Below are positions 1-64,000 of a DNA stretch of 64,000 nt, one piece after another. How positions within the stretch are numbered: position 1 is the stretch's first letter; every line of letters begins with the position of its first letter. The DNA is from Sphingopyxis sp. MWB1 (lineage in GTDB: Bacteria > Pseudomonadota > Alphaproteobacteria > Sphingomonadales > Sphingomonadaceae). Both the position numbers and the translations under genes were made by a program. The stretch is from NCBI RefSeq assembly GCF_000763945.1, contig NZ_JQFJ01000002.1, positions 1,612,001-1,676,000 of the forward strand, written 5' to 3'. A model generated the notes under the pieces. The model was given only the letters and a program-made list of their open reading frames with translations. It ran no database searches and had not been told where the DNA came from.

Positions 1-432
1 CGCCTGTACCAGCACCCCTTTTTCATAGCGCAGCGAACAGGACAGCCCATCGATCTTGTCTTCGGCGGTGAGTGCGACCGTTTCGCTGTCGCCAAGGTGG
101 AGGAAGCGCCGCACCCGCGCGGCAAATTCCTCTATGTCTGTGTCCGAAAAACCATTGTCGAGGCTCATCATCCGCGGGGCATGGCTGACCTTGGCGAGCG
201 GTGATCCCTCGACGGCGGAGCCGACCAGCCGGTTGGGACTGTCAGCGCGGACGAGGTGCGGAAATGCCGCTTCGATCGCATTGTTGCGCTGAACCAGCGC
301 GTCGAAATCGGCGTCCGAAATCTCCGGATCGTCATCGGCGTGATAGCGCTGGTTATGATGGCGGATGCTTTTGGCCAGCCGCATCAATTCATTGGCGGCC
401 TCAGCTTCCGACAGCGATTCAATATCGGTCAT
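1..432 (-). CDS. ligA: NAD-dependent DNA ligase, N-terminal part (runs off the window)
   Basis: This is the first 144 codons of the NAD+-dependent DNA ligase that seals nicks in replication and repair. The protein begins MTDIESLSEAEAANEL and shows the N-terminal NMN-binding region (HHNQRYH, DPEISDADFDAL) followed by the adenylation motif KIDG, whose lysine, near residue 126, takes the AMP. E. coli LigA has its lysine at 115, so the spacing fits. The start codon overlaps the stop of the upstream monooxygenase-like gene by 4 bases (ATGA), which implies coupled translation. The gene is cut by the window edge, so the OB, zinc, HhH and BRCT domains cannot be judged. The family call is firm. Confidence 0.95.
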   Translation of the reverse strand, partial: MTDIESLSEAEAANELMRLAKSIRHHNQRYHADDDPEISDADFDALVQRNNAIEAAFPHLVRADSPNRLVGSAVEGSPLAKVSHAPRMMSLDNGFSDTDIEEFAARVRRFLHLGDSETVALTAEDKIDGLSCSLRYEKGVLVQA

Positions 433-737
433 GCGCCGCCCTTGGCCACGGGCGTAAATTCAGCGCGCGTACCGAAACCGGCGATCAGCGGACGCCCCTT
501 GGCAATGGCCGCCTGCACCGCGGGAAGCTGAAGCGAGGCGGCATGTGCCTCCTTCGACACCCAGGTTTCCACGATCCACAGCGCGTCCGGATCGGCGGCA
601 TCTTCGCCGACCAGATAGCTGAGATTGCCGGGCATATCGCCGGTTCCTTCGGTGAGGATTGCGGCAAGCGCGGCGCGCTGACCCGGCTTGGCCATCATCT
701 GGCCGAGCAGGCCATAGGTTGCGGTGCCATCTTCCAT
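429..737 (-). CDS. Antibiotic-biosynthesis-monooxygenase (ABM) fold small protein
   Basis: This is a predicted 102-residue ABM-fold protein. Such dimeric alpha/beta-barrel proteins include quinol monooxygenases and haem-degrading enzymes, but the substrate here is unknown. Visible family features are the N-terminal strand (YGLLGQMMAKPGQR), the mid strand (ALWIVETWVSKEAH) and the helix SLQLPAVQAAI. I chose the ATG at 737 because GGGAGAGG lies just upstream. A longer reading from 827 overlaps the preceding GNAT stop by ATGA and would add a hydrophobic, signal-like leader (MGRRHHLAGLAAVAAALL), so an exported form cannot be excluded. The stop overlaps the ligA start. Confidence 0.75.
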   Translation of the reverse strand: MEDGTATYGLLGQMMAKPGQRAALAAILTEGTGDMPGNLSYLVGEDAADPDALWIVETWVSKEAHAASLQLPAVQAAIAKGRPLIAGFGTRAEFTPVAKGGA

Positions 738-823
738 CTGCCTCTCCCATGCTTGCAAGCGACCGGGCGGTAACAAGGCTGCTGCAACCGCAGCAAGTCC
801 GGCCAAATGATGCCGCCGTCCCA

Positions 824-1507
824 TCATCGCGCGACTGCCAGAAGGTGGATGTCGCAGCGCCTGGCAAAGCCCAGCGATTCATACAGGCCGATTGCCCCGG
901 CATTGTCGGCATAGCTGTGCAGAAAGGGCCGGTCGCCCCGCAGCGCCATTTCGCGCATGACATGGGCGATCAGTGCGCGGGCAAAGCCCCGCCCCCGGCA
1001 ATCGGCCCATGTCGCGACCCCGCTGACTTCCGCCATGCCCGGCATCAACATGCGCTGCCCCGCCATGGCGAGGAGGCGCCCCTGTTCGACGATGCCGTAA
1101 AAGGGACCATAGAAGCGTGTCTTGCTGCCCCAGGGACCGGGGCGCGCATGATCGGCGAGCGCCGCCATATCATCGGCATGGTCCTCGCCGAGCGGGATGA
1201 TCGGCGGATCGCCGGGGCGCGGCGCAGGCGGCGGCCCTTCGGCCACCATCTGGGCGAGCGTGGCGCGTTTCACTTCGCGCACCCCCGGCGGGAGCGGCGG
1301 CGGGCTGCGTTCGACAATCCAAAGTTCGCCCGCCTCCGGGACCAAGCCGGCGAGCGCCGCCTGCGCCGCCGCGCCCTCGTCAGCAGCGGCACCAAAAGGG
1401 CCATAGCCCGGATCAATCCGCCGCGCACGCGCATCCCCCTCCGCCAGATGCGCCTGCCGCCCGCAGAGCATCGACCAGACGGGGCGGTCGAGGGGGTGAG
1501 AAAACAT
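824..1507 (-). CDS. GNAT-family N-acetyltransferase (FR47-like)
   Basis: This is a 227-residue protein with a C-terminal GNAT domain. The acetyl-CoA loop region is visible as ATWADCRGRGFARALIAH, followed by the last helix DNAGAIGLYESLGF, typical of FR47-like acetyltransferases. The N-terminal half (about residues 1-110) is less conserved and probably forms a second, degenerate GNAT lobe. The substrate cannot be predicted. The start at 1507 is set by GGGAGGG immediately upstream; the open frame extends further but has no ribosome site. It lies 10 bases after the 2OG oxygenase gene and so probably belongs to the recN-to-ligA transcription unit. Confidence 0.85.
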   Translation of the reverse strand: MFSHPLDRPVWSMLCGRQAHLAEGDARARRIDPGYGPFGAAADEGAAAQAALAGLVPEAGELWIVERSPPPLPPGVREVKRATLAQMVAEGPPPAPRPGDPPIIPLGEDHADDMAALADHARPGPWGSKTRFYGPFYGIVEQGRLLAMAGQRMLMPGMAEVSGVATWADCRGRGFARALIAHVMREMALRGDRPFLHSYADNAGAIGLYESLGFARRCDIHLLAVAR

Positions 1508-1517
1508 CAAACCCTCC

Positions 1518-2171
1518 CTATCCCAGCGCAATCGCCGAAACTGGAGGAATAGTCTGCCCTTCAAAAGCTTGGTCAGAATATTTCCCCTTTGCATCGACCC
1601 AATGCAAAAAGAGATGTGCAGACCAGCGATTGGGGTTCGGAGTGATTCGTCCGTGCAAACGGTGTACGCCTTGATATAAAACCGCATCGCCTGACCGCAT
1701 GGGAAGCGACGCGTAAGCCTCTTCGCCAAAATTCTCATCAGCGCGCTCGCGAGGGGTCGTTATATATTCAGACCCTACTTCCAGAGACCAAGGCCGATCA
1801 TCACTTGTTGCAAGCAGCAAAGACAAGCTATGTTCGCACGCATAGCGATCCGAATGTACCCGGCATATGTCCCCGGCGCGATATATGCGGAAATAACAAT
1901 AAGTGGGACGAAGGTCTTGCCCCGTCAACGCTGAAATCGCGGGCGTCATTCCCCACAAAAAAGAGAGCATGGGCATATAGTGCATCCCATATAGCTCCAC
2001 GGCTTCGGTCTTGAGCAGCGCCGATCCGCGCTTCAGCCTATCCAGTGATACTCCGCCGCGGTCGAGATCGGATTTTAATGTGGCCAGAAATGCATGTGTC
2101 ACATCACTGGGCAAAAATGTCGGCAAATGAAGATAGCCTTGCTCTTCATACATATCCGCCTGATTAGTCAC
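1518..2171 (-). CDS. Fe(II)/2-oxoglutarate-dependent oxygenase-like protein (prolyl-4-hydroxylase type)
   Basis: This 217-residue protein has the double-stranded beta-helix iron-binding layout: HSD (the HxD pair) in ICRVHSDRYACEHS and a distal His in YQGVHRLHGRI, followed by an Arg that could bind 2-oxoglutarate. The likely chemistry is hydroxylation of an unknown substrate. The gene start overlaps the recN stop by 4 bases, so it is co-translated with recN. Its base composition looks noticeably more AT-rich than its neighbours, with more AAA, TTT and ATA codons, which suggests recent acquisition into the recN unit. The specific substrate is unknown. Confidence 0.7.
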   Translation of the reverse strand: MTNQADMYEEQGYLHLPTFLPSDVTHAFLATLKSDLDRGGVSLDRLKRGSALLKTEAVELYGMHYMPMLSFLWGMTPAISALTGQDLRPTYCYFRIYRAGDICRVHSDRYACEHSLSLLLATSDDRPWSLEVGSEYITTPRERADENFGEEAYASLPMRSGDAVLYQGVHRLHGRITPNPNRWSAHLFLHWVDAKGKYSDQAFEGQTIPPVSAIALG

Positions 2172-3835
2172 ACCGCCTCCATTAGTCTGTCCGCCTGCGC
2201 GCGGGCTTCGGCTGTCACTTCGGCGCCGGAGAGCATGCGGGCGATTTCCTCGCGCCGTGCGGCCGCGTCCAGCGCGCGCACGCTGGTGCGGGTGACGACG
2301 CCTTCGCTCGATTTGGCGATGAGGAAATGCGCGCCGCCCTTTGCCGCCACCTGCGGGCTGTGCGTCACGGCGAGCAATTGCTTGCCCGCCGAGGCGAGCC
2401 GCGCGAGCCGTTCGCCGATCGCGCTGGCCACCGCGCCGCCCACGCCGCGGTCAATCTCGTCAAAGATGATCGTGTCCGCGCCGCCTTCCTCTGCCAGCGC
2501 CACTTTGAGCGCGAGGATGAAGCGCGACAGCTCGCCGCCGCTCGCGATTTTGGCGAGTGGGGCAAAGGGCGCGCCGGGATTGGTGGCGATAAGAAATTCG
2601 ACCCGGTCCATACCCTCCGCGCCCCAGCGCTCGGCCGGCAGGGGTTCAACCAGCGTCTGGAACCGCGCGGCGTCGAGTTTCAGCGGCGCCAATTCCCCCG
2701 CCACGGCGGCATCGAGGCGCGCGGCGGCTTTCTTGCGCTGATCCGACAGGGCGATCGCGGCATGGGTATAGGCGGCGGCGGTGTCGCGCACCGCGCTTTC
2801 CAGCCGGGCAATCCCGGCGCCCCCGCCCATGATGCTGTCGAGCCGCTGGGCGAGATTGTCCGCCAGCGCGGGTAATTCATCCGGCTGGCAGCCATGTTTG
2901 CGGGCCAGCGCGCGTAGTTCGAAGAGGCGCGCTTCGGTCGCCTCCAGCCGTTCGGGGTCATATTCCATCGCCCGCGCGGCCTCGACCAGCTTGGTTTCGG
3001 CGTCATCGGCGTCGATGATCGCCCGGTCGAGGCTGGCCAGCGCCTCGGCCAGCAGCGGATGATCCCCGGCCAGCCGGTCGAGCCGCCGCGCCGCGCCGCG
3101 CAGCAACGCGGGGCCGCTGTCGCTGCCCTCAAACGCCGTCATGATGGCGGCGAGATCGCCCGCGATGCGCTCCCCCTTTTGCATCGCCGCGCGCGCTTCG
3201 GCGAGTTCCGCTTCCTCATCGGGCTGGGGGTTCAGCGCCTGCAATTCGGCGACACAATGTTCGAGCCATTCGCGGTCGCGCTCGGCGGCATCGAGCGCGG
3301 CGCGGGCCGCTGCAAGCTGCTCCTCTGCCGCGCGCCATGCAGCGTGCGCCTCCGCCACCGCGCGCGTGTCGGCGCGGGCATAGGCGTCGAGCAAGGCGCG
3401 GTGCCCTGCGGGAGCAAGCAGCCCCCGGTCATCATGCTGTCCGTGAATTTCGACGAGGTGCGGGCCGATTTCGCGCAGCAGCGCCGCCGAGCAGGGCTGG
3501 TCGTTCAAAAAGGCGCGGCTGCCGCCATCGGCCTTGACCGTGCGGCGGATGAGCAAGGGCTCGCCCGCCTCCATCGCGATATCATTGTCCGCCAGAAGCG
3601 CAGCCAGCGGGGTGTCGGCAGCAGGCGGCGCAAAGCTTGCCACCACCTGCGCGCGGTCGGCGCCCTGCCGTACAAGGCCGGTATCGGCGCGCGCGCCCAG
3701 AACCAGCCCCAGTGCGTCGAGCAGGATCGACTTGCCTGCCCCGGTTTCGCCCGTGAGCACGCCCAGCCCTGCCTCGAAATCGAGGTCGAGCCGTTCGATC
3801 AGAACGATATTCGCAATAGACAAAGCGGTCAGCAC
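2168..3835 (-). CDS. recN: DNA repair protein RecN
   Basis: RecN is an SMC-like ATPase that acts early in double-strand break repair. The 555-residue protein has the Walker A motif GETGAGKS at residues 29-36 and a long Ala/Glu/Arg-rich coiled coil in the middle (about 160-370). The ABC signature region SGGELSRFILALK and Walker B TIIFDEIDRGVGG lie near residues 440-480, followed by the His switch VTHSPQVAAKG. Length and domain order are normal for RecN. It follows bamD by 32 bases, an arrangement common in alphaproteobacteria, and overlaps the downstream oxygenase by 4 bases. Confidence 0.97.
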   Translation of the reverse strand: MLTALSIANIVLIERLDLDFEAGLGVLTGETGAGKSILLDALGLVLGARADTGLVRQGADRAQVVASFAPPAADTPLAALLADNDIAMEAGEPLLIRRTVKADGGSRAFLNDQPCSAALLREIGPHLVEIHGQHDDRGLLAPAGHRALLDAYARADTRAVAEAHAAWRAAEEQLAAARAALDAAERDREWLEHCVAELQALNPQPDEEAELAEARAAMQKGERIAGDLAAIMTAFEGSDSGPALLRGAARRLDRLAGDHPLLAEALASLDRAIIDADDAETKLVEAARAMEYDPERLEATEARLFELRALARKHGCQPDELPALADNLAQRLDSIMGGGAGIARLESAVRDTAAAYTHAAIALSDQRKKAAARLDAAVAGELAPLKLDAARFQTLVEPLPAERWGAEGMDRVEFLIATNPGAPFAPLAKIASGGELSRFILALKVALAEEGGADTIIFDEIDRGVGGAVASAIGERLARLASAGKQLLAVTHSPQVAAKGGAHFLIAKSSEGVVTRTSVRALDAAARREEIARMLSGAEVTAEARAQADRLMEAV

Positions 3836-3867
3836 AAGCAGCCCTTACCGCAGAACAAAGCAGGAAT

Positions 3868-4662
3868 CTACGCGTCGGGTGCGTAGCGCTGCATCAATTT
3901 ATAGGCGCGCTCATACCATTCATTGCCGGGATAATTTGCCCCGAGCACAGCAGCCGACTTTTTCGCTTCTTCCGGAATGCCCAGCGCCAGATAGGATTCG
4001 GTGAGGCGATAAAGCGCCTCGGGCGTGTGGCTGGTCGTCTGGAATTTGTCGACAACTTCGCGGAAGCGAATCGACGCGGCAAGCCAGTTGGAACTGCGCT
4101 GGTAAAAGCGGCCGATTTCCATTTCCTTGCCCGCCAGATGGTCCTCCACCAGATCGAGCTTCAACCGCGCGTCGGCGGCATAGCGGCTGTCGGGATAGCG
4201 GCGGATCACTTCACCCAGCGCGGCCTTGGCCTGTTCGGTGATTTTCTGGTCGCGCGTCACATCGCTGATCTGCTCATAATAGCTGAGGCCGATCAGATAA
4301 AAAGCATAGGGCGCGTCCTTATTCCCCGGATGAATGGCGAGGAAGCGCTGCGCGGCTTCGATCGCGGGGGTATATTCGCGGTCCATATAATAGCTGAACG
4401 CGCTCATCAGCTGCGCGCGGCGTGCCCAGGGCGAATAGGGGTGCTGGCGCTCCACCTCGTCGAACAAGGCGGCGGCAATTCGATATTGCTGGCGGTCGAG
4501 CCGGTCCTGTGCCGCGCGGTACAAGGTATTGACGTCGCGCGCGACATAGCTGGTGTCCTTCTTGACCCCGGCCCCTCCCCCGCAGGCCGCAAGCAAGGGC
4601 GTGATGACGAGGGCGGCGGCGAGCATGCGCGTCGTGGCGCGCGAAGAAGGACGCTGAGTCAT
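3868..4662 (-). CDS. bamD: Outer membrane assembly lipoprotein BamD
   Basis: BamD is the essential lipoprotein of the BAM complex that folds beta-barrel proteins into the outer membrane. The 264-residue product has a lipoprotein signal (MTQRP to LLAAC, lipobox Cys at residue 26) followed by TPR repeats, visible in LYRAAQDRLDRQQY, EVERQHPYSPWARRAQ and YPDSRYAADARLKL. The length is typical for alphaproteobacterial BamD (ComL). It precedes recN in the same direction. Confidence 0.95.
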   Translation of the reverse strand: MTQRPSSRATTRMLAAALVITPLLAACGGGAGVKKDTSYVARDVNTLYRAAQDRLDRQQYRIAAALFDEVERQHPYSPWARRAQLMSAFSYYMDREYTPAIEAAQRFLAIHPGNKDAPYAFYLIGLSYYEQISDVTRDQKITEQAKAALGEVIRRYPDSRYAADARLKLDLVEDHLAGKEMEIGRFYQRSSNWLAASIRFREVVDKFQTTSHTPEALYRLTESYLALGIPEEAKKSAAVLGANYPGNEWYERAYKLMQRYAPDA

Positions 4663-4730
4663 GCGCGCGGTATAGCCACAGCGCGGATGAACGCAAAATA
4701 AATGATGGCCTCTTGCTGCGAGCGCATATT

Positions 4731-5429
4731 TTATTCGGATGAAGCAGGAGCGGGGGCCGACCCCGCCCCCTCTTGCGCCTTTACCACGCAGCCGGGAAGC
4801 GGGTCAGCGGGCGCGGGCACACGGCCGGCGGTCTTGATCGTCACCATCGGATCGAGAATCTGCCCGCGCATCACCCCGTCGCCCGCGGTTGGCGAAACCG
4901 GCGCGTTGAAAATAGCCTCGGCCACATCAGCGCCCGCGACAATTTCACCAAAGACAGCGAAGCCGTGGCCATCGCCGCCCGGTGCGTCAGCATCAAAGCC
5001 CTTTATGTCCGAAAGGAGCAGGAAGAAATCGCTGGAGGCATCTCCGGGGTTGAGCCGCGCCATCGACAGCGCGCCCTTGCAATTGGTGAGGCCGGTCTTG
5101 GTCGTCGGCTCATGCGCAATGGGCGGGAAGTTCCGCCGCGCATCGCCGCGATTGCCTGCCTGAACGAGCTGGTTTGCCGGACCCCAATTGCGCGTCGAGC
5201 GATAAAATTGGAACCCCTCCATCCTTTTGGCATCGACATAGCGCAGGAAATTGGCGGCGGTGACCGGCGCGCGCTTGTCCTCGATTCGCACAATGATCGT
5301 GCCAAGGTCGGTATCAAGCGCGACATGCGGGCGGTCTTCGGAGACCGGCGCCGAAGGGATGGGATCGGGCGCCGCTTTCGCGGCTTCGGGCTGCAACAGC
5401 AAAAGAGCGGCAAGCGAGAGGGTCAGCAT
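4731..5429 (-). CDS. Exported cyclophilin-type peptidyl-prolyl isomerase
   Basis: This is a predicted periplasmic PPIase of 232 residues that would speed proline isomerisation during folding of envelope proteins. A signal peptide (MLTLSLAALLLLQPEAAKA) precedes a cyclophilin domain: DLGTIIVRIEDKRAPVTAANFLRYVD, FYRSTRNWGPANQLVQAG, KGALSMARLNPGDASSDFFLLL and DGHGFAVFGEIVAGADVAEAI. The catalytic arginine of canonical cyclophilins (FHR) appears as the FYRS position. The C-terminal 30 residues are an Ala/Pro-rich tail. It is transcribed toward bamD and is probably a single-gene unit or the head of the bamD-recN unit. Confidence 0.88.
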   Translation of the reverse strand: MLTLSLAALLLLQPEAAKAAPDPIPSAPVSEDRPHVALDTDLGTIIVRIEDKRAPVTAANFLRYVDAKRMEGFQFYRSTRNWGPANQLVQAGNRGDARRNFPPIAHEPTTKTGLTNCKGALSMARLNPGDASSDFFLLLSDIKGFDADAPGGDGHGFAVFGEIVAGADVAEAIFNAPVSPTAGDGVMRGQILDPMVTIKTAGRVPAPADPLPGCVVKAQEGAGSAPAPASSE

Positions 5430-5519
5430 TGGCCCAGCATAAGCGACAAAAATTCCCGTGACGAGCCTCTTGTCGCCCTGGGCAAAAAGTTGCGCGCGAA
5501 GCCGGTGCAGCAGATATTA

Positions 5520-5570
5520 AACCGATTGGTTGACAATTAAGGCCGCGCCTGATTATTTAACCACATGGTT
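5520..5570 (+). promoter_or_regulatory. Probable leaderless promoter with two AACC-N4-GGTT operators for the ArsR-type gene
   Basis: A good -35 (TTGACA, 5530-5535) is followed after 18 bases by TATTTA (5554-5559), so transcription would begin at or near the ATG at 5565, giving a leaderless mRNA. Two copies of the inverted repeat AACC-N4-GGTT lie at 5520-5531 and 5559-5570. The first touches the -35 box and the second spans the start codon. Their centres are 39 bases apart, close to four helical turns. This layout fits autorepression by the ArsR/SdpR-type protein encoded just downstream. Confidence 0.55.
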
Positions 5571-5954
5571 GAACATGATTCGCAACATCTCGACACAATT
5601 TTTCACGCACTGGGCGACGCGACGCGCCGGTCCATGCTGGGCGCGCTGGCGGAGCGCGAATGCACCGTCGGCGAACTGGCGGAGCCCTTCGCCATGTCGC
5701 TTGCCGCCGCTTCCAAACATATCAAGATGCTGGAAAAGGCCGGGCTGGTCCGGCGCGAGGTGCGCGGGCGCACGCATTTTTGCAGCCTTGATCCCGCCCC
5801 GCTGATGCGCGCCGATCAATGGCTGGCCATGTATCGCCGCTATTGGAGCGACCGCCTCGACACGCTGGAGGCGTTGCTGCGCGCAGCGGGCGGTCCCCCG
5901 TCCACGCCCCCTACCCCCTCCCCAAAGAAGAAGAAGGAGAATGACGATGAATGA
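5565..5954 (+). CDS. ArsR/SdpR-family winged-helix transcriptional regulator
   Basis: This is a 129-residue DNA-binding regulator. The helix-turn-helix region is clear: IFHALGDATRRSMLGALAE, the recognition segment MSLAAASKHIKMLEKAGLV and the wing RREVRGRTHFCSLD. No metal-binding CXC motif of the arsenic type is seen, so it belongs to the SdpR-like subgroup that usually controls an adjacent SRPBCC gene. That is exactly the arrangement here, with the next gene overlapping by 8 bases. The C-terminal tail is Pro/Lys-rich. There is no ribosome-binding site before the ATG, in line with leaderless expression. Confidence 0.9.
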   Translation: MVEHDSQHLDTIFHALGDATRRSMLGALAERECTVGELAEPFAMSLAAASKHIKMLEKAGLVRREVRGRTHFCSLDPAPLMRADQWLAMYRRYWSDRLDTLEALLRAAGGPPSTPPTPSPKKKKENDDE

Positions 5955-6486
5955 TGTTATTGCCGCCGATGATTTCGGCGTCCTGACCGAAGCTGCCACG
6001 CTGACCATATCGCGGCTTTTGCCGGGGTCGGCCCAGCATATCTGGTCCTATCTGGTCGACAGCGACCGCCGCCGCCAATGGCTCGCGGCAGGCGCGATGG
6101 AGGAAAAGGCCGGAGCGTCGGTGGACTTTGTCTGGCGCAACGACGAACTGATGGACGATCCCGGTCCCCGGCCTGACAGCGTCGGCGAGGAGAATCGCAT
6201 GACCTGCGAGATCCTTGTCATCGAGCCGCCCCACCGGCTGCAGATCAGCTGGGGCAGCACCGGCGGGGTGACCTTCACGCTGGAAGAACGCGGTGCCGAC
6301 ACGCTGCTGACCATCACCCATCACCGGGTCATGGAAAGGGGCACGCTGCTCGCCGTCAGCGCAGGCTGGCACACGCATCTCGATGTGCTGGTCGCCAAGC
6401 TCGGCGGCGAAACCCCGCGTCCCTTCTGGCCCGAATGGCAGCGGCTGCGGGCCCTCTATGACGCGCGCTTTGCCGCGGCCGGATAA
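5947..6486 (+). CDS. SRPBCC (AHSA1-like) domain protein
   Basis: This 179-residue protein of the SRPBCC/AHSA1 fold forms a deep hydrophobic ligand pocket. Matching elements are LTISRLLPGSAQHIWSYLVDSDRRRQWL at the N-terminus, VDFVWRNDEL in the middle, and the sheet and last helix GGVTFTLEERGADTLLTITH and GWHTHLDVLVAKL. The ATG at 5947 is preferred over 5941 because GGAG then sits 7 bases away. The ligand is unknown. Co-translation with the ArsR-type gene suggests that this protein and its regulator form a small stress-response or signalling module. Confidence 0.85.
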   Translation: MNDVIAADDFGVLTEAATLTISRLLPGSAQHIWSYLVDSDRRRQWLAAGAMEEKAGASVDFVWRNDELMDDPGPRPDSVGEENRMTCEILVIEPPHRLQISWGSTGGVTFTLEERGADTLLTITHHRVMERGTLLAVSAGWHTHLDVLVAKLGGETPRPFWPEWQRLRALYDARFAAAG

Positions 6487-6492
6487 GGCGTC

Positions 6493-7422
6493 CTATTTGA
6501 TCAGACCAATCTCGCGCAGCCGCTGCTGAAGATAGGCGTCGGCTGTGATCGGCTCGGGATAAAGGTTCGGATGATCGGCATCGATGCAATTGTCGAGCGT
6601 TTCGATGAGATAATCCGACCGGAAATGCAGAAAGAAGGGCATGGAATAGCGCGCAATGCTCGCGCGCCCTTCATCCGGGTTGCGAACGCGGTGGGTGGTC
6701 GACGGCAGGCGGTTATTGGTCAGCCGCTGCAGCATGTCGCCGACATTCACCGCCATCGCGCCCGGCGGCGGCGAGACCGGAAGCCAGCTTCCATCCTTGT
6801 CGAGAATTTCCAGCCCGGCCTCTTCGGCGCCCAGCAGCAGGGTGATGGTGTTGATATCCTCATGCGCTTCGGCGCGAATCCCCTTCGCGGGGGCTTCGAC
6901 CGGCGGATAATGGAGCAGGCGCATCACGCTGTTGCCGTCGCGAATGCTGTCGTCGAAGAAGTCGGGCGCGAGGCCCAGATAGCGCGCGATGCCCGATAGA
7001 AGCCGCGCGCCGACGCGGTCGAATTCGGCGAAGAGCCGCTCAAATGTCGCGCGGAAATTGGCGACTTCGTCCGGCCAGACATTGTTCGGCTGTTGCGCGG
7101 CCAGCGGATGTCCAGCGGGAAGGTCGCGCCCGACATGCCAGAATTCCTTGAGGTCAACCTCGGTCGCGCCCTTGGCGATTTCGGTGCCGAAGGGCGTATA
7201 GCCGCGCGCACCGCCGCCGCCCGCGATATGATAATGCCGCTTGGTTTCTTCGGGCAGGGCGAAAAATTGCCGCGCCTTGTCCCAGGCGTCGTCGATCAGC
7301 GCCGGGTCGATGCCATGATCCTTGATCATCGCAAATCCGAAGCGTTCGAAGGAGCCCCCGAAATCGCGCGCGAAATCCGCGTCCGAAAGCGACAGGGAGA
7401 TGAGGGGAACGGCGGCAGTCAT
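6493..7422 (-). CDS. Isopenicillin-N-synthase-like 2OG-Fe(II) oxygenase
   Basis: This 309-residue protein has the DIOX_N plus 2OG-FeII_Oxy layout. The N-terminal part reads VPLISLSLSDADFARDFGGSFERFGFAMIKDHGI. The core has the iron ligands HED (EAHEDINTITLLLG) and a distal His in LPSTTHRVRNP, where the Arg two residues on would bind 2-oxoglutarate. The likely role is oxidation of a small molecule; despite the family name no beta-lactam pathway is near. The start at 7422 lacks a strong ribosome site, but the conserved N-terminus begins there. It is convergent with the SRPBCC gene, 6 bases away. Confidence 0.88.
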   Translation of the reverse strand: MTAAVPLISLSLSDADFARDFGGSFERFGFAMIKDHGIDPALIDDAWDKARQFFALPEETKRHYHIAGGGGARGYTPFGTEIAKGATEVDLKEFWHVGRDLPAGHPLAAQQPNNVWPDEVANFRATFERLFAEFDRVGARLLSGIARYLGLAPDFFDDSIRDGNSVMRLLHYPPVEAPAKGIRAEAHEDINTITLLLGAEEAGLEILDKDGSWLPVSPPPGAMAVNVGDMLQRLTNNRLPSTTHRVRNPDEGRASIARYSMPFFLHFRSDYLIETLDNCIDADHPNLYPEPITADAYLQQRLREIGLIK

Positions 7423-7553
7423 ATTGTCATCCAGAGCAAGAGAGTAACCCGGCCAGCCCGCGCTGGCCCTGAAAGCGATGTAGGCCCGCCGCCCCCGCGG
7501 CGAAAGGGAAAAAGCCATTTGCCCCGGCGTCCGGCTCGGCTAAGCCTGCCGCC

Positions 7554-7979
7554 ATGAGCAAACAATATTGGCTGATGAAATCCGAACCCGATGTCTATGG
7601 CTGGGACGAACTGATCGCCGAAGGCGTCGGCATGTGGGATGGCGTTCGCAACCACAGCGCCAAGCTGAATATGATGGCGATGAAGGTGGGCGACGAAGCG
7701 CTTTTCTATCACAGCAATATCGGCAAGGAATGCGTCGGCATCATGAAGATTGTCGAGGAAAGCTCCCCCGACCCCACCGCCGAGGAAGGCTCGCCCTGGG
7801 TCATCGTGCGCGTCGCGCCGGTCCGCAAGCTGGACCGTCCGGTGACTTTGAAAGAGATCAAGGCCGATCCCGCACTGGCTGACATGGACCTTATCCGACT
7901 GTCGCGCCTGTCGGTCGGTCGGGTGCGCCCCGAGGAATGGGCGCATATTCTGAAGCTGTCCGAAACCCCGGCAGGCTGA
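7554..7979 (+). CDS. EVE domain protein (PUA-like, THYN1 family)
   Basis: This 141-residue single-domain EVE protein is in the PUA-like superfamily that recognises modified bases in DNA or RNA. Diagnostic segments are YWLMKSEPDVYGWDEL, WDGVRNHSAKLNMMAMKVGDEALFYHSN and CVGIMKIVEESSPDP. Bacterial stand-alone EVE proteins are widespread and have been proposed to sense modified nucleotides or to act with restriction systems. Nothing around it points to a defence role. It stands alone, divergent from the IPNS-like gene and convergent with the PilZ gene. Confidence 0.92.
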   Translation: MSKQYWLMKSEPDVYGWDELIAEGVGMWDGVRNHSAKLNMMAMKVGDEALFYHSNIGKECVGIMKIVEESSPDPTAEEGSPWVIVRVAPVRKLDRPVTLKEIKADPALADMDLIRLSRLSVGRVRPEEWAHILKLSETPAG

Positions 7980-7985
7980 GGGTTA

Positions 7986-8321
7986 TCAGCGCAGTTGCTT
8001 TGCCAGATGCTCGGTCACCGAGGGGTGCAACGGGCTGGAAAATTCACAACCGCAACTTGTCCCGTCAACCCGGCGCACGATGGATTCGCGCATTTCAAGG
8101 CCCGGCAGGTTCACCCACAGCCTGGTTCCCACTTGCGGCGGCGAAAAGGCGAAGAAGCAAAAGCCTGTCGTGGAAATGTCGAACAATTCGACGTCGAAAG
8201 GTTTGCGCCCGGCCTCCCGCAACCGCGCACGCGCGCGCACATCGCTGCGGTCAGCGCGGCGCGCCTCCTTGGCAGGTGTCGCTGGCGAAACGGTGAAATT
8301 GGTGTCGGCGGACACAGGCAT
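7986..8321 (-). CDS. PilZ domain protein (c-di-GMP-binding candidate)
   Basis: This 111-residue protein has a PilZ domain. The arginine-rich segment RSDVRARARLREAGR supplies the RxxxR half of the c-di-GMP site, and DISTTGFCF supplies the (D/N)xSxxG half. Both halves look intact, so ligand binding is plausible. The output is unknown because there is no attached domain. The start at 8321 fits the beginning of homology; the frame remains open upstream without a ribosome site. A second PilZ protein lies at 13766-14200. Confidence 0.85.
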   Translation of the reverse strand: MPVSADTNFTVSPATPAKEARRADRSDVRARARLREAGRKPFDVELFDISTTGFCFFAFSPPQVGTRLWVNLPGLEMRESIVRRVDGTSCGCEFSSPLHPSVTEHLAKQLR

Positions 8322-8386
8322 ACCCCTGTTTTCTGTCTTGTTACGCGACGCTTTTATGCCGCGATTGGTTATCGAGGCATGAAAGA

Positions 8387-8986
8387 TCAGGGTAAATATT
8401 GCGGCTCCGGGCGGTCCTCGATCGCCATATCCTGCCCCGGAAAGGGACGCACCAGCGCGGCCGCCTGGCGCCACTCAGCCTGCATCCAGCGCTGTTCATC
8501 CTCGGCGCGCAGAATGAGGGGCATGGTCAACGCGCCATGATGCCGCATCAGCCGGTTGGCCTCGACCGTGAGTATGGCAAAGCCTGGCCAATCCTCCCCC
8601 TGCCGGTGAATCCCGGCAAAAGCGAAAATCGGGCGTTCGGGCAAGGACGCCCATAGCTGGCGCCGCGCACCGGCAGGACCGGACCAGAGAGCAAAGCTGG
8701 TGGCGGGAATGAGGCACCGCAATTCGGCATGGCGCAGCGTGCCGATCCAGAAAGGGCTCGACAGATTGCGGACATGGGTGACGGGCGCGGTCCCGCGCGG
8801 AGGCGGAGGCACGCCCCATAATTTGGGGCGCAGGAACCGTTCGCCATCCGCCCGGCCATTTCCGACGATGACGGGCGCCGGGCGCCCCGGGGTGACATAG
8901 CCCTTCTCCCAAGGATCCTTGCCTGCCCACGCACCGAAGCGTGAGGCAATTTCCGCCGCCGGGGCATCGAGACGATAGAGGTGCAT
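8387..8986 (-). CDS. Degenerate SRAP (YedK/HMCES-like) family protein
   Basis: This 199-residue protein matches the SOS-response-associated peptidase family in overall layout (YVTPGRPAPVIV, LWGVPPPPRG, RCLIPATSFALW, IFAFAGIHR, TMPLILRAED). Active SRAP proteins crosslink to abasic sites through Cys2 and also use an Asn, a Glu and a His, numbered 2, 75, 105 and 160 in YedK. Here residue 2 is His, not Cys, the Asn position reads His71 (THVRN), and the Glu position reads Leu100 (FALW). Only a His near 149-150 remains. The likely reading is a family member without the normal crosslinking chemistry. It is followed downstream by the PilZ gene. Confidence 0.8.
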   Translation of the reverse strand: MHLYRLDAPAAEIASRFGAWAGKDPWEKGYVTPGRPAPVIVGNGRADGERFLRPKLWGVPPPPRGTAPVTHVRNLSSPFWIGTLRHAELRCLIPATSFALWSGPAGARRQLWASLPERPIFAFAGIHRQGEDWPGFAILTVEANRLMRHHGALTMPLILRAEDEQRWMQAEWRQAAALVRPFPGQDMAIEDRPEPQYLP

Positions 8987-8998
8987 GAAGCTTCGGTC

Positions 8999-9400
8999 TT
9001 AGTCGACACTCCGCACCCGGCCGCGCCCGGCCTTGATCGCGCTGCGCGCCTTTTTGCCATCGACGCGGCGCGCCTTGGCGGCCTTGCTCGGCTTGGTCTT
9101 GATCCGGCGTTCGGGGCGGACGAGAGCGGCGTCGATCAGGTCGCTGAGGCGCTGGCGCGCGTCGGCGCGATTGGCTTCCTGTGTCCGGAAGCGGCGCGCG
9201 AGAATGAGAAGCTCGCCATCGGCGGTCCATTTGCTGCCCGCCAATTGCTTGAGCCGCCGATAGGCGTCGGGCGGCAGGCCGAGCGCATAGACATTGACGC
9301 GAAGCTGGCAGGCGGTCGCAACCTTGTTGACATTCTGCCCGCCGGGGCCGGAGCCTGCCAGAAAGCGCTCCGTAATCGCGCTTTCGGGAATATCAGCCAC
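8999..9400 (-). CDS. arfB: Alternative ribosome-rescue factor ArfB (YaeJ-type peptidyl-tRNA hydrolase)
   Basis: ArfB frees ribosomes stalled on mRNAs without a stop codon by hydrolysing peptidyl-tRNA. The 133-residue product has the catalytic GGQ motif (AGSGPGGQNVNKVATACQL) and a basic, Lys/Arg-rich C-terminal tail (RRIKTKPSKAAKARRV) that would enter the mRNA channel. The start is a GTG at 9400 that overlaps the end of the RluA gene by 8 bases (GTGGCTGA), so translation is probably coupled. No ATG gives the right N-terminus. The length is normal for ArfB. Confidence 0.92.
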   Translation of the reverse strand: MADIPESAITERFLAGSGPGGQNVNKVATACQLRVNVYALGLPPDAYRRLKQLAGSKWTADGELLILARRFRTQEANRADARQRLSDLIDAALVRPERRIKTKPSKAAKARRVDGKKARSAIKAGRGRVRSVD

Positions 9401-10076
9401 GGGAGGGCGCTGCGCCCTCCGGCGCGGTGAAGCCTTGGGCGATGAAACGCTCCGGGAAAGGCGCCTCGGCGACGATCGGGGGCTTGGCGCCGCGCTGGAC
9501 GACGAGGCGCTCGGCGTGGAGCAAGGTTCGGTCCTTCGCCCCGCCACGGCCATAGACGGGATCGGCGAGGATCGGAAAGCCAAGTCCTTCCAGCGCATGG
9601 ACGCGAAGCTGGTGGGTGCGCCCGGTTTCGGGACGAAAGCGCAGGAGGGCGCGGCCATCAACCTCGGCGAGCTTTTCCCAATGGGAAATCGCCGCCTTGC
9701 CCTTGGCATCGCCCACCATGCGCCAGCCGCGTTCGGCGGTCGACACCTTGGCCAGCGGCAAGTCGATGGTGCCGCGTTCTTCAACCGGCACCCCCTCGAT
9801 GATGGCGAGATATTGCTTTTCCACCTCGCGATTTTCAAACGCGCGGGTGAAGCGGCCATGCGCCTTGGGATTGCGCGCGAGCAGCAGGCAACCCGATGTG
9901 TCGCGGTCGAGCCGGTGCACCGCGAGCGGCCAGCGCTTGAAGCCGAAGCGCAGCGAATCGAGATGATTTTCGAGGCTGAGGCTGCCGTCGCGCGGCGCAT
10001 CGACCGGCAGCCCGTCGGGCTTGTCGATTACCAGCGCCTCGCCGTCGAGGAAAAGAATGCGGTCGGTTAAAAGCAT
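9393..10076 (-). CDS. RluA-family pseudouridine synthase
   Basis: This 227-residue pseudouridine synthase carries the family II motif HRLDRDTSG, whose Asp is the nucleophile. It also has the RluA signatures RPETGRTHQLRVH and ADPVYGRGG. There is no N-terminal S4 domain, so it resembles the short RluA/TruC-like enzymes; whether it modifies 23S rRNA or tRNA cannot be told from sequence. The start at 10076 is the first ATG giving the conserved beginning (RILFLDGEALVIDKPDGLPV). It is upstream of, and overlaps, arfB. Confidence 0.9.
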   Translation of the reverse strand: MLLTDRILFLDGEALVIDKPDGLPVDAPRDGSLSLENHLDSLRFGFKRWPLAVHRLDRDTSGCLLLARNPKAHGRFTRAFENREVEKQYLAIIEGVPVEERGTIDLPLAKVSTAERGWRMVGDAKGKAAISHWEKLAEVDGRALLRFRPETGRTHQLRVHALEGLGFPILADPVYGRGGAKDRTLLHAERLVVQRGAKPPIVAEAPFPERFIAQGFTAPEGAAPSRG

Positions 10077-10119
10077 GGAAGGCGCTATAGGCGCCCTGCC
10101 CCCGCACCGAAAGCGCAAA

Positions 10120-10157
10120 CATCCCGCCGCGCGGCTGGACGGCGGCGCGGCGGGATG
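10120..10157 (-). terminator. Hairpin terminator downstream of wrbA
   Basis: A 13-base-pair perfect stem (arms 10120-10132 and 10145-10157, CATCCCGCCGCGC and its complement) with a 12-base loop lies 18 bases past the wrbA stop. On the minus strand it is followed by TTTGCGCTTTC, a weak T-rich stretch. It probably ends the pirin-wrbA transcript before the RluA gene begins at 10076. Confidence 0.6.
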
Positions 10158-10175
10158 CGTGGTGTCGGGAAAAGA

Positions 10176-10778
10176 TCAGGCCGCGAGTTTGGCCGCCGTG
10201 CGCGCCGCGCGTTCGCCCAGATAGCGCGCACCGCCAAGGTCAGCTTCGCTGGGCTGGCGCGATCCGTCGCCGTCGGCCAGGGTGGTGGCGCCATAGGGGG
10301 CGCCGCCCTTTACCTCATCGACCCCCATTTGCGCGGCATAGCCATAGTCGAGGCCGACGATGGTCATTCCGAAATGCAGCAAATTGGTGAGGATGCTGAA
10401 CAGCGTCGTTTCCTGCCCCCCATGCTGGGAGGCCGACGAAGTAAAGGCCGCGCCGACCTTGCCATGAAGAAGCCCCTGCGCCCAGACGCCGCCCGCGGTG
10501 TCCCAGAAGCTCGCCATCTGGCTCGACATGCGGCCGAAACGCGTCGGGGTGCCGACGATGATCGCGTCATAGTCGGCGAGCAGCTTGGGATCGCTGAGGA
10601 CAGGATGCGCGGTATCGGCCTTGAAACCGGCTGCCGCCACCACCTCCGGCGGGGCGGTTTCGGGAACGCGGCGAATATCGACCTCGGCCCCGGCGGCGCG
10701 TGCGCCTTCGGCAACGGCGTCGGCCATCTGTTCGATATGGCCATAGCTTGAATAATAAAGCACCAGCAACTTGGTCAT
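10176..10778 (-). CDS. wrbA: NAD(P)H:quinone oxidoreductase WrbA
   Basis: WrbA is a flavodoxin-like FMN enzyme that reduces quinones by two electrons and so avoids semiquinone radicals. The 200-residue protein begins [23 protein letters not shown] (the FMN phosphate loop) and contains [21 protein letters not shown] and [15 protein letters not shown], all characteristic of WrbA. Length is normal. It lies 88 bases downstream of the pirin gene with a strong hairpin between them. The divergent lysR gene probably controls both. Confidence 0.96.
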
Positions 10779-10817
10779 GGTTCGTCCTTTCGGTCATGGA
10801 AATGGCAAGCAAGGGGT

Positions 10818-10855
10818 GGGCCGCCGCCCGCAAGGGAGGGGGTGGGCGGCGGCCC
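10818..10855 (-). other. Strong 12-bp hairpin in the pirin-wrbA gap
   Basis: The arms GGGCCGCCGCCC (10818-10829) and GGGCGGCGGCCC (10844-10855) are perfectly complementary, with a 14-base loop. It lies 11 bases after the pirin stop and 39 bases before the wrbA start. No T-run follows on the minus strand, so it is not a classical terminator. It could protect the upstream pirin mRNA end, attenuate wrbA, or partly terminate with Rho. Confidence 0.6.
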
Positions 10856-10866
10856 GGGGAGCGGGG

Positions 10867-11562
10867 TCAGAGGCTGTCGACGAGCACCAGTTCGGCGTCG
10901 TCCAGAGCCTCGACCCGGATGGTATCGACATCGCGGATCGCGATGCCGTCGCGCGGATCGGCGTCCGTGCCATTGACGCGGATGCGGCCCTTTGCCGCGA
11001 CCAGATAGGCATGGCGGCCCGCGCCAAGTTCATAGCTCACGGCGCCACCCGCCGGCACCGTCGCCGCAGCGACCCGGGCATTTGCACGGATCGGCAACGC
11101 TTCATCGCCCTCGATACCGCTGGCGAGCGTTACAAAGCGGCCTGTGCGGTCGGCCTTGGGGAATTGCCGCTGCCCCCAGCCTGGGTTACCGCCGGGCTGG
11201 TCGGGGATGATCCAGATCTGGAACAGGCTGGTGTCGGCATCTTCGAGGTTGAACTCGCTGTGCGTCACCCCGGTCCCGGCACTCATCACCTGCACATCGC
11301 CCGCTGCGGTGCGCCCGGTGTTACCCATGCTGTCGCGGTGGGTAATCGCGCCGGTGCGGACATAGGTGATAATTTCCATGTCGCGGTGGGGGTGCGGCGG
11401 AAAGCCCGACTGGGCGGCAATGACGTCGTCGTTCCAGACGCGCAGCGCGCCCCAGCCCATGCGATCGGGATCGTGATAGTTGGCGAAGGAGAAATGATGA
11501 CGGGCATCGAGCCAGCCATGGTTGGCGTGGCCGAGGCTGTCGAATTTGCGAATGGCGATCAT
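10867..11562 (-). CDS. Pirin family protein
   Basis: This 231-residue protein is a two-cupin pirin; bacterial pirins include quercetin dioxygenases and redox sensors. The N-terminal cupin has the metal ligands in PPHPHRDMEIITYV (two His), then HRDSMGNTG and TGVTHSEFN (His and Glu). All four expected ligands look present, so metal binding is likely. The start at 11562 has AAGGAA upstream. It heads a two-gene unit with wrbA and is divergent from a LysR regulator; this trio is a familiar quinone or redox-stress arrangement in proteobacteria. Confidence 0.93.
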   Translation of the reverse strand: MIAIRKFDSLGHANHGWLDARHHFSFANYHDPDRMGWGALRVWNDDVIAAQSGFPPHPHRDMEIITYVRTGAITHRDSMGNTGRTAAGDVQVMSAGTGVTHSEFNLEDADTSLFQIWIIPDQPGGNPGWGQRQFPKADRTGRFVTLASGIEGDEALPIRANARVAAATVPAGGAVSYELGAGRHAYLVAAKGRIRVNGTDADPRDGIAIRDVDTIRVEALDDAELVLVDSL

Positions 11563-11635
11563 GGCCGTTCCTTTCACTGGGTGGCACAAGCTTGATGCCC
11601 GTGCCCCGTGTCAGGTCCCAAAATAGCGATTGGTT

Positions 11636-11679
11636 CTGTTTCCAAAACAGCGCATATGGAAAAACATTGTTTCCATATG
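11636..11679. promoter_or_regulatory. Palindromic operators between lysR and pirin-wrbA
   Basis: The divergent promoter region holds two inverted repeats. One is CTGTTT-CCA-AAACAG at 11636-11650. The other is a perfect 10-base repeat, CATATGGAAA (11653-11662), a 7-base spacer, then TTTCCATATG (11670-11679). The second ends 12 bases before the lysR start. The tandem arrangement fits LysR-type binding at recognition and activation sites, controlling both the regulator and pirin-wrbA. The assignment to this LysR is inference from position. Confidence 0.6.
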
Positions 11680-11691
11680 TGAGATGATCCG

Positions 11692-12600
11692 ATGCCATTA
11701 CCCGATTATGAAGGATGGGCCTGTTTCGTCGCCGTGGCCGAAAGCGGGAGCTTTACCGCCGCCGCCGCGAGTCTGGGCCTTTCCAAGGCCAGCGTGTCCA
11801 AGGCCGTATCCCGCCTTGAAGCCGCGCTGGGCCTGACGCTCCTTCATCGCAGTTCGCGCACCATATCGGTGTCGACGGTGGGCGAAGGGCTGTTGGATGA
11901 GGCGCGCGCGATGGTCGCGGCGGCCACGGCGGTGACCGAGGCGGCGCGCGGCGACCGCGTCGATCTGGCCGGCCCGATCCGCCTGGCCGCCCCCATGAGC
12001 TTCGGCATTCGCATATTGGGGGAGCCCATTGCGCAATTTCTGGTCGATCATCCGGCGGTGGAAATCGAGCTGATGCTGAGTGACGCGCGCCACGACCTGA
12101 TTGCCGATGGCATTGATCTGGCCATCCGTATTGCGCCGCTGGAAGATTCCCGCCTGCTCGCGCGCATCATCGCGCCCGTTCCCACCGCACTGGTGGCAAG
12201 CCCCGGCTATATCGAACAATATGGGATGCCCCGCCATCCGCTTGACCTCGCACGCCATCGGCTGATCGGCTATGGTCACCGCGAACGCGCCCGGCCGCTG
12301 CATTTCCGGCGCGCGGATGAGGAAGCCACCGTCATTCCCACCGGGCCGCTGTTCGCCAATAATGGCGATATCATGGTGCCGCTGCTCGTCGCCGGAGGGG
12401 GAATAGCGGCGCTTCCCAATTTCATAACCGATACGGCGCGAGCGTCCGGAGCGCTGATGACAGTGCTGAACGACTGGACACTGCCGCCCAATGCCCTTCA
12501 TCTCCTCGCGCCGCCCTCCCGCCTTCGCCCGGCGCGAGTGCGGGCGCTGTCGGATCATTTGATGAGCAGCCTTAAATTATCCTGTGAAGCCGTCGGTTGA
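11692..12600 (+). CDS. LysR-family transcriptional regulator
   Basis: This is a 302-residue LysR-type regulator. The N-terminal winged helix is WACFVAVAESGSFTAAAASLGLSKASVSKAVSRLEAAL, followed by LLHRSSRTISVSTVGEGLL. The effector-binding domain begins near residue 95 (GPIRLAAPMSFG) and includes the segment GIDLAIRIAPLEDSRLLARII. It belongs to the CrgA/YhjC-like subgroup. Its ligand is unknown, but its position opposite pirin and wrbA suggests a quinone or electrophile sensor. Confidence 0.93.
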   Translation: MPLPDYEGWACFVAVAESGSFTAAAASLGLSKASVSKAVSRLEAALGLTLLHRSSRTISVSTVGEGLLDEARAMVAAATAVTEAARGDRVDLAGPIRLAAPMSFGIRILGEPIAQFLVDHPAVEIELMLSDARHDLIADGIDLAIRIAPLEDSRLLARIIAPVPTALVASPGYIEQYGMPRHPLDLARHRLIGYGHRERARPLHFRRADEEATVIPTGPLFANNGDIMVPLLVAGGGIAALPNFITDTARASGALMTVLNDWTLPPNALHLLAPPSRLRPARVRALSDHLMSSLKLSCEAVG

Positions 12601-12672
12601 GGGTATTGGATCAACGCCGCGGGAAAGATATGCGTCCTCGTTCCAACCATCAACGGGCACTCTTCCCATCAA

Positions 12673-12732
12673 AATTCAGCGCTGAATTGCCCTGTCGATC
12701 GTGGAATTCAGCGATTTAATTCAAAATTAACC
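12673..12732 (+). promoter_or_regulatory. ctrA promoter region: CtrA box TTAA-N7-TTAA and a 16-bp palindrome
   Basis: The 259-base gap before ctrA contains TTAA-N7-TTAACC at 12716-12732, the known CtrA recognition pattern, which predicts autoregulation. Upstream is the perfect palindrome AATTCAGCGCTGAATT (12673-12688), and its core AATTCAGCG recurs at 12705-12713, just before the CtrA box. Another factor may bind that repeat. I found no GANTC methylation site in this gap, unlike the Caulobacter ctrA P1 promoter. The box lies about 130 bases before the start codon, leaving room for a leader. Confidence 0.65.
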
Positions 12733-12859
12733 TTTTCCCTTCATCTCTTTCATGGTTAATATTTCGGGCGGGCCCAAGAGGGGGTTCGCACAGTGGCGCG
12801 TATGATGGCCTGGCGAACGGATTGCGGGACCATCGTGGGAAACAATCAAGGGGTGCCCA

Positions 12860-13567
12860 ATGCGTATTTTGCTGATCGAGGATGAGCCGACGACCGCAAA
12901 GGCGATCGACACGATGCTCACCACCGAGGGCTTCAATGTCTATACGACCGATCTGGGCGAGGAAGGCCTCGATCTGGGCAAGCTCTATGATTATGACATC
13001 ATCCTGCTGGACCTGAACCTGCCCGACATGCACGGCTATGACGTGCTGAAAAAGCTGCGGACAGCCAAGGTGCAGACGCCGGTGCTGATCCTGTCGGGCA
13101 TTTCGGAAATGGATTCGAAGGTTCGCTCCTTCGGTTTTGGCGCGGATGATTATGTCACCAAGCCTTTCCACCGCGACGAGCTGGTGGCGCGCATCCATGC
13201 CGTTGTTCGCCGGTCGAAGGGCCATAGCCAAAGCGTCATCAAGACGGGCAAGCTGGCGGTCAATCTCGATACCAAAACGGTCGAGGTGGATAATGCGCGC
13301 GTGCATCTGACCGGCAAGGAATATCAGATGCTGGAATTGCTCAGCTTGCGCAAAGGCACGACGCTGACCAAGGAAATGTTTCTCAACCATCTTTATGGCG
13401 GGATGGACGAGCCCGAACTCAAGATTATCGACGTGTTCATCTGCAAACTGCGCAAGAAACTCGCGCTCGCCTGCGGCGGTGAGAATTATATCGAGACCGT
13501 CTGGGGCCGCGGCTATGTGCTGCGTGACGTTGACGATGAGGGCAATGAGGTCCGGCGCGTCGCCTGA
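12860..13567 (+). CDS. ctrA: Cell-cycle response regulator CtrA
   Basis: CtrA is the OmpR-type master regulator of cell cycle, motility and division genes in alphaproteobacteria. The 235-residue protein has the receiver domain (acidic pocket EDE near the start, phospho-acceptor Asp in [20 protein letters not shown], switch Lys in YVTKPF). The winged-helix output domain includes [18 protein letters not shown] and [12 protein letters not shown] and ends [10 protein letters not shown]. The receiver is nearly identical to the CtrA consensus. Both its promoter box and a strong terminator are visible, so it is monocistronic. In sphingomonads CtrA mainly governs motility and stress traits; that is family knowledge. 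Confidence 0.97.
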
Positions 13568-13601
13568 GCTTTTCCAAGTTGCAAGTTTAAAAAAGGGGGC
13601 G

Positions 13602-13634
13602 CCGGCGCGAAGCGATTCGCGCCGGTTTTCTTTT
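13602..13634 (+). terminator. Rho-independent terminator of ctrA
   Basis: A perfect 10-base-pair stem (CCGGCGCGAA, 13602-13611, with TTCGCGCCGG, 13616-13625) and a GCGA loop are followed by TTTTCTTTT. It starts 34 bases after the ctrA stop and is one of the clearest terminators in the window. Confidence 0.92.
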
Positions 13635-13765
13635 GCGAAGGTTTAGCTATTGGCGAAAAAAGCGGCGACCTTCCGCTTCGCGGGGTCAAGATGGCCGGCG
13701 CACCTAATTTGCAGGAATGGCATAAGCGCCGATGTTATCCCGGCCCCTAATAACGAAGAGGGCTG

Positions 13766-14200
13766 TCAGGATTTGCTGCCATAATGGCCGGGGCGCGGCG
13801 CCGTGCCCGACAGGCCTGGCCGCCACGCCGAAGTTGCCGGGGGCCGCATGATCTGAAATTCGCCCTTGCCGTCCGCTGGTATGATCGCTTCGCCGTCGGC
13901 GGAGCGCAGACGCCCGGCCTCAATGGATTTATCGGTTTCAAGGCCGAATTGCTTGTCGCGAACCCAGCGCACGGTAGCTGCCATGGGTTCATGGCCCGGC
14001 ATGAGCAGCGTGACCCGTTCGCCAATGTGCAGGGCATGCGGGCCGCGCCCGCCAACGCCGGTTTGGGAAATGTTGCGAATCGTAACGTCGAACTGACCGA
14101 GCCGTTCGCAAGCAAGCGACGCCTTTACGAGGCGCGATTGCCGAGGCTGGCGCTTTTCTGAAGCTGCATTGGCGTCGGTTTCAACCTTTGACGTGGACAT
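13766..14200 (-). CDS. PilZ domain protein (second copy in the window)
   Basis: This is a 144-residue PilZ-type protein. The arginine-rich start RQPRQSRLVKASLACER carries the RxxxR part and NISQTGVGGRGP carries the NxSxxG part of the c-di-GMP site; a beta-barrel segment follows (GERVTLLMPGHEPMAATVRWVRDKQFGLE). The last 40 residues are Pro/Gly/Arg-rich and probably disordered. The start at 14200 fits the domain; upstream codons have no ribosome site. Lying next to ctrA, it could link c-di-GMP to cell-cycle or motility control, but that is only a positional guess. Confidence 0.82.
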   Translation of the reverse strand: MSTSKVETDANAASEKRQPRQSRLVKASLACERLGQFDVTIRNISQTGVGGRGPHALHIGERVTLLMPGHEPMAATVRWVRDKQFGLETDKSIEAGRLRSADGEAIIPADGKGEFQIMRPPATSAWRPGLSGTAPRPGHYGSKS

Positions 14201-14302
14201 AAGCGACCCGATTATTCTGAACCCCCGCGAACAAGGGGCCTTCATTGGTCCTTGATGCCGGTCTAACCCAAAAAGGTTAATATAAGGGTGAAGCCACGCT
14301 TT

Positions 14303-15625
14303 CTAGCTGCGCGGCGCCATCCCCGCAAAGGTCACCAGGCTTTCCGCGCCATCGGCCGAAAGGCTGGATACACCGAAAAAATGATCGTCGATCTGCACCC
14401 CGTCGAGCCGCAGTTCGGGCGCAACCCCCGCCGCCACATCGCGGCTGTCGGTCCAGTCCTGACTGTCGGCGCGGCGCCAATGGATGCGATAAGCCGCCGC
14501 GCCGTCGACGGGCTTCCAGCGTACCAGCGTGTCCGAACTGACCGCGCCGTCGATGGTCGCCTCGGCGGGTGCAGGCGGCGCTTTGGCCAGTTCGCGCGCG
14601 AGTGCGACATTGAGCGCAGTCACGCGCGCGAGATAGGGGAAATCCATCTCGTCGACCGTGTCGCCATATTTGCGCCCGTCGTCGGTTCGCACATCCTGAT
14701 GCTGATGGTCATAATCCTCGACCCCCGCAGTAAAGCGCACCGCCGGATAGCCAAGCTCCAGCGCGGGGAGATGGTCGCCGCCGCGCCGGAAGCGGTCGGG
14801 ACGGCGGACGGCGAAAACCTCCAGCTCCACGCCCGGCGCCTTTTCCGCGACGCGGATCGCCGCCTTGGCCAGCGCGCGCGAGGGACCGTCATCCTCCGCG
14901 CCGATAGCCCGGCGCGTCATTTGCGCTGCAATATCTTCCGAGGAACGAATGCCCTCGCTGAACACGCGCACCCGGTTGGTGACGATTTCGCCCTCCGTCC
15001 CGCGCGTGCCGCCGACAATATCATTGTTGAGCAGCGCCGCGACCTGCCATCCCTGCTCCCTTGCATGGCGCGCGAGCAACTGCCCGCCCCACAGCCCCTG
15101 TTCCTCGCCCGAGAGCAGCGCATAGACGATGGTTGCGCGATGCTTTTCCTTGGACAAAAGCCGCGCCGCCTCGATCACCAGCGCGGTTCCCGAGGCATCG
15201 TCATTGGCTCCGGGCGCATCGCTCGTAAAATCGAGCGGATCGGTCACCCGGCTGTCGATATGGCCCGACAGCATGACGATATGCGATGGGTCGCCCGTGC
15301 CTTTCTGGATCGCCAGCACATTTTCGATCACGACCCCATCGGGCGCACGCAGCCCTTCGAAGCGGTCGGCGATGCGGGTGATCATCAGACAGTCGCCACA
15401 GTCTTTTGAAATGCGTTCAAATTCCGCCGCGCCCCAGTTGCGCGCCGCGCCGATGCCGCGCGCCGGATCGCTTGCCGACGACAGGCTGTGGCGCGTGCCG
15501 AAGGAAACGAGCTTTTCAACCATCGCCTTCAGCCGCTGCGCATCCGGCGCCTCGCTGGCTTGCGGTTGGGCCAAAGCCATGGGGCTGGCGAGACAAAAGG
15601 CGGCGGCAAGGAGTGGTCTGATCAT
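14303..15625 (-). CDS. Exported M28-family zinc metallopeptidase
   Basis: This is a 440-residue secreted aminopeptidase-like protein. A signal peptide (MIRPLLAAAFCLASPMALA) precedes an M28 domain with all expected zinc ligands: His in LSGHIDS, bridging Asp in GANDDASG, catalytic Glu pair in SGEEQGL, Asp in LNNDIVGG and His in YDHQHQDV. A C-terminal fibronectin-III-like region (about 350-440, SDTLVRWKPVDGAAAYRIHWRR) follows. It probably trims peptides in the periplasm or outside the cell. No operon partner is evident. Confidence 0.93.
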   Translation of the reverse strand: MIRPLLAAAFCLASPMALAQPQASEAPDAQRLKAMVEKLVSFGTRHSLSSASDPARGIGAARNWGAAEFERISKDCGDCLMITRIADRFEGLRAPDGVVIENVLAIQKGTGDPSHIVMLSGHIDSRVTDPLDFTSDAPGANDDASGTALVIEAARLLSKEKHRATIVYALLSGEEQGLWGGQLLARHAREQGWQVAALLNNDIVGGTRGTEGEIVTNRVRVFSEGIRSSEDIAAQMTRRAIGAEDDGPSRALAKAAIRVAEKAPGVELEVFAVRRPDRFRRGGDHLPALELGYPAVRFTAGVEDYDHQHQDVRTDDGRKYGDTVDEMDFPYLARVTALNVALARELAKAPPAPAEATIDGAVSSDTLVRWKPVDGAAAYRIHWRRADSQDWTDSRDVAAGVAPELRLDGVQIDDHFFGVSSLSADGAESLVTFAGMAPRS

Positions 15626-15722
15626 GCCGCTTTGTGCGGCGCAATTAGCCAAGATGCAAGCGGCCCGCCGCTGCCAAGGCAGGGCGGGCCACCCACGCGA
15701 CGATCTGGCAAATCAGCCGGAG

Positions 15723-16247
15723 TTACCGCAGACCGGAAAAGTCGATATCCTGCACCCGGCCGTAACGCACATCGCATTTGAACTTGCCGCGATCATAATA
15801 GCCGCCCCGTCCCCAGCGCCCATTATAGCCATCGCGAACAACGACATTGCCCTTGACCCGATAACCACCTTTACGGCGATCAACATCGGTGATTTGCGTC
15901 ACGTCGGTTCGGCCATAGCGCCGACTATTGCGCTCAACCGCGCGGACACAGCGATCGACGGCGGCGCGGCTGCCGCCATAGCGGCGCTGGTCATAGCCAT
16001 AGCCATCCCGGTCGTAACGATCCCCATAGCGATCGTCATAATCATAGCGGTCGCGACCCGAAGACAGCAGTGCGGCTAGTCCGCCGATCACCACAGCGCC
16101 AGCGATGATTTCGCCTGCACTAATGCCATCGCCATCCCGGTCATGATAGCGGTCGCGCGCGCTGGCAGGGCTGGCACTCAGCGCCATGGCGCCCGCGACA
16201 GCAGCGCCGATGGCGGTTTTGGTAAAGGGTCGGAATGTCGAGGCCAT
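15723..16247 (-). CDS. Exported Asp/Tyr/Arg/Gly-rich protein of unknown function
   Basis: This is a 174-residue protein of a type I have seen in sphingomonads but cannot assign a function. It has a signal peptide ending in SASPASA, then a hydrophobic Gly/Ala-rich segment (ISAGEIIAGAVVIGGLAALL) that may insert in a membrane. A low-complexity stretch of YDRDGYGYDQRRY-type repeats follows. The C-terminal 70 residues have two Cys (VDRCVRAVE and KFKCDVRYG) that could form a disulphide. It is probably a periplasmic or envelope protein. The 100 bases after its start hold no clear promoter. Confidence 0.75.
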   Translation of the reverse strand: MASTFRPFTKTAIGAAVAGAMALSASPASARDRYHDRDGDGISAGEIIAGAVVIGGLAALLSSGRDRYDYDDRYGDRYDRDGYGYDQRRYGGSRAAVDRCVRAVERNSRRYGRTDVTQITDVDRRKGGYRVKGNVVVRDGYNGRWGRGGYYDRGKFKCDVRYGRVQDIDFSGLR

Positions 16248-16369
16248 GGGCGTTCTCCTGAAATAACGGCGACCTTTTGCCGCCTGTTAACGCCCTTTTA
16301 GCCAAGGCGCGGTGACGCCGTGCTGAACCTGCCGCTTATCTGGCGTTCAGACTTTCTAACGCGGCAAAG

Positions 16370-16398
16370 AAAAAGGGGCCGCAAGCGCGACCCCTTTT
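16370..16398 (-). terminator. Rho-independent terminator of pnp
   Basis: On the minus strand, AAAAGGGG and CCCCTTTTT pair around an inner CGC/GCG stem with a GCTT loop, and the T-run TTTTTCTTT ends it. It begins about 20 bases after the pnp stop. The stem has one internal mismatch. Confidence 0.85.
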
Positions 16399-16418
16399 CC
16401 TGTTTCAGAGTGACCCGA

Positions 16419-18722
<2,304 letters not shown>

Positions 18723-18735
18723 GCATTTTCCTTCG

Positions 18736-18760
18736 CCCGCCGGGCCCTATGCCGGGCGGG
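18736..18760 (-). promoter_or_regulatory. Leader hairpin just upstream of the pnp ribosome site
   Basis: CCCGCC (18736-18741) pairs with GGCGGG (18755-18760), about 13 bases before the pnp start; the ribosome site AAGGA sits between the hairpin and the ATG. In enterobacteria PNPase represses its own mRNA through RNase III cleavage of a leader stem. This short hairpin could have a similar role, but that is only an analogy. Confidence 0.4.
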
Positions 18761-18853
18761 GCCTCTTTTTCCGGGCAATCCGGCCCGGGCGGTGCGGGGC
18801 GTCGGTCTGCCCCAAATGGCGAACCCGCCGGATGCGGGAAGCCCCTTCCTGTT

Positions 18854-18915
18854 CCCCGGCGAATACCGGGGCCCATATCCACGGTACGGCGCGAGGCCGC
18901 CCTGGATCCCGGCAT
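18854..18915. repeat. Dispersed palindromic repeat-like element between rpsO and pnp
   Basis: This element starts with the hairpin CCCCGG-CGAATA-CCGGGG (18854-18871). Then come CCATATCC, a GC-rich middle and GGATCCCGG near 18904-18912; the outer parts (CCGGG.ATCCA and TGGAT..CCCCGG) are partly complementary. Its build (GC-rich arms around GGATCC) resembles the small interspersed palindromes of sphingomonads and is reminiscent of the element inside truB. A genome search is needed to prove repetition. Confidence 0.5.
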
Positions 18916-18926
18916 TGGCCGAGATA

Positions 18927-18960
18927 CACAAAATGAAAGCGGCTCCGAACCCGGAGCCGC
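18927..18960 (-). terminator. Rho-independent terminator of rpsO
   Basis: A 9-base-pair stem (GCGGCTCCG, 18939-18947, with CGGAGCCGC, 18952-18960) and a 4-base loop are followed on the minus strand by TTTCATTTTG. It begins 12 bases after the rpsO stop. If efficient, pnp needs its own promoter or depends on read-through. Confidence 0.85.
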
Positions 18961-18971
18961 CCTCTCTATTC

Positions 18972-19241
18972 TTATTTGCGAAGACCCAGCTTCGCGATGA
19001 GGTCGGTGTAACGCCCCTCATCCTTTTTCTTCAGATAGTCGAGCAGGCTGCGACGCTTGTTGACCATCATCAGCAGCCCGCGGCGGCTGTGATTATCCTT
19101 GTGGTGCGACTTGAAATGCTCGGTCAGCGTGTTGATGCGATCGGTCAGGATCGCGACCTGCACTTCGGGCGAACCCGTGTCACCCGTGTCGCGCGCATGT
19201 TCCTTGATCAGTTCGGCCTTGCGCTCAGCGGTAATCGACAT
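18972..19241 (-). CDS. rpsO: 30S ribosomal protein S15
   Basis: S15 binds 16S rRNA early in small-subunit assembly. The 89-residue protein has the classic length and motifs: [37 protein letters not shown] and [16 protein letters not shown]. It follows truB by 25 bases, probably in one transcript, and is closed by its own terminator before pnp. Confidence 0.98.
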
Positions 19242-19266
19242 GTCATTCTTCCTTCGACATCGATGC

Positions 19267-20223
19267 TTACAAATTAAAGCCGCGCACGATTTTCAGCGTT
19301 CCGGCTGAAACTTCAACCAGGGCGACGGGGCGCATTTCGCTATCCCTTGCCCAGTGAAGCCCGTCGTGCGTGCTAACCCCGGTCCAGACACGACCCTGAC
19401 GGATCGCCCCTGCCGCTTCCGGGGAAAGGTCAAGAGCCGGGATGTCGACCAGCCCTGCCTCGAGCGGCAGAATGAAATCTGATTGCGCGGCGCCTTGGCC
19501 GAAAGCGTTCAATTTGTCCAGCGAAATCGCCTGATCGAGCGCAAACGGCCCTGCTTTGGTGCGGCGGAGCATGGTGACATGACCAACGCTGCCCACGGCG
19601 CGGGCAATATCGCGCGCAAGGCTGCGGATATAGGTGCCCTTCGACACATGGGCGGTGAGGGTAATCGATTCAAGCTTCCCTTCCCCGCCCTCGTCACCCC
19701 GGACTGGATCCGGGGTCCATTCAACGCCCGCGGCAATGGATGCCGGATCCAGTCCGGCATGACGAAGGGAATGGATCGTCACCGCCCGCGCCTTCATCTC
19801 CACCGCTTCGCCCTTGCGGGCGCGGTCATAGGCGCGCTGACCGTCGATCTTGATCGCCGAATAGGCCGGCGGCACCTGTTCGATCGCCCCGGTGAAGCGC
19901 GGCAGAACAGCTTCGATATCAGCAAGCGTCGGCCGCACATCGCTGGTCGCGACCACTTCGCCCTCGGCATCAAGCCCGGCGGTCTCGGTTCCGAAGGCGA
20001 TGGTGAAATCATAGATTTTGCTGGCATCGAGCATCCGCCCGCAAAGCTTGGTCGCCTCGCCCAGCGCAATCGGCAGCACGCCGCACGCGAGGGGGTCGAG
20101 CGTGCCGCCATGGCCGACCTTCACCTTGCCCAGCCCGGCCTCGCGGCAGACGCGCTTGACCGCGCCCACCGCCTGGGTCGAGCCGAGGCCCACAGGTTTG
20201 TCCAATATGATCCAGCCGTTCAT
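19267..20223 (-). CDS. truB: tRNA pseudouridine-55 synthase TruB with an in-frame repeat insertion
   Basis: TruB makes pseudouridine 55 in tRNA. The 318-residue protein begins [19 protein letters not shown] and has the catalytic motif [13 protein letters not shown] (Asp near residue 43), [21 protein letters not shown] and CSKGTYIR-like [16 protein letters not shown]. About 30 residues (153-183, HAGLDPAS through DPVRGDEGG) sit between AVTIHSL and [10 protein letters not shown], where E. coli TruB has only a short link. These residues are the translation of a palindromic DNA repeat (19692-19764). They lie on a surface loop of the TruB family, so activity is probably kept. The gene is unlinked here from rbfA by an insertion of four genes. 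Confidence 0.95.
19692..19764. repeat. Palindromic repeat inserted in frame within truB
   Basis: The left arm (19692-19718, CGTCACCCCGGACTGGATCC then GGGGTCC) and right arm (19738-19764, GGATGCCGGATCCAGTCCGG then CATGACG) are near-perfect inverted repeats with a 19-base centre. Such GGATCC-containing palindromes are dispersed between genes in many sphingomonads and rhizobia. Here the element is read through inside truB without a stop codon or frame change, giving HAGLDPAS and [11 protein letters not shown]. Copy number must be checked genome-wide. Confidence 0.85.
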
Positions 20224-20255
20224 TCCGGCCCGCTAGAAGGGCCGAAGCCCTTCTG

Positions 20256-20678
20256 TCAATTTGCCTTGGACTTTTCTGTGTCCATGACATCCTTTGCCTT
20301 GTCGCGCTTCGACGGGGGACCGTCAGAGGTCACAAAGGACGAAAGCGGGCAGCGTTCACCGCGAACGATGATCGTCGAAAAGCGGTCGAGGCGCGAGGTG
20401 CCGCGGGTATCGACGCCAATCGCCTGGGCAAAATCGGCATCGCGGCAAATGCCGGCGAACTGGCCATAATACCAGTCACCGCGGCGATCCTGAATCCAGA
20501 CGCCCCGATCCCGGTCGGCGCGCCAGTTGCGAATCGAGCTGTTGCTGGGGAACACAATCCCCGCCTCTTCACCAAGGACGCGCTGCTGCTGCGTGTCAGC
20601 TTTTGCAGGTTCAAATGCCGCCGCCCCGGTGAGAGGGAGAAAGGCGGCGGCCAGCGCAAGCATGATATTCCGTGTCAT
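20256..20678 (-). CDS. Exported protein of unknown function (DUF6491-like)
   Basis: This is a 140-residue protein with a signal peptide (MLALAAAFLPLTGAAAF). The mature part has IRNWRADRDRGVWIQDRRGDWYYGQFAGICRDADFAQAIG, which resembles the RGVY-QDRRGDWY pattern of the DUF6491 group. Two Cys (GICRD and RCPLSS) could form a disulphide. The C-terminus is Lys-rich. The function is unknown. It lies 32 bases upstream of truB on the same strand, so it may be co-transcribed with the translation genes by accident of insertion. Confidence 0.7.
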   Translation of the reverse strand: MTRNIMLALAAAFLPLTGAAAFEPAKADTQQQRVLGEEAGIVFPSNSSIRNWRADRDRGVWIQDRRGDWYYGQFAGICRDADFAQAIGVDTRGTSRLDRFSTIIVRGERCPLSSFVTSDGPPSKRDKAKDVMDTEKSKAN

Positions 20679-20737
20679 TATTCGAGTCTTTCTTTTACCT
20701 GTTTCAAGACCCTGGCCCTGCCCTTTCCTTTAGCATT

Positions 20738-21295
20738 TCAAGCTGAACCGGCGCTGACCCGGCCCTTCCATTCCTCGGCAAGCAGCGACCACAGGCCGCA
20801 ATCGCGCACAAAGCCGGTCCAGGTGATACGTTCGGCGCGCAGCACGCCTTCCTTGGTGCAGCCGAGCTTGGCCACCGCTGCTTGACTGCGCCGATTGCGC
20901 TCGTCGATCCGAAATTCGATCCGGCGGATACCGACGCCAAAAGCATGGTCGATCATCAACGCCTTCATCCGGTCATTGAGGCCGGAGCCGCGCAGCGCCG
21001 GATCGAGAAAGCTGTTGCCGATCTCGACCGTCTGCGCCGAAGGATCAGGCCGCAGCCAGGCGGTCATCCCCACGAGCCTTTCGTTCAGCAACACGGCATA
21101 GGGCATGCGCTTGTCATGGCTCAGCAGCGCGTTGAAGCTGGCATCGAAATGATCGGGATCATAGCTCGACGAATAAATCGGCCAGATGTCCAGATCGGCG
21201 GCGCACACCGCGCGCAGGGCTTCGCGATGCGCTTCGGCCAGCTTGACGAGCCGCAATTCACCATTGCCGAGTTCGACATAGAGTTGATCAAGCAT
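20738..21295 (-). CDS. GNAT-family acetyltransferase (RimJ/RimL type)
   Basis: This 185-residue protein belongs to the acetyltransferase_3 group: LVKLAEAHREALRAV at the N-terminus, VGMTAWLRPDPSAQTVEIGNSFLDPALRGSGLNDRMKALMIDHAF covering the acetyl-CoA loop, and VGIRRIEFRIDERNRRSQAAVAKLGCTKEGVLR at the C-terminus. These features match RimL-like enzymes, which often acetylate ribosomal-protein N-termini or other amines, but the target is not known. The start overlaps the tdk stop by 8 bases. Confidence 0.88.
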   Translation of the reverse strand: MLDQLYVELGNGELRLVKLAEAHREALRAVCAADLDIWPIYSSSYDPDHFDASFNALLSHDKRMPYAVLLNERLVGMTAWLRPDPSAQTVEIGNSFLDPALRGSGLNDRMKALMIDHAFGVGIRRIEFRIDERNRRSQAAVAKLGCTKEGVLRAERITWTGFVRDCGLWSLLAEEWKGRVSAGSA

Positions 21296-21878
21296 CGCTC
21301 ACCTCGCGGCGCTTTTGCATGAAATGGCGGCGGCACATGGCGACATAGCGGTCGTTGCCGCCGATTTCGGTTTGCGCCCCCTCCACCACCGCCCGGCCCT
21401 GTTCGTCGACGCGCAAGTTCATCGTCGCCTTGCGCCCGCATTCGCACACCGCCTTGAGCTCGACGAGCGCGTCGGCAATGCCCAGCAAGGCCGCCGAGCC
21501 GGGAAAAAGCTGCGCAGCAAAATCGGTGCGCAGTCCATAGCAGAGTACGGGAATATTCGCCTCATCGGCAAGGCGCGCGAGCTGGAACACCTGTTCGCGC
21601 GTCAGAAACTGCGCTTCATCGACCAGCAGGCAGGCGAGCGGTCGCCGTGCGTGCTCGGCCATGCTTTCCGCCCAAATGTCGCTGTCGGGGCTGAATTTAT
21701 GCGCCTCGGCCATCAGGCCGATACGGCTCGTCACCTGCCCCGCGCCATAACGATCGTCGAGCGCGGCCGTCCAAAGCATTGTCTCCATGCCGCGCTCGCG
21801 ATAGTTGAAGTCGGCTTGCAGCAGCGTCGTCGATTTGCCGGCGTTCATGCTGGCATAATAAAAATAGAGCTTGGCCAT
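21288..21878 (-). CDS. tdk: Thymidine kinase
   Basis: Tdk salvages thymidine to dTMP. The 196-residue protein has the P-loop YYASMNAGKSTTLLQ, the Asp-Glu motif in CLLVDEAQFL, the lasso and substrate region GLRTDFAAQLFPGSAALLGIAD, and four zinc-binding residues (two Cys in CECGRKA, Cys and His in CRRHF). The start at 21878 is the only ATG giving this N-terminus. It overlaps the GNAT gene and diverges from abgT across 56 bases. Confidence 0.97.
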   Translation of the reverse strand: MAKLYFYYASMNAGKSTTLLQADFNYRERGMETMLWTAALDDRYGAGQVTSRIGLMAEAHKFSPDSDIWAESMAEHARRPLACLLVDEAQFLTREQVFQLARLADEANIPVLCYGLRTDFAAQLFPGSAALLGIADALVELKAVCECGRKATMNLRVDEQGRAVVEGAQTEIGGNDRYVAMCRRHFMQKRREVSDA

Positions 21879-21934
21879 TTGCTGGCTATAGTGGCCACCG
21901 CCTGGACGACAACAGGATAGAGCAGAGGATTTCC

Positions 21935-23536
21935 ATGACCGCATCGCCCGCCCCCAACGCCGCCCTTCCCCCGCAAAAGGGTATTTTGGGATGGATTGAG
22001 CGGGTGGGTAATCGCTTGCCCGATCCGGTCGTCCTGTTCCTGTGGCTGGTCGCGGGGCTGGTCGTGCTGTCGGCCATCGCCGCAGCCGCGGGCTGGTCGG
22101 CGCTTCATCCGACCGAAATCGACCCCGAAACGGGGCGTCAGAAAGTAATCGCCGCAACCAGCCTGCTCAGCCCCGAAAATATCGCGCGGCTGTGGGTCGA
22201 TATGCCCGTGACCTTCACCCATTTTCATCCGCTCGGCTATGTGCTCGTCGTCATGCTGGGGGCCGGGGTGGCCGAACGCAGCGGCCTGTTCGGCACCGCG
22301 ATGCGCGCCAGCGTACGCGGGGCGTCGCCCGCGCTGCTCACCCCGCTGGTGGCATTGGTGGCAATGATGGGCAATCTGGCCGCCGATGCCGCTTATGTCG
22401 TGCTGATCCCGCTCGCCGCCGTCATTTACCATGCCGCCGGACGTCATCCCGTTGCCGGTATAGCCGCCGCCTTTGCGGGCGTGTCGGGCGGCTTTTCGGC
22501 TAATCTTTTACCGGGCCAACTCGACGCGTTGCTGTTCGGCATTACCGAGGCGGCAGTCGAAACCGTGTTTGGCGACTGGCAGGCGAATATTGCGGGCAAT
22601 TGGTATTTTATCGCGACGATGCTGTTCATCTTTCTGCCCGTCATCTGGTATGTCACCGACCGCATCATTGAACCCCGCCTGGGTCAATATGTGCCGGCAG
22701 GCGCCGCAGCAACGGGCGAGGCCGGCGAACGCGATCGTCCGCTGACCGATGCTGAACGCAAGGGGCTGCGCCATGCCGGACTGGCGATGTTGTTCGTCGT
22801 TGGCCTGTGGCTGCTCTTTACCTTTGGCCCCGGCACGCCGCTAATCGACGAAACCGCGCCGCCCGAAGCGCAGCTTTCGCCCTTTTATCGTTCGCTGGTG
22901 GCTGGATTCTTCCTGCTCTTCCTTCTGGCCGGCTGGGCCTATGGCCGCGCGACGGGGGTGGTCGGCAATCATCGCGACCTCGTCAAGATGATGAGCGAGT
23001 CGATGGGCGACATGGCCTATTATCTCGTCCTTGCTTTTGCCGCAGCGCATTTTGTCGCCATGTTCGCCTGGTCCAATCTGGGGTTGATCCTCGCCGTGCA
23101 TGGCGCGGATGGTTTGCGTGCCATGGACCTGCCCGCGCCGTTGCTGCTGGGCGCCATCGTCTTGCTGACCGCTGTGCTTAACCTGTTCGTAGGGTCGGCG
23201 AGCGCCAAATGGGCGCTGCTTGCTCCGGTCATGGTGCCGATGCTGATGCTGCTCGGCATCAGCGCCGAAATGACCACGGCGGCCTATCGCGTCGGCGACG
23301 GGGCGACCAATATCATCACCCCGCTGATGGTCTATTTCCCGCTGATTCTGATCTTCTGCCAGCGCTGGCAGCCCAATTTCGGGCTGGGCAGCCTTGCCGC
23401 GACGATGCTGCCCTATTCGATCGGGCTGCTGATCAGCGGGTTGGCGATCGTCGTGCTGTGGGTCGGGCTCGACCTGCCGCTCGGGCCGGGCGCAAGCGTG
23501 CATATTCCGGTGCCGAGCGCTGCATCGGCGCCGTGA
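21935..23536 (+). CDS. AbgT-family transporter
   Basis: This 533-residue inner-membrane protein has about 11-13 hydrophobic segments. AbgT-family members either import p-aminobenzoyl-glutamate or export sulphonamides. Family segments are WIERVGNRLPDPVVLFLWLV at the N-terminus, FHPLGYVLVVMLGAGVAERSGLF, VSGGFSANLLPGQLDALLFGITEAA and the late NLFVGSASAKWALLAPVMVPML and YRVGDGATNIITPLMVYFPLIL. The direction of transport cannot be told here. It stands alone on the plus strand and splits the rbfA-truB neighbourhood. Confidence 0.92.
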   Translation: MTASPAPNAALPPQKGILGWIERVGNRLPDPVVLFLWLVAGLVVLSAIAAAAGWSALHPTEIDPETGRQKVIAATSLLSPENIARLWVDMPVTFTHFHPLGYVLVVMLGAGVAERSGLFGTAMRASVRGASPALLTPLVALVAMMGNLAADAAYVVLIPLAAVIYHAAGRHPVAGIAAAFAGVSGGFSANLLPGQLDALLFGITEAAVETVFGDWQANIAGNWYFIATMLFIFLPVIWYVTDRIIEPRLGQYVPAGAAATGEAGERDRPLTDAERKGLRHAGLAMLFVVGLWLLFTFGPGTPLIDETAPPEAQLSPFYRSLVAGFFLLFLLAGWAYGRATGVVGNHRDLVKMMSESMGDMAYYLVLAFAAAHFVAMFAWSNLGLILAVHGADGLRAMDLPAPLLLGAIVLLTAVLNLFVGSASAKWALLAPVMVPMLMLLGISAEMTTAAYRVGDGATNIITPLMVYFPLILIFCQRWQPNFGLGSLAATMLPYSIGLLISGLAIVVLWVGLDLPLGPGASVHIPVPSAASAP

Positions 23537-23620
23537 TCTGGAATCGGTGACAGAAGCTACCGCTGGCCGCGCACCGGTCAGCGGTAGCGGACGCGACACG
23601 GCACCCGATAGGAGCTCAGC

Positions 23621-24022
23621 CTAGTCCCCGCTGCGATCCTCAAGGTCGCGCGCCACTTTCGGGTCGCGCAGCAGCCGGTCGATATGGCTGGCCTCGTCAA
23701 AGCTTTCGTCGGGCAGGAATTTGAGCTTCGCCGCATATTTCATGCGGATGCGGCTCGCCACCTCGCGCTGAAGATAGGCGGTATTGGTCCTGAGCGCCTT
23801 GATCACGGCCTCTTCATCGCGGCCGAGCAAGGGTTTCACAAAAACGGTGGCATGACGCAGATCAGGCGACATGCGCACTTCGGTGATGCTGACCGGATGT
23901 TTGGTCAGCACATCGTCATGGACGTCGCCGCGCTGGAGAATTTCGCTCAGTACATGGCGCACCTGTTCGCCTACGCGCAACACGCGGACGGAAGGACCTT
24001 CGGATTTTTCGCTATGCCGCAT
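23621..24022 (-). CDS. rbfA: Ribosome-binding factor A
   Basis: RbfA is a KH-like factor that binds the small subunit during late assembly. The 133-residue protein begins [29 protein letters not shown] and contains [22 protein letters not shown] and [32 protein letters not shown]. The start at 24022 is preferred because GGAGGG sits at the right distance, while the ATG at 24034 would be inside that site. It follows infB after 162 bases that contain a GC-rich hairpin. Confidence 0.95.
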
Positions 24023-24154
24023 GCCACCCTCCATGTGCCCGCGCGAAGACGGGGGTCGAGAGCTTTACGGCGCCAATGTCAGATATAGATCGTTCCACAG
24101 CGGGGTTCATCTCTTCGATTGCGCGCAGCGGCTCCACGTTACCCTGACCACTCT

Positions 24155-24172
24155 GGCCCCCGCTTTCGCGGG
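24155..24172. repeat. GC-rich palindrome between infB and rbfA
   Basis: CCCCCGC (24155-24161), TTTC and GCGGGGG (24166-24172) form a perfect 7-base-pair hairpin. It lies 12 bases past the infB stop and has no T-run on the minus strand, so it is unlikely to terminate. Its GCGAAAGCGGGGG form is common at the edges of dispersed sphingomonad palindromes. It may be one end of an element or an mRNA-processing stem. Confidence 0.45.
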
Positions 24173-24184
24173 GGCGCAAGGTGA

Positions 24185-26743
24185 TTACAACGTCCGTTCG
24201 CGTTCCTCGACCTCGAAGACTTCGAGGTGGTCGCCCGGCTTGATATCGTTGGTATCGGCCAAGACGACACCGCATTCGAGACCGGCGCGCACTTCGGCGA
24301 CATCGTCCTTGAAACGGCGAAGCGATGCAATGGTCGTGGCCGAGACGATGACATCGTCGCGGGTAAGACGCGCGTGGAGCCCTTTGCGAATCGTCCCTTC
24401 GAGGACCAGCAGACCGGCGGCCTTGTCGCGCTTTCCGGCCGGGAAAACATCCTTGACTTCGGCGCGGCCAACCACGGTCTCGACGCGTTCGGGGCCAAGC
24501 TCGCCAGCCATTTCCTTCGCGACTTCCTCGGTCAGATGATAAATGACATCATAATAGAGGAAACGGACTTTTTCGCGGTTCGCAATCTCGCGCGCCTTGG
24601 CATTCGGGCGGACGTTGAAACCGATGATCGGCGCGCCGGTCGAAGCCGCCAGCGTCACATCGCTTTCTGTAATCGCGCCCGCGCCCGAATGGAGCACGCG
24701 CACGCGAATCTCGTCGGTCGACAGCTTGTTGAGTGCGGTGACGATCGCTTCGACGCTGCCCTGCACATCGGCCTTGATGACCACCGGATATTCCAGCGTC
24801 TTGGCCTTGTCAGCCAGCGCGGAGAACATGCCCTCCAGGCTGACCGGCGCCTGCGCAGTCCGCTTTTTGAGCGCCTGCTCCTGACGATAGGCAGCGACTT
24901 CGCGGGCACGGCCTTCATTTTCGACGACAGTGAGCGTGTCGCCCGCCATCGGCACACCGCCAAGGCCGAGCACTTCGACAGGCGTCGAGGGGCCAGCCGC
25001 CTTCACCTGCTTGCCCTGATCGTCGATCAGCGCACGGACACGGCCGCTTTCGGCGCCGCAGACAAAGACATCGCCAACCTTGAGCGTACCGCGGCGAACG
25101 AGGATCGTCGCCACCGGACCGCGGCCCTTGTCGAGCTTGGCTTCGACCACCGTGCCTTCGGCATTGCGGTCGGGGTTCGCCTTCAGCTCCATGATTTCGG
25201 CTTGCAGCGCGAGGGCATCGAGCAAGCCGTCGAGATTCTGCTTTTTGAGCGCCGAAACCTCGACATCCTGCACGTCGCCGCCCATCGCCTCGACGATGAT
25301 CTCATGCTCGAGCAGACGCTCACGCACGCGCTGCGGGTTCGCGCCTTCCTTGTCGACCTTGTTGATCGCGACGATGATCGGCACCCCTGCGGCCTTCGCA
25401 TGGTTGATCGATTCGATCGTCTGCGGCTTGATCCCGTCATCGGCCGCGACCACCAGGATCGCGATGTCGGTGACATTGGCGCCGCGCGCGCGCATCTCGG
25501 TAAAGGCTTCGTGGCCCGGCGTATCGAGGAAGGTAATGACACTGCCATCCTTCGTCTTCACCTGATAGGCGCCAATATGCTGGGTGATGCCGCCGGCTTC
25601 GCCCGCCTGCACATTCGCGCCGCGCAGCGCGTCGAGCAGGCTGGTCTTGCCATGGTCGACATGGCCCATAATCGTGACCACGGGGGCGCGGGGCTTCAGA
25701 TCCTTGGGATCGTCAACATCTTCGTCATGACGAATATCAATATCGCCTTCGCTGACGCGCTTGATCTCATGCCCGAATTCGGTGACGAGCAGTTCGGCGG
25801 TGTCCTGGTCGATCGTCTGGTTGACGGTAACCGGCATGCCCATCTTGAACAGCGCCTTGACGAGATCGGCGCCCTTTTCGGCCATGCGGTTCGCCAGTTC
25901 CTGCACGGTGATCGTGTCGGGAACGATGACTTCGCGCACCTGCTTTTCGCGCGGACCGCTCGACACCTGATGCGAACGCTTTTCCTTTTCGCGTGCGCGC
26001 TTGAGCGCGGCGAGGCTGCGGGCGCGCGCGCCTTCATCCTCGTTAAGGGCGCGCGTGACGGTCAGCTTGCCCGACTGGCGGCGATTGTCGCCGCCCCGGC
26101 TCGGTTTCGATTCCGGACGCTTGGGTTCGGGCCGCTTGGGCGGCTCGACCGGCGTGAAACGACGTGGAGCCGGTGCTGCCGCGCGCGGAGCCGGAGCAGG
26201 TGCGGGCGTCGGCGCCGCAGCATCGGCTTCGGGCGCAGGAGCCGCACTGGCGTCTTCTGCCTTGGCGGGTGCTTTGTCCGGTGCCGGCGCGGGCTCTTCC
26301 TTTTGCTGCGCTTCGGCGCGCGCTTCGGCAGCGCGGGCTTTTTCTTCCTCAAGGGCCTTGGCGCGTTCGGCCTCTTCGCGGCGGCGCGCTTCTTCAAGCG
26401 CAGAGAGGCGCGCTTCTTCCGCCTCGCGCAGCAATTGCGCCTGACGTTCCTGACGCGACATCAGCGTATCCGCCTCGCTCGCACGGCGCACGGGCTTGGG
26501 AGCCGCCGCCTCGGGCTTGGGAGCCGGGGTGGGAGCGGGAGCGGGGGCGGCCTTCGCCTCTTCGGCTTCGGGTGCGGGAGGAGCCTCACCAGGGCGGCCG
26601 ATGACGCGGCGGCGCTTCACCTCGACCACCACCGTATTGCGGCGACCATGGCTGAATTGCTGCTGCACCTGTCCGGCCTCGACCGTCCGCTTCAGCCCAA
26701 GGGGCTTGCGGCTACGGGTCGGTTTGTCCTGTTCGTCACTCAT
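24185..26743 (-). CDS. infB: Translation initiation factor IF-2
   Basis: IF-2 is the GTPase that places initiator tRNA on the ribosome. The 852-residue protein has a long Ala/Pro/Glu-rich, low-complexity N-terminal third, then the IF-2N domain ([23 protein letters not shown]). The G domain contains the P-loop GHVDHGKTS and the switch and G motifs [17 protein letters not shown] and [10 protein letters not shown]. The C-terminal domains end [12 protein letters not shown]. Length and order are typical. It is co-transcribed with ylxR and nusA. Confidence 0.98.
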
Positions 26744-26760
26744 CGAAAAACATCATTCCT

Positions 26761-27519
26761 TCAAAACGCATCGTTTCGGGCATCGCCCGAATCTTCTGCC
26801 CGCACTCCCGCATTACGGGAATCCCCATCAGGGCCACGGTTGGCCGCGTCCCTACTCCATCCGGTGAAAAACTGCCAGCGGGTCAAATGCGCCAGCACCC
26901 GGTCGGCGGCGCGGGCGTCGATAAAGCCCAGATGCACCGCATTTTCACGCCCCAATGCCATAGATAGGGTCTGTCGGTCCACCGGCAAGACCAGGCCTTC
27001 GCGGCCCGAGCCTTCCTCACCCTCTCCCACGCGCCAGGCCTGGGCCAATTTTCGGCGCCCGTCCTCGCCTGCATCGGCGGCATGAAGCAGTTGGCGAAGT
27101 TGCCCGCGCCGCGCGGCCTGTTCGATGCGGTCGCTACCGCTGATCAGAAAACCTGCGCGCGCCTCCAGCCCCAGCCGACTCAGCGTTGCGCGCTCAAGCT
27201 GGACAGCGATCCGCTCGCCCAGATCGTCGGGCAGGGTAAAGCCATTATCGTGGAGCGCGCGCGCCAATCCGCCGCGCAGTCGTCCCTTGGCCTGCGCCGC
27301 CTCCAGCTCGGCGCGCGTCACGCCGATCCAGCCCCCCCGTCCGGGCGCCTTGCCCAGAACATCGGGAAGAACGAGCCCGTCAGGCCCAAGCGCCAGCCGC
27401 ACCAGCCTTTCGGCTGGCGCAACTTCGCCGGTCACGACACAGCGTCGCTCGGGCGTGTGCTGGCCGCGCTTTCCCGCGCGGTCGGTGTCGCTCAGCTGAT
27501 CATTGCGCGGGGTCCGCAT
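26761..27519 (-). CDS. YlxR/DUF448 RNA-binding protein with an L7Ae-like domain
   Basis: This 252-residue protein combines a YlxR (DUF448) domain and a second, L7Ae-like domain, the usual alphaproteobacterial form found between nusA and infB. The first has RRCVVTGEVAPAERLVRLALGPDG and GKAPGRGGWIG. The second contains SDRIEQAARRGQLRQLLHAADAGEDGR. The family is thought to help RNA metabolism and has been linked to RNase P in some bacteria. The ATG at 27519 has GGGGAGG upstream and overlaps the nusA end by 20 bases. The last 30 residues (GDSRNAGVRAEDSGDARNDAF) are encoded by two short inverted repeats. Confidence 0.9.
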   Translation of the reverse strand: MRTPRNDQLSDTDRAGKRGQHTPERRCVVTGEVAPAERLVRLALGPDGLVLPDVLGKAPGRGGWIGVTRAELEAAQAKGRLRGGLARALHDNGFTLPDDLGERIAVQLERATLSRLGLEARAGFLISGSDRIEQAARRGQLRQLLHAADAGEDGRRKLAQAWRVGEGEEGSGREGLVLPVDRQTLSMALGRENAVHLGFIDARAADRVLAHLTRWQFFTGWSRDAANRGPDGDSRNAGVRAEDSGDARNDAF

Positions 27520-29149
27520 CGGCGGCCTCCCCGGTTTGCGCGTCTGCCGAAGCTTCGGCATCGGCAGGCGCGGCTTCGGGCTCGTCGTCGAACCAGTGCG
27601 CGCGCGCCGCCATGATGATCTCGTTGCCCTGCTCTTCGCTCAGGCCATATTCGCCAAGCACACCGCCCTTGTCCTCGGCGCGTTCGCTGCGCGCGGGACC
27701 ACGGCGATTATCCTGCCGCTTCTTGGCGATGAGTTCGTCTGTCGCAAGATCAGCGAGATCGTCGAGCGTCTTGATGCCCGCCTTGCCGAGTGTGACCAGC
27801 ATCGCTTCGGTCAGATGCGGAATCTCGGCCAGCGCATCTTCGACGCCGAGACCACGGCGCTCTTCGCGCGCGGCTTCTTCACGGCGCTCCAGCGCTTCGC
27901 TCGCGCGGCTCTGCAGCTCTTCGGCCAGCTCGTCGTCAAAGCCTTCGATGCTCGCCAGTTCGTCGAGGCCGACATAGGCGACCTCTTCCAGCTCGCCAAA
28001 GCCTTCGGCGACCAGAAGCTGTGCCAGCGTTTCATCGACGTCCAGCTCTTCCTGGAACATCGTCGACCGCTCGACAAATTCGCGCTGGCGCTTTTCGCTC
28101 GCATCCGCCTCGGTCATGATGTCGATCTGGCGGCCGGTAAGCTGGCTTGCGAGACGAACATTCTGGCCGCGGCGCCCGATCGCAAGGCTCAACTGATCGT
28201 CGGGAACGACGACTTCGATGCGGCTGTCATCCTCGTCGATGACGACGCGCTGCACCGTCGCGGGCTGAAGCGCGTTGACGACGAAGGTCGCCGTATCTTC
28301 GGACCAGGGAATGATGTCGATCTTTTCGCCCTGCATTTCCTGCACCACCGCCTGAACGCGGCTGCCCTTCATGCCGACGCAGGCGCCGACGGGGTCGATG
28401 CTGCCATCATAGCTGATGACGCCGATCTTCGCGCGGCTGCCCGGATCGCGGGCGGCGGCCTTGATCTCGATGATGCCGTCGTAAATTTCGGGCACTTCCT
28501 GCGCGAACAGCTTTTTCATGAAATCGGGGTGCGCGCGGCTGAGGAAAATCTGCGGTCCGCGATTTTCGCGGCGCACCGACAGAATGAGCGCACGAACGCG
28601 GTCGCCGACGCGCATCAATTCGCGCGGGATCTGCTGGTCGCGGCGGATCACGCCTTCGGCACGGCCGAGGTTGACGACGATATGGCCAAACTCGACCGAC
28701 TTGACGACGCCGGTGATGATTTCACCCGCGCGGTCCTTGAACTCTTCAAACTGGCGCTCGCGGTCGGCTTCGCGGACCTTTTGGAAGATCACCTGCTTTG
28801 CCGACTGGGCGTCAATACGGCCAAGGTCGACCGCGGGAAGCGGATCGACGATAAAATCGCCAACCTTCGCATCCTTTTGCAGCTTCTGCCCCTGCGCCAG
28901 GTCGACCTGCTTGAAATAATCATCGACCTGTTCGACGACTTCGACGACGCGCCACAGGCGCAGGTCGCCCGTCTGCGGGTCGAGCTTGGCGCGAATGTCG
29001 TTTTCAGCGCCATAGCGGGCGCGTGCCGCACGCTGGATCGCTTCCTCGATCGCCTCAATGACGATCGCCTTGTCGATCATCTTTTCGCTGGCCACCGAAT
29101 TGGCAATGGCAAGCAGTTCGGCCTTGTTGGCGGAAATGGCAGTGGCCAT
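27500..29149 (-). CDS. nusA: Transcription termination/antitermination factor NusA
   Basis: NusA binds RNA polymerase and modulates pausing, termination and antitermination. The 549-residue protein has the N-terminal polymerase-binding domain, the S1 domain ([18 protein letters not shown]), KH domains ([30 protein letters not shown] and [18 protein letters not shown]) and C-terminal helix-hairpin-helix acidic repeats ([27 protein letters not shown] and [24 protein letters not shown]). The acidic C-terminus is typical of alphaproteobacteria. The start directly abuts the rimP stop. Confidence 0.98.
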
Positions 29150-29700
29150 CAGTCCTGTCCTTCTTCTTCCATTTCGTCGGCGCCCTCGATCGAGAGCGGA
29201 ACGGTTGCGGCAATTAACTTGTCGGTCAGCACCAGCTTCGCCGTTTCGATATCGTCGAAAGGCAGCTTATGCTCGACCTCTTCCTTATCCAAAATCATGA
29301 CATTCTCGCCATCAAGGCCGAGAAGGGTGCCGTTGAAGCGCTGACGCCCGTCGCGTTTTTCCTTCAGCGTCACTTTTGCCTCATGCCCCGCCCAGTCGGC
29401 AAAGTCGGCCATGCGCGTGAGGGGCCGGTCGATGCCGGGCGAGGACACTTCCAGTCGATAGGCGCCCTCGATCGGATCCTTGCCCGCTTCTTCAAGCGCG
29501 TCGAGCTTTTCCGAAATGCGCCGCGACAGATCAGCGCAATCTTCGATCGTCAACTGACGCGTATCCGGACGCTCCGCCATCACCTGCAAGGTCGGATCGC
29601 TATCGCCGCCGAAGAAAGCGACGCGCACAAGCGCCAGGCCCATTGCCTCGGCTTCGGGTGCGATAATCGCATTGAGGGCGTCAAAATCGACCAAATTCAT
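29149..29700 (-). CDS. rimP: Ribosome maturation factor RimP
   Basis: RimP is needed for maturation of the 30S subunit. The 183-residue protein shows the N-terminal alpha/beta domain (LVRVAFFGGDSDPTLQVMAE, CADLSRRISEKLDALE), the conserved GAYRLEVSSPGIDRPLTRMADF and the SH3-like C-terminal half (FNGTLLGLDGENVMILDKEEVEHKLPFDDI). It heads the rimP-nusA-ylxR-infB unit; its promoter must lie in the spacer above 29700. Confidence 0.97.
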   Translation of the reverse strand: MNLVDFDALNAIIAPEAEAMGLALVRVAFFGGDSDPTLQVMAERPDTRQLTIEDCADLSRRISEKLDALEEAGKDPIEGAYRLEVSSPGIDRPLTRMADFADWAGHEAKVTLKEKRDGRQRFNGTLLGLDGENVMILDKEEVEHKLPFDDIETAKLVLTDKLIAATVPLSIEGADEMEEEGQD

Positions 29701-30294
29701 ATCCCGCGTGGAACGACCGACAAACCATGCAGGAAAAGCCGCCGCGGCCTGCGGCCCCGACGTCCCAACTGGCTAGCCATGTCAAGAAGTAGAGGCGCGT
29801 ATAAACTGCAGCGGGGACAAGAGCAAGGGAGAAGTCAATGGCGAAGAGCGTGAGCCGGGCAGCGGATAATCACGCGGAAAAGCGCCTGCCCCGCAGCTTA
29901 CCGCACATCCTCCCCGTCTCCGCCGCGAGGGACGCCATAGTGCGCCTCATCGGGGCAATGGGCATTCGAGATGGCTTAAGAATCGATCCAGAGAAATGGT
30001 GCGCGGTTCCAAATATCCTGCACAGGGAATGAGGAATATCGCGTATCCATCACAAAATATTTCAGCTTGCCTGCGGGAGAATTACGTCTTTTTTTGCCCT
30101 TTCCGCCAAGCCTTCCTCATTTTCTATTTAAAGAGAAAATTTGACTTTTCTTCCATGGGGCCGCATATGCCATCTTGCTAACGTCGCCTGCGACGGAAAT
30201 TGATGCCTTTGGCTGAGACTTCCCTTCACATGCTACCAGCTCGTCCGGCGCTGTTGCCGGGCGACATTCTATGTTTTCGTGAAAGGAAACACTC
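29701..30294. other. 594-base spacer between rimP and cspA
   Basis: This stretch separates the divergent rimP and cspA genes. It must carry the rimP promoter. It has a clearly AT-rich part near 30040-30160 (TTTTTTTGCCC, CTATTTAAAGAGAAAA), where I place the cspA promoter, and a small hairpin CCGGC-GCTGTT-GCCGG close to 30246-30261 in the cspA leader. A 64-codon frame at 29838-30032 has GGGAGA upstream of its ATG but uses several rare codons (ATA, TTA, AGG, AGA) and matches no family I know. I see no tRNA or known small RNA. Confidence 0.5.
30141..30169 (+). promoter_or_regulatory. Candidate cspA promoter and long leader
   Basis: TTGACT (30141-30146), a 17-base spacer and CATATG (30164-30169) make a weak -10 but good -35 promoter. 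It would give a leader of about 120 bases before the cspA ATG. Long structured leaders are usual for cold-shock genes. The leader includes GAAAGGAAAC, the ribosome site just before the ATG. Confidence 0.4.
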
Positions 30295-30501
30295 ATGCCG
30301 ATTGGCACCGTAAAATTTTTCAACGCCGACAAGGGTTATGGCTTCATCGCGAACGAAGATGGTTCGGGTGACAGCTTTGTCCATATCACCGCAGTTCAGA
30401 ATGCTGGCATGCACACGCTCGAGAAAGAGCAGCGCCTGTCCTATGAACTGGAAACCGGTCGCAACGGCAAAGAATCTGCGATCAACCTCGCACAGGCCTG
30501 A
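30295..30501 (+). CDS. CspA-family cold-shock protein
   Basis: This 68-residue single-domain cold-shock protein acts as an RNA chaperone. The RNA-binding motifs are [15 protein letters not shown] (RNP1-type KGYGFI) and [13 protein letters not shown] (RNP2-type), and the chain ends [18 protein letters not shown]. Length is normal for CspA proteins. It is followed after 2 bases by an infA-like gene, so the two are co-translated. It is one of several csp genes expected in such genomes. Confidence 0.95.
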
Positions 30502-30503
30502 TT

Positions 30504-30764
30504 TTGGCCAAAGAGGAAGCCATCAGTCTTGATGGCACGATTGATGAAATCCTGCCCGATGGCCGTTTCGGCGTCGTGCTGGAAAATGGTCATCGCATAA
30601 TCGCCTATACCGCCGGTCGGATGCGTCGTTTTCGTATCCGATCGGTCGTAGGCGATGCCGTACGGGTCGAAATGACCCCCTATGACCTCACCAAAGGCCG
30701 CGTCGTTTATCGTGAACGCGGTCCTGGCGGCCCCGGTGGCGGCGGTTCTCGAAAACATCGTTAG
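30504..30764 (+). CDS. IF-1-like protein (infA paralogue), TTG start
   Basis: This 86-residue OB-fold protein is closely related to translation initiation factor IF-1: [71 protein letters not shown]-1 is about 72 residues; here a Gly/Arg-rich tail ([14 protein letters not shown]) is added. The start is a TTG 2 bases after the cspA stop; no ATG fits the conserved beginning. The pairing with a cold-shock gene suggests a cold-adapted or extra initiation factor rather than the housekeeping one, which I would expect elsewhere. Confidence 0.9.
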
Positions 30765-30805
30765 CGCTCGCCCCGCCGCACTTTTACATAAAAACAGAAA
30801 TAATT

Positions 30806-30961
30806 ATGCAACCTACAACTTCTTTTTCTTTTCGTTCGCGCGCGGCTCAATTGCTGGCGCCTGGAAAAGCGACGCCCGCCGCCTTCTTGCATCAGGGTCG
30901 GCCCTCGCCAACGCTCAGCCGTTATGAACTTCGTCGGCTCATCGCCGACATGGTTGATTGA
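30806..30961 (+). CDS. Small protein of unknown function, 51 residues
   Basis: This 51-codon gene is below most ORF cut-offs. It ends with SPTLSRYELRRLIADMVD, a helix-like segment with the look of a real protein. The codon choice in the second half matches neighbours. The N-terminal half is Ser/Thr/Phe-rich (QPTTSFSFRSRAAQLL). No good ribosome site is visible before the ATG, so the start is uncertain. It lies between the infA paralogue and another small gene, all in one direction, so it may be part of the same transcript. Confidence 0.5.
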   Translation: MQPTTSFSFRSRAAQLLAPGKATPAAFLHQGRPSPTLSRYELRRLIADMVD

Positions 30962-30981
30962 ACGCATCACAAGGTATTCTC

Positions 30982-31197
30982 ATGTCGATGACCAGCCAAT
31001 TCTATCGGACCCAGGCTGAAAAATGCCGGGACGATGCGGCAAACGCCTCGCTGGTTCAGGTTCGGGAACGCAATATGCGCGCCGCCGCGGCATGGCAGGC
31101 AATGGCGGACAAGCTGGTCCGCACCGAAAGCGCCCGCTCAGCGCGCGAAAACAAGGCCGCTGCCGTTCCGCCGGGAACGGACGAGCCGAACATTTAG
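30982..31197 (+). CDS. Small helical protein of unknown function, 71 residues
   Basis: This 71-residue protein has a long amphipathic helix (SQFYRTQAEKCRDDAANASLVQVRERNMRAAAAWQAMADKL) followed by a charged, disordered tail. I have seen this type of YRxQAExCRxxA...VRERNxRAAxAWQAMAD protein in sphingomonads, always unnamed. AAGG lies 7 bases before the ATG at 30982. One Cys is present. No function can be assigned. It is soluble and probably cytoplasmic. Confidence 0.65.
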   Translation: MSMTSQFYRTQAEKCRDDAANASLVQVRERNMRAAAAWQAMADKLVRTESARSARENKAAAVPPGTDEPNI

Positions 31198-31310
31198 CGG
31201 GCGAGCACCGCTTCCTAAACTGCAACACTTTCTTGGCGATTATGCGCATAAGATAGTCTCGCCCCGGCAATGCAATGATTCGTGGGCGACCGATCAGATT
31301 TTATGCACAT

Positions 31311-32459
31311 ATGAAAAGCGAACTCGCCCTTGATGCCCGCTCCGCGTGGCGCGACCCTGTTCCGGGCGAGAATTCGTCAGGACCGGGCCGTAACTTCTGG
31401 ATTGCATTGGGCGTGGCCGTTGCGGCGGCCTGCCTGATCATGCTGCTGTCGAGCGGAAAGCTGCGGGCTTCCTCTTTTTTTGCGCCCTATCAGGTCAGTG
31501 TGCCGGTCGATTTCAAACCGCATGATCCCGAACGCTGGGCCCTCATGAACTCTGCGACTTACAGCGATGCGCTCAAATTGGATCCCAGCCTGCCCGATCC
31601 GCGCAGCGTCGATTTTTCCGAAGCTTCGGGTGAGCCGCCCGTGGACCCCGGCAGCTTGCGCGATCAGGCCTTCGTCGGCCCCCCTGCCAAAAGCTATGCG
31701 TTCCGCGGGGCTACCGCGCTCGACCGCGAACGCGCCCATTATTGCCTGACGGCCGCCATTTATTATGAGGCCGCGTCCGAAACCGACGACGGAATGCGCG
31801 GCGTCGCGCAAACCGTGCTCAACCGTGTGCGCCACCCCAGCTTTCCCAACAGCGTGTGCGGTGTCGTCTTTCAGGGATCACAGCGTGCGGGCGTGTGCCA
31901 GTTCACCTTCTCCTGCGATGGCGCGATGGCCCGCAAGCCCAGCCGCGACAACTGGCTGCGCGCGAGCCGCGTCGCCTCGGCGGCACTCGGCGGCGCGGTG
32001 TTTCCGAAGGTCGGCCTCGCCACCCATTATCACACCACCGCCATCTGGCCGCGCTGGGGCAAAAGCCTGGTGATGACCAACATCGTCGGCGCGCATATTT
32101 TCCACCGCTGGCGCGGCCGCTGGGGAATGCCCGATGCGTTTCGCGCGCCCTATCCGGGGCGTGAACCGGTGCCCGGTCCCTATATGCCGGTCGCGCAGCA
32201 ACTGGCGATCCTGAAGGGTCAGGGCGCCGCGGCCCTGTCCACCCCCGCTGCCTCGGCGATCGAGAGCAGCGCCGCCACCCTTCCGGCAAGCGGCCCCGCG
32301 CCCCTGCCCGCCGCCATCGCGCCGCAGGACCGGGCGGCGGGCAGCAGCCCCGCACCCGCCAAGGCGGCAGCGCCCGCGCCAACCTATACCGATCCCCGGC
32401 TCAACCAGTCCGGGCAAATACGCGATGAATATAAGGGCAGCGGAGAATGGATTCGCTGA
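31311..32459 (+). CDS. SleB-type cell wall hydrolase, membrane-anchored
   Basis: This 382-residue protein has one N-terminal membrane segment (FWIALGVAVAAACLIMLL, about residues 24-42) and a hydrolase_2 (SleB/CwlJ) domain. Key segments are AHYCLTAAIYYEAASETDDGMRGVAQTVLNRVRHPSFPNSVCGVVFQG and HYHTTAIWPRWGKSL; the Glu in YYEAASE is the expected catalytic residue. It would cut peptidoglycan in the periplasm. The C-terminal 110 residues are Ala/Pro-rich linker. The start at 31311 fits the short cytoplasmic tail; an upstream ATG at 31275 has no ribosome site. Confidence 0.9.
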   Translation: MKSELALDARSAWRDPVPGENSSGPGRNFWIALGVAVAAACLIMLLSSGKLRASSFFAPYQVSVPVDFKPHDPERWALMNSATYSDALKLDPSLPDPRSVDFSEASGEPPVDPGSLRDQAFVGPPAKSYAFRGATALDRERAHYCLTAAIYYEAASETDDGMRGVAQTVLNRVRHPSFPNSVCGVVFQGSQRAGVCQFTFSCDGAMARKPSRDNWLRASRVASAALGGAVFPKVGLATHYHTTAIWPRWGKSLVMTNIVGAHIFHRWRGRWGMPDAFRAPYPGREPVPGPYMPVAQQLAILKGQGAAALSTPAASAIESSAATLPASGPAPLPAAIAPQDRAAGSSPAPAKAAAPAPTYTDPRLNQSGQIRDEYKGSGEWIR

Positions 32460-32489
32460 TATCATGCCCCTTCCAAGAGGGAGGGACTC

Positions 32490-32876
32490 ATGGCTCATGT
32501 AAAGGGAATAGGTGGTTTATTCTTTCGCGCGCGCGATCCGGACGCCCTGGGCCGCTGGTATCGCGAGCGCCTTGGCGTCGGCGCGGGATGCGTCGCCGAT
32601 GCCGATATGCCGGCGAACGAGTGGATGTGGCAGGTCGCATCCGGGCCGCTGGTCTTTGCGCCCTTCAAGGCCGATAGCGACTATTTCCCCGCTGACCGGC
32701 AGTTCATGATCAATTTGCGCGTCGACGACCTCGACGCCGTGCTGGCGCCCTTTCGCGCTGCGGGCGAGGAGATCATCACCAAGAAGGAATGGGACGACCC
32801 CGCCATCGGACGCTTTGCCCGCGTCCATGATCCGGAAGGCAATCCGATCGAATTATGGGAGCCGCCAACGGGTTGA
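32490..32876 (+). CDS. VOC (glyoxalase/bleomycin-resistance) family protein
   Basis: This 128-residue protein of the vicinal-oxygen-chelate fold has two beta-alpha-beta-beta-beta units. Typical segments are IGGLFFRARDPDALGRWYRERLGV, FMINLRVDDLDAVLAPFRAAGEEI and RFARVHDPEGNPIELWEPP. The Glu of IELWEP and the His of ARVHDPEG are likely metal ligands. Substrates of such proteins vary and none is predicted. It follows the hydrolase gene by 30 bases with a GGGAGGG ribosome site. Confidence 0.9.
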   Translation: MAHVKGIGGLFFRARDPDALGRWYRERLGVGAGCVADADMPANEWMWQVASGPLVFAPFKADSDYFPADRQFMINLRVDDLDAVLAPFRAAGEEIITKKEWDDPAIGRFARVHDPEGNPIELWEPPTG

Positions 32877-32925
32877 TGCCTGTCTGGCTGACGCCGGAAG
32901 CCGCACCGGCCCACTGGTGAAAATA

Positions 32926-34635
32926 TCAACGCCCCTGGCTACGCCAGCGCTTGACCACCCGGTCGAGAATTTCCACCTCGCCGCCCGTGTCGCGCCACAG
33001 GCTGGAAAATAGCGGATCATTGGATGCTGGGCGCTTATCCTGTTCCAGCGTATCAAGCTGTAAACGGATCGGAATCGACACGCCCTCCCCGCACACAATA
33101 CATTCGCGGTTACGCAGCGCGGGGATGGAATCGACAAAGCCGCGCGACCCTTCGGGCATGGCGGCTTTCACATATTGCTGGTCGCGCTCGTTGTTGAGCC
33201 GCATCGAAATGATCGTGCCGCATTGCGACAGCACCCCTTCGGCAAGGTCCGACGGACGCTGGGTAATCAGGCCAAGCGACACACCATATTTGCGCCCTTC
33301 CTTGGCGATGCGCTCCAAAATCTTGCGGACCGCCTGCCCCTGTCCCTGATCCTTGGAGGGGATATAGCGATGCGCTTCCTCGCAAACGAGCATGATCGGG
33401 CGCTGCGGCTCGCCGCGCGACCAGATGGCATAATCAAAGGTCAGACGTGCCAGCACAGCGACCACCACCCCCGTTATGTCCGAAGGCACGCCCGACACGT
33501 CGATGATCGAAATGGGGCGTCCGTCCGAGGGAAGGCGGAAAATCTTGCCCAGAAAGCTGGTCATCGTGTCCGCGACCAACATGCCGGAGAACATGAAATT
33601 ATAGCGCGGATCCGCGCGCATTTCCTCGATCTTGCCCTTGATACGCATAAAAGGCGCCGACGATGTCGCCTTGTCGAGCTTGCCCATTTCATTCTGCAAA
33701 ATGCTGAGCAGGTCGGACAGCAGATAGGGGATGGGCGAATCGACGGTGATCTTGCTCATGCCTTCGGCAAGGCGGTTTTTCTGCCGCGCCTGTAACAGAC
33801 AGCGCGCGAGAATATCGCAATCCCCTTGCCGCTCGCGCCCTTCGCTGGTGATGAAGACTTCGCAATGCTCCTCAAAGTTCATCAACCAATAAGGCATCGC
33901 AAGATTATCGACGTCAAAGAGAGCGCCGCTGCCCTTGAAGGCCGCCGAATATTCACCGTGCGGATCGACCATCACAATATGGCCCTGCGGGGCCAGTTCG
34001 CAAATCTTGTGGAGGACCAGCGCCACCGCGGTCGATTTCCCCGTGCCCGTCGAACCAAGAAGCGCAAAATGCTTGCCGAGCAGGGCATCGACATAGAGTG
34101 AACCGCGAATGTCGCGCGTCGGGAAAATGGTGCCGATTTCAACATGCGCCCGTTCGTCGGCGGCATAAATTTGTTTGAGGTCCGAACTGGTCGCAGCGTA
34201 AACTTGACCGCCGGGGATGGGGAAACGCGTGACCCCACGCCGGAAATTATGAATGCGACCGGTGATTTTTTCCTCATCACCTTCGCCCAGAAAATCAATG
34301 GCCGCGAGAATCAAGCTCTCGCCTTGTTCGTGAAGTTGCTGGTCGCGAATGCTGCCGAGCAGCCAGACCGATCCGACACGAATTTTCACCTGCGCGCCAA
34401 CCTGCCCTGCCATGGCAACGGCAGGATCGTTCGACCCCGACAAATTGGCCAGCACAGTGGCATCCAGCAACAATCGGGCCGATGCGCCCGATACTTCGAT
34501 GACCTCCCCGATCAGAAGCTCGTCGCGCCCATGCTGGACCGTCGGCATGGCCGAAACGCTCCCCCCGCCGGTCAGGCGAACCTGCTGTGCGGCCATCATC
34601 TCTCCGGTGCCGAAGCCGCCGCCCTGAACGTCCAT
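32926..34635 (-). CDS. HerA-like ATPase (DUF87)
   Basis: This 569-residue protein has the HerA barrel at the N-terminus (GEVIEVSGASARLLLDATV) and a RecA-like ATPase core. The Walker A is GSTGTGKSTAVALVL, Walker B is MLVCEEAHRYIP, and ITQRPSDLAEGVLSQCGTIISMRLNNERDQQYV is the sensor and arginine-finger region. HerA proteins are hexameric DNA translocases; they act with NurA in archaea and with various effectors in bacterial defence. No nuclease or Sir2-like partner is adjacent. Solitary DUF87 proteins like this one are common in alphaproteobacteria, and their role is unclear. Confidence 0.9.
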   Translation of the reverse strand: MDVQGGGFGTGEMMAAQQVRLTGGGSVSAMPTVQHGRDELLIGEVIEVSGASARLLLDATVLANLSGSNDPAVAMAGQVGAQVKIRVGSVWLLGSIRDQQLHEQGESLILAAIDFLGEGDEEKITGRIHNFRRGVTRFPIPGGQVYAATSSDLKQIYAADERAHVEIGTIFPTRDIRGSLYVDALLGKHFALLGSTGTGKSTAVALVLHKICELAPQGHIVMVDPHGEYSAAFKGSGALFDVDNLAMPYWLMNFEEHCEVFITSEGRERQGDCDILARCLLQARQKNRLAEGMSKITVDSPIPYLLSDLLSILQNEMGKLDKATSSAPFMRIKGKIEEMRADPRYNFMFSGMLVADTMTSFLGKIFRLPSDGRPISIIDVSGVPSDITGVVVAVLARLTFDYAIWSRGEPQRPIMLVCEEAHRYIPSKDQGQGQAVRKILERIAKEGRKYGVSLGLITQRPSDLAEGVLSQCGTIISMRLNNERDQQYVKAAMPEGSRGFVDSIPALRNRECIVCGEGVSIPIRLQLDTLEQDKRPASNDPLFSSLWRDTGGEVEILDRVVKRWRSQGR

Positions 34636-34714
34636 AGTCGCCCCGTCTTGTCTAATCCCCGTTTAGCTATGCCAGCGGAGGGTAAATAAAGCGCTTATGA
34701 CGATGCGTCAGAAG

Positions 34715-35491
34715 TTAACGGCGACGGAAGAGGGCCGAGGCGCCATAGCCCAATATCAAAGACAAGAGGACCGCGCTCAGACCATATAGAAAGCCATGAT
34801 GTTCGGCCGCTTGGGCAACAAAGCGTTCGAACCCCGCTTTGCGGATTTGCACATCGCGCGAGGCAACGGCGAGGACGCGGCCCTCGCTGACCAAGAAAGT
34901 TTCCGCCCGATAGGTGCCAACCGGCACCCGCGCGGGAACCGGAATCCGGGCGCGATACAGAACGCCTTCGGTAATTTCGACGGCCGAGGGATTTTCATAG
35001 AAAAGCCCCATGCGCGTATAAAGGTCGATCAGCCCCGCTTCAAAACGAGCCAAGGTCTTTGCTTCGGAAAAACCGGTGGGCGACATGGACAGATTGACAA
35101 GGCCCAGTTCGAAAATGGCTGCCGTGCGCTCATCCACCAGTTCGGCGACAGGACGGGAGGAACCAATGGCGTAAAAGCCGGGCGCCGTGCGCAATCGGAT
35201 GCTGCTGGCATTGACCCATATTCCGGCAACGCGGCGCTTTTCCCGCAATATGATCGGCTGAACCGGCCCTTTCAGGACGACGACAATATCGGCGCGATCC
35301 TCCGGCAGGCGCTGGCCGGGATAAAGGATGGCGCCAAAGAGCAGCAGTTCCTCCCCGGTGAAACTATACTGGATATTGATCGTGCGGTTCGACACATCGG
35401 GGACGAGCCGCGGGTCCGCCGCCCCGGCTTCACGGCAAGAGAAAAAAAACAGCAGCAGGATGCCGCCGATCAAGACCATGATCCGGGTCAT
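34715..35491 (-). CDS. TIGR02186 family membrane-anchored protein
   Basis: This 258-residue protein matches the alphaproteobacterial TIGR02186 family (putative transmembrane protein). A signal peptide (MTRIMVLIGGILLLFFFSC) precedes a large periplasmic domain (LVPDVSNRTINIQYSFTGEELLLFGAILYPGQ and ADIVVVLKGPVQPIILREKRRVAGIW). One C-terminal membrane helix (FLYGLSAVLLSLILGYGASALF) follows. The family always sits beside a TauE/SafE gene, and here the two overlap by 4 bases. It probably assists the permease, but the molecular role is not known. Confidence 0.9.
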   Translation of the reverse strand: MTRIMVLIGGILLLFFFSCREAGAADPRLVPDVSNRTINIQYSFTGEELLLFGAILYPGQRLPEDRADIVVVLKGPVQPIILREKRRVAGIWVNASSIRLRTAPGFYAIGSSRPVAELVDERTAAIFELGLVNLSMSPTGFSEAKTLARFEAGLIDLYTRMGLFYENPSAVEITEGVLYRARIPVPARVPVGTYRAETFLVSEGRVLAVASRDVQIRKAGFERFVAQAAEHHGFLYGLSAVLLSLILGYGASALFRRR

Positions 35492-36408
35492 TGCACCGTG
35501 TAAATCTCATCGGGCCGCACAAACAAACCGACTGCCATTTGCAAGGCAACAAGCAGCACGATAGCTGCCAGCGCGAGCCGCAAATATTCCGGACGCGCCT
35601 TTTGCGCGAAACGCGCGCCAATCTGTGCACCGACCACGCTGCCCAGCAGCAGGAGCCCGGCGAGGACAATATCGACCGCGCCCGTCGTCATCGCATGCAC
35701 CATTGTCGTCGCAATGGTGACGAATAAGATCTGGAACAGCGACGTTCCCACCACAACCTGCGTTCCCATACCGAGCAGGTAAAGCATGGCAGGCACCATG
35801 ATAAATCCGCCGCCAACGCCGAGCAGCATCGTCAATATGCCAACCACCATGCCCAGAATGAGCGGCGCCAGCGGCGATATATAGAGCCCCGAACGATAGA
35901 AACGCCAACGCAGCGGAAGGTTGGAGACCATCGGATGGTGGCGCCGACGCCGTGCAGGAGGCGGCAAACCCTCCTTCGATGCCCGGAAAGCGCCCCAGGC
36001 TTCGCGTCCCATGATCATGCCCACCGTTCCAAGCAGCACGACATAGAGAACCGCAATGACCGTATCAATTTGCCCCCAGGCGGTCAGCAATTCGAACAAA
36101 GCGGCGCCCATCAGCGACCCGATCAGACCGCCGACCACCAGCACCGCCCCCATGCGCAAATCGACACCGTCGCGATCGAGATGGGCCATGACGCCCGAGA
36201 CGCTGGCCCCTGTCACCTGTGTCGCCGCTGAAGCGGCGGCGACCGTTGGTGGAATGCCGTAAAAGATCAAAAGCGGCGTGGTGAGAAAGCCCCCGCCGAC
36301 GCCGAACATACCCGACAGGAACCCCACTCCGCCGCCAAGCATGATGATGACCAGAGCATTGACCGACAAATTTGCGACAGGAAGATAAAGATCCATGAGT
36401 CCGAACAA
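35488..36408 (-). CDS. TauE/SafE family sulphite/organosulphonate exporter-like permease
   Basis: This 306-residue inner-membrane protein has about 8 hydrophobic segments and the twin TauE repeats: GGGVGFLSGMFGVGGGFLTTPLLIFYGIPPTVAAASAATQV in the first half and GILTMLLGVGGGFIMVPAMLYLLGMGTQVVVGTSLFQI in the second. Members export sulphite, sulphoacetate or related anions. It is the upstream gene of the TIGR02186 pair. The substrate cannot be told; no sulphur-oxidation gene is near. Confidence 0.92.
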   Translation of the reverse strand: MFGLMDLYLPVANLSVNALVIIMLGGGVGFLSGMFGVGGGFLTTPLLIFYGIPPTVAAASAATQVTGASVSGVMAHLDRDGVDLRMGAVLVVGGLIGSLMGAALFELLTAWGQIDTVIAVLYVVLLGTVGMIMGREAWGAFRASKEGLPPPARRRRHHPMVSNLPLRWRFYRSGLYISPLAPLILGMVVGILTMLLGVGGGFIMVPAMLYLLGMGTQVVVGTSLFQILFVTIATTMVHAMTTGAVDIVLAGLLLLGSVVGAQIGARFAQKARPEYLRLALAAIVLLVALQMAVGLFVRPDEIYTVQ

Positions 36409-36500
36409 AGATTGCGGCCCGGTGGACCGTTAACGCCATCCCTAGACCCGCCACCCCTTTCTGGGGAAGGGGAAATAGCGTGACGATAGCCGAAATCAGA

Positions 36501-37670
36501 TCAAAAGTCTGCCGCCAGGCTGAGCGCTATGCCGCTGTCGGGCGCGGCCTTCCCCGCCACGCGTTCGCGCCAATCGAGGGCAAGGCGCGCGCCCTGCCCC
36601 ACCCCCGGCAAGCGCAGCGTCGCGCGCGGCCCGACGTCCATTCGCGTTGCACCCGGCTGCCCGGCTGCTGCCGCCATCAGCCCCAGGCGCAAGGGCGCAT
36701 TTTCATTTTTCCCCAGCGCGCGATCAACAACTATTGCCCCGCTTCCAAACAGATCGCGGCGCCGCGCGCCCACCACCCCGGCCTGTCCATAGGCCTCCAA
36801 CCTGAAATTGGCCGGCATCGATATATTATCAACACCCGCCACCATCATCGCCGCCAAGGCGGTCCGCCCCGCGTCCCCCACGGCGATGCGTTGTTCCACC
36901 GCAATATCGACCGGCAGTCCCGGCACCGGTGCCGCGGCCAGACCAAATGCCAGTTCGCGTTGGCTGGGATGTTCCATGGCGATTGTCGCGCGGCTATAGG
37001 CCCGCACGCTTGCCTCGCTTCCAAAACCATAAGCCAGGCGCGCGCCCGCCTGACTGGCGCCCAGTTGATGAACAGGGGCTATAGTGGGCGAAGCCGCCGT
37101 GGAACCGCGATGAAGAAACATCCAGCCACTCAGGGACCAGCCCGCACGCGGATCTCGCGGGGCCGCCATCCGGCGACCAGGTGCGGCCAGGGCGCCCCTT
37201 TCGGGTGCAGGAGCAACAAGGGACCCCGGCTCCGGGGCTGCCAGACGCGTGGGGGATTCAAAACCGACTGGGAACCTTGGCTGCGCCGCCGCGGGGAAAA
37301 GGGATGCCGACCCGCCATTCCAAGGCGGGAAAGCCGCTGCGCCATCAGACTTGTCGAAATTTTGCGCCTCTTTCCCCATCGGCTCCGGCCGCGGGAAAAA
37401 AAGCGAAGTGAAAGCTGGGGTGGCGGCGGCAGGCGGTTTGACGGGGAGCGAGAAAGGCGGTCGCTTTTCCACCGGATAGAGCAAAATCTTCGATGAAGAA
37501 GGCAGCGCTTTCAAGCCGGGAGCAGGCAGGCCGCCTGGCGCGGTGAAAGGCGCTGTGGCCCCCAACTGCGCGACAGACCGCACCGCGCCCCATCCTATAA
37601 GGAAGAGAAGCAAAAAACGTAGCGCTGGAGCCTCCGGCTTTCCCAGCCGGCCCGCGAAAGCCCCGATCAT
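36501..37670 (-). CDS. Proline/alanine-rich envelope protein, possible NfrA-like outer-membrane partner
   Basis: This is a 389-residue protein of unknown function. It has an N-terminal hydrophobic segment (ALRFLLLFLIGWGAVRSVAQL), a Pro/Ala-rich linker to about residue 185, and a C-terminal half with alternating patterns that suggest beta-strands (ARLAYGFGSEASVRAYSRATI, FRLEAYGQAGVVGARRRDLF). It ends LDWRERVAGKAAPDSGIALSLAADF with a terminal Phe, as in outer-membrane barrels. The start overlaps the upstream glycosyltransferase stop by ATGA. The partner and final Phe suggest an NfrA-like outer-membrane exporter; without TPR repeats it is much shorter than E. coli NfrA. Confidence 0.6.
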   Translation of the reverse strand: MIGAFAGRLGKPEAPALRFLLLFLIGWGAVRSVAQLGATAPFTAPGGLPAPGLKALPSSSKILLYPVEKRPPFSLPVKPPAAATPAFTSLFFPRPEPMGKEAQNFDKSDGAAAFPPWNGGSASLFPAAAQPRFPVGFESPTRLAAPEPGSLVAPAPERGALAAPGRRMAAPRDPRAGWSLSGWMFLHRGSTAASPTIAPVHQLGASQAGARLAYGFGSEASVRAYSRATIAMEHPSQRELAFGLAAAPVPGLPVDIAVEQRIAVGDAGRTALAAMMVAGVDNISMPANFRLEAYGQAGVVGARRRDLFGSGAIVVDRALGKNENAPLRLGLMAAAAGQPGATRMDVGPRATLRLPGVGQGARLALDWRERVAGKAAPDSGIALSLAADF

Positions 37671-39094
37671 TGGACAGGACGCTCCTGCCAACCAATCCCA
37701 TCATCATAAACATGATGCGAGGTTTTATCCCAATATATCCGTCCGGAACGGAGCATCTGGCAATAGGTGACAAGCGCCCGACCCGCAGCAAAGATAGCGA
37801 TAAAATTCGCCACAAAAGCCCGCGGCAACGCCAACCAGGCCTGTTTCCAGCCATACCAGCGGCCGGTGAAATGACCGCGTATTCCCAATCGCCAGATCAG
37901 CAAGGCGGCGTTGAGCAAAAGCAATCCACTCATAGCCACGTCCCATGGCCGCGTTGGCCACCCCAGGAAATGCTGCCCCAGCAAATCCAGTGCGCCAAGG
38001 ACAAGAGCGACATAAGCGGCCAAAATGACAATAGCGGCCAAGGGCGCGCGCCGGTCGCGCCACAGCATCCACCGCGTCAGCCACACTCGCTTGCCGCGCC
38101 AGCGAAATACCTGGCCCTTGGTCGTAGGCCAGCCAAGCTGCGCCCACCCGGCAAGCGCAATCCCGGTAATCCATCGTGCTTTCTGCCGTATGGCGGCCCG
38201 CATATCGCCCGGAAAACTCCCCCGCGAAACAATATGATCCCCCTCCGCGCCGTACCGGTCCGCAAAACAGGATTTCAGTCCATAAGCGCCGATCAAGACG
38301 CCAATCTCATAATCCTCTGTCAGGCTTTCGACACGAAAGGGCTGCCCCCCTCGTTCCAGCGCCAGAAGCGCCATGGCATTGCGCGTTATGGCGCAGCCCA
38401 CCCCAGCAGAGGGAATGGGAAGGCCGAGCGCAGAGCGCAGCACCAATTCTTTCCCATGCGCTTCGGCAAACTCATCGCCATAATGCCCGCCCACCCATCG
38501 GCTGCGGGGATCCAGAAACGGCACAACCGGTATCTGAACCATCGCATTCGACACCAGCATCCGCCGATAGAGCGCCAGTTCCTCGGCATGAACATAATCT
38601 TCGGCATCGTGAAGGACCACGGCGACGTAGCGCTTATCTTCCACCTGCTCGTCAGCACAGAGTGCATCCCAAAGCCGGTTGAGATTATCTCCTTTCGTGG
38701 TCGGTCCGTCGTGCGGGCCAATCACAAGACGGATGCGTGGATCGTGTCGGACCAGACGGGCAATGGAAAAGAGCGTAGCCGAATCATTTGGATAGCAACC
38801 AAGATAGATTCGGAAATCATCCCCCCTCCAGGCGTCGAGGGCGCGGCGCAGCATGAGGGGGAGAACCCCTGCTTCATCCCAAGCCGCCACAAAGATCGCA
38901 ATCCGCCCTTCCAGAGCGGGCATGTCATGGAGCGGCCCCTTCTTCTTCCTCCCGTGCCCTTGCTTCAGCAGCCACAAGATATCAAAAAGCAGATCATCCA
39001 ACCCGATGACTAATATGCCCACTGAGGCGAACAATAGTAGTTCATGCCCGCTCCATCGGGTGAGCCAGCCAAGCCATTCGACCAGATATTCCAT
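37667..39094 (-). CDS. NfrB-like inner-membrane glycosyltransferase (family 2)
   Basis: This 475-residue GT-A enzyme has an N-terminal membrane helix (LLLFASVGILVIGLDDLLFDILWLL), the donor-binding start IAIFVAAWDEAGVLPLML, the metal motif HDAEDYVH and the processive motif QKARWITG (QxxRW). Two or three C-terminal helices follow (APLAAIVILAAYVALVLGALDLL and others). The layout matches NfrB-type enzymes, which make an exported glycan with NfrA. The long C-terminal c-di-GMP domain of E. coli NfrB is absent. The start at 39094 has GGTGGGGG upstream. It overlaps the next gene by 4 bases. Confidence 0.88.
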   Translation of the reverse strand: MEYLVEWLGWLTRWSGHELLLFASVGILVIGLDDLLFDILWLLKQGHGRKKKGPLHDMPALEGRIAIFVAAWDEAGVLPLMLRRALDAWRGDDFRIYLGCYPNDSATLFSIARLVRHDPRIRLVIGPHDGPTTKGDNLNRLWDALCADEQVEDKRYVAVVLHDAEDYVHAEELALYRRMLVSNAMVQIPVVPFLDPRSRWVGGHYGDEFAEAHGKELVLRSALGLPIPSAGVGCAITRNAMALLALERGGQPFRVESLTEDYEIGVLIGAYGLKSCFADRYGAEGDHIVSRGSFPGDMRAAIRQKARWITGIALAGWAQLGWPTTKGQVFRWRGKRVWLTRWMLWRDRRAPLAAIVILAAYVALVLGALDLLGQHFLGWPTRPWDVAMSGLLLLNAALLIWRLGIRGHFTGRWYGWKQAWLALPRAFVANFIAIFAAGRALVTYCQMLRSGRIYWDKTSHHVYDDGIGWQERPVQ

Positions 39095-39256
39095 GCGACC
39101 CCCACCTGTTACACGAAAATTTCTATCCATAATGACGTCATGGCGCCGAAATGAGGGGGGTAATCATCCCTGTTTTTTTGTAAAGGGTGACGACAAAGAC
39201 ACAGCGCGCTAGTAGATGACGCAACCATCCAACAGACTGAATGAGGCTGCGTATAC

Positions 39257-40537
39257 ATGCCCCGAATTGCCCCGACACGCTCAGCATTGCGCGATTTTCT
39301 CGAAAGCGAAGCAGCCGGCGGAATGCTGCTGATTTTCGCCGCCATTTTGGCGATGATCGTTGCCAATTCGGGCCTTTATGAAGCCTACAGCCATTTCATT
39401 CATGCCGAGACCGGTCCGGTCCTCACCGACAAGCTGGGCCCCATGACGATTCACCTCTGGATCAATGACGGGCTGATGGCGATTTTCTTCCTGCTCGTCG
39501 GTCTGGAAATTAAACGCGAATTTGTCGATGGCCGCCTTGCCAGCTGGGAAAGGCGAGTTTTGCCGATGATCGCGGCTGCAGCCGGCATGGCGGTTCCCGC
39601 TGCCCTTTATATGATGTCGGCTGGCGACACGCCGGGATTGGCGCAAGGCTGGGCGATTCCGGCGGCGACAGACATCGCCTTTGCCATGGGGGTATTGGCG
39701 CTTCTAGGCAAGCGGGCGCCCACTTCGCTCAAGCTCTTCCTCGTGACGGTCGCCATTGTCGATGACATGGGCGCTGTCGCGATTATCGCCCTTTTCTATA
39801 CGGCCGAGATCAACGTCACCGCGCTGGGTGCCGGGGCGGCCATTCTGGCGGTCATGTATGCAATGAACCGGATGGGTGTCAAAAGCCTCGTCATCTATTT
39901 ACTGTTCTTTCTGCTGCTTTGGTATGCCACCCTGCTTTCGGGCGTCCACGCGACCATCGCGGGTGTGCTGGCGGCGATGACAATCCCCTTTGAACGCACG
40001 ATTGCCGCGCCCGACAGCCCGACCTCGCCGCTGCACCGGCTGGAACATGCGCTGCATCCCTGGGTCGCTTTTGCCATTGTTCCGCTCTTTGGCTTTGCCA
40101 ATGCCGGGGTCAATCTTGGCGGGCTCACCACTGAACAGATTTTTGCGCCGCTGCCGCTTGGCATTGCCGCAGGCCTTTTCTTTGGCAAGCAGATCGGCAT
40201 TTTCGGCAGCGTCTGGCTGAGCGTGAAGCTCGGCATTGCGAGCAAATTGCGCGGCGCGACCTGGCTGCAAATCTATGGCGTCTCCATGCTATGCGGCATC
40301 GGCTTCACCATGAGCCTCTTTATCGGCGGCCTCGCTTTTCCTGGAAATGTCCTGCTGATCGAAGAGGCAAAGATCGGCATTTTGATGGGTTCGCTCGCCG
40401 CGGCCCTTGCAGGCTTTGCCGTGCTGCGTTTCGCTCCCCCGCATCGCGACCAGGAGGAGGTCGAGCAGAAAGTGGCGGCCGAAATTAGCCGCGACGGCGA
40501 TGCCGCTGGTATCACAAGGCCGGAGCCCTCAAAATGA
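39257..40537 (+). CDS. nhaA: Na+/H+ antiporter NhaA
   Basis: NhaA exchanges sodium for protons and keeps internal pH and Na+ in order. The 426-residue protein has about 12 helices and the key paired Asp in VTVAIVDDMGAVAIIALFY (equivalent to Asp163-Asp164 in E. coli). It also carries FAMGVLALLGKRAPTSLKLF, FGFANAGVNLGG and GIGFTMSLFIGGLAF. Length is slightly longer than E. coli NhaA because of a charged C-terminal tail. It overlaps the DUF885 gene by 4 bases (ATGA). Confidence 0.97.
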   Translation: MPRIAPTRSALRDFLESEAAGGMLLIFAAILAMIVANSGLYEAYSHFIHAETGPVLTDKLGPMTIHLWINDGLMAIFFLLVGLEIKREFVDGRLASWERRVLPMIAAAAGMAVPAALYMMSAGDTPGLAQGWAIPAATDIAFAMGVLALLGKRAPTSLKLFLVTVAIVDDMGAVAIIALFYTAEINVTALGAGAAILAVMYAMNRMGVKSLVIYLLFFLLLWYATLLSGVHATIAGVLAAMTIPFERTIAAPDSPTSPLHRLEHALHPWVAFAIVPLFGFANAGVNLGGLTTEQIFAPLPLGIAAGLFFGKQIGIFGSVWLSVKLGIASKLRGATWLQIYGVSMLCGIGFTMSLFIGGLAFPGNVLLIEEAKIGILMGSLAAALAGFAVLRFAPPHRDQEEVEQKVAAEISRDGDAAGITRPEPSK

Positions 40538-41895
40538 TACGGCACCGCATTTCCGCCGCCAGCCTGTTCCTGATAACGGGCGCGGCCCTTGCCGGATGTA
40601 GCGCCGCCCCCAAAGGCGGGATTGAGTCTCCAGCCAATGTTGCCAGCATCGAGGTACGCCGCACGCCGCTGTCACCCGCCATTGACGCCATATCCGATGC
40701 CTATCTGCGGCTGACATTGGAAGCGGGCACGCATGAAGCGGGCTATATCGACGCCTATTATGGCCCGCCCGAGCTGATGGATGCAGCCAAGGCAGCACCG
40801 CGTGACAAGGCCGCGCTGATCAGTGAAGCGCAAAGCCTGATGCAGCGGCTTGATAGCTTGGGCCCGCGCGTCACCGACAAGATGGAAAAGCGCCGCGTCG
40901 CCTTTCTGCGCGCGCAGCTTCGCGCCGCCGAAACGCGGCTTTTGATGATGCAGGGGGAGCGCTTTTCCTTTGCGGACGAGGCCGAGCGATTATTCGGGGT
41001 GCGTCCTACACTCCATCCGCTCAGCCATTATGACCCGGCGCTCGCCAGGATTGAAGCGCTGGTGCCCGGCGACGGCCCGCTTGCCGACCGGGTCGAGACC
41101 TATCTCGACGCCTTTACCATCACCAAGGATCGGCTCCGCCCTGTTTTCGACGCCGCCATCGCCCGGTGTCGCAGCCGCAGCGCCGCCCATATTCCAATGC
41201 CCGCGGACGAAAGTTTCCGGCTGGAATTTGTCACCGACAAAAGCTGGAGCGGATATAATTATTATCAGGGCAATTATCACAGCCTGATCGAGGTCAATAC
41301 CGACCTTCCCATTCGCCTGTCGCGCGCCCTCGATCTCGGGTGCCACGAAGGCTATCCGGGCCATCATCTTTTCAACATGAAGCTCGAAGAAAAGCTGGTC
41401 CATGAGCGCGGCTGGAAGGAGTTCAGCGTCTATCCGCTCTACAGCCCGCAAAGCCTGATCGCCGAAGGGTCGGCCAATTATGGCATCAGCCTGTCCTTCC
41501 CCGGCCCCGCCAAGGCGGAGAACGAGCGCGATATTTTGATGCCCATCGCCGGAATCGCGGTTCCGGCCGATAATCGCTATTGGGAACTGCTCGATGCGAT
41601 GAAGGCCTTGAGCGGCGCGCGGCTGACCATTGCACAGCAATATCTGGACGGCGAAATCGACCGCGATACCGCCATTGCCCTGACCCAGAAATATCAGCTC
41701 GTCTCCGCCAAGCGCGCAGCCCAGTCCGTCAGCTTCACCGATCAATATCGCAGCTATGTGATCAACTATGGGCTGGGCGAAGCCATGGTGCGCGCGCATG
41801 TCGAGCGCGGCGATCCAGGCCGGGATGAAATGTGGCGCCGCATGGCGCATATCGTCAGCGAGCCGACGCTGCCATCGGATCTGAAGACACGGTGA
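40534..41895 (+). CDS. DUF885 family lipoprotein, probable metal-dependent hydrolase
   Basis: This 453-residue protein has a lipoprotein signal (MIRHRISAASLFLITGAALAGC, lipobox Cys at 22). DUF885 members often carry an HExGH-like zinc motif, seen here as HEGYPGHHLFN, with the downstream Glu in LIAEGSANYGISL as a third candidate ligand. It is probably a periplasmic peptidase or hydrolase. Co-translation with nhaA is suggested by the overlap, though no functional link is known. Confidence 0.82.
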   Translation: MIRHRISAASLFLITGAALAGCSAAPKGGIESPANVASIEVRRTPLSPAIDAISDAYLRLTLEAGTHEAGYIDAYYGPPELMDAAKAAPRDKAALISEAQSLMQRLDSLGPRVTDKMEKRRVAFLRAQLRAAETRLLMMQGERFSFADEAERLFGVRPTLHPLSHYDPALARIEALVPGDGPLADRVETYLDAFTITKDRLRPVFDAAIARCRSRSAAHIPMPADESFRLEFVTDKSWSGYNYYQGNYHSLIEVNTDLPIRLSRALDLGCHEGYPGHHLFNMKLEEKLVHERGWKEFSVYPLYSPQSLIAEGSANYGISLSFPGPAKAENERDILMPIAGIAVPADNRYWELLDAMKALSGARLTIAQQYLDGEIDRDTAIALTQKYQLVSAKRAAQSVSFTDQYRSYVINYGLGEAMVRAHVERGDPGRDEMWRRMAHIVSEPTLPSDLKTR

Positions 41896-42029
41896 AAAAG
41901 GCATTGCCTCTCCTGTGGCTGGGGCAGGCGGGTTCGCCCCGCCGCCCGCCCGCAGGCGTGGCTCCCCGGCGGTGAAGAACCGGGCGCTGCAGGCGCCCCC
42001 GTTCATTCATCATCTTCAGGGGAATACCC

Positions 42030-42797
42030 ATGCTTTTGGATAAAGAGGAAGTTCACCGCCGCATCGAAACGCCTGACATGAAGGATTATGGCGTTTACCT
42101 CGCGGTCGATACATTGTTGTCGTGCCAGAAACCGCTCGCGGCGCTTTGCACACCCGACGAATTGCAGTTCCAGATCGTCCATCAGGTCGAGGAATTGTGG
42201 ATGAAGCTCATCGCCTTCACCCTCGCCGAGATCGACGGCCATATGGCGGCTGGCGAAACGATGCGCGTGCTGACCCTGTTCGACCGCGTCCACCGGCTGA
42301 TGCGGCTGATGACCGACCAGCTATCGCTGCTCGAAACGATGAGCCCCTTTGACTATCAGTCCATCCGCCTGCAGCTCGGCAACGGGTCGGGACAGGAAAG
42401 CCCCGGCTTTCAAATGCTGCTCAGCCTGCCGCTGCCCCTCTGGACGCGATATAAAGCCGTCTATCTGGAGCCGCAGGGGCGCAGCGTCGCCGATGTCTAT
42501 GACACAGGTTATCAGCATGACGACGCCTATATGGTCGCCGAGGCGCTGATCGAATTTGACGAATTGTTCCAGCATTTCCGCGCGCGCCATATCCAGCTCA
42601 TCCACCGTTCGATCGGCATGGGATCCAAGTCGCTGAAGGGCCGTCCGGTCGAATTGCTCAACGCCGGGGCACGCCACCGCTTCTTCCCCGAACTATGGGA
42701 TATTCGCGCCGAGATGACCGACCGCTGGGGCGCCGAATATGGGGTGAAGCGCGACAGTATCAGCGGCGGTGCGCCGGGTCATGGCGCTGGACTGTGA
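42030..42797 (+). CDS. kynA: Tryptophan 2,3-dioxygenase
   Basis: KynA opens the indole ring of tryptophan to N-formylkynurenine using haem and O2. The 255-residue protein has the N-terminal YGVYLAVDTLLSCQKPL, the substrate-contact segment DELQFQIVHQVEELWMKLIAF, FDYQSIRLQLGNGSGQESPGFQ and the late haem-ligand region RHIQLIHRSIGMGSKSLKGRPVELL with its conserved His. Length fits bacterial enzymes. Its stop overlaps the next gene by GTGA, giving a two-gene kynurenine unit. Confidence 0.97.
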   Translation: MLLDKEEVHRRIETPDMKDYGVYLAVDTLLSCQKPLAALCTPDELQFQIVHQVEELWMKLIAFTLAEIDGHMAAGETMRVLTLFDRVHRLMRLMTDQLSLLETMSPFDYQSIRLQLGNGSGQESPGFQMLLSLPLPLWTRYKAVYLEPQGRSVADVYDTGYQHDDAYMVAEALIEFDELFQHFRARHIQLIHRSIGMGSKSLKGRPVELLNAGARHRFFPELWDIRAEMTDRWGAEYGVKRDSISGGAPGHGAGL

Positions 42798-43924
42798 CCG
42801 AGGCCTTGCTTCCCGAAGGCGTCGCGGCGCGCTTTCATTTCCCGCCCGGCGCCACCTACCTTAAAAGTCACAGCGTCGGATGCCAGCCGCGCGAGGCTGG
42901 CGCGCTGCTGCAACAACATTATCTCGGTCCCTGGGCGGAAACGGGCGAAGCCTGGCCGCACTGGCTGGAGGCCATCGACGGCTGGCGGGCCGCGCTGGCG
43001 GGCTTGATCGGGGCCGCGCCGCAGCATCTGTGCCCGGCGACCAATGTCAGTGCAGCGCTCTCGCGCTATCTCTCGGCGCTGGGCGCGGCAACCGAACGGC
43101 GGACCATATTGTTCGCGCCCAGCGCCTTTCCCACGATCGGCTATGTCGCGAGCGGACTCGCGGCGGAGGGCTGGCGGACGCGGATGCTGCCCGCCGACGC
43201 CGATGTGCGGGACGCCGCCCATTGGGCCGCGGCGCTGGATGAGGATGTGGCGCTTGCCATCCCGATGCATGTCAGTTCGAACAGCGGGGCGCTTGCCGAC
43301 ATCGCTGGCATTGCCGCCGCCGCCCGCTCCGCCGGTGCGCGCTGTATCGTCGATTGCGCCCAGTCGGTCGGGATCGTCCCCGTCGCGCCCGCCGCATGGG
43401 GCGTCGATGCCGCCATTGGCACCAGCGTCAAATGGCTGTGCGGCGGCCCCGGCGCGGCATGGCTGTGGGTGGCGCCGCACGGCGACGCACTCGAACCAAC
43501 CGAACGCGGCTGGTGGAGCCACGCCAATCCCTTTGAGATGGATATTGGCGATTTCCGCTACGCCCCCGACGCGCGCCGCTGGTGGGGCGGAACCCCCGAT
43601 GTCGCACCCTTCATCCTGTCCACAGCAGGCATTGCCGAGATTAAGGCGATCGGCGTCGACGCCGTGCGCGCGCATAACCGGGCTTTGCAGGCGATGGTGC
43701 GCCGCGCGCTGGAGGATCGGACGCCGCAATGGAGCTGGCCAACGGGCGCCATCGGCGGAACCCTGTGCATCGACACGGGTATCGACCAGCCGCGCGTCGC
43801 CGCCGCGCTGGACGCGCACGCCGTCAAGGCCGACTTCCGGAGGACGATCCTGCGATTATCCTTCCACGCCTATAATGGCGCGCGCGATGCCGAGCGCCTG
43901 ATCGCGGCGCTTTCGGCCCGCTGA
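42794..43924 (+). CDS. kynU: Kynureninase (PLP-dependent)
   Basis: This 376-residue PLP enzyme of the aminotransferase-V fold would cleave kynurenine to anthranilate and alanine. The PLP lysine is in GTSVKWLCGGPGAAWLWV, a kynureninase signature, with the PLP-binding Asp in CIVDCAQSVG and RLSFHAYN at the end. It is a little shorter than typical kynureninases (about 410). The start is a GTG at 42794 inside the kynA stop (GTGA). No formamidase gene (kynB) is adjacent. Confidence 0.88.
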   Translation: MTEALLPEGVAARFHFPPGATYLKSHSVGCQPREAGALLQQHYLGPWAETGEAWPHWLEAIDGWRAALAGLIGAAPQHLCPATNVSAALSRYLSALGAATERRTILFAPSAFPTIGYVASGLAAEGWRTRMLPADADVRDAAHWAAALDEDVALAIPMHVSSNSGALADIAGIAAAARSAGARCIVDCAQSVGIVPVAPAAWGVDAAIGTSVKWLCGGPGAAWLWVAPHGDALEPTERGWWSHANPFEMDIGDFRYAPDARRWWGGTPDVAPFILSTAGIAEIKAIGVDAVRAHNRALQAMVRRALEDRTPQWSWPTGAIGGTLCIDTGIDQPRVAAALDAHAVKADFRRTILRLSFHAYNGARDAERLIAALSAR

Positions 43925-43938
43925 CATTCCGCGAGGCG

Positions 43939-44850
43939 CTAAATTTTGAAGCGCACCCGGTTCACATAATAAGAAGCGATCGGCTTTCCGGCGGCATCGA
44001 GCGCAGGATGAAAACTGGCCCGGCGCATGATCCCCTTGCACACCGCTTTGTCGAAATCCTCGGGCCGGGTGGATTGCTGAATATGACAGCTTTTCGGCTG
44101 GCCTGCCTCATCAACGATCAGGCGAAACCGCACGATCGCCTGCTGGCCTGTCCAGCGCATCGCGGCTGGATAATCTCCGCTGGAAAGCCAATCACGCGGA
44201 TTCTCGGCCGGCATGGCAGGTCGCATAAGGCTTTGATGCGCCTCGGCATCAATGCCCCACCCCTTGATCAGATTGGACGTGCATTGGCTGAGCGCTTCCA
44301 AGGGCGCTCCCATTTTTCCCGTCTGCAGACGGAGGGAGGAACGTCCGGCGACGCGCACATCGATAAAGCTTATACCATCCGCCCGGCTCCGCATTTCTTC
44401 AGGTGAGAGCTTGCCGGGATCTTCCGCTTGGGCCTCGGCTTCTTCATCGGAAACATCCGGCGATGTCGGCTTGGCGACCGCCCGCAAGGCACCATTGACC
44501 ATGATCGCGGGAAGCTTGTTCTCCATTTCCCCCGTCGCAAAGCTGCGCTTCTGTTCCGCGCCCTGTTCGCTAAACTGGAAAATGACCTTCCCTTCGCCCA
44601 CGGGAGCGCGAACAGGCCGGCCAATCAGCGTCGCATTAAGCGCCGGGCCGGGCCGGAAGCGGTCAAACATCAGCAGGACCTGGGCGTTGCCCGTGCCAAA
44701 AGCGCGGGCCAGCCGGCAGCTGTCATCGGCGTAATTAACCACCCATTTGGATGAAGGATTCAAAATCGTCGGCTCTTTTGCGAAAGCATAATTCGGTAAA
44801 GCCGTTCCAGATACGGCGAAAAGAATAATTCCGGCGACAGCGTTTCGCAT
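43939..44850 (-). CDS. TonB C-terminal-domain protein, exported
   Basis: This 303-residue protein has a signal peptide (MRNAVAGIILFAVSGTALPNYAFA) and a C-terminal TonB-like domain (IVRFRLIVDEAGQPKSCHIQQSTRPEDFDKAVCKGIMRRASFHPALDAAGKPI), with two Cys likely paired. There is no N-terminal membrane anchor and no Pro-rich rod, so it is not a canonical TonB. The middle holds a region (PEEMRSRADGISFIDVRVAGRS) of unknown function. The start at 44850 has GGAG at 7 bases. It is convergent with kynU. Confidence 0.8.
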   Translation of the reverse strand: MRNAVAGIILFAVSGTALPNYAFAKEPTILNPSSKWVVNYADDSCRLARAFGTGNAQVLLMFDRFRPGPALNATLIGRPVRAPVGEGKVIFQFSEQGAEQKRSFATGEMENKLPAIMVNGALRAVAKPTSPDVSDEEAEAQAEDPGKLSPEEMRSRADGISFIDVRVAGRSSLRLQTGKMGAPLEALSQCTSNLIKGWGIDAEAHQSLMRPAMPAENPRDWLSSGDYPAAMRWTGQQAIVRFRLIVDEAGQPKSCHIQQSTRPEDFDKAVCKGIMRRASFHPALDAAGKPIASYYVNRVRFKI

Positions 44851-44970
44851 ATTTACTCCGATCGTTACACCCGGTTCAGCTAATTCTATTCCAGTGCCGG
44901 CTTCATTCAGATGAGCCACTGTGCCTGATCTGAATCAAAGATGGAAGAGAAAGCGCCGGTGCATCGGCTT

Positions 44971-45963
44971 TCAGAGCGCGCCCCATGATGTATAATCTTC
45001 CACATGCGCGTTAGGGCGCTGAAAATTGGTAAAGCTCATGCTCGCCGATAGGTCGAGCGCTTCGACCTGATGCCACCAGCCGACAGGAAGAAAGATTGCT
45101 TCGCCGGGCTCAATCACCGCTTCAAGCACCGGAGGCCGATACTCATCGCCCGGTCCCGCGGGCAGGGGATAATTTTCCCAATCCGAAAAACAATGCCGAC
45201 TGTTTCGCATGCGCTCAAAGGCCCAGGGGGGCGCCAGGCGCACAAGTTTGCGCCCCACCACCTGAACCAGCAAATTATTGGTCAAATCATGGTGCCAGGG
45301 CGTGAGAGTCCCGCGCGGTCCCAACCAGAAAAAGCCGTCCCGCTCTGCTTTGGGAGTGAGCAGGTCGATAGGCTCCAGATCATCCCATAGCGGCGCCAAG
45401 GCGGCGGCGTTCACGCCGCTGTTATATGCCGTCAGATAAATGTCGTTGCTGCTTTCATCCCGGCGAAGCCAGTCAATCAATTCATCGAAACGGATTTTCT
45501 TTCGATGCTTGTCCTTGGTCAGCTCATAATCCGGATCCGCTTCTCGCTCGACCTGGGCTTCAACAATGACCCCTCCGGCCACAGCCGAAAAATGCTCCAA
45601 CGACCAGCGTGACAGCGCAGGCCAGTGGTCAACCAGCCCCCTGATTTTTGCAGGGCGGTTCGCTTCATAATAAAAGCGGTAAAAATCATCCCCACACGGC
45701 TTAACTATTGTATCGAGCCGAAATCCCCTTTCTCCCTCGGTCGCCAGCCGCTGCTGATTGGCGAAGAGCCAAGCCTGTTTCGCGGCTTTCGCCGCTTGGC
45801 GACGCAAGGTGGTGGCCATGGGGTCCTTGGCGAGCCGGCCGATCTCATATTTTGCCGAGGCGGCCGATATGCCCGCAGCCACCAGCCGCGCGTGCAGGCC
45901 AGCATCATCTTCGCCCGCCGCCAATCCTTCGGCCAATAGCTGGCGTTTATCGGGCTGTCCCAA
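44971..45963 (-). CDS. Cupin_8/JmjC-like Fe(II) oxygenase
   Basis: This 330-residue protein has a JmjC-type cupin core: iron ligands His and Asp in GTLTPWHHDLTNNLLVQVVG and a later His in LPVGWWHQVEALDLSAS, with a Lys after the strand (VGRKLVRLAPPWAF). It may hydroxylate a protein side chain such as His, Asn or Arg on a ribosomal or other protein, as related bacterial enzymes do. The N-terminal 110 residues carry helices (LLAEGLAAGEDDAGLHARLVAAG) and the YRFYYEANRPAKIRGLVDHWPAL entry typical of cupin_8. The substrate is unknown. Confidence 0.87.
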   Translation of the reverse strand: MGQPDKRQLLAEGLAAGEDDAGLHARLVAAGISAASAKYEIGRLAKDPMATTLRRQAAKAAKQAWLFANQQRLATEGERGFRLDTIVKPCGDDFYRFYYEANRPAKIRGLVDHWPALSRWSLEHFSAVAGGVIVEAQVEREADPDYELTKDKHRKKIRFDELIDWLRRDESSNDIYLTAYNSGVNAAALAPLWDDLEPIDLLTPKAERDGFFWLGPRGTLTPWHHDLTNNLLVQVVGRKLVRLAPPWAFERMRNSRHCFSDWENYPLPAGPGDEYRPPVLEAVIEPGEAIFLPVGWWHQVEALDLSASMSFTNFQRPNAHVEDYTSWGAL

Positions 45964-46211
45964 GCGATACTCCCCTAATTTGCGCTACGACCCGCACCGG
46001 ACTTGCCCCAAGCGCAGGATAATGACAGCCAAATGACACCGGCTAGTGAGAGGACGGCATTCCGTACGAAGTCTCGGCAACTCTGCTTCGAAATTGGGAG
46101 CGTCTCGACGTCGCCACTATCCGTCTTCCTGCCCGCCTCGCGCAGCAGAAAAGATCAGGAAAGGCCGATCCTTGTCGCCAACATCTATGGTACGTCGCCC
46201 TGTTTAACCCT

Positions 46212-47585
46212 CTACGGGCTTTGCTCTGCCGTCTCATCTGCGGCGATGCTCGGGGGTTCTTCAGCCGGAGTCAAAACTCCATTTTCAATCAGCCATTGAG
46301 GATATTTGGCCTGCACGGACGCGATGATGCGATCCACAGCCGCTGCGACCTGTTCGCCTTCCGCCTCCCGGTCGCGTTGAACGATAACGCGGCGTGCCTG
46401 TCCGTCGACCAAGATATGGTCGCGGGGGACGAGATCGCCGACGACAATGCCTTCGATGATCTTGCGGCTGTCATCCTCACGCTGTTCGAGCGTCGCCAAC
46501 CTGCGATTGATCTGCTCTTCATATTGAGCCGCGGCGTTCGTCTGTTGGCGAAGCTGGACAATATTGACCCGGACTTTCCGGTCGAGCTTCTTGCCAGCAA
46601 CAGCGGCAAGCTCCCTGTTGAGGCGCGAGGCGTATTGATCGACGAGCACCACGCCATCGACCGCGACATCCTCTCCCTCCATTCGAACGTTCAGGCTGTC
46701 GACGCGGTCATCCTTGCCAAGCAACTCGCTCAATTCCGATTGCACCGTCGTGCGCGCGCCAATCTCCCGCACGATGCTGTTGAGCGAAAGCCCCAGCGGA
46801 ATCGAAAGGATGCCAAGCGTCGCCAGAATCCCGGCGGCCTGCATCGCGGTATGCTGCGGAGTGAGCGAGGGCCCGAAATGGTTGAGCCGCGCCACAATCG
46901 TCGCCGCAAAGGCAATCGCCAGCGTATTGGTCAAAAAGAGAAGGGCTGCACCCAGTGCAAAATCAAACCGCCCCGTCGCCAGACCAAAGCCGATGGTTGA
47001 GAGCGGCGGCACCAGCGCCGTGGCGATGGCCACGCCGACCATGACGCCCGACAGTTTGCGCATGATCGCATAGACGCCAGCGATACCGCCAACGACCGCT
47101 ACTCCAAGGTCCAGCAATGTCGGCTGGGTTCGCGCGCGGATTTCAGGCGTGACGTCCTTGATCGGCGACAGCCAGATGATGAGCATGCCCACCAGAATGG
47201 CGACCGCCATTCCCGCCGCCATGGTGACGAGGGACCGCTTGATGAGATTGGTTTCCAGCGTGGCCAGTCCAAACCCGACCCCCATGATGGGGCCGAGCAG
47301 CGGGGACACGAGCATGGCGCCGATCACCACGGCCGTGGAGCTTTGCAGCAAGCCCAATGTGGCAATGGCAGCCGAGAGGGTGATCAGAAGCAGGAACTTC
47401 TGATTGAGCCGCGCGTCACGCGCGACGCTTGCCAGAATCAGGGAGTGACTGCCGACATCGTCCTTGTGCAGGCCGGTGTCATCGTCGTCCACTTCGCGGC
47501 CCGGACCTGGCCTGGCGGACCGGCGACCACCGGCGTTGAACGGTGCGTCGCCCAGTCCGGGCACTCCGGGATGATGACCGGCCAT
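46212..47585 (-). CDS. DUF389 family membrane protein
   Basis: This 457-residue protein has a DUF389 core of about 6-7 helices: [89 protein letters not shown] and [24 protein letters not shown] soluble, probably beta-rich C-terminal domain ([30 protein letters not shown]) follows, and the N-terminus is charged. The function is unknown; a role in uptake or signalling has been suggested for the family. It follows etfA by 12 bases. Confidence 0.88.
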
Positions 47586-47597
47586 GGCGCGAAAGCG

Positions 47598-48527
47598 TCA
47601 GATCTTACCGGTCAGTTCGGGAACGGCGCTGAACAAGTCAGCGACGAGACCGAAATCTGCGACCTGGAAAATGGGGGCGTCTTCATCCTTGTTGATCGCA
47701 ACGATCGTCTTTGAATCCTTCATCCCTGCAAGATGCTGGATCGCGCCTGAAATGCCGATAGCGAAATAGACTTCGGGAGCGACGATCTTGCCGGTTTGAC
47801 CGACCTGATAATCATTGGGGACATAGCCCGCATCAACCGCCGCACGGCTTGCACCGAGGGCAGCGCCCAACTTGTCGGCGAGGGGGACGATGACTTCTTC
47901 ATATTTCTCGCTCGACCCAAGCGCGCGGCCGCCTGAAACGATCACCTTGGCGCTCGTCAGCTCGGGACGTTCGGACTTGGCGATTTCAGCGCCGACGAAA
48001 GAGGAAATGCCCGCATCGCCGCCGCCCGACACGGCTTCGATCGTGCCCGATCCGCCGGTCACAGCGGCCTTTTCGAAAGCCGTGCCGCGAACGGTCAGCA
48101 CCAACTTCGCATCCGAGCTTTCGACCGTCGCAATGGCGTTGCCGGCATAGATGGGGCGGGTGAAGCTTTTCTCGCCTTCGACCGAGAGAATGTCCGAAAT
48201 TTGCATCACGTCGAGCAGGGCCGCGACGCGCGGCGCGATATTCTTGCCCGTCGTCGTTGCAGGGGACACAAATGCATCGTGGCTGCCCATCAGATCGGCG
48301 ATCAGCGGCGCAACATTTTCGGGCAGAGCATGACCGAAAGCAGCATTGTCCGCGACATGCACCTTTTGCACGCCAGCGATTTCAGCGGCCGCCTTGGCAA
48401 CGCCATCGACGCCCTCACCCGCGACGAGAAGATGAACTTCGCCCAGTTTCGACGCAGCGGTCACCGCCGCGAGCGTAGCATCCTTGACCGACGAACCGTC
48501 ATGTTCGACCCAAACCAGAGTTTTCAT
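47598..48527 (-). CDS. etfA: Electron transfer flavoprotein, alpha subunit
   Basis: EtfA, with EtfB, carries electrons from acyl-CoA and related dehydrogenases to the membrane ETF-quinone oxidoreductase. The 309-residue protein has [26 protein letters not shown] at the start, and the FAD-binding region [75 protein letters not shown]. Length and motifs are normal. It is 28 bases after etfB. Confidence 0.97.
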
Positions 48528-48555
48528 GATCCTGTTTCCTTTACTTCGTCGGGGC

Positions 48556-49305
48556 TCAGCTATGAACGCCCAGGGCCTTCAGCTTGGCGACCAGCTCATC
48601 CACGTCAGCGACCTTGATACCGGCCTGACGCACAGGCGGTTCGGACACTTTGACGGTCTTGATGCGCGGGCTCGTGTCGACGCCATAATCGGCGGGCGAC
48701 TTGGTATCGAGCGGCTTTGACTTGGCCTTCATGATATTCGGCAGCGACGCATAGCGCGGCTCGTTCAAGCGAAGATCAGTCGTGACAATGGCAGGAAGCT
48801 TGAGCTTCACCGTTTCCAGACCGCCATCAACCTCGCGGGTGACGCTGACCTGATCGCCTTCGACTTCGACCTTGCTCGCAAAGGTGCCCTGCGCCCAGCC
48901 GGTGAGCGCGGCGAGCATCTGGCCCGTCTGATTATTGTCGCCGTCGATCGCCTGCTTACCCAAAATCACCAGATTCGGCGTTTCGGCATCGGCAATCGCT
49001 TTCAGTATCTTCGCTACCGCCAGCGGTTCGACTTCATCGTCGGTCTGGACGAGGATCGCGCGGTCGGCGCCCATGGCAAGCGCGGTACGCAGCGTTTCCT
49101 GCGCCTTTGCCGGACCGATGGAGACAGCGACAATCTCGGTCGCGACGCCCTTTTCCTTCAAACGGATCGCTTCTTCGACCGCAATCTCGTCAAAAGGGTT
49201 CATCGACATTTTGACGTTCGCCAGATCGACGCCGCTGCCGTCGGCCTTGACCCGCGGCTTCACATTATAATCGAGCACCCGCTTTACGGGGACGAGGATT
49301 TTCAT
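48556..49305 (-). CDS. etfB: Electron transfer flavoprotein, beta subunit
   Basis: EtfB binds AMP and pairs with EtfA. The 249-residue protein begins [20 protein letters not shown] and has [23 protein letters not shown], the AMP-binding [24 protein letters not shown] and the recognition loop [24 protein letters not shown]. The etf leader has a long palindrome upstream (49348-49369), so this operon is probably regulated. Confidence 0.97.
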
Positions 49306-49347
49306 GGGCTCAAAGCTCCTCTCAATAAATTGTGCGTCGCGTCATAA

Positions 49348-49369
49348 TTGGCGTTTACGTAAACGTCAA
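49348..49369. promoter_or_regulatory. 22-bp near-perfect palindrome in the etfBA leader
   Basis: The core CGTTTACGTAAACG (49352-49365) is a perfect 14-base palindrome. It extends to 22 bases with one mismatched pair (TTGG at one end, GTCAA at the other). It sits 43 bases upstream of the etfB ATG. TTTACGTAAA-type sites are known for regulators of fatty-acid or branched-chain amino-acid oxidation in proteobacteria (LiuR/PsrA-like), which fits etf. The regulator is not in this window, unless it is the TetR gene near 60 kb. Confidence 0.65.
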
Positions 49370-49370
49370 G

Positions 49371-49399
49371 CACACCTCCTCCACCCTGGAGGAGGTGTG
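49371..49399 (-). terminator. 12-bp hairpin downstream of sucC
   Basis: CACACCTCCTCC (49371-49382) pairs perfectly with GGAGGAGGTGTG (49388-49399) around a 5-base loop, 15 bases past the sucC stop. No clear T-run follows on the minus strand (CTTGACGTTTA), so it may be a Rho-linked or processing stem rather than a classical terminator. It abuts the etf palindrome. Confidence 0.6.
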
Positions 49400-49414
49400 T
49401 GGGGCCTTCTACGA

Positions 49415-50623
49415 TCAGGCGGCCTTTGCCACTTCGGCAACAATCTTCTTGGCGGCGTCGCCCAGATCATTGGCGGCAACGATGGGCAGCCCTGACCCCG
49501 CAAGAATTTCCTTGCCCTGTTCGACATTGGTGCCTTCGAGGCGGACGACGAGCGGAACCGACAGATTCACTTCCTTCGCCGCCGCGACAATGCCGTCAGC
49601 GATGATGTCGCACTTCATGATGCCGCCGAAAATATTGACGAGAATGCCTTCGACCGCGGGGTCCTTGAGGATGATCTTGAACGCTGCGGTGACCTTTTCC
49701 TTGCTGGCGCCGCCACCCACGTCGAGGAAGTTGGCGGGGAAAGCGCCATTGAGCTTGATGATGTCCATCGTCGCCATGGCAAGGCCCGCGCCATTGACCA
49801 TGCAGCCGATGTTGCCGTCGAGCTTGATATAGGCAAGGTCATATTCCGACGCTTCGACCTCGGCCGGATCTTCTTCGGTCAGGTCTCGGAGCTCAGCGAT
49901 ATCGGGATGGCGGAACATGGCATTGCCATCAAAGCCCAGCTTGGCATCGAGCACCAGCAGTTCATCGCCATTGGCGCCTTCGCAGACCGCGAGCGGGTTG
50001 ATTTCAATCTGCTCGGCGTCGGTCGCAAGGAAAGCCCTGTAGAGACCGGCGAGCGTTTTCGCTGCCTGCTTCGCCAGATCGCCTTCCAGCTCCAGCGCGG
50101 CGGCAACGCTGCGACCATGATGCGGCATCAGCCCGGTTGCGGGGTCGATGACGATGGTGTGGATCTTGTCGGGCGTATTGTGCGCGACGGTTTCAATGTC
50201 CATCCCGCCTTCGGTCGAGGCGACAACCGAGATACGGCTGGTCGCGCGATCGACGAGGAGCGCCAGATAATATTCCTTTTTAATGTCGGCGCCGTCGGTG
50301 ATGTAGAGGCGGTTGACCTGCTTGCCGGCTTCGCCCGTCTGGATGGTGACAAGCGTGTTGCCGAGCATGTCCTTGGCATGCGCTTCGACTTCCTCGATGC
50401 TTTTGGCGAGGCGAACGCCGCCCTTGGCATCGGGGCCAAGCTCCTTGAACTTGCCCTTGCCGCGGCCGCCGGCATGTATCTGCGATTTCACGACATAAAG
50501 CGGCCCGGGAAGCTGCTTTGCGGCAGCAACCGCCTCTTCAACGCTCATCGCGGCAATCCCCTTGGGGACAGCAACGCCAAATTTCGCGAGCAATTCTTTC
50601 GCCTGATATTCGTGAATGTTCAT
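49415..50623 (-). CDS. sucC: Succinyl-CoA synthetase, beta subunit
   Basis: SucC carries the ATP-grasp and nucleotide site of succinyl-CoA ligase in the TCA cycle. The 402-residue protein shows [22 protein letters not shown], the ATP-grasp core ([17 protein letters not shown]), EINPLAVCE and the C-terminal [34 protein letters not shown] and [17 protein letters not shown]. Length is normal. The alpha subunit gene sucD, usually next to it, is not in the adjacent space; etfB follows instead. Confidence 0.97.
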
Positions 50624-50780
50624 GGGATCTGCCGGGCCTTTCGAGTCTGGGGCGGTGACAATTGGCGCCGCCTAAGCACAAGTTTCGCGGCAAGGCTACC
50701 CCCACCGCGCCCGCTTTATCCTGTGAAGCCCCCGAAATCGGTGCAATTCAGCCTGACACAGCAGCGCTAGTGCGCGCGAC

Positions 50781-51098
50781 CTAACGCACAGAGCAAATGG
50801 CGCCCGAACTGACCGTGACCGCCAATATCTCCGGGTCCTTGAGCGCGCGCACCTTGTGCAGGAAGCGGTCGAACGACAGTTCATCGACCCGCTTTTCCTT
50901 CAGGCTGGCAAGCGAGTCGAGACGGCGCAATTGCACCAGCGACAGGCGGTCGATCATTCGTTCGGCCATGCAGGCCGCGATCGTCTTGGAAAGGCCAGCA
51001 TTTACCAGCCCGTTGCGCAGGCGCGTTTCCGGGGTGGCGCAGGCCGCCAGCATCAGGCTGAGGCCGAGAGGGGCCGCGAACCATTTCATCGCCGTCAT
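50781..51098 (-). CDS. Small lipoprotein of unknown function
   Basis: This 105-residue protein has a lipoprotein signal ending in LMLAAC (Cys at residue 20). The mature part is rich in Leu, Arg and Lys (GLSKTIAACMAERMIDRLSLVQLRRLDSLASLKEKRVDELSFDRFLHKVRALKDPEILAVT), so probably helical, with two more Cys. I do not recognise the family. The start is taken from the ATGA overlap with the beta-lactamase-like gene upstream; an inner ATG at 51089 is possible. The gene may work with its co-translated neighbour. Confidence 0.6.
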   Translation of the reverse strand: MTAMKWFAAPLGLSLMLAACATPETRLRNGLVNAGLSKTIAACMAERMIDRLSLVQLRRLDSLASLKEKRVDELSFDRFLHKVRALKDPEILAVTVSSGAICSVR

Positions 51099-52222
51099 CG
51101 CCCGTGAAACTCCGCAACGGCGCCCGACACCGCCTGCATCAGCGACATGCGCTCAGGCACCGACGCGGTGGTGTTACCAAGAAGGACGACAATTGCATAT
51201 CGGGTTCCGTCGGGCGCCGTCGCAATGCCGATATCATTATAGCCCGCCGTCATGCCCTGAAAATTCTGGCCCGTTCCAGTTTTGTGGCCAAATTTCCAGC
51301 CCGGCGGCAGCCCCGCCTTCAACCGCTGCGGCCCGCTGCGCGTGCGGCTCATCACATCGAGCAGATAGGATGTCGATTCGGCGGACAGCAACTCCCCGCG
51401 CGCGAGCCGCGTCAACGCCGCGGCAATGGCTGCGGGCGAGGCCCCATCGACTGGATCGGCAAGATAACGCTCCATCGCTTCGGCGCGGGTCGATTGCGGC
51501 AGCGCCGCCCGCGCCTGTTCAAAAGCACGCCCCACCGAATAGGCCTGCCGCCAACTCAGTCCCGCCGTCCCGCTTTGCAGCAGACGCTCGCCGGGGCCGA
51601 AACGAATGGCGCCCAGGTCGTTTTTCCGAATAAAGCTGCGTACGGTATCGGGGCCGCCGATGGTCCAGAGCAGCTTGTCATTCGCCGTATTGTCACTGCG
51701 GGTAATAGCGGTTTCGATCAGTTCGCGGACCGTCATCGTTACCGAGCCTTCGGCGCGGACCCGTGCGGCAAGCGGCTGATAAAAAAGCGTCAGGTCATCG
51801 GGACCGATGCGCACCGACCGGTCGAAGCTCAAGCGCCCCTGATCAATCGCGTCAAGCGCCGCCAAGGCAACCCAAAGCTTTGACACACTTTGCTGGGGAA
51901 AGAGATCGTCGCCGCGCTGCGCCAGCGCCCATTCGCCATCAATACGCTGGACCGCAACGCCGGTTTTCCCGGGGAAGGTGCGCCAAAGCTGAAACAGCCG
52001 ATCCTCCAGCCCGGGCGGCGGACGGTGAAAACCGGGATCGACAGGCGCCTGCGCCGCACGTGCGGGGGAGATACCTGCGCGCGCGATGGCGGGAGGAGCA
52101 TTCACTCCGGCGCGCGCGCCCTCGCGTGGCGTCGGCACCACGCCGCTGCCTACGCAGCCAGTCAGGAGCACCGCGCTGGCGATTGCCGCTACGAGCGGCT
52201 TCATCCTGCTTGCAAATCGCAT
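51095..52222 (-). CDS. Class A beta-lactamase-like serine hydrolase, lipoprotein, atypical
   Basis: This 375-residue protein of the PF13354 family has a lipoprotein signal (LLTGC, Cys at 23) and a Pro/Ala/Gly-rich linker to about residue 70. The three serine-hydrolase motifs are SVSK (Ser112, Lys115), SDN (176-178) and KTG (314-316). In true class A enzymes a Glu-x-x-x-Asn pair on the omega loop (Glu166, Asn170) activates water; between SDN and KTG I find no ExxxN. The gap between these motifs is about 34 residues longer than in TEM. It may be a peptidoglycan-binding or acyl-transfer protein rather than a true beta-lactamase. GGGGGG precedes the ATG at 52222. Confidence 0.75.
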   Translation of the reverse strand: MRFASRMKPLVAAIASAVLLTGCVGSGVVPTPREGARAGVNAPPAIARAGISPARAAQAPVDPGFHRPPPGLEDRLFQLWRTFPGKTGVAVQRIDGEWALAQRGDDLFPQQSVSKLWVALAALDAIDQGRLSFDRSVRIGPDDLTLFYQPLAARVRAEGSVTMTVRELIETAITRSDNTANDKLLWTIGGPDTVRSFIRKNDLGAIRFGPGERLLQSGTAGLSWRQAYSVGRAFEQARAALPQSTRAEAMERYLADPVDGASPAAIAAALTRLARGELLSAESTSYLLDVMSRTRSGPQRLKAGLPPGWKFGHKTGTGQNFQGMTAGYNDIGIATAPDGTRYAIVVLLGNTTASVPERMSLMQAVSGAVAEFHGR

Positions 52223-52380
52223 TTGCCCCCCGCTGGTTGATGTGCTTCTCGTCCTCACCTGCATGGCCGGGACCGGCGGCGCCAGTCCTTTGCGATGAAT
52301 GATTCCCCGCATGCGATCAGCGGCGGAACCGCCTGCCATCCAAAATCCGGGGCGCGCCCTGTCGGCTGCCCCTGGCCGGG

Positions 52381-52488
52381 TCACAAAACCCCGGCGAGCG
52401 CCGGCTGCTGAAAGAGAACAAGCAAGCCGCCGACGATAAAGCCGCCGAGCATCACGGGAAACCAATCGGAACGGAGCAAGGACATCAT
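52381..52488 (-). CDS. Possible 35-residue membrane microprotein
   Basis: This short frame encodes MMSLLRSDWFPVMLGGFIVG then GLLVLFQQPALAGVL, a single hydrophobic helix with a charged N-terminus, typical of membrane microproteins. It starts about 110 bases before the beta-lactamase-like gene ends its own upstream region and shares its strand. The only ribosome-like sequence (AAGG) is 11 or more bases from the ATG. Real expression is uncertain. Confidence 0.4.
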   Translation of the reverse strand: MMSLLRSDWFPVMLGGFIVGGLLVLFQQPALAGVL

Positions 52489-52732
52489 AGGGGGAGAGCC
52501 TTATTCATTATCAATTTTCAGGTTCGCGGGCGTCACTCCGCTGCCCGCGCCTGCCTTCTGGCAGAGCTGTCGTGCAGCGATACGTGCCTTTTACCGAACC
52601 AGGATTACCAGGTCGTGAACCGCGCCCTTAGCCGCCGTTCAGGCAGGCAGATGGGATCGGTCCGTCTTGATCGCAAGACACCACCACGCAAGATTTGCTA
52701 TGGACGGCCCGTCTTGCCCTTTAGCAGATCCT

Positions 52733-53944
52733 TCAGCTGAGCGCGGCGCAAGCCTGCTGAATCCGCACGCATGCCTCCTTGAGCACCGCTTCGGACGTAG
52801 CATAGGAGACACGGAAAGCCGGCGACAGGCCAAAAGCCGCACCATGTACCGCCGCAACGCGCGCGGAATCGAGGAAATAGTCGATCAGTGCGGCATCGCT
52901 GTCGATCACCACGCCCGCAGGCGTTGTCTTGCCCATGCAGCCGCTAGCATCGGGATAGACGTAAAAGGCGCCATCAGGGACCGGACAGCTGAGGCCAGGG
53001 GCGTCGTTGAGCATCGCCACGACCATATCGCGCCGCTTGCGAAACGCCGCATTGCGTTCGTCGAGAAACTGCTGCGGCCCGCCCAGCGCCGCCGCCGCCG
53101 CCGCCTGCGCAATCGAGCAGGGGTTCGACGTCGATTGCGACTGCAACTTGCCCATCGCCTTGATCAGCCAGGCCGGACCGCCCGCATAGCCGATCCGCCA
53201 GCCGGTCATCGCATAGGCCTTGGAACAGCCATTAACCGTCAGGATGCGGTCAATCAGATCGGGGCAGCGCTGCGCCAATGTCGAAAATGCAAAATCGGCA
53301 TACCAGATATGCTCATACATATCATCGCACATGACCATGACATGCGGGTGCCGCCGAATGACCTCGCCCAGCGCGTCCATCTCTTCGGGCGAATAGGCCG
53401 CGCCCGAGGGATTGGAAGGCGAGTTGAACATCACCCAGCGTGTTTTCGGCGTGATCGCAGCGTCAAGCTGTTCGGGCGTAATCTTGTAATGCTGGTCGGC
53501 CGAGGCCTCGATGATCACCGGCTTGCCGCCGCAAAAAGCGACAATGTCGGGATAGCTCACCCAATAAGGAGCGGGGATGATCACCTCGTCGCCGGCATCG
53601 ACCGTCGCGACAAGCGCGTTGAACAAGGTGTGCTTCCCGCCGACATTGACGCTGATCTGGTCAAGCCCGAAATCCAGCCCATTGTCCCGGCGGAATTTGC
53701 CCCGGATCGCTTCTTTCAGCGCGACCGTTCCATCGACCAGCGTATATTTGGTCTGCCCCGCACGAATCGCTTCAATTGCCGCTTCCTTCACGAAATCGGG
53801 CGTGTCGAAATCGGGCTCCCCTGCGCTCAGTCCGATAACATCGACGCCATCGGCCTTCAGCTTGGCAACGCGGGCGGTCATCGCCAACGTGGCGGAGGGC
53901 TGGATACGCCCAAGGGCAGCGGAGATATGCGGCTGAAGCGACAT
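52733..53944 (-). CDS. Aspartate aminotransferase (class I PLP, type Ib)
   Basis: This 403-residue PLP enzyme transfers amino groups between aspartate and 2-oxoglutarate or aromatic oxo-acids. Signatures are VIGLSAGEPDFDTPDFVKEAAI, TKYTLVDGTVALKEAIRGKF, VMFNSPSNPSGAAYSPEEM and the PLP lysine in TVNGCSKAYAMTGWRIGYAGG. These match the alphaproteobacterial type Ib enzyme AatA/AspC. The start at 53944 gives the usual MSLQPHISAALGRIQPSATLAM beginning. The gap above it to the microprotein has no other gene. Confidence 0.93.
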   Translation of the reverse strand: MSLQPHISAALGRIQPSATLAMTARVAKLKADGVDVIGLSAGEPDFDTPDFVKEAAIEAIRAGQTKYTLVDGTVALKEAIRGKFRRDNGLDFGLDQISVNVGGKHTLFNALVATVDAGDEVIIPAPYWVSYPDIVAFCGGKPVIIEASADQHYKITPEQLDAAITPKTRWVMFNSPSNPSGAAYSPEEMDALGEVIRRHPHVMVMCDDMYEHIWYADFAFSTLAQRCPDLIDRILTVNGCSKAYAMTGWRIGYAGGPAWLIKAMGKLQSQSTSNPCSIAQAAAAAALGGPQQFLDERNAAFRKRRDMVVAMLNDAPGLSCPVPDGAFYVYPDASGCMGKTTPAGVVIDSDAALIDYFLDSARVAAVHGAAFGLSPAFRVSYATSEAVLKEACVRIQQACAALS

Positions 53945-54049
53945 GAACAGGCTCTTCCTAGCTAGGCAGGCAGACAAAGATTGACAGAAAGTTGCGCGGA
54001 CGCTGCGCGTAAAGCCTCCTTTGGCAAATCGCAAGCGTCGCTGTGGGTT

Positions 54050-55900
54050 TTAGCTATGCAAAACCGGCGATACACCCATGATAGGCTCGGCCATCACATC
54101 CAGCCGGGCCGGAACAAGTCCCCGCAGGGAGTTTCCAATAAAAAATCCCTGCTCCAGATCGCTCAGGCGCAAGTGCGATTCCACCGCCCGTCCTTTTTCG
54201 ATCAGTTCCTGTCGCAACACGCCGGGAAGCAGGCCCAGCGACAAGGGCGGAGTTAAAAGCATCCCATCGCGCTCGACGAAAATATTGCTCCAGCTCCCCT
54301 CGGTCACGAATCCGGGTTCGTCGACAAAGATGACTTCCACCGCGCCGCTTTGCCGCCGCAGTTCATCATAGGCTTCGCGCTGACTGGTTTTGTGCGACAG
54401 ACGATAGTCGCCGGGACGCAGCGGCGCGGCACAATATGCTACGCGAACCGGAAGCTCAGCAAGCCGCGGCACCGGCGTCACTTCAATCGCGAGCGCCCCC
54501 GACGGCCCCAGACGCATCCTTATACGCGCCGCGTGACGCAGCCGAAACGTTGCCGATTGCAGGCTATTGCGCGCGCCATGCCGGTCAAAGGAAAACCCAA
54601 AGCTTTGCGCACTTGCTTTCATGCGTGCCAGATGCGCTTCCAGCCGTTGAATCCCGTCGACAGGATCGAAATGCATCGTTTCCAGAAGGTCGAAGCTTTC
54701 GCCCGCTGCGTTCACAAATTCCCCCTTGGCCAGACATTCGCGCCATTCATCGCCGGGCACGCTGTCGGCCACAATTCCGGACCCCAGCCCCAGCGTGGCG
54801 CAAGACACCCCTTGGTGCAACCCGCTAGACGGCGGAAAGACCAAGGTGCGGATGGCGACATTGAACGCCGCTTCACCCGTCGGTTCGATAAAGCCGATCG
54901 ACCCGGTGTAAACTCCCCGCGCCCCCTCCTCCAGCTCGTCGATAATCTCCATGGCGCGAATCTTGGGCGCGCCCGTGATCGAGCCACAGGGAAAAGCCCC
55001 CGCCAGCACATCCACCGCGCCCGCGCCTTCGGGCAGGCGCGCGGTGACATCGGATACAAGCTGGTGAATGGTCGGATAGGTTTCGACCCGGAATAATTCG
55101 GGAACCGCAACCGTCCCCGGCTCGGCCACGCGCGACAGATCGTTACGCAACAGATCGACGATCATCAGATTTTCCGCGCGCTGCTTGGGGTCCTCGGCCA
55201 ACTCCCGCGCGGCGCGGCGATCCGCTTCGGCTTCGGCCTGCCGCGCCGCCGTCCCCTTCATGGGACGCGCCAACACCGCGCCGCCGCGCACCGAAAAGAA
55301 AAGTTCGGGCGACAGCGAGGCAATCGCCTGCTCCCCCGTCCAGATAAAGCCGCCATAGCCCGCCTTTGCCGTGCGCCGCAGCCGTGCATAGACCGCAAGG
55401 GGGCTGCCCGCAAAAGGCACATCGGCACGAAAGGTCAGATTCGCCTGATAAATATCGCCTGCATGGATATATTCGCGAACGCGCGAGACGCTGGTTTCAT
55501 ATTGGTTACGCGTGATGCGGGGATGAACTTTCCCTAACCAGGCGCTGTCGGGGTCAGGCAATTTTTCAGCCACGCCACCGGGAGCAATTCTCTCCATATG
55601 TTCGAATAGGCCGAACCAGGCCAGAAGCCCTTCGATGGGCTTGTCGGCGCTGTCCCTCTGCTGGGCAATCAGCGCCTCTCCCGCTTCATAGGCCATATAG
55701 CCGGCGACATGCAGCCCGCGCGCTGCCGCGCCGCGCAGTGTCTCCAGCAATGCGGCTATCTGCGTGCGATCATGGGCAACGAGAATATCGACAGGCGCGC
55801 TGAAAAAACGGCATGGCTTGCCGCCCTCACTGCGCTCATCCTCGAGCAACACAAAGGGCGGCGCGTCCGTTCCTAACGATGAAAGGCCGTCATCCGGCAT
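54050..55900 (-). CDS. Fused aminodeoxychorismate synthase / 4-amino-4-deoxychorismate lyase
   Basis: This 616-residue bifunctional enzyme makes p-aminobenzoate for folate. Residues 1 to about 375 are the PabB synthase (chorismate-binding) domain, with DIYQANLTFRADVPF, YGGFIWTGEQAIASLSPELFFSV, MKGTA, AENLMIVDLLRNDLSRVAEPG, PCGSITGAPKIRAMEIIDELE and YTGSIG. Residues about 400-616 are the PabC lyase (PLP, class IV) domain, including LSHKTSQREAYDEL (PLP lysine), VTEGSWSNIFVERDGMLLTPP and SLGLLPGVLRQELI. This PabB-PabC fusion is a known form; the glutaminase PabA would be elsewhere. Confidence 0.95.
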   Translation of the reverse strand: MPDDGLSSLGTDAPPFVLLEDERSEGGKPCRFFSAPVDILVAHDRTQIAALLETLRGAAARGLHVAGYMAYEAGEALIAQQRDSADKPIEGLLAWFGLFEHMERIAPGGVAEKLPDPDSAWLGKVHPRITRNQYETSVSRVREYIHAGDIYQANLTFRADVPFAGSPLAVYARLRRTAKAGYGGFIWTGEQAIASLSPELFFSVRGGAVLARPMKGTAARQAEAEADRRAARELAEDPKQRAENLMIVDLLRNDLSRVAEPGTVAVPELFRVETYPTIHQLVSDVTARLPEGAGAVDVLAGAFPCGSITGAPKIRAMEIIDELEEGARGVYTGSIGFIEPTGEAAFNVAIRTLVFPPSSGLHQGVSCATLGLGSGIVADSVPGDEWRECLAKGEFVNAAGESFDLLETMHFDPVDGIQRLEAHLARMKASAQSFGFSFDRHGARNSLQSATFRLRHAARIRMRLGPSGALAIEVTPVPRLAELPVRVAYCAAPLRPGDYRLSHKTSQREAYDELRRQSGAVEVIFVDEPGFVTEGSWSNIFVERDGMLLTPPLSLGLLPGVLRQELIEKGRAVESHLRLSDLEQGFFIGNSLRGLVPARLDVMAEPIMGVSPVLHS

Positions 55901-55953
55901 CGCGCCTCAAACCATCAACCGAAATGGGGAGGATAAAGGCGGCGGCCCGACAT

Positions 55954-56487
55954 TTATTGCTCGCGCTTGGCGCGAACCGAGGTGCGCCCCTCGACGCTCA
56001 GGAAATAGCTACCAAGGGCACCTGCCTTGATGCGTACCGCATCGCCCACTTCGGGATCGCGGGCCAGATTGCGGCTTTCGGTCTGCAGCCAGACCGAGCC
56101 ATCGGCCATCTTCATGCGAAAGCGGCCACCGCCAACCGGTGATAACGCGGCGATGCTGGTTTCCACCTCACGAATTTCCTCGCCATCCTTATCGCCGAAC
56201 AGCGCACCTACATTGGGGAGGGAAAATCCGAACAGCCCGCGCCGCCGCTCTTCCATCGCCGCGCGATCGGAAAAGCTGATATCTCCGCGCAATTCCGCGC
56301 CCTTCATCTCATCCACTGCGGCATCATAACAACGCAGCCGGGCATCCGCCTCGCCCAAGGCCCGGCAATCATATATTTGGGCAATCGCTGCCGGCGGATT
56401 TTTGGAAGCCTCCTTGGCCATTGCCGACATGGGCAGGACCAGGGCGCTCACAACAAGGAAAGCGGGTATTGAATGAGAATGAAACAT
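55954..56487 (-). CDS. Exported protein of unknown function with CRxLxEADARLRCYD motif
   Basis: This 177-residue secreted protein has a signal peptide (MFHSHSIPAFLVVSALVLPMSAMA). The mature N-terminus has IYDCRALGEADARLRCYDAAV, a two-Cys motif common in periplasmic proteins that ends in RLxCYD. The rest (FGFSLPNVGALFGDKDGEEIREVETSIAALSPVGGGRFRMKMADGSVWLQTESRNLARDPEVGDAVRIKAGALGSYFLS) looks like a small beta-barrel. The function is unknown. It is divergent from the acyl-CoA ligase. Confidence 0.8.
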   Translation of the reverse strand: MFHSHSIPAFLVVSALVLPMSAMAKEASKNPPAAIAQIYDCRALGEADARLRCYDAAVDEMKGAELRGDISFSDRAAMEERRRGLFGFSLPNVGALFGDKDGEEIREVETSIAALSPVGGGRFRMKMADGSVWLQTESRNLARDPEVGDAVRIKAGALGSYFLSVEGRTSVRAKREQ

Positions 56488-56614
56488 GGGGCCTCCCGCA
56501 TAAAATCATCATCTGGACTAAGCTCCACAGGGAGGAAGCGCAACCAGCACATTGCAGGGCCAGCTTATTTACCCTAATGTAAAAAGCTGGGACGAGGATG
56601 AGAAGAGGACTTCG

Positions 56615-58279
56615 ATGACGCAGCGTTTTAACTGGTCCACCCATTATAATCACCCGGTGCCCTGGGATCAGTCCTTCGCTCCCCTGTCCCTGCCCGACAT
56701 GTTCGCCGCCAGCGTCGCACGGCGCAAGGATGCGGTGATGCTCGATTTTCTGGGACGGCATTTCAGCTATGACGAGGTTGCCAAGGGCGCCGCACGGGTG
56801 GCCAAGGGCCTGCAACAGCGCGGCATTGGCAAGGGAAGCCGGGTTGGCCTGTTCCTTCCCAATGTCCCCCATTATGTCGCGGCTTATTATGGCGCCATGT
56901 CCATCGGCGCGACCGTGGTCAATTTCTCGCCGCTTTACACGGTGGCCGAACTGGCGGCGCAGGTCGAGGATTCGGGGACCGACACGCTCTTCACCCTCAG
57001 CGCGTCGGCGCTGCTGCCCACCGCCATGGCGGTGCTCGACGGATCAAGTCTCAGGCAACTGGTCGTCGGATCGGTTGCGGGGGGATTACCGACCGCAAAA
57101 TCCATCCTCTACCGCCTGTTTCGCCGCAGCGAAGTCGCGCCGCTTCCCGACGATCCGCGCGTCATCCGTTTTTCGGCGCTGGTCGATAATGATGGCAAGC
57201 CGGAACCGGTCGCCATCGACCCCGAAAAGGATATTGCGCTCATCCAATATACCGGGGGAACGACCGGTACGCCCAAGGGCGCGATGCTCTCGCACCAGAA
57301 TCTGACCGCCAATGCGCGGCAGGTGAACAGTATCGACCCCGACCATGATGCCGAGGACCGGATTTTGGGCGTCCTGCCCTTCTTCCACGTCTTTGCGAAT
57401 ACCTGCGTTCTCAACCGGACAGTCCTGAACGGCGGGTCGATCACCATGTTGCCGCGCTTCGATGCCAAGCAGGCGCTCGCGGCGATCACCCGGACACGCA
57501 CCACCGCGCTTCCCGGCGTTCCGACCATGTATCAGGCGATGCTCGACCATCCCGATCTTGGCAAAACTGATTTTTCCAGCCTTCGCGCGTGCATTTCGGG
57601 CGGCGCCCCCATGGCGGCGGAGCTTCGCGAAAAATTTGTGGGACGCACGGGCGCCTCGCTCGTCGAGGGCTATGGGCTGACCGAAAGCTCGGGCGTGGTC
57701 TCCACCAACCCCTATCATGGCCCGGTCAAGGCGGGGACGATCGGGCAGCCGCTGCCCGCGACACGCATCCGCCTGCTCGACAAGGAAGACCCCGGCCGCG
57801 ACGCGCCCGATGGGGAGCCGGGCGAGCTGGCGGTCAAGGGACCGCAGATCATGCAGGGCTATTGGAACCGGCCCGACGCCGACAAGGACAGTTTCACCGA
57901 CGACGGCTGGCTGCGCACCGGCGATGTCGCAACCGTCGATGATGATGGCTATATCCGCATCGTCGACCGGCTGAAGGATATGATCTCGGTCGGCGGCTTC
58001 AAAGTCTATCCGAGCGTGATCGAGGCGCATCTTTACGAGCATCCCGCGGTCAAGGAAGCCATCGTGCTCGGCGTTCCCGACGCCTATCGCGGTGAGGCGC
58101 CCAAGGCCTTCGTCACGCTGGAGGAAGGCTTTGAAGTGACGGGCGAGGCGCTGGCGGGCTGGCTCAACCCCCAGCTTGGCAAGCATGAGCGGGTTCAGGG
58201 CGTCGAGGTCCGCAGCGAGCTTCCCAAGACGATGATCGGAAAGCTCGACCGCAAGGCGTTGCGCGCAGAGCAGGGATAG
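56615..58279 (+). CDS. Long-chain fatty-acid-CoA ligase (FadD type)
   Basis: This 554-residue adenylate-forming enzyme activates fatty acids to acyl-CoA. The AMP-binding P-loop is YTGGTTGTPKGAMLSHQN, followed by the A5-type motif GYGLTESSGVVSTNP, the A7/A8 region WLRTGDVATVDDDGYIRIVDRLKDMISVGGFKVYPS and the C-terminal Lys in PKTMIGKLDRKALR. The start at 56615 has GAGG 9 bases upstream. It could be a medium- or long-chain enzyme; no specific chain length can be told. It stands near a PF10118 protein and TetR, a possible lipid-related neighbourhood. Confidence 0.93.
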   Translation: MTQRFNWSTHYNHPVPWDQSFAPLSLPDMFAASVARRKDAVMLDFLGRHFSYDEVAKGAARVAKGLQQRGIGKGSRVGLFLPNVPHYVAAYYGAMSIGATVVNFSPLYTVAELAAQVEDSGTDTLFTLSASALLPTAMAVLDGSSLRQLVVGSVAGGLPTAKSILYRLFRRSEVAPLPDDPRVIRFSALVDNDGKPEPVAIDPEKDIALIQYTGGTTGTPKGAMLSHQNLTANARQVNSIDPDHDAEDRILGVLPFFHVFANTCVLNRTVLNGGSITMLPRFDAKQALAAITRTRTTALPGVPTMYQAMLDHPDLGKTDFSSLRACISGGAPMAAELREKFVGRTGASLVEGYGLTESSGVVSTNPYHGPVKAGTIGQPLPATRIRLLDKEDPGRDAPDGEPGELAVKGPQIMQGYWNRPDADKDSFTDDGWLRTGDVATVDDDGYIRIVDRLKDMISVGGFKVYPSVIEAHLYEHPAVKEAIVLGVPDAYRGEAPKAFVTLEEGFEVTGEALAGWLNPQLGKHERVQGVEVRSELPKTMIGKLDRKALRAEQG

Positions 58280-58306
58280 CCCGCTACGCCGCGCGGCGCC
58301 TGCGGA

Positions 58307-58726
58307 TCAGCGAAGGCGCGTCCAGACTTTCGTGCGGCAGAAAAAGGCGACGCAACCTTTCAGTTCCAGCTTGTTGTCGGACAGCAGCTTCAGATAGCCG
58401 GTCTTCGCGCCGTCGCCCGATTCCGGGTCATAAACCGGCCCGCCCTTCCATTCGCGCGGCCCCCCGGTGAAGCCCTGGAGCACCACCAGCCCCTTCAGCC
58501 GCCGGTCGCGCAGTGCGGGGTTGGAATTGCGTACATCGCGCAGGTCCGGGTTGATGCGCAGCCGCGCCGCGTCGGCGACCCGCCCGCAATAAGCCTTGCC
58601 GCAGCGATAGATTTCGACGCGCCCGCCCTCGCTGCCCGTTGCCCACAGACCCGTAATGTCGGCGGCCAATGCGGGCGATGTGGTCGCGGCCGCCGCAGCG
58701 GCAAGGGCAAAGAAGCGCGCGCTCAT
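58307..58726 (-). CDS. DUF2147 family exported protein
   Basis: This 139-residue secreted protein has a signal peptide (MSARFFALAAAAAATTSPALA) and a DUF2147 domain: GLWATGSEGGRVEIYRCGKAYCGRVADAARL, GLVVLQGFTGGPREWKGGPVYDPESGD and LELKGCVAFFCRTKVWTRL. Two Cys pairs are visible. Such proteins form a lipocalin-like barrel. The role is unknown. The start overlaps the PF10118 gene's stop by 4 bases. Confidence 0.9.
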   Translation of the reverse strand: MSARFFALAAAAAATTSPALAADITGLWATGSEGGRVEIYRCGKAYCGRVADAARLRINPDLRDVRNSNPALRDRRLKGLVVLQGFTGGPREWKGGPVYDPESGDGAKTGYLKLLSDNKLELKGCVAFFCRTKVWTRLR

Positions 58727-59580
58727 ACCCGCTGCACCTTGGCAGCAGGCACGCGCAGGCTCGCGAGCGACTGGGTGACCAGCGCGCGGTCATCGAGCTC
58801 CCAGGGATGAAAACCCGGCCGGATATAGGTGAAAACCCCTTTCAGCAGCAGGCGCATCGTGCCGGGCCTGCCGTAGAGAAAGGCCAGCAGTTTGCGCCAG
58901 GTCGCGAAATCATTGCGCCCATCCTGGCGCAGCAGATCGGCGGTGTTGCGGAAAATGACATAGTGAAAGCGCAGCGTGGTCACCCCCATGACGATGCTGC
59001 GCTTCAGCCAGCGGCGAAAGGGCGTCATGTGCCGGGTGGCGTGCAAATAGGTGTCGAACGCAACCGCCTTATGCTCCACCTCCTCGATCGCATGCCATTG
59101 CCACATGCGCCGCGCCTCCTCGCTCGCGCCCGCCAGATGTTCAGGATTGGCGAGCGCATCATGGGCCAGCGTGGCGGTGAAATGTTCAAGCGCGCAGGTC
59201 GCGGCCAATTGCTGCAGCGGCGAACGCCGTTTGACCCAGGCAATGGTGCGCCGCGCGCGATCTTCCAGCGGCGCGATGTCGAAACCGGCATCTTCGGCCT
59301 GCCGGTTGAACACGACATGTTCACGCGTGTGCATCGATTCCTGATAGAGAAAATCGTCAATCTGTCCGCGCAAGGGCTGGGGCGTCCCCTCCCGATAATG
59401 GCGCACCGCCGTCATGAAAAACTTCTCCCCCACCGGAAAGGTCGAAGACAGAGCGTTAAAAAAGGCCGTACGCCCCACATCCCCCCCGTGCCACCAGCGG
59501 GGTGGCGGGTCGTTGCGTCCGAATTTCAGGTCGCGCTTCTCAATATGCAAATCAGCAGGTGTGCGAGTGGAAATCGACAT
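58723..59580 (-). CDS. PF10118 metal-dependent hydrolase-like protein
   Basis: This 285-residue protein belongs to the predicted metal-dependent hydrolase family PF10118. It has many His and Glu residues in ferritin-like pattern: EKFFMTAVRHYREGTP, YQESMHTREHVVFNRQAEDAG, ALEHFTATLAHDAL and WQWHAIEEVEHKAVAFDTYLH, which could hold a di-iron site. The ATG at 59580 is preferred over 59586 because GGAG then lies 6 bases away. An operator-like palindrome lies just upstream, and a TetR gene is divergent. A lipid or steroid substrate is possible but not shown. Confidence 0.87.
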   Translation of the reverse strand: MSISTRTPADLHIEKRDLKFGRNDPPPRWWHGGDVGRTAFFNALSSTFPVGEKFFMTAVRHYREGTPQPLRGQIDDFLYQESMHTREHVVFNRQAEDAGFDIAPLEDRARRTIAWVKRRSPLQQLAATCALEHFTATLAHDALANPEHLAGASEEARRMWQWHAIEEVEHKAVAFDTYLHATRHMTPFRRWLKRSIVMGVTTLRFHYVIFRNTADLLRQDGRNDFATWRKLLAFLYGRPGTMRLLLKGVFTYIRPGFHPWELDDRALVTQSLASLRVPAAKVQRV

Positions 59581-59601
59581 GGGCATCTCCGATGCGAATC
59601 A

Positions 59602-59623
59602 TTACATTTACGTCAATGTAAAT
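59602..59623. promoter_or_regulatory. Overlapping palindromic operators between PF10118 gene and tetR
   Basis: Two overlapping perfect inverted repeats lie here: TTACATT-N6-AATGTAA (59602-59621) and ATTTAC-N6-GTAAAT (59606-59623). They sit 22 bases upstream of the PF10118 gene and about 170 bases before tetR. The layout is typical of a TetR-family operator, so the divergent TetR protein is the leading candidate, with the neighbouring gene as its target. Confidence 0.65.
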
Positions 59624-59795
59624 ATCATGCTTTCATCGCACGAGCAAGGGAGGCGGGACCACCATTATTTTCCTTCATTTGCCTCGCTCCCTTCCATCCC
59701 CGACCGAACTAAAAGCGAAAATGTGACATTCTCACCCGTTGCTTTAAGAGGTCCGTTAAGCAGGCCCTTGTGGCGGTGCGAGGAAAGACAAAATT

Positions 59796-60446
59796 ATGTA
59801 CAAGCAAGCGCGACCCCATCAGAAGCGCCGCAAGCGGGCGGGCGCTGAAGTGCGCGAAGAGGGGCTGGCCGCAGCGCGCGCTTTGTTGCTCGAAGGCGGA
59901 CCGGGGGCCGTCACCTTGGCCGCAGTCGGCCAACGCCTCGGTATGTCACACGCCAATGTGCTCCATCATTTTGGCTCTGCTGCCGCCCTGCAATCGGCAC
60001 TGATGGGATCGATGATCAACGATCTCACCACGGCGCTGGACGATGTCGTGCGCCTGCTCAAAACCGATGCAGCAGCGCCGCGTACGGTGGCCGATATGGT
60101 TTTTGATGCCTTCGATAAGGGGGGCGCGGGCCCTTTGGCCGCGTGGATCGTCTTGTCCGGCGATGTCCAGCAACTGGAACCGGTCCGCGAGGCGGTGCGC
60201 GCACTGGTCGCCGCCATCGTCGGCCAGGCCAAGGATGAAGGCGCGCCTGATCGCGTCCGCCTTGCCGTGCTGATGATGGCCGTCACCGCCTTTGGCGATG
60301 CGGTTATCGGGCCCCATGTGCGCGACATGCTCAATCAGCAAGACGATGCGATGCGGGATTTGATTGCGCGGATATTACCGCTCTTTCTGCTTCCCGGGGG
60401 TATTCCGCCGGCGCTGCCGCCTGCCCCGTCCGACGGCGCGGAATGA
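59796..60446 (+). CDS. TetR-family transcriptional regulator
   Basis: This 216-residue repressor has an N-terminal HTH domain: EEGLAAARALLLEGGPGAVTLAAVGQRLGMSHANVLHHFGSAAALQSAL. The ligand-binding C-terminal domain is helical and of unknown specificity. AGGAAAG lies before the ATG. It is divergent from the PF10118 gene and probably controls it and itself. The basic N-terminal extension (MYKQARPHQKRRKRAGAEVR) may help DNA contact. Confidence 0.93.
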   Translation: MYKQARPHQKRRKRAGAEVREEGLAAARALLLEGGPGAVTLAAVGQRLGMSHANVLHHFGSAAALQSALMGSMINDLTTALDDVVRLLKTDAAAPRTVADMVFDAFDKGGAGPLAAWIVLSGDVQQLEPVREAVRALVAAIVGQAKDEGAPDRVRLAVLMMAVTAFGDAVIGPHVRDMLNQQDDAMRDLIARILPLFLLPGGIPPALPPAPSDGAE

Positions 60447-60513
60447 TATAATATTGCTTCCAGGGTCATGTTATGCCATATCCTTAAGGCTATCGCTCGC
60501 CTTGGAGACTGGA

Positions 60514-60951
60514 TTGACCCTCGCCGCTGCCTCTTTCCCGCTTATGGCGCGCCTTGGCGCGCGGGTGCGGGCTGCGCGCGATTCGGGGCCGCTGGCGGCG
60601 CTCGACGGCGACCGGCTGGCGATGGGTGTGTCGGGGCTTTGCATCCTTCATTGTCTGGCGACGACGATTTTCTTCGCCTCCATCGCCTCGGTCGGCGGCG
60701 TGCTGTTCGACAATCATCTGTTCCACGAGATCGGCCTGGTCGTGGCGGTCGTCTTTGCCCTGCTTACGCTGATTTCGGGCGTATTGAGCCATGGCTATAT
60801 GATGCCCTTTGCCATCGGCAGCTTTGGCATCGGCATCATGGCGGGCGCCCTGGCGCGCCCGCATGACGGAAGCGAGATCCTCGCCACGATGATCGGCGTC
60901 GCGATTGTGGCGCTGGGCCATGATCTTAACCGCCGCGCGCGCCGCGGCTGA
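60514..60951 (+). CDS. MerC-domain membrane protein
   Basis: This 145-residue protein has four hydrophobic segments of the MerC family: AMGVSGLCILHCLATTIFFASIASVG, FHEIGLVVAVVFALLTLISGVLSHGYMM, FAIGSFGIGIMAGALA and ILATMIGVAIVALGH. The paired Cys in CILHC fits the metal-binding site of MerC, which can carry mercury or other metals inward. The start is a TTG at 60514 with GGAG 6 bases upstream; an ATG at 60544 would also serve. It lies before a Zur-like regulator, so a zinc or heavy-metal function is likely. Confidence 0.85.
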   Translation: MTLAAASFPLMARLGARVRAARDSGPLAALDGDRLAMGVSGLCILHCLATTIFFASIASVGGVLFDNHLFHEIGLVVAVVFALLTLISGVLSHGYMMPFAIGSFGIGIMAGALARPHDGSEILATMIGVAIVALGHDLNRRARRG

Positions 60952-61055
60952 CCGCCCTCCGCCCGGCCATGCTTGCGAGCATGCGGCAAAAGGCCTACAT
61001 CCCATAAAGATGTTGACCCCCCGCGCGCCTTGTCGCCCGCGCAAAGGAAAAACCG

Positions 61056-61520
61056 ATGGGCAAGCATGATCATCCGCATGTCGAAGCGAGCGGTGCCTCG
61101 CTCGCCAAGGCGGCGCAGGCTGCACTGGAACAGTCCGGCGAGGCCTGGACCGATATGCGCGCGCAGATTTTTGCCGTGGTCGCCGAAATCGGCAAACCAG
61201 CGAGCGCCTATGACATTGCCGACATCGTTTCGCAAAAACGCGGCAAGCGCGTTGCCCCGAACAGCGTTTACCGCATCCTCGACCTGTTCGTCGCCAATAA
61301 CCTCGTCCGCCGGGTCGAAAGCGCCAATGCCTTTGTCGCCAACAGCCACCCCGGCTGCCTGCATGACTGTATTTTCCTGATCTGCGACCATTGCGGCGCG
61401 GCGGTGCATGTCGATGACGACAAGCTGGCAAGCGGCGTCCGCGCCGCTGCCGAAGCCACCGGCTTTGCCGCTGAACGCCCGGTGATCGAAGTGCGGGGCA
61501 AGTGCACCGACTGCCAATAG
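61056..61520 (+). CDS. Fur-family regulator, Zur-like
   Basis: This 154-residue Fur-family metal sensor has a winged helix: WTDMRAQIFAVVAEIGKPASAYDIADIVSQKRGKRVAPNSVYRILDLFVANNLVRRVES. The dimer domain has zinc-site Cys in LICDHCGAAVHVDDD and CTDC at the end. The His-rich start (MGKHDHPHVEAS) and CxxC pairs are typical of Zur rather than Fur. It follows the MerC-type gene by 104 bases. I did not find a clear palindromic Zur box. Confidence 0.88.
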   Translation: MGKHDHPHVEASGASLAKAAQAALEQSGEAWTDMRAQIFAVVAEIGKPASAYDIADIVSQKRGKRVAPNSVYRILDLFVANNLVRRVESANAFVANSHPGCLHDCIFLICDHCGAAVHVDDDKLASGVRAAAEATGFAAERPVIEVRGKCTDCQ

Positions 61521-61638
61521 GCGCGCGCACCCCGCTTTCCCGCCAGCCAGTCAATTCTGTCCGCCCCCTTTTCGCGGGCCGTTGCCGGGTCTAGGGATGC
61601 CCCCGAATCCGAAGAACGGACAAGTAAGGGCTGCACGC

Positions 61639-63162
61639 ATGAACACCGTCATCATCCGCGAAGACGATCTGATCGAAACGATCGCCGACGCGCTCCAGTA
61701 CATCAGCTATTTCCACCCGATGGATTATATCCGCGCGCTGGGCGCGGCCTATGAGCGCGAAGTGTCGCCCGCCGCCAAGGATGCGATGGCGCAGATTTTG
61801 TCGAACAGCCGTATGTGCGCCGAGGGGCACCGCCCGATCTGCCAGGACACCGGCATTGTCACCGTCTTCATCAAATGGGGCATGGACTGCCGCCTCGACA
61901 GCCCGCGCAGCCTGCAACAGGTCGTCGACGAAGGCGTGCGCCGCGCCTATCTCCACCCCGAAAACAAGCTCCGCGCCTCGATCTTGGCCGACCCCGCCTT
62001 CAGCCGCGTGAACACCAAGGACAACACGCCCTCGGTGCTCAACGTCGAGATGGTGCCGGGCGCCAAGGTGCAAATCGACGTCGCGGCCAAGGGCGGCGGC
62101 AGCGAGAACAAGTCGAAGTTCAAGATGATGAACCCCAGCGACTCGATCGTCGACTGGGTGCTCGAAATGGTCCCGCAAATGGGCGCGGGCTGGTGCCCGC
62201 CCGGGATGCTCGGCATCGGCATCGGCGGCACCGCCGAAAAGGCGATGCTGCTCGCGAAACAGTCGCTGATGGACCCGATCGACATGACCGAGCTGCTCGC
62301 GCGCGGACCCGCCAACCCGACCGAGGAGCTGCGCATCGAGCTCTATGAAAAGGTCAATGCGCTCGGCATCGGCGCGCAGGGGCTGGGCGGCCTCGCCACC
62401 GTGCTCGACGTCAAGATCGCCGACTGGCCGACGCACGCGGCGTCGAAACCGGTGGCGATGATCCCCAATTGCGCCGCGACCCGCCATGCGCATGTGACGC
62501 TCGACGGCTCGGGTCCCGCCTATCTCGAGCCGCCGGTGCTGGCAGACTATCCCCAGATCGACTGGGCGCCCGACAGCGCGGCAAAGCGCGTCGACCTTGA
62601 CACGCTGACGCCCGAAACCGTCGCGAGCTGGAAACAGGGCGACCGCCTGCTCCTCAATGGCAAGATGCTCACCGGCCGCGACGCGGCGCACAAGCGCATC
62701 GCCGACATGCTGGCGAAGGGCGAGCAATTGCCCGTCGAATTCAAGGGCCGCGTCATCTATTACGTCGGCCCGGTCGATCCGGTCGGCGAGGAAATCGTCG
62801 GCCCCGCCGGCCCGACCACCGCGACGCGCATGGACAAGTTCATGGACATGATGCTGGGCCAGGGCCTGCTCGCCTGCGTCGGCAAGGCCGAACGCGGACC
62901 CGCCGCGACCCAATCGATCGCCAAGCACAAGAGCGCCTATCTGATGGCGGTCGGCGGCGCCGCCTACCTCGTCGCGCGCGCGATCAAGGGCAGCAAGGTC
63001 GTCGGCTTCGCCGACCTCGGCATGGAGGCGATCTACGAATTCGAGGTCCAGGACTTCCCCGTCACCGTCGCGGTCGACAGCGAAGGCCAGAATGTCCACG
63101 TCAACGCACCCTCGCTGTGGCAAAAGCGGATCAAGGACGAAGGGCTACTCGAACGCACCTGA
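61639..63162 (+). CDS. Fumarate hydratase class I
   Basis: This 507-residue iron-sulphur fumarase converts fumarate to malate in the TCA cycle. The three cluster Cys are in RPICQDTGIVTVF (near 77), PNCAATRHAHVTLDG (near 285) and LACVGKAERGPAA (near 411). The C-terminal half has GRVIYYVGPVDPVGEEIVGPAGPTTATRMDKFMDMML. It is the single-chain class I type (FumA/FumB like). The codon use is strongly GC-biased, as expected for a highly expressed gene. The start at 61639 has AAGG upstream. Confidence 0.96.
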   Translation: MNTVIIREDDLIETIADALQYISYFHPMDYIRALGAAYEREVSPAAKDAMAQILSNSRMCAEGHRPICQDTGIVTVFIKWGMDCRLDSPRSLQQVVDEGVRRAYLHPENKLRASILADPAFSRVNTKDNTPSVLNVEMVPGAKVQIDVAAKGGGSENKSKFKMMNPSDSIVDWVLEMVPQMGAGWCPPGMLGIGIGGTAEKAMLLAKQSLMDPIDMTELLARGPANPTEELRIELYEKVNALGIGAQGLGGLATVLDVKIADWPTHAASKPVAMIPNCAATRHAHVTLDGSGPAYLEPPVLADYPQIDWAPDSAAKRVDLDTLTPETVASWKQGDRLLLNGKMLTGRDAAHKRIADMLAKGEQLPVEFKGRVIYYVGPVDPVGEEIVGPAGPTTATRMDKFMDMMLGQGLLACVGKAERGPAATQSIAKHKSAYLMAVGGAAYLVARAIKGSKVVGFADLGMEAIYEFEVQDFPVTVAVDSEGQNVHVNAPSLWQKRIKDEGLLERT

Positions 63163-63186
63163 CGGGAGCAAGCGGCTCAAACCAAC

Positions 63187-63219
63187 AAAAAGGGGGCGGG
63201 TGCCATTGGCACCCGCCCC
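63187..63219 (-). terminator. Rho-independent terminator of the small exported gene (minus strand)
   Basis: A perfect 12-base-pair stem, GGGGCGGGTGCC (63193-63204) with GGCACCCGCCCC (63208-63219), and an ATT loop are followed on the minus strand by CTTTTTGTTGG. It serves the gene at 63272-63607. The plus-strand side has only AAATT after the stem, so it is weaker for fumarase. Confidence 0.88.
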
Positions 63220-63224
63220 AAATT

Positions 63225-63265
63225 CCCGGCTGCCCCGACAGGGCCCCTTCCCCAGGACAGCCGGG
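63225..63265. other. Second hairpin between the convergent fumarase and small exported genes
   Basis: CCCGGCTG (63225-63232) pairs with CAGCCGGG (63258-63265) across a 25-base loop. There is no T-run on either side. Together with the terminator just before it, this separates the convergent fumarase and small-protein transcripts. Confidence 0.5.
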
Positions 63266-63271
63266 GCCGGG

Positions 63272-63607
63272 TCAACCGATGGTCACGCGGCCGCCGCGAT
63301 AACCTTTGCGGCGCATCTTTTTCACATAATCCTTGTCGGCATCGACGACCTCGCCTGCCCATTCTTCCCAAGCGTCGCGGCGATCCTCGGCATCGGTCGC
63401 GCGCATCAGATCGCTGCCCAATTCCTTTTCCGCCTCCAGAATGTCGGCGCGATAATTATACCAATATTTATTATAGACCCCCGCGATCGGGTGATCGCGA
63501 ATGGTGGGGGTTTCAAACCCTGCCGGCGGCGCATAGCGCATGTCGGCTGCAACGGCGGCGCTGGCCGGAAGCGCAAAAAGCAGGGCGAGAGCAGTCCATT
63601 TTTTCAT
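63272..63607 (-). CDS. Small exported protein of unknown function
   Basis: This 111-residue protein has a signal peptide (MKKWTALALLFALPASAAVAA). The mature part is charged and probably helical (YNYRADILEAEKELGSDLMRATDAEDRRDAWEEWAGEVVDADKDYVKKMRRKGYRGGRV), with a Tyr-rich patch (GVYNKYWYNYRAD). I do not recognise the family. The start at 63607 has a good GAGGAG ribosome site. It is a single gene with its own terminator. Confidence 0.75.
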   Translation of the reverse strand: MKKWTALALLFALPASAAVAADMRYAPPAGFETPTIRDHPIAGVYNKYWYNYRADILEAEKELGSDLMRATDAEDRRDAWEEWAGEVVDADKDYVKKMRRKGYRGGRVTIG

Positions 63608-63721
63608 TGTCGATCTCCTCAGCAATACGCCCGCAGGGGGCGCCCGGAGAGAGAACGAGACGCGGTGATATTTTATTCCGCGGCGCGTGAAAAAATCGTC
63701 ACCGGCAAAGGCGCCTGCTTT

Positions 63722-64000
63722 TCAGAGCGCGGCCAGAAAGGCGTGCATGGCACCCGCCGTCGCGCGCGGCGCCTCGATCATCGGCACATGGCCGACATCT
63801 TCGAAAATATGGCTTTGGCTATTCGCTATACCTTGTTCGAGCACAGGGACGCAGCTTGCGTCGATCACCTGATCATGCCGGCCCCACAGGATCAGCGTCG
63901 GCGCCCTCACCTCCCCCAGCCGGTCATTGAGCGGCTGGTCGCGATTCTCGCGCGCGATGATCCAGAAAATATGGTCGAGCTGATCGCGATAGCGCAGCGC
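63722..64000 (-). CDS. Alpha/beta hydrolase, C-terminal part (cut by the window edge)
   Basis: The visible 92 residues are the C-terminal part of an alpha/beta-hydrolase: LNDRLGEVRAPTLILWGRHDQVIDAS holds the acid residue (Asp of GRHDQ), and SHIFEDVGHVPMIEAPRATAGAMHAFL holds the catalytic His (GHVPM). The nucleophile and oxyanion region lie beyond 64000. The substrate cannot be judged. The gene reads toward the small exported gene, about 110 bases away. Confidence 0.9.
   Translation of the reverse strand, partial: ALRYRDQLDHIFWIIARENRDQPLNDRLGEVRAPTLILWGRHDQVIDASCVPVLEQGIANSQSHIFEDVGHVPMIEAPRATAGAMHAFLAAL

What the first reader, a model, noticed from the sequence alone, without database searches (positions are those of the whole stretch)
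19692..19764. Palindromic DNA repeat translated in frame inside TruB
The sequence shows near-perfect inverted arms of 27 bases with GGATCC cores lying inside the truB coding frame. They add about 30 residues (153-183) between AVTIHSL and [10 protein letters not shown], where TruB proteins normally have a short turn. This parallels in-frame palindromic elements described in Rickettsia proteins, but it sits in a conserved RNA-modifying enzyme of a different alphaproteobacterial order. The element may be mobile and protein-tolerant, making it a natural experiment in how a selfish repeat becomes a protein segment.
Basis: partly seen in the sequence, partly recalled or inferred. Interest (0 to 1): 0.8.

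Follow-up and report, generated by a model that had tools for sequence, protein, structure and literature searches.

The report
Palindromic repeats recurring in TruB loop
A short mobile-looking palindromic DNA repeat is translated inside a tRNA-modifying enzyme, and in related bacteria the very same loop of that enzyme holds at least six different kinds of such repeats, so one protein turn seems to be a recurrent landing place for selfish DNA.

Summary
Window 19692-19764 is a 73-bp head-to-head pair of CGTC-tagged REP hairpins read in frame in truB. The family is dispersed here (45 other two-arm copies); of 84 places screened, two pass a coding test, truB and sufC. REPs inside sphingomonad truB were published in 2013 (PMC3733652).

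What appears new is the scale. In 80 named relatives the same beta-turn holds six palindrome families (three CGTC-tagged, three not) in 48 loop places, against 20 intergenic and six unconvincing intragenic places in 449,544 bp of flanks. In the genus, 50 of 71 read loops carry one. Loop state changes at least 33 times on a truB-core tree and 31 on a pnp/rpsO tree, even between sister species. SufC has a second such loop. The insert is modelled as a disordered tip between two strands.

Best explanation: dispersed palindromes are purged from genes except at tolerant loop tips, where they are gained, lost and replaced. How they move is unknown: no RAYT in this genome; a flank test for recombination was negative.

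The parts
19267..20223 (-). truB, tRNA pseudouridine(55) synthase, 318 aa, reading frame open through the element
   Evidence: TIGR00431 E 4.1e-67; PF01509 and PF16198
19692..19764 (-). 73-bp in-frame palindromic element: head-to-head dimer of CGTC-tagged REP hairpins (family A), encodes TruB residues 154-177 plus one base
19737..19764 (-). first REP hairpin (5' in the gene): CGTC tag, 8-bp stem ATGCCGGA/TCCGGCAT, 5-nt loop CTGGA, CCA tail
   Evidence: read
19692..19719 (+). second REP hairpin, opposite orientation: CGTC tag, 8-bp stem ACCCCGGA/TCCGGGGT, 5-nt loop CTGGA, CCA tail
   Evidence: read
19663..19767 (-). whole variable loop as cut here, TruB residues 153-187, between strands 146-155 and 186-193; residues 158-180 have pLDDT below 50

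Best explanation
The feature is an in-frame copy of a dispersed palindromic repeat, a head-to-head dimer of CGTC-tagged REP hairpins, at the tip of a beta-hairpin in TruB. Such repeats spread through sphingomonad genomes by an unidentified activity. Copies landing in genes are almost always lost, but the TruB turn (and one SufC turn) accepts roughly 20-40 extra residues without destroying the enzyme, so in-frame copies survive there. As the turn stays tolerant while the genomes carry several palindrome families, it is reoccupied by different families, and is also emptied, decayed or exchanged. Shown here: dispersal, same-turn occupation by six families, frequent change of loop state along two trees, rarity of family A inside genes of this genome, disordered prediction of the insert. 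Inferred: mobility, near-neutrality for the enzyme, and the route of replacement.
Against: No transposase for the family was found: Y1_Tnp is absent from the own genome and matched in only 15 of 80 genomes of the genus. No target duplication or clean empty site was established. Tolerance does not by itself explain why this turn and not many other loops. A, E and F are all CGTC-tagged, so the six families are not all independent kinds. In 7 of 48 labelled loops the palindrome does not beat the shuffles (L069, L070, L076, L077, L079, L088, L093). No activity, expression or proteome data. The coding test is a codon-score heuristic on 84 places with an arm at no more than one mismatch, not all 229 two-mismatch sites, and for family A only.
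Confidence: 0.8

Rival explanations
1. The loops are mostly exchanged as alleles: homologous recombination within truB swaps the whole loop between Sphingopyxis lineages, so few insertions and many transfers explain the pattern.
For: Same-family loops in non-sister lineages share the central spacer: D1 loops L085/L096/L115 are 90-94% identical while the core is 86-89%; B loops L078/L084 82% with the core at 86%. Sister pair L095 (C) / L096 (D): the 120 nt right of the loop differ at 10 of 120 sites against 2 of 276 further right, p 0.00018.
Against: Over 37 Sphingopyxis rows, flanks of same-family pairs are not significantly more alike than those of different-family pairs in any of eight distance bins. 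The left side of L095/L096 shows no excess (p 0.42), and the four pairs were picked by me without correction. Dispersed copies of one family also match along the spacer, so a shared spacer does not prove a shared insertion.
Confidence: 0.35
2. The elements have a target-site preference (sequence or single-stranded DNA structure) that the truB and sufC turns happen to match; protein tolerance is secondary.
For: Families without sequence likeness use the same turn of truB, and four of the six appear at one turn of sufC: A and F by DNA arms, B and a D-like one by peptide.
Against: The families have unlike ends apart from the CGTC tag of A, E and F, so one common target sequence is not expected; no target consensus was derived. 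20 intergenic places near truB lie elsewhere.
Confidence: 0.2
3. The insert has been put to use: as a protein segment, or as an mRNA hairpin acting on truB-rpsO-pnp expression.
For: Among 13 family-A loops the arms differ at 6.2% and 4.7% of sites per pair, far below the spacer (35.8%) and four-fold sites of the core (26.9%); four-fold sites inside the arms differ at 13.7% and 3.4%. Strong RNA fold, z -7.2.
Against: 16 of 71 genus loops have 19 residues or fewer (a few hold short remnants) and close relatives carry different or no elements, so no particular sequence is needed. Arm conservation is also expected if copies of one family are inserted repeatedly or homogenised. The insert is predicted disordered. 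No Rfam family at 16000-23000.
Confidence: 0.12

Closest known systems
CGTC-tagged REPs, head-to-head dimers (Di Nocera et al. 2013, PMC3733652)
   Same: CGTC ends, 8-bp stems, 5-nt loops, CCA tails, head-to-head dimers, alphaproteobacterial host, mostly intergenic, no dedicated transposase; the paper names truB of S. alaskensis and E. litoralis among genes with REPs inside
   Different: The paper says that, apart from Xanthomonas recB, REPs in genes of one functional category sit at different sites; in the sections read it does not report one turn used by many families or turnover among relatives. Families B, C and D here do not carry the CGTC tag.
Rickettsia palindromic elements (RPE) in proteins
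   Same: In-frame palindromes in conserved proteins; R. conorii truB carries RPE-1 according to PMC3733652 section 15
   Different: RPEs are given as 105-146 bp (passages of PMC2229807); the window element is 73 bp in another order. Whether RPE-1 sits at the same TruB turn was not tested.
REPINs with RAYT transposases
   Same: Two hairpins in inverted orientation around a spacer, dispersed (architecture recalled; only search listings of the REPIN papers were seen)
   Different: No Y1_Tnp/RAYT gene in this genome
Intragenic MITEs (ERIC and others)
   Same: Short non-autonomous repeats fused in frame to genes (passages of PMC2229807 and PMC10969869)
   Different: No related transposase was sought beyond Y1_Tnp; here several families share one protein site

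Membership tests
CGTC-tagged REP dimer | Unpaired CGTC at the end of each unit | tested here: met
   CGTC at 19692 (+) and 19764 (-)
CGTC-tagged REP dimer | Stem of 8 or 9 bp, loop of 4 or 5 nt, short CCA-like tail (PMC3733652 section 6) | tested here: met
   Both units: 8-bp stem, loop CTGGA, tail CCA, read; in both units the first stem pair is A-T; the second is T-A in one and C-G in the other
CGTC-tagged REP dimer | Head-to-head dimer, many copies, mainly intergenic | tested here: met
   45 other two-arm copies in own genome; 2 of 84 places pass the coding test
Rickettsia palindromic element (RPE-1 type) | 105-146 bp Rickettsia-specific sequence | tested here: not met
   Element is 73 bp and in a sphingomonad (TruB 91% identical to Sphingopyxis)
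REPIN mobilised by RAYT | Associated Y1 (PF01797) tyrosine transposase in the genome | tested here: not met
   0 matches in G000; 15 of 80 genomes of the genus have any match
Mobile element in general | Empty site against filled site with target duplication or precise junctions | tested here: inconclusive
   Filled and unfilled relatives exist but no target duplication could be defined from the loops listed

The most novel reading that the evidence does not exclude
Defined turns of housekeeping proteins (TruB, SufC) act as standing docking sites where different selfish palindromes are cycled in and out of the coding frame fast enough that sister species differ, so the loop behaves as an exchangeable cassette of selfish origin rather than as a one-off insertion.
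Probability: 0.45. Interest if true: 0.8.

Novelty: new variant of a known kind. Interest (0 to 1): 0.62.

Why it matters
One enzyme turn offers dozens of natural insertions of at least six different sequences, plus uninserted relatives, in the same scaffold. That makes it testable how selfish DNA becomes protein: whether inserts cost activity, how they are lost, and whether hot loops are set by protein tolerance or by DNA targeting. It also warns that these TruB and SufC loops in Sphingopyxis and kin are often repeat-derived and can mislead phylogeny or structure work.

Tried and rejected
Hydropathy choice of frame: the frame used in truB is not usually the most hydrophilic open one (6 of 16 A loops, 0 of 11 C, 0 of 6 D, 0 of 3 B, 0 of 2 E with an alternative); dropped. 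Recombination of loops with their flanks: negative over 37 rows; suggestive only in single pairs. Single origin of all A loops from the spacer: truB-truB spacers 63% identical, own-genome copies among themselves 58% (better strand), truB to own copies 40% (both strands averaged), truB to shuffled 29%; not decisive. Arm-to-arm concerted change: both arms of the window copy have CTGGATC where nearly all exact matches listed have CTTGATC, but 3 of 45 other two-arm copies also carry CTGGATCC; not claimed. SufC structure: AlphaFold model failed, pLDDT 42.8, not used. RNA families: none at 16000-23000. Rows left out: 11 unclear loops ('x') before the lower change counts (with them 41 and 38); six loci with too little flank (L068, L069, L085, L089, L120, L135) from the pnp/rpsO tree. 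'None' means a loop of 19 residues or fewer; L075 and L087 hold short remnants that look like family A. The trees are quick ones with SH-aLRT support only.

Literature: eight searches and reading of PMC3733652 (abstract, sections 6 and 15, passages), PMC2229807, PMC10969869 and PMC12306157 (passages only) showed no report of one protein turn used by several palindrome families. Supplementary files were not open to me, and PMC186582, one of the Rickettsia palindrome papers, is not held, so the claim of newness is limited to that.

Full report
WHAT IS THERE. The window lies in a 3.12-Mb genome (G000, contig C2:1612001-1676000). Its truB gene, 19267-20223 on the minus strand, encodes a 318-residue TruB (TIGR00431 E 4.1e-67) that is up to 91% identical to Sphingopyxis TruB. 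Within it, 19692-19764 is a 73-bp inverted repeat, with arms reported as 34 nt and 85% complementary. It folds far better than shuffles, z -7.3 as DNA and -7.2 as RNA. Each arm is itself a perfect hairpin with an 8-bp stem, CTGGA loop and CCA tail, and both ends read CGTC (read). The two stems differ in sequence (ATGCCGGA and ACCCCGGA) but each is self-complementary.

IT IS A DISPERSED REPEAT. The element found 49 rows at E up to 10 in its own genome, some being the same place on both strands. The core pattern with up to two mismatches occurs at 229 sites against 29 for the reversed-pattern control. A script read 45 other distinct two-arm copies. I screened 84 places, 43 of them with two arms, for open frames with the codon usage of this genome on both sides. 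Two passed: truB and sufC. The search of the 64-kb window found no other copy of the family.

THE SAME TURN IN RELATIVES. Tblastn-confirmed truB loci of 80 named Sphingomonadales were fetched (the best 80 of 135, chosen by likeness to an insert-bearing query, one of six search peptides lying in the insert). Between VTIHSL and [14 protein letters not shown] the loop varies from 13 to 54 residues. By DNA arms I sort the 81 loops (window included) into A 16, B 3, C 11, D 6, E 10, F 2, none (19 residues or fewer) 22, unclear 11. A: CCGGACTTGATCCGG. B: CCCTGAGCTTGTCGAAGGGC. C: CCTCCCCGNNNCGGGGAGGGGGACC and a variant. D: CCCCTCCCCTTCAGGGGAGGGG. E: CTGAACTTGTTTCAG. F: TCATCCCNGCGAAGGCGGGGAT. The stems are unlike, but A, E and F share CGTCA-like ends, so three of the six belong to the CGTC superfamily and three do not. 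The loop palindrome beats the best of 100 shuffles in 41 of the 48 labelled loops. Each family is dispersed in genomes that carry it at this turn: E in 4 of 4 genomes searched (14-79 rows), B in 2 of 2 (71 and 79 rows), C in 4 of 4 (17-47 rows), D in 3 of 3 (23-69 rows), F in 3 of 3 (27, 19 and 1 row; L089 with one row is weak) (rows count both strands and the truB copy).

LESS BIASED SAMPLE. Of 80 genomes of the window's genus, 77 have a TruB match. The script read 71 loops: A 27, C 11, D 5, F 4, B 3 (50 in all), short 16, other 5; six were not read. A second look showed L218 and L317 to be family A by peptide, L285 short, L315 and L316 with a frame interrupted at the loop, L318 without a readable loop. 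Of the 5 'other', L281 is a misread short loop, L290 a DADADA simple repeat, L293 a decayed D, L314 a further strong palindrome (score 23 against 8 shuffled), L313 unassigned. This sample overlaps the named one (equal contig lengths, e.g. L278 and L076).

CONTROL. The same arm patterns in the flanks of the 80 loci (449,544 bp holding pnp, rpsO and upstream genes; coding share not measured) gave 20 intergenic places and six flagged as possibly intragenic: three single-arm B matches inside ordinary coding sequence, and three in a 133-aa open frame at one position in L108, L109 and L113, which I take as intergenic but did not prove. The truB loops hold 48. Outside the order the turn looks short: 19 of 30 class-wide loci were readable and have 21-27 residues in a wider interval; these 30 are the best-scoring matches of 274 genomes, which disfavours inserts. 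G246 (L319), of the same family as the window, has an F-type peptide there.

TURNOVER. On a tree of truB with the loop removed, the loop state (family or none) changes at least 33 times over 70 labelled rows (41 with the unclear rows). On an independent tree of rpsO+pnp it changes at least 31 times over 65 labelled rows (38 with the unclear ones, 75 rows). Trees were quick searches with SH-aLRT support only. A clear case is L095 (C) and L096 (D): sisters with support 100 in both trees, yet different loops. Counts of changes do not tell gain from loss.

SECOND PROTEIN. SufC (L005:1306-2157) has a family-A insert between VSF and DLLALDPHERAAA. Its 120 best homologues show at the same turn no insert (DGQ and the like) or, judged by peptide, A, A-like [11 protein letters not shown]-like, F and further types. 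In the genus sample of 60 genomes, 57 loci were examined: none 39, A 5 (own included), F 1, other 9, unread 3. L322, counted as none, was misread: its frame of 286 aa suggests an insert. 'Other' includes palindromic loops with scores up to 27. By peptide, A, B and F use the same reading frame as in TruB.

HOW IT MAY WORK. Among 13 family-A truB loops (78 pairs) the arms differ at 6.2% and 4.7% of sites, the spacer at 35.8%, four-fold sites of the core at 26.9%. Repeated insertion of a family whose arms are constrained, homogenisation by conversion, or selection on the palindrome would all give this; I cannot separate them. A test whether same-family loops carry like flanks was negative in all eight bins, while single pairs show local excess divergence beside the loop (L095/L096 right side 10 of 120 against 2 of 276). 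[quoted passage not shown]

WHAT WAS KNOWN. PMC3733652 defines CGTC REPs and states that REPs lie inside tRNA pseudouridine synthase B genes of S. maltophilia, E. litoralis and S. alaskensis, and that R. conorii truB has RPE-1 (sections 6 and 15 read). It says that different REPs in Xanthomonas recB genes are at about the same site, and that in other genes of the same functional category they are at different sites. So the window element is a new copy of a published phenomenon; the many-family use of one turn, its fast turnover and the SufC parallel were not found in the searches listed under Tried and rejected.

Noticed in passing
L005:1306-2157 (+), own genome C2 near 1052371: SufC carries a second in-frame family-A element; homologues hold none or other palindrome-like peptides at the same turn.
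   Followed up: partly
L314 truB loop: A further strong palindrome (score 23 against 8 shuffled) of another kind, peptide SAPPREQKNLTRRRGDAE, at the same TruB turn.
   Followed up: no
L315 and L316 (genomes G368, G340): The truB reading frame is interrupted at the loop; decay or assembly error at a hairpin. Only described.
   Followed up: no
L081, L290 and L320 truB loops: Simple repeats (DADADA, GEGEGE) at the same turn, L320 from another alphaproteobacterial family, fitting a generally tolerant loop.
   Followed up: no
L107, L112, L121, L122 truB loops: Clade whose loop keeps a CATGCTGAA-like left arm (mutated in places): looks like a decayed E element.
   Followed up: no
window 18723-18971: G+C-rich gap between pnp and rpsO with small hairpin-like stretches; none of families A-F reaches the pattern threshold there and no inverted repeat of 18 nt or more was found.
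   Followed up: partly
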